Source of the DNA: Nitrospirota bacterium
Lineage (GTDB): Bacteria; UBA2233
Direction: 5' to 3'
Length of the DNA: 9,017 nucleotides
Assembly: GCA_011620345.1 (NCBI GenBank)
Contig: WOZJ01000051.1
Location: 1 to 9,017 of the forward strand
The position numbers and the translations under genes were made by a program. The stretch's first letter is position 1, and every line of letters begins with the position of its first letter. Below, one piece after another: positions 1 through 9,017 of the stretch. The notes under the pieces were generated by a model. That model did no database searches. It had not been told where the DNA came from and was given only the letters and a program-made list of their open reading frames with translations.

Positions 1-36
1 GATTCGTGTTTGCAATGGCGTGGCGATGAGCGCCAT
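1..36 (-). CDS. Start of a truncated gene, possibly nitronate monooxygenase-like
   Basis: Only the first 12 codons lie in the window (MALIATPLQTRI); the rest is beyond the left edge. The ATG is at 36-34. The gene follows dctM on the same strand after a 62-bp gap and may be the last member of the same operon. The residues T-P-L-x-T-R-I resemble the N terminus of 2-nitropropane dioxygenase/nitronate monooxygenase-family flavoproteins, which commonly start with a PL-x-TRI-type segment before a GIEYPI motif. Twelve residues are too few to be sure, and no strong Shine-Dalgarno sequence is visible (only a weak GAAG). A chance ORF start is possible. Confidence 0.35.
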   Translation of the reverse strand, partial: MALIATPLQTRI

Positions 37-98
37 GGGCTTCGTCGTTATAACCGAGATGCAACGCCAAATCGGTTCATCTAAGAGGGTAAGAAGCC

Positions 99-1370
99 TT
101 ACAACAAAAGCAGACTCAAAGAGGGCACGACGACGATCAGCGACAACGCCAAAAGTAGCAATACCTGGAAGGGAATGGAAAGCACGTAAACGGTGGCGAT
201 CGGCTGCTGGAACTTGTAGCTCGACAAAAACAGGTTAATGCCGATGGGCGGGGTCAGGTAGCCTACCTCCATGCAGGTTAAAAACACGATGCCCAAATGG
301 ACGGGGTGGACATGGAAGGCCTGGGCGATCGGGACGATCAAAGGCACGACGACGACTATGGCCGAGAAGATGTCCAAAAGGCACCCCACGATAAGCAAGA
401 AGAGTACAAGCGCAAAAAGGAACGACGTCTGAGAAGCAAGGTAACCTTGGCTGAAGGCAAGTAGCCTTTGTGGGTACATCTCGTACACGAAGAAGTTCGT
501 AAGCCCAAGGGCCAGCCCAAGGATCACAAAAAGCGCGCCCGTGATGACCATGGCGTCCACAATGACCCCCCAAAGCCTCCTTACGGGAACCTCCCTATAG
601 AGGAATACCTCGGCCACGATGGCGTAGGCGGCCGTGATGACGGCGGCCTCGAGCACCGTGACAAATCCCCCGTATATCCCGCCAAGCACGAGAAACGGCA
701 AAGGGAGCTCGTAGCGGGCTTCGATCAGGGCTTGGCGGATCACGGACACATTCGGCTTTTGCGTCGGGATTCCTTGCTTGATGGCCACGAACATGCTGTA
801 GAGCGCCAGGATGACGACTAAAAGGATGCCTGGGATGACGCCGGCCTTGAACAGCTCTGTCACGTCCGTTTGGGAGATCAACCCGTAGACGATGATCGGC
901 AGGCTAGGGGCGAACAAAAGCCCTAGGCTGCCGGATGTGGTAACGAGCCCTAGGGCGAACCTTTCGGAGTAGCCCTCCTTTATGAGTGCTGGGTACAAAA
1001 GCCCGCCCACGGCCAGGATGGTCGCCCCGGATGCGCCCGTGAACGCCGTAAAAATGGCGCAGGAAACGAGCGTAACGATTGCAAGCCCTCCAGGCAAAAA
1101 CCCAAACAGTGCGTTCGAAACCTCTACCAGTCGCCTTGGCATGCCGGATTCGGCAAGCAGAGAGCCCGCAAAGATGAATAAGGGCAGCGTGGCCAAGACT
1201 GGCGCCTGGGCGAGCCTGTAGACCTCTTGGATCAGGATGGCCCCGTCGAGCCCTGAAACCAAAGTCAGGCATAGGTAGGCGACACCACCGAGAATCAGGT
1301 AAAGGGGCAGGCCAAAAAGACCGGCGCCTAAGATGAGACTAACAAGAGGGGTGAGCATGGGGCATGGCAT
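99..1370 (-). CDS. dctM: TRAP transporter large permease (DctM)
   Basis: This is the large membrane subunit of a tripartite ATP-independent periplasmic transporter, which couples solute uptake to an ion gradient across the inner membrane. At 423 aa it is full length for DctM. It is hydrophobic throughout, with about 11-12 predicted membrane segments. Family hallmarks are the FGFLPGGLAI segment (about 89-98), TGASG in the first re-entrant hairpin (111-115), a GLLFAPSLPIIVYG loop (about 150-163), the LLDIFSAIVVVVPL stretch (about 331-344) and a GYLTPPIGIN motif near residue 370-379. It overlaps dctQ: starting at 1370 the overlap is 32 bp, while an internal ATG at 1358 (protein starting MLTPLVSLI) fits the usual DctM N terminus slightly better and gives a 20-bp overlap. 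Neither start has a strong ribosome binding site, so translation probably couples to dctQ. It is the only permease in the window, so it may serve both receptors. Confidence 0.96.
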   Translation of the reverse strand: MPCPMLTPLVSLILGAGLFGLPLYLILGGVAYLCLTLVSGLDGAILIQEVYRLAQAPVLATLPLFIFAGSLLAESGMPRRLVEVSNALFGFLPGGLAIVTLVSCAIFTAFTGASGATILAVGGLLYPALIKEGYSERFALGLVTTSGSLGLLFAPSLPIIVYGLISQTDVTELFKAGVIPGILLVVILALYSMFVAIKQGIPTQKPNVSVIRQALIEARYELPLPFLVLGGIYGGFVTVLEAAVITAAYAIVAEVFLYREVPVRRLWGVIVDAMVITGALFVILGLALGLTNFFVYEMYPQRLLAFSQGYLASQTSFLFALVLFLLIVGCLLDIFSAIVVVVPLIVPIAQAFHVHPVHLGIVFLTCMEVGYLTPPIGINLFLSSYKFQQPIATVYVLSIPFQVLLLLALSLIVVVPSLSLLLL

Positions 1371-1869
1371 CTCTAGCTTCGGTTACGGGGATAAAAACGC
1401 TTAACAGGTACCGAAGTGTGCTCGTAAAAAAGAACATGAAGATCGCGAACGTCAGCACCCAGTAAGGAAGAGCAAGCGAGAACGAAAACTCGCCCGAAAC
1501 CCATTCCATCCGAAGAAACCGGAAGGCGGCCCAAAGAAGCGCAAGGCTGATCAGGAAGGAAAGAAGGTCCATTAGCCTCCTGAAAGCGCGCCAAAAGTGC
1601 CCGGGCACGGCGCTCGAGAAGACATCTACCGTAATGTGTCGCCTTGTGTATGTAGCCAGGCTTGCCCCTAAAAACCCAACCCATAAAACCCCATGCCGGA
1701 TAGCCTCGTCGGCGAACCCAAGCCCCGTGCCGAAGAGGTTGCGAAGGATAACTTGTGCAGCCCCCAGCCCCAACACCCAGACAAAAAACAGCACAACGAG
1801 CGCCTCTTCGAACCTGGCCAATATCGCCGAAAACCTAGGGGCTAGCGGTGGGGGCACCTTGTTCGGCAT
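1339..1869 (-). CDS. dctQ: TRAP transporter small permease (DctQ)
   Basis: This is the small membrane subunit of the TRAP transporter; in the family it pairs with DctM and helps receive the loaded receptor. The protein has 176 aa and four hydrophobic segments (about 22-43, 58-75, 98-118 and 133-157), the normal DctQ topology. The region 52-82 carries the family pattern: an acidic residue after the first loop (FADEAIRHG), then W-x-GFLGAS and a basic turn followed by HITVDVF. The start ATG shares its first base with the last base of the dctP TAA (TAATG). No strong Shine-Dalgarno precedes it, so translational coupling to dctP is likely. Its 3' end is overlapped by dctM. The C-terminal tail (HAHPSC) is polar and not a family feature. 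Confidence 0.93.
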   Translation of the reverse strand: MPNKVPPPLAPRFSAILARFEEALVVLFFVWVLGLGAAQVILRNLFGTGLGFADEAIRHGVLWVGFLGASLATYTRRHITVDVFSSAVPGHFWRAFRRLMDLLSFLISLALLWAAFRFLRMEWVSGEFSFSLALPYWVLTFAIFMFFFTSTLRYLLSVFIPVTEARDAMPHAHPSC

Positions 1870-2915
1870 TACCGGGAAAGGCCTTGAGGTAGGGGTTTTC
1901 CTAACATTTTCAACAGCTCGACGAGCAAGCTTTTTGGGTACTGCCTGCCTGCCATCCGGACATAGAGGGCATCGAAGCGGCGCTTGAGCTCGGTCTTGAC
2001 ATCGTCAGAAAGCGGGACGCGTTCGATCCCCCTGCCAGGAAAAGCCTCGAGGAGCTTTGCGTTGTCCTGCCTGGCCACGAGCGCGATCTTCCTTGCGTAG
2101 GTTTGGAACGCCTTCGCAACCGGCCCTTGGTAGGCTTCTGGAATCGCATCGAATGCACCCTTTTCCATCACGAGAGCGGCCGAGCCGTATACAATTGGGT
2201 AATCCACCATCGAGCCGACGTGCGGCTGCCACTGAAGCGCCACGGCGGCAAGCGGGGTGTTGTAAAAGGCATCGATAAGCCTCGTCTGGAGCGCCGTGAG
2301 CACCTCGGGTACGGCAATCGGCACGGGCGTGACGACTCCTATCGACTTGAACACCTCCATGGCATAATCATCGCCCGCCCAGACCCAGACCCGCACGCCT
2401 TTTAGGTCCTCGAACCTCCTGACGGGCTTTTTAGAGAACAGGTACACGAACCCGTTCTCCGCCCACCCCATCAGCTTGAAGCCTTGCTTTTCAAATTCCG
2501 GGGCGAAAAAAGAGGGGGTTAGCGTGCCTAGCGCCTTGTCTACCTCGGCTTCGTCCTGGAACATGAGCGGAAGCTCTAGGATGCGCTCAGCGGGCAGAAT
2601 TTTGCCTAGCCCCATCCCTGTAAGCCCGGCACACTGGAGCTGCTTGAGGCGCATCTTACGGACCATATCGGCATCGTCTCCCATAATACCGCCCGCGTAG
2701 AGGACGAGCTCCACCTGACCGTCGGTCTTTTGGGCAATCTCTTTCCTTAGCTCTTCGGCCACGTTCATCCAGCTCGAGCCCGCCGGCGCGAGCGAGGCAA
2801 ACCGAAGCGTCGTTTTGGCAAGCGCCTTGGCTCCAGTTCCGAGCATGAACCCGGAAAACAAAAGGAAAGCCACGAGCCGGGCGGTTCTCTTGGGGCGCAA
2901 TGCATTCATACCCAT
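1869..2915 (-). CDS. dctP: TRAP transporter periplasmic solute receptor (DctP, TatP-like)
   Basis: This is the extracytoplasmic solute-binding protein of the TRAP system. From the chosen start it has 348 aa. A Sec signal peptide occupies about residues 1-34: basic MNALRPKRTAR, then a hydrophobic core, then ALA before KTTLRFASLAP. The mature part begins with the subtype pattern LAPAGSSW, then YAGGIMGD (73-80) and VRKMRLKQLQ (85-94). Arg175 in LKGVRVWVW corresponds to the conserved arginine that anchors carboxylates in many DctP proteins. An earlier ATG at 2957 would overlap tatT by 26 bp. The start at 2915 is preferred because GAAGGGG lies 8 nt upstream and the signal peptide then has normal length. 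The gene follows tatT by 16 bp and meets dctQ in TAATG. Pairing with TatT suggests the Treponema TP0957/TP0956 type of receptor, for which hydrophobic ligands were proposed; the ligand here is unknown. Confidence 0.93.
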   Translation of the reverse strand: MGMNALRPKRTARLVAFLLFSGFMLGTGAKALAKTTLRFASLAPAGSSWMNVAEELRKEIAQKTDGQVELVLYAGGIMGDDADMVRKMRLKQLQCAGLTGMGLGKILPAERILELPLMFQDEAEVDKALGTLTPSFFAPEFEKQGFKLMGWAENGFVYLFSKKPVRRFEDLKGVRVWVWAGDDYAMEVFKSIGVVTPVPIAVPEVLTALQTRLIDAFYNTPLAAVALQWQPHVGSMVDYPIVYGSAALVMEKGAFDAIPEAYQGPVAKAFQTYARKIALVARQDNAKLLEAFPGRGIERVPLSDDVKTELKRRFDALYVRMAGRQYPKSLLVELLKMLGKPLPQGLSR

Positions 2916-2931
2916 ATCCCTTTCCCCTTCT

Positions 2932-3804
2932 TTAGAAGTAGTCTTTTTTATGCGCAAGCATCCAGTCGGCCTTTTGCTTTGCCAGGTCGTTCACGAGCCG
3001 CGCTTCGGGAAGGATGTCTGGGTCGGCCCTGAGAACGCGCTGGAGCACCCTATCGAAGGCATCTTCTTTCTTGAATAAAGTCAGATAGTACCTTGCGTAG
3101 AACACGTCTACCAGAAGAAATTTGCCATTTGTCACATCCCGGGCAGCACGAAACTCCTGAATAGCCTTTTTAGGGCCTCCGCCTAAGAGCTCCGGCAAGG
3201 AAGCGTATAACGCGGCATAGAACAAATGACTCAGGCCGTAGAAATACTTGCCGTCAATTTGTTGGGACCTTTGAATGAGGGCTATCACGTAGGGCATGTC
3301 CATCAAGGCTACGGCATCGGCCTTTTTTAAATTGAGAAGCTGTCCCCAGGCAACCCCAGTCCAGGTGAGCGCCCCTAGGTACTCGGGCCCAACTTGAGGG
3401 GCGGCCTCCAGGATACGGTTTGGCCCCTTTGCCTTCTTGAACGGCTTAGAGTTCTCGAGCGCCTGAAGCCCGCGGTCACGGCCGATCCTGTAAAACTCCT
3501 CTGCATAGGCGGGGTTCTGATCTTCGACAAACAGGGCGTAAGAGGTGTAAGCCTGGGCACAGAGCGTAAGCAAGCGGGTGTCTTTTGGGGCAAACTGGGC
3601 CAGCGCGTCTACCAACATGAGCAGGCCAGGAAGCCCCTCCTCGGTCAGTTTGGCGCTGCTTGTCTGCATGAGTTTATCGACCGTATCGACAAGAATAGGG
3701 CCGGAGGCCTTGACCCCCTGGCGCTCCATGGTGGCACAGCCGAAAGGAAAGATCGAAACGAGTAAGCCCAGCAGAACAGGTAATAAAAAGCGCCGACTCC
3801 GCAT
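2932..3804 (-). CDS. tatT: TatT-family TRAP-associated lipoprotein
   Basis: This 290-aa protein matches the TatT component family (Treponema pallidum TP0956 type), an all-helical TPR-like lipoprotein thought to sit at the periplasmic face and bind the receptor as an extra TRAP subunit. A short signal peptide (about 1-22) ends in PFGC-ATM, with Cys23 as the likely lipidation site; Pro at -3 and Phe at -2 are unusual for a lipobox. The helical body carries family-like blocks: TWTGVAWGQLLNLKKAD (about 147-163), a run of large helices around 170-200, LLGGGPKKAIQEFRAAR (206-222), NGKFLLVDVFYARYY (226-240) and a final F-x-x-x-L-x-x-VL block. The ribosome binding site AAGGAGG (3810-3816) lies about 5 nt before the ATG. 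It is the first intact gene of the transporter operon, 16 bp after the GMC remnant's stop and 16 bp before dctP. Confidence 0.85.
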   Translation of the reverse strand: MRSRRFLLPVLLGLLVSIFPFGCATMERQGVKASGPILVDTVDKLMQTSSAKLTEEGLPGLLMLVDALAQFAPKDTRLLTLCAQAYTSYALFVEDQNPAYAEEFYRIGRDRGLQALENSKPFKKAKGPNRILEAAPQVGPEYLGALTWTGVAWGQLLNLKKADAVALMDMPYVIALIQRSQQIDGKYFYGLSHLFYAALYASLPELLGGGPKKAIQEFRAARDVTNGKFLLVDVFYARYYLTLFKKEDAFDRVLQRVLRADPDILPEARLVNDLAKQKADWMLAHKKDYF

Positions 3805-3820
3805 CTTTCCCTCCTTGATT

Positions 3821-4200
3821 TTAGACTCCAGACCCCTTTGTTGTAAGCCCAGATTCTCTGGCGAGGTCGTGTGCTAGTCTGAACCCGAACGCCATGACAC
3901 TTATCATCCCATCCTTAAAACTCTCCGTATCCGTGCGATTGAGATTATACCAAAGAAGGAACCTTTTATTGCCCATCCGAACCACACGCATCGAAGATGT
4001 GTCCGAGACCATTACGCCATCATCCCCCCTTGAACGTAGAGCTTGCGGAACATCTCGTATGGCCTGGAGCTGAAATCTTCTTGGGTGAGACTTGGCCCCA
4101 TTTAGAGGACCGCGACGTCCATCCCTCGGCAAGCAAGCCGGTAGGCCACAGAGGCTCCGCCCGTCCCCCAAGCCTATAACGAGAACCTCCGGGGTTGAAC
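3821..4200 (-). pseudogene. Decayed, internally deleted GMC-type FAD oxidoreductase
   Basis: Joining reading frames recovers a GMC N terminus: VLVIGLG (from 4186), then after a one-base slip TGGASVAYRLA and RGMDVAVL, giving the FAD-binding GxGxxG Rossmann fold. The slip lies in a run of five G (4165-4169); four G would restore frame. A TAA at 4104-4102 then interrupts VL-*-MGPSLTQEDF, where the family normally has VLE-x-GP, so one base change (GAA to TAA) would explain it. The same frame continues through RPYEMFRKLYVQGGMMA and stops again at 4014-4012. A third frame (from about 4030 to the stop at 3823-3821) has MVSDTSSMRVVR and then LLWYNLNRTDTESF plus KDGM, which resembles the late, substrate-domain part of GMC enzymes. 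Several hundred central residues seem to be missing, as do the C-terminal catalytic motifs. GMC enzymes oxidise alcohols with FAD. It lies directly upstream of tatT on the same strand. Lesions are seen in the sequence; family assignment is from motif memory. Confidence 0.7.
3944..3952 (-). promoter_or_regulatory. Candidate extended -10 promoter inside the GMC remnant
   Basis: Read on the minus strand this is TGGTATAAT: a perfect -10 hexamer (3944-3949) preceded by the TGn of an extended -10. Transcription would start near 3937, about 130 nt before the tatT ATG. No good -35 hexamer is visible at the right distance. The bases also encode W-Y-N of the old GMC protein, so the match could be coincidental. 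If real, it could supply tatT-dctPQM downstream of the terminator at 4252-4282. Confidence 0.3.
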
Positions 4201-4251
4201 ACGAACAGGCCCAAGGAACAGCCCTAGCCCTACCATGAAGGCCCTTAAAAA

Positions 4252-4282
4252 CTAAAGCAAGGAAAGCGTCTCCTTGCTTTAG
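4252..4282 (-). terminator. Intrinsic terminator in the leader of the minus-strand operon
   Basis: A perfect 12-bp inverted repeat (CTAAAGCAAGGA at 4252-4263, TCCTTGCTTTAG at 4271-4282) encloses a 7-nt loop. On the minus strand the stem is followed by AGTTTTTAA, giving a U5 tract, so it should terminate leftward transcription. On the plus strand it is followed by ATGGGTG and lacks a U tract. It lies between the minus-strand promoter (4405-4433) and the GMC remnant/tatT. It may be an attenuator, the 3' end of a small RNA, or the terminator of a gene since lost. Confidence 0.7.
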
Positions 4283-4316
4283 ATGGGTGAAAAACTTCGT
4301 TTCGTTCGTTCTATAT

Positions 4317-4336
4317 CGAGCTCAGGTCAGAGCTCG
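4317..4336. repeat. Small palindrome (7-bp arms)
   Basis: CGAGCTC (4317-4323) and GAGCTCG (4330-4336) flank a 6-nt spacer, forming an inverted repeat within the minus-strand leader. It could form a small RNA hairpin ahead of the terminator or act as a dimeric protein-binding site. The sequence does not show which. Confidence 0.4.
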
Positions 4337-4401
4337 GCCGGTACCGCATTCAATAGGTAGGCTTCAAAAAAGGCTTCCGTCGTACTCCTTACTTTTAGAG
4401 C

Positions 4402-4430
4402 TTGTTTATAGCATAGAAGTAGGTTATTAT
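4402..4430 (+). promoter_or_regulatory. Candidate sigma70-like promoter for the oxidation operon
   Basis: TTGTTT (4402-4407) and TATTAT (4425-4430) are separated by 17 bp; the -10 matches 5 of 6 and the -35 matches 3 of 6. Transcription would begin near 4437 and run toward the small membrane-protein gene and the dehydrogenases. It overlaps the stronger opposing promoter almost exactly, so the two probably compete for polymerase. Confidence 0.35.
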
Positions 4431-4433
4431 CAA
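4405..4433 (-). promoter_or_regulatory. Candidate sigma70-like promoter for the minus-strand leader/operon
   Basis: On the minus strand TTGATA (4433-4428) and TATAAA (4410-4405) are separated by exactly 17 bp, with each hexamer matching 5 of 6 consensus bases. The predicted start is near 4398. The transcript would meet the terminator at 4252-4282 after about 150 nt, before reaching the GMC remnant and tatT. This is the best promoter match in the window. Confidence 0.55.
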
Positions 4434-4491
4434 AAACGTGGTTGGTCATGAAGCACTCATGCTAAAGGGTCACCAAACAGAAGAATCTCCT

Positions 4492-4512
4492 CTTTAATCT
4501 TTAATCTTTAAT
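4492..4512. repeat. Three tandem copies of CTTTAAT
   Basis: Perfect 7-bp direct repeats lie at 4492-4498, 4499-4505 and 4506-4512, upstream of the plus-strand gene and downstream of the promoter pair. The array is AT-rich and could arise by replication slippage or serve as a binding site. No known operator is recognised. Confidence 0.65.
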
Positions 4513-4553
4513 TATTTATTCTCTTTCGATAAAAAGTTTATGGGGTAAAATAA

Positions 4554-4990
4554 TTGAGAATCAAAATAACCTTGGTTTTATGCAGCATACTGTTTTTCTT
4601 GTATGCCCTTGGTGGTTTTACGTTTGCCCTGGCGACTAAGACCACCATATCCTTGGTTAACCATATTGGTGAGGGTATTTTTGGCCTAAAGCCCTCCCCA
4701 TTGCCAGAAAGCGCCTTCTTTAGCCCCCTTGCAGCCGGAATGATGGCCACGATCCTTCTTGCATGGCCGAGAGTCCCCCGGAAACTCTCCTCAAGATTCT
4801 CGTCCCTGTACTCGGGGCTCGCTTGCCCCAGCTTGGGTTTATCCGGCTATACCACGAAGGCGCCTGGTTTTCCAAAGGGCTGGCCGCTGTCGAGACCCAC
4901 AGGCCAGAGGGCATAAAAGTTCCCTTGCACGCCTACGCCTTTATAAAAAAGCGCTACAAGGAGCTCAAAACCAACATGCGTACCACGTAA
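4554..4990 (+). pseudogene. Small membrane protein, probably frameshifted
   Basis: Two overlapping frames look like halves of one protein of about 145 residues. The first (from a TTG at 4554) has a hydrophobic segment at about residues 4-26 (ITLVLCSILFFLYALGG), a polar loop with NHIGEGIFGL and PLPESAFF, and a second hydrophobic segment PLAAGMMATILLA; after about 4763 it turns into compositionally unlikely sequence. The second frame takes over at 4763 (MAESPPETLLKILVPVLG, then GAWFSKGLAAVE and HAYAFIKKRYKEL) and ends at 4990. A one-base deletion near 4761-4763 would link them. The second frame has no ribosome binding site, which argues against a separate gene. The family is not recognised. It ends 16 bp before the ALDH ATG, so it was probably the first gene of that operon. 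Alternatives are a sequencing error or two separate small ORFs. Confidence 0.5.
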
Positions 4991-5006
4991 AAAAGGGAGG
5001 TTAGAG

Positions 5007-6524
5007 ATGGCCAGCGATCCAGATTACGGAATGTTCATCAACGGCGAGACTATTTCATCGGCCTCCGGAGAGGTATTTCAACTGACCGACCCCTCTACGG
5101 GCGAGCCGTTCACCACGGTCGCCAAAGGCAGTCCAGACGACATCGACAGGGCCGTACGCATAGCCCGCGAGGCCTTTGAATCCGGGGTGTGGAGCGAAAA
5201 GAGCCCCAAGGAGCGGGCGGCAATCATGCGGGCGATTGCGGCCAAATTCCTCGAGCGAGCCGAGCAGTTTGCCTTGGCCGAGGTTCAGAGCTCAGGCACG
5301 ACGATTAGGCGTTTCCTGAACGTAGACGTCGTTTTGGTAATGGATTTATTCCTTCGGATGGCCGAGATGCTCGAAGAGTTTCCGCACAAAGAGGTGCTCG
5401 ATGCCATCCCCATTCCAGGCCCATCGCACGATTTTGTCATCCGCGAGCCCATAGGCGTCTGCGGGATGATCACGCCCTGGAACTTCCCCTTGATTCTCGC
5501 AAGCTGGAAGGTGGCCCCCGCCCTGGCCATGGGAAACACGATGGTTATCAAACCGGCGAGCTACACGCCTCTGTCCACGCTCCTTTTGGCCGAGGTTTGC
5601 ACCGAAGCGGGCGTACCGCCGGGCGTAATCAACGTCGTTCCGGGGCCTGGCGGCGTCACCGGCGAATCGCTCGTCACACACCCAGAAGTAGACAAAATTG
5701 CCTTCACGGGCTCGACCGTCGTGGGCAGACGGATCATGCAGCTTGCCGCGGGCACGATCAAAAAGGTCACGCTCGAGCTTGGCGGCAAGTCGCCCAACAT
5801 TATTCTGGACGATGCCAACCTGGACGTTGCCGTGCCAGGGTCGCTGTTTGCCTTCTTAATGCACAACGGTCAGGTCTGCGAATCCGGAACGAGGCTCTTG
5901 GTTCCAAAGGGCCTTCATAACGAGATCCTCGAGAGAATGTGCGCCATCGCCAAGAATTTGAAGGTTGGAAGCCCGTTGGATCCAACGTCCGACATGGGCC
6001 CGATCGTATCCAAATCCCAGCTCGAGACGATCCTAAGCTACGTCGATGCGGGCAAGCAAGAAGGCGCAAGGCTCGTCATCGGCGGGAACCAGCTCCATCC
6101 CGAGGGCTACGAGGGCGGCTACTACATGGAACCCACGATATTCACGGACGTTAAAAACGACATGCGAATTGCCCAGGAAGAAATCTTCGGGCCCGTGCTT
6201 GTCGTGATCACGTACGAAGACTTGAATGATGCCTTAAGAATCGCCAACGACACGATTTACGGGCTTGCGGGTGGGGTATGGACCCAAGACCCCGAAAAAG
6301 CGCTCTACGTCGCAAGGAAGATCAAGGCGGGCACGGTATGGGTCAACGACTGGCATATTTTACGGAACGACGGTCCGTTCGGCGGCTACAAGCAGTCAGG
6401 CATCGGCAGGGAGTTGGGGCACTTCGGCCTGGAGGAGTACAGCGAAGTCAAGAGAATACATACGTCCATGGTGCCCGAGCGCGAAAAGCGGGCCCTTTAC
6501 GACCGCGTGTTGACGCTTCGATAG
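5007..6524 (+). CDS. NAD(P)-dependent aldehyde dehydrogenase
   Basis: This 505-aa protein is a full-length member of the aldehyde dehydrogenase superfamily, cytoplasmic, oxidising an aldehyde to the carboxylic acid with NAD(P)+. Landmarks: PWNFP with Asn159 (oxyanion), Lys182 in the IKPA motif, FTGSTVVG (233-240) in the cofactor domain, Glu257 in LELGG (general base), Cys291 in GQVCESG (nucleophile), Glu392/Phe394 in EEIFGPV (cofactor ribose binding), and PFGGYKQSGIGRELG near the C terminus. All catalytic residues are present. It resembles the broad aliphatic/betaine-aldehyde type rather than CoA-acylating enzymes, so the product should be a free acid. GGGAGG (4995-5000) lies 6 nt before the ATG. 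The Fe-type alcohol dehydrogenase follows 33 bp downstream, implying a two-step alcohol-to-acid pathway. Substrate is not deducible. Confidence 0.95.
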   Translation: MASDPDYGMFINGETISSASGEVFQLTDPSTGEPFTTVAKGSPDDIDRAVRIAREAFESGVWSEKSPKERAAIMRAIAAKFLERAEQFALAEVQSSGTTIRRFLNVDVVLVMDLFLRMAEMLEEFPHKEVLDAIPIPGPSHDFVIREPIGVCGMITPWNFPLILASWKVAPALAMGNTMVIKPASYTPLSTLLLAEVCTEAGVPPGVINVVPGPGGVTGESLVTHPEVDKIAFTGSTVVGRRIMQLAAGTIKKVTLELGGKSPNIILDDANLDVAVPGSLFAFLMHNGQVCESGTRLLVPKGLHNEILERMCAIAKNLKVGSPLDPTSDMGPIVSKSQLETILSYVDAGKQEGARLVIGGNQLHPEGYEGGYYMEPTIFTDVKNDMRIAQEEIFGPVLVVITYEDLNDALRIANDTIYGLAGGVWTQDPEKALYVARKIKAGTVWVNDWHILRNDGPFGGYKQSGIGRELGHFGLEEYSEVKRIHTSMVPEREKRALYDRVLTLR

Positions 6525-6557
6525 ACCAAAGCTTAATTTCTACGAGGAGATGCAACG

Positions 6558-7751
6558 ATGCCGACGACGCTATCCCAGTTTTTCTTAAAAACGGCCGTTT
6601 ATCAGGGCCAGGGGGCGCTTGCGATGGTCCCAGACCTCTTGGCCGGCTTGGGCGCCAAAAAGGCCGTCCTGTTCTCGGATTCTGGGATTCAAAAGACCGG
6701 CCTTGTGGACAAACTAGCAAGGCTCTTTGATCTCCCCTCCAAGGGGGTAACGACCACGCTCGTGGGCGTGTTTACGGACATCCCTCAGGATGCCGAAAGC
6801 TCCAAGATTAACGAAGGGATCCGCTTTGTCCGTGAAAAGGGCGCGGATGCGCTCGTAGCGATCGGCGGGGGCAGCGTGCTCGATTTCACCAAAGGCGTAA
6901 AGTACGGGCTGTACAAAGGGGTGGAGGACATTTTGGATGTCATCCCGGGAAACTTCGCGTTCGTTCCCTGGCCAAAAGCGCAGCTCATCCCCATCCCGCA
7001 CCTGGCCATTCCCACGACTGCCGGGACAGGAGCGGAAGTCTCGCCGATCTGCGTCGTATACAACGAAAAGCAGCGGGTCAAGGCAAACCTCCTGCACCCG
7101 TTCGTCAACGCAGACATCGCGGTTTTAGACCCAGACGTAACGCTAGGCCTTCCAAAGTCGCTTACGGCCTCGACCGCGTTCGATGCGCTCACGCATGCCG
7201 TAGAGGCACTCTTTTCTCCTACGGCGTTCGCCTTTACAGACGGGTTCGCGCTGAGGGCGACCGAGCTTATCTTCCGCAACCTTCCCAAGGCCCTAGAAAA
7301 CCCGAAGGATGTCGAGGCCAGGAGCGAGCTTTTGGCCGCATCGGCCATGGGGATTACGGCCTTTACCTACGCGTTGTCGGCCATTCCGGTGCACAACCTT
7401 GCGCATGCGCTGGGCGCGCAGTACCGGATTCCTCACGGGCTTGCCAACGCGGTCCTTCTTACGCGAGTCATGGAAGCCATGCCGGAGTTCTACGAGAGGC
7501 GGGCCAGAGACCTGGCCAAGGTACTCGAGGTTCCGCTTGAAGGCGATGGCCGAAAGCTCCTTGAGGCCTCGATCGAGGCAATCAAGGGCTTAAGGTCCCG
7601 ATCCGGCCTGCCGGACACGTTCAAAGAGTTTCATATCCCGAGCTCCGAGCTGGACGCTGCCGTCATGGCAGTCATGAAAGACCCCTCCGGGGTGCTCTTT
7701 CCCATCCCGGAAGAGGCGATCCGGAACATCGTCTCATCGGTCATCGGTTGA
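6558..7751 (+). CDS. Iron-containing (group III) alcohol dehydrogenase
   Basis: This 397-aa cytoplasmic enzyme of the Fe-ADH family interconverts an alcohol and an aldehyde or ketone with NAD(P). The N-terminal dinucleotide domain holds GGGS (103-106) and the PTTAGTGAEVS motif (about 152-162). The helical metal domain has ligands Asp209 and His213 (FDALTH), His279 (VHNLAH) and His293 (PHGLANA), with the 14-residue spacing between the last two seen in FucO; His283 is near the nicotinamide in relatives. All four ligands are intact. AGGAG (6545-6549) lies 8 nt before the ATG. It sits between the ALDH (33 bp) and the second TRAP receptor (22 bp), so the three are likely co-transcribed. The aldehyde it makes probably feeds the ALDH. 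Substrate and metal (Fe2+, or Zn2+ in some relatives) cannot be told from sequence. Confidence 0.94.
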   Translation: MPTTLSQFFLKTAVYQGQGALAMVPDLLAGLGAKKAVLFSDSGIQKTGLVDKLARLFDLPSKGVTTTLVGVFTDIPQDAESSKINEGIRFVREKGADALVAIGGGSVLDFTKGVKYGLYKGVEDILDVIPGNFAFVPWPKAQLIPIPHLAIPTTAGTGAEVSPICVVYNEKQRVKANLLHPFVNADIAVLDPDVTLGLPKSLTASTAFDALTHAVEALFSPTAFAFTDGFALRATELIFRNLPKALENPKDVEARSELLAASAMGITAFTYALSAIPVHNLAHALGAQYRIPHGLANAVLLTRVMEAMPEFYERRARDLAKVLEVPLEGDGRKLLEASIEAIKGLRSRSGLPDTFKEFHIPSSELDAAVMAVMKDPSGVLFPIPEEAIRNIVSSVIG

Positions 7752-7773
7752 CACCAACAGGCAGGAGGGTTTC

Positions 7774-8775
7774 ATGGGCTGGCCAAAGGCCTTTATGCAA
7801 TGTTCGATCGCAGCGCTGTTCACGGTCTTGCTCTTCCAAACCTCTATGGCGGCCGAGCCGGCCGTGATCAAGATCGCCACGCTCGCCCCCGATGGGACGG
7901 CCTGGGCGGAGCTCGCCTCCAAGATCAAGCGCGACATCGAAAGCGCCACATCGGGGCGCGTGCGGGTAATTCTGTACCTTGGCGGCGTGATGGGCAACGA
8001 TAAGGACACGGTCCGCAAGCTCAGGCTGGGCCAGCTCCAAGGGGGAGGGTTCTCGGCTGAAGGAACCTTCCTGGCCTGCCCCGAGACGGGCGTCATGCAG
8101 CTGCCGTACCTGGTCGATTCCTACGAAAAGGCGGACAGGGCACGTGAGCTGATCCGTCCCGACCTTGATGCGGCCGCCCAAAAGAACGGCTTCAAGCTCC
8201 TTTGTTTTATCGAGCAGGGATACGATGCGCTCTACTCGAAGGACTTTCCCATCCGAAAGCTTGAAGACATGAAGAAGGTCCGCACGTACGCATGGTCCGG
8301 CCCAATCGAGGAAGAGATGCTCAAGGCCCTGGGAACAAGCCCGTTCGCCATCGGGGCGGCAGAGTCCGTGGCCGCACTGCGCTCCGGGATCGTCAACACC
8401 GCTCCTGCGCCCGCTCAGTGGGTCCTTGGCACGCAAGAATACACGTTCCTTAAATACATCAACCTGCACAACTGGCACTACATGCCTGCCGCGATCGTCT
8501 TGACCCAAAAGGCCTTCGCAAGCATTTCTTCGGAAGATCAACGGGCCGTTTTGGAGATCGGCAAACGCTACGAGCCCTTGTTCGTCAAAGAGGCTAGGGA
8601 ATCCGAAAGGAAGTGCTACGAGGCCTTCCAAGAGTACGGAATGCAGATGGTTACGCTCAACCCCCAAGAAGAAGCCCTCTTTAGGAAAAAAACCCGCCCG
8701 GTATGGGACAAGCTTGTGGGAAGGTATTATTCCAAAGAAATGCTAAAGAAAATCGAATTTCTCGGAGCCCGCTAG
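7774..8775 (+). CDS. dctP: Second TRAP periplasmic receptor (DctP/TatP-like) without its own permease
   Basis: This 333-aa periplasmic solute receptor starts with a signal peptide (about 1-27, hydrophobic core IAALFTVLLF, cleavage near SMAA). The mature part matches the receptor encoded at 1869-2915 in layout: IKIATLAPDGTAW, YLGGVMGND (68-76), VRKLRLGQLQ (80-89), and Arg170 in KKVRTYAW for ligand anchoring. The two diverge strongly in the ligand-facing middle: here GGGFSAEG and NTAPAPAQWVL, against CAGLTGMG and YNTPLAAVALQW there. A different ligand is therefore plausible. AGGAGG (7763-7768) precedes the ATG by 5 nt, and the Fe-ADH ends 22 bp upstream. No dctQ or dctM follows: next comes a convergent gene. 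It may deliver substrate to the DctQM at 99-1869 or to one elsewhere, or act as a sensor input. Confidence 0.92.
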   Translation: MGWPKAFMQCSIAALFTVLLFQTSMAAEPAVIKIATLAPDGTAWAELASKIKRDIESATSGRVRVILYLGGVMGNDKDTVRKLRLGQLQGGGFSAEGTFLACPETGVMQLPYLVDSYEKADRARELIRPDLDAAAQKNGFKLLCFIEQGYDALYSKDFPIRKLEDMKKVRTYAWSGPIEEEMLKALGTSPFAIGAAESVAALRSGIVNTAPAPAQWVLGTQEYTFLKYINLHNWHYMPAAIVLTQKAFASISSEDQRAVLEIGKRYEPLFVKEARESERKCYEAFQEYGMQMVTLNPQEEALFRKKTRPVWDKLVGRYYSKEMLKKIEFLGAR

Positions 8776-8811
8776 CTGGTCAGCTAACAGGGTTAAAGGG
8801 CGCAAACCAAA

Positions 8812-8860
8812 AAAGCCCAAGGGCTGGCATGGCGCGGCAACGTCCTAGCCTTTGGGCTTT
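8812..8860. terminator. Shared hairpin terminator between convergent genes
   Basis: Arms 8812-8827 and 8845-8860 can form a 16-bp stem around a 17-nt loop. In plus-strand RNA two pairs are G-U wobbles but only UUU follows. In minus-strand RNA those two become C-A mismatches, yet the stem is followed by a U6 tract (8814-8809). So it should terminate the MaoC-like gene well and the dehydrogenase/receptor operon more weakly. The right arm is made of the last codons and stop of the MaoC-like gene. Confidence 0.65.
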
Positions 8861-9017
8861 GGAGGGGCAAGCGCGGGGGCGTAGGCCTTTTTGTAGACCA
8901 TGACGGCCCGCTGGAACCGGATAACGACCGTCCCGTCATGCTTGTAGCCGGTCGTTTTAACACGGATGATTCCCATGTGCGGCCTGGATTTGGACTCGCG
9001 CTTTTCGAGCACCTCCG
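8845..9017 (-). CDS. MaoC-like dehydratase/hydratase, C-terminal part
   Basis: Only the last 57 codons are in the window; the start lies beyond the right edge. The readable part (EVLEKRESKSRPHMG, then IIRVKTTGYKHDGTVVI and FQRAVMVYKKAYAP) matches the C-terminal strands of MaoC/hot-dog-fold enoyl-CoA hydratases, in particular the itaconyl/mesaconyl-CoA-hydratase-like group, where the ESKSRP-x-MG and G-x-V-V-x-F-x-R-x-VMVYK patterns are usual. Such enzymes hydrate or dehydrate acyl-CoA thioesters in the cytoplasm. The active-site Asp/His region is upstream and not visible. The gene runs toward the TRAP receptor at 7774-8775 and its stop codon lies within the terminator stem. It is probably in a different transcription unit from the dehydrogenases. 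Confidence 0.75.
   Translation of the reverse strand, partial: EVLEKRESKSRPHMGIIRVKTTGYKHDGTVVIRFQRAVMVYKKAYAPALAPPKPKG

Follow-up and report, generated by a model that had tools for sequence, protein, structure and literature searches.

TatT-associated TRAP transporters and receptors lacking the carboxylate-binding arginine

Receptors of the DctP family of TRAP transporters contain a conserved arginine (Arg147 in SiaP) that restricts them to carboxylates, and about 3% of the family lack this residue (PMC4646407). Among the arginine-free receptors are Tp0957 of Treponema pallidum, the pocket of which is hydrophobic, and Csal_0678, a receptor for ethanolamine (PMC4646407). Tp0957 is the receptor (TatP) of the Treponema TPAT system, which also comprises TatT (Tp0956) and the permease TatQM. 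Free-living carriers of TPAT systems are mostly hydrocarbon degraders (PMC5812351).

The locus considered here can be assigned to the phylum UBA2233 (Candidatus Cutipiota), whose two listed genomes, one from oil-contaminated soil and one from a tailings pond, measure 1.8-1.89 Mb (PMC11382960). It combines a complete TPAT operon with a second, orphan receptor of the same class that is encoded beside an alcohol dehydrogenase and an aldehyde dehydrogenase. The arrangement is real and conserved, and is built from known families.

Organisation of the locus

The window, that is, the whole stretch of DNA analysed, is 9017 bp long and constitutes one entire contig (C31) of a draft assembly that totals 1.80 Mb and comprises 72 contigs. 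It carries seven genes, all with intact frames and Pfam matches above cut-off, in two transcription units. The minus strand encodes TatT, a T component of the TPR type (2932..3804; PF16811, E 6.7e-51), the TatP-type receptor DctP1 (1869..2915; PF03480, E 2.1e-42), the small permease subunit DctQ (1339..1869; PF04290, E 3.2e-20) and the large permease subunit DctM (99..1370; PF06808, E 2.9e-76; TIGR00786, 321 bits, above cut-off), the last being one of three DctM genes in the genome. The start of DctP1 at 2915 was picked from the sequence, where the ATG is preceded by GAAGGGGAAAGGG; the open reading frame list gives 2957. TatT, DctP, DctQ and DctM therefore lie in overlapping or adjacent frames of one operon, the arrangement that defines a TPAT system, and the four Pfam matches bear out the preliminary description, which had recognised a complete TatT-DctPQM operon on this strand. 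In the PDB, TatT matches 8g52 and the Treponema TatT structure 3u64.

The plus strand encodes an NAD(P)-type aldehyde dehydrogenase of the betaine-aldehyde dehydrogenase group (ALDH, 5007..6524; PF00171, E 3.7e-171), an iron-dependent alcohol dehydrogenase (Fe-ADH, 6558..7751; PF00465 and PF25137) and the orphan TatP-class receptor DctP2 (7774..8775; PF03480, E 1.6e-42). The genes are separated by 33 and 22 bp, respectively, in both species in which they occur (see below), and GGAG-type ribosome sites precede Fe-ADH and DctP2, so that all three are likely to be carried on a single transcript. Gene content and spacing thus agree with the earlier proposal that an orphan TatP-like receptor shares an operon with the two enzymes. 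This operon had also been described as facing the transporter operon; its genes are as stated, and it indeed lacks a permease, but the two units diverge head to head. The interval originally given for the module (1869-8775) omits DctQM (99-1869), and the relevant interval is 99-8775.

We take the Cys of GQVCESG and the Glu of LELGGK to be the catalytic residues of ALDH, and the Asp and three His that are readable in AFDALTHAVE, LAHALG and RIPHG to be the metal ligands of Fe-ADH. The best PDB match for both enzymes is the BdhE fusion enzyme (9ldl), followed in the case of Fe-ADH by the methanol dehydrogenase 8zrl. ALDH scores 534.8 bits against TIGR01804, below the cut-off of 668.6, and the score against the NCBIfam model for GbsB-type choline dehydrogenase is 186.3 of the 550 bits required. 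Since these equivalog cut-offs for choline and betaine-aldehyde enzymes are missed, the substrate is not assignable to those pathways.

Conservation in a second genome

The comparison set included one other genome of this phylum, from the same genus (hereafter the sister). When named genomes were searched with DctP2, the sole match was a 95%-identical receptor on DDYN01000051.1 of "Nitrospirae bacterium UBA2233". The whole block is collinear in the sister, with 93-97% protein identity. Rough estimates of dN/dS by the Nei-Gojobori method, from this one pair of genomes, are 0.13 for DctM, 0.29 for DctQ, 0.11 for DctP1, 0.19 for TatT, 0.08 for ALDH, 0.10 for Fe-ADH and 0.16 for DctP2. The block is under purifying selection and is not a product of chance, and the value for DctP2 indicates that the orphan receptor is maintained and not decaying. 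Adjacency of the two operons in a single genome, which the preliminary description had named as an observation that would speak against a joint module, is not what we find, as the sister has the same arrangement.

No TatT or permease gene is present in the operon of DctP2 in either genome, and no DctQM adjoins DctP2 within the 9017-bp contig or in the longer sister locus (L028). In the latter, 7 kb could be read past DctP2 and contain no permease, TatT or evident regulator; the gene next to DctP2 encodes a MaoC-type hydratase. The preliminary description had also proposed a search for the pair of orphan receptor and enzymes in related genomes. It was found in the sister, and the search outside the phylum gave no example: the block did not turn up in any other phylum examined, and neither an Fe-ADH nor a close ALDH lies beside the receptor in any of about 50 receptor neighbourhoods from those phyla. 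The ALDH/Fe-ADH/DctP2 trio thus has two known occurrences, both in genomes of a single genus in this phylum.

The divergent intergenic region (3805..5006) measures 1.2 kb in the window and about 0.43 kb in the sister. It is thus 0.8 kb longer here, with positions 3835-4867 unmatched in a blastn comparison with the sister locus (about 10994-11421 of L028). Promoter- and terminator-like sites in or near this region, including those for sigma-54 and sigma-70, showed no excess over shuffled sequences, a search for a shared regulatory site found none, and the region contains no Rfam match and no tRNA. Immediately upstream of ALDH, the sister contains an open frame of ~96 codons; the window retains only its final 40 codons or so, and a 120-residue open reading frame at 4554-4916 is unrelated to it.

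Relatives of DctP2 and the other TRAP loci of the two genomes

The window's genome encodes five DctP, three DctM and four TatT proteins. DctP2 is only 29.6% identical to DctP1, in keeping with its earlier characterisation as strongly diverged. Its closer relatives are the DctP of an operon on contig C50 with the order TatT-DctQ-DctM-DctP (47% identity) and two further orphans, one on C72 (45%) and one on C17 of the sister (49%). In a maximum-likelihood tree of 57 receptors, DctP2 groups with the C50, C72/C54 and C17 receptors in a clade (support 99/97) that excludes DctP1. A common origin for all the receptors of this phylum is not rejected (p-AU 0.065), and they may be either old paralogues or separate acquisitions. 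The TatT genes of the phylum form one clade (100/99), which makes the TatT partners of both receptor types close relatives. Among the 386 genomes sampled, the best relatives of DctP2 are TatT-associated or orphan receptors of the TatP class.

The kinship between DctP2 and the C50 receptor makes the C50 DctQM, acting in trans, the first candidate for its permease, with the neighbouring DctQM as the second. The sister, too, carries the C50 operon, as a 93% DNA match that stops inside DctM at the end of a contig. The preliminary description had regarded a dctQM pair elsewhere that consistently accompanies the second receptor as an observation that would refute its proposal, and the occurrence of the C50 operon in both species goes half of the way towards this. 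Two other possibilities were considered and discarded. The sister gives two DctM matches only, as if it lacked the C50 operon, an absence that would have forced sharing of the neighbour's permease; the DNA search found the operon, cut by the contig end. A conflict between the receptor and TatT trees, which would have shown swapping of receptors, was not established, given the p-AU of 0.065 for one receptor clade and the lack of resolution in the DctM tree.

Other TatT/TatP loci of the two genomes adjoin genes for enzymes of lipid or aldehyde conversion. Neighbours include enoyl-CoA hydratase and MaoC-type dehydratase genes at C50, acyl-CoA ligases at C26, acyl-CoA dehydrogenases and a CoA-transferase at C72/C54, a molybdenum oxidoreductase at a TatT on C22 of the sister, and a ligase and an acyl-CoA dehydrogenase at the C17 orphan, a counterpart of which was not found in the window's genome. 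The presence of lipid and aldehyde enzymes beside TatT/TatP loci agrees with the remark on hydrocarbon degraders (PMC5812351), an agreement that serves as context and does not amount to a test.

The two genomes contain further variations. The C17 orphan (L029:5822-8667) is situated just upstream of a gene for a PAS-STAS signalling protein on the same strand. A second type of TRAP system has long receptors of 480-514 residues with Cys or Ala at the arginine site: in the sister a pair of these receptors, sharing 58% identity, is encoded with a single DctQM and without TatT (contig C53, L031:4314-9283), and the window's genome encodes one with DctQM and TatT (C26, L027:6044-10278). A TatT without a TRAP neighbour is retained in both genomes (L026:8919-9875 and L117:7352-8353; 90% identity, dN/dS 0.19); nearby lie an enolase-like gene and a gene for a pyridine nucleotide-disulfide oxidoreductase that includes a rhodanese domain. 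In the sister a lone TatT, likewise with no receptor or permease, is separated by 17 bp from a downstream molybdopterin oxidoreductase gene, after which come genes for a 2Fe-2S subunit and XdhC (C22, L118:6636-11393).

The arginine site

The position equivalent to Arg147 of SiaP was examined in an alignment that included four solved canonical receptors (4n8y, 8t9t, 4p47 and 4p1e), all of which have arginine there. None of the 57 TatP-like receptors does; 47 have tryptophan, mostly within a W-x-W-x-G-D motif. Tryptophan also occupies this column in 12 of 12 further relatives, and outside the phylum the counts are 57 Trp, one Phe and no Arg among 58 receptors. DctP1 conforms, with Trp in the sequence WVWAGDD. 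In DctP2 the residue is Tyr and the motif is altered to YAWSG-P (YAWSGP), and the whole clade with the C50, C72 and C17 receptors deviates from it. Neither receptor of the window thus has the arginine expected of a canonical organic acid-binding DctP. Within the clade, Tyr in DctP2 corresponds to His in the C50 receptor, Cys in C72/C54 and Pro in C17; the occurrence of a different residue at the selectivity site of each paralogue suggests that they may bind different ligands. An AlphaFold model of DctP2 built from four sequences was too poor for use (mean pLDDT 41.7).

Receptors and permeases in other phyla

Relatives of DctP2 with E values of 1e-30 or better occur in 66 of the 386 genomes. 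TatT is found in 85, nearly all with one or two copies, compared with four each in the window's genome and the sister. Receptors frequently outnumber permeases in these genomes. With one full-length DctM match each, there are at least 8 receptors in G151, at least 5 in each of G289, G015 and G211, at least 4 in G341 and at least 3 in G070, counts that are lower bounds since scoring was limited to the five best receptors of each genome; one additional marginal DctM-like match occurs in both G151 and G289. Tandem receptors are encoded in the order T-P-P-Q-M in G015 and P-P-Q-M in G211, G341 and G070, and the tandem pairs of G211 and G341, each served by one DctQM, are divided between two clades that are kept across genera. 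In four other genomes (G345, G293, G006 and G154) a TatT-DctP pair lies far from the sole DctQM, within 1.5 kb of which no receptor is encoded; the distances are 0.48 and 1.18 Mb in the two genomes that consist of a single contig, G345 and G293 (the loci in this group are L079, L086, L124, L129, L131 and L132). In view of this receptor excess and of the distant TatT-DctP pairs, the simplest reading of these gene arrangements is that receptors of the TatP class would work in trans in several separate genomes. No direct example of TRAP receptors sharing a permease, or of receptor exchange, was found in the literature searched.

Possible function of the orphan receptor

We tentatively favour an account in which DctP2, an orphan receptor of the TatP class, would capture, on the periplasmic side, a ligand that is not a carboxylate and is probably hydrophobic (an alcohol being the most plausible), and would deliver it in trans to a DctQM encoded elsewhere, that of the C50 operon being the first candidate and the neighbouring one the second. 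The probably co-transcribed Fe-ADH and ALDH would presumably oxidise the alcohol to the aldehyde and then to the acid inside the cell, a direction suggested by their families, and the resulting acid could enter the acyl-CoA metabolism of the organism. The occurrence of the arrangement in a single genus and the lack of a shared regulatory site among those searched for weigh against this account, and the location of DctP2 beside a complete TPAT operon speaks for the permease of its neighbour and against the pairing with C50. It may be, then, that DctP1 and DctP2 both deliver to the DctQM of the window and that TatT passes the ligand to either of them. The operons are divergent neighbours in both genomes, the close relationship among the TatT proteins of the phylum would suit such an arrangement, and the T-P-P-Q-M order and the receptors of separate clades on one DctQM provide parallels. 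We nevertheless consider it rather unlikely, as DctP2 has so little identity to DctP1 and clusters with a receptor that belongs to a different operon; the receptor tree, for its part, decides neither for nor against a common origin of the receptors of this phylum. The preliminary proposal that receptors share a permease is thus strengthened by the parallels in other phyla, and its choice of the neighbour's permease is weakened because the closest permease-linked relative of DctP2 belongs to C50 (47% versus 29.6% identity).

Neighbouring ALDH and ADH genes are frequent among prokaryotes (PMC12454647), and this counts against the favoured account. DctP2 might have been placed by a chance rearrangement behind a general aldehyde-detoxifying pair, with no functional relation to it, and the lack of a matching trio in the receptor neighbourhoods of other phyla would fit such an origin. 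The tight spacing, the same gene order in both species, the purifying selection on all three genes and the fact that other orphans of the DctP2 clade also adjoin catabolic genes make this explanation less probable than either choice of permease. It is least likely of all that DctP2 feeds no permease and acts as a sensory component in the periplasm, reporting the alcohol to a regulator. To our knowledge, the TRAP-linked receptors that have been characterised are transport proteins. A sensor would be in keeping with the lack of an adjoining permease and with the position of the related C17 orphan ahead of the PAS-STAS gene, but in neither the window nor the longer sister locus does a kinase, chemoreceptor or regulator gene adjoin DctP2, so that the role in sensing initially suggested as an alternative finds no support at this locus.

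Comparison with known systems

The minus-strand operon resembles the Treponema TPAT system in that TatT (PF16811), receptor and permease share an operon and the receptor lacks the canonical arginine, and sequence matches connect TatT and both receptors with their Treponema counterparts. It differs in having separate DctQ and DctM and an extra orphan receptor beside ADH and ALDH. At the arginine position, Ala has been reported in Tp0957 (PMC4646407), compared with Trp in DctP1 and Tyr in DctP2. Csal_0678 is like DctP2 in having no equivalent of Arg147, and its ligand is an amino alcohol (PMC4646407). With respect to the enzymes, BdhE (PDB 9ldl) and the AdhE fusions are single polypeptides, whereas ALDH and ADH are here encoded in two frames with a stop codon and 33 bp between them. 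The gbsA-gbsB pairs are similar in type, although the enzymes of the window score well below the NCBIfam cut-offs for betaine-aldehyde dehydrogenase and GbsB. We know of no receptor gene that belongs to the BdhE or gbsA-gbsB systems.

To these systems the present analysis adds the true kin of DctP2, the class-wide loss of the arginine with Trp as the rule, and the receptor excess and trans arrangements in several phyla. The link between an orphan receptor and an ADH/ALDH operon narrows the ligand of a TatT-associated TRAP system to what the enzymes can process, and a surplus of receptors relative to permeases predicts that receptors are exchanged. A further, more doubtful possibility is that TRAP systems of the TatP class are modular, such that one or a few DctQM would serve an enlarged set of arginine-free receptors, each encoded together with enzymes for its own non-carboxylate substrate, and that DctP2 would be one dedicated to an alcohol that the ADH/ALDH pair oxidises. 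A precedent is found in the Bug/TctC orphans of Bordetella, which belong to the tripartite tricarboxylate transporters: there too receptors far outnumber permeases and are scattered, some of them by catabolic genes (PMC5812351). That transporter family is unrelated, its known ligands are mostly small acids and the excess is larger (76 receptors in B. pertussis). If the modular reading is true, the receptors described here would constitute a TRAP counterpart of the Bug receptor expansion, for alcohols and lipids.
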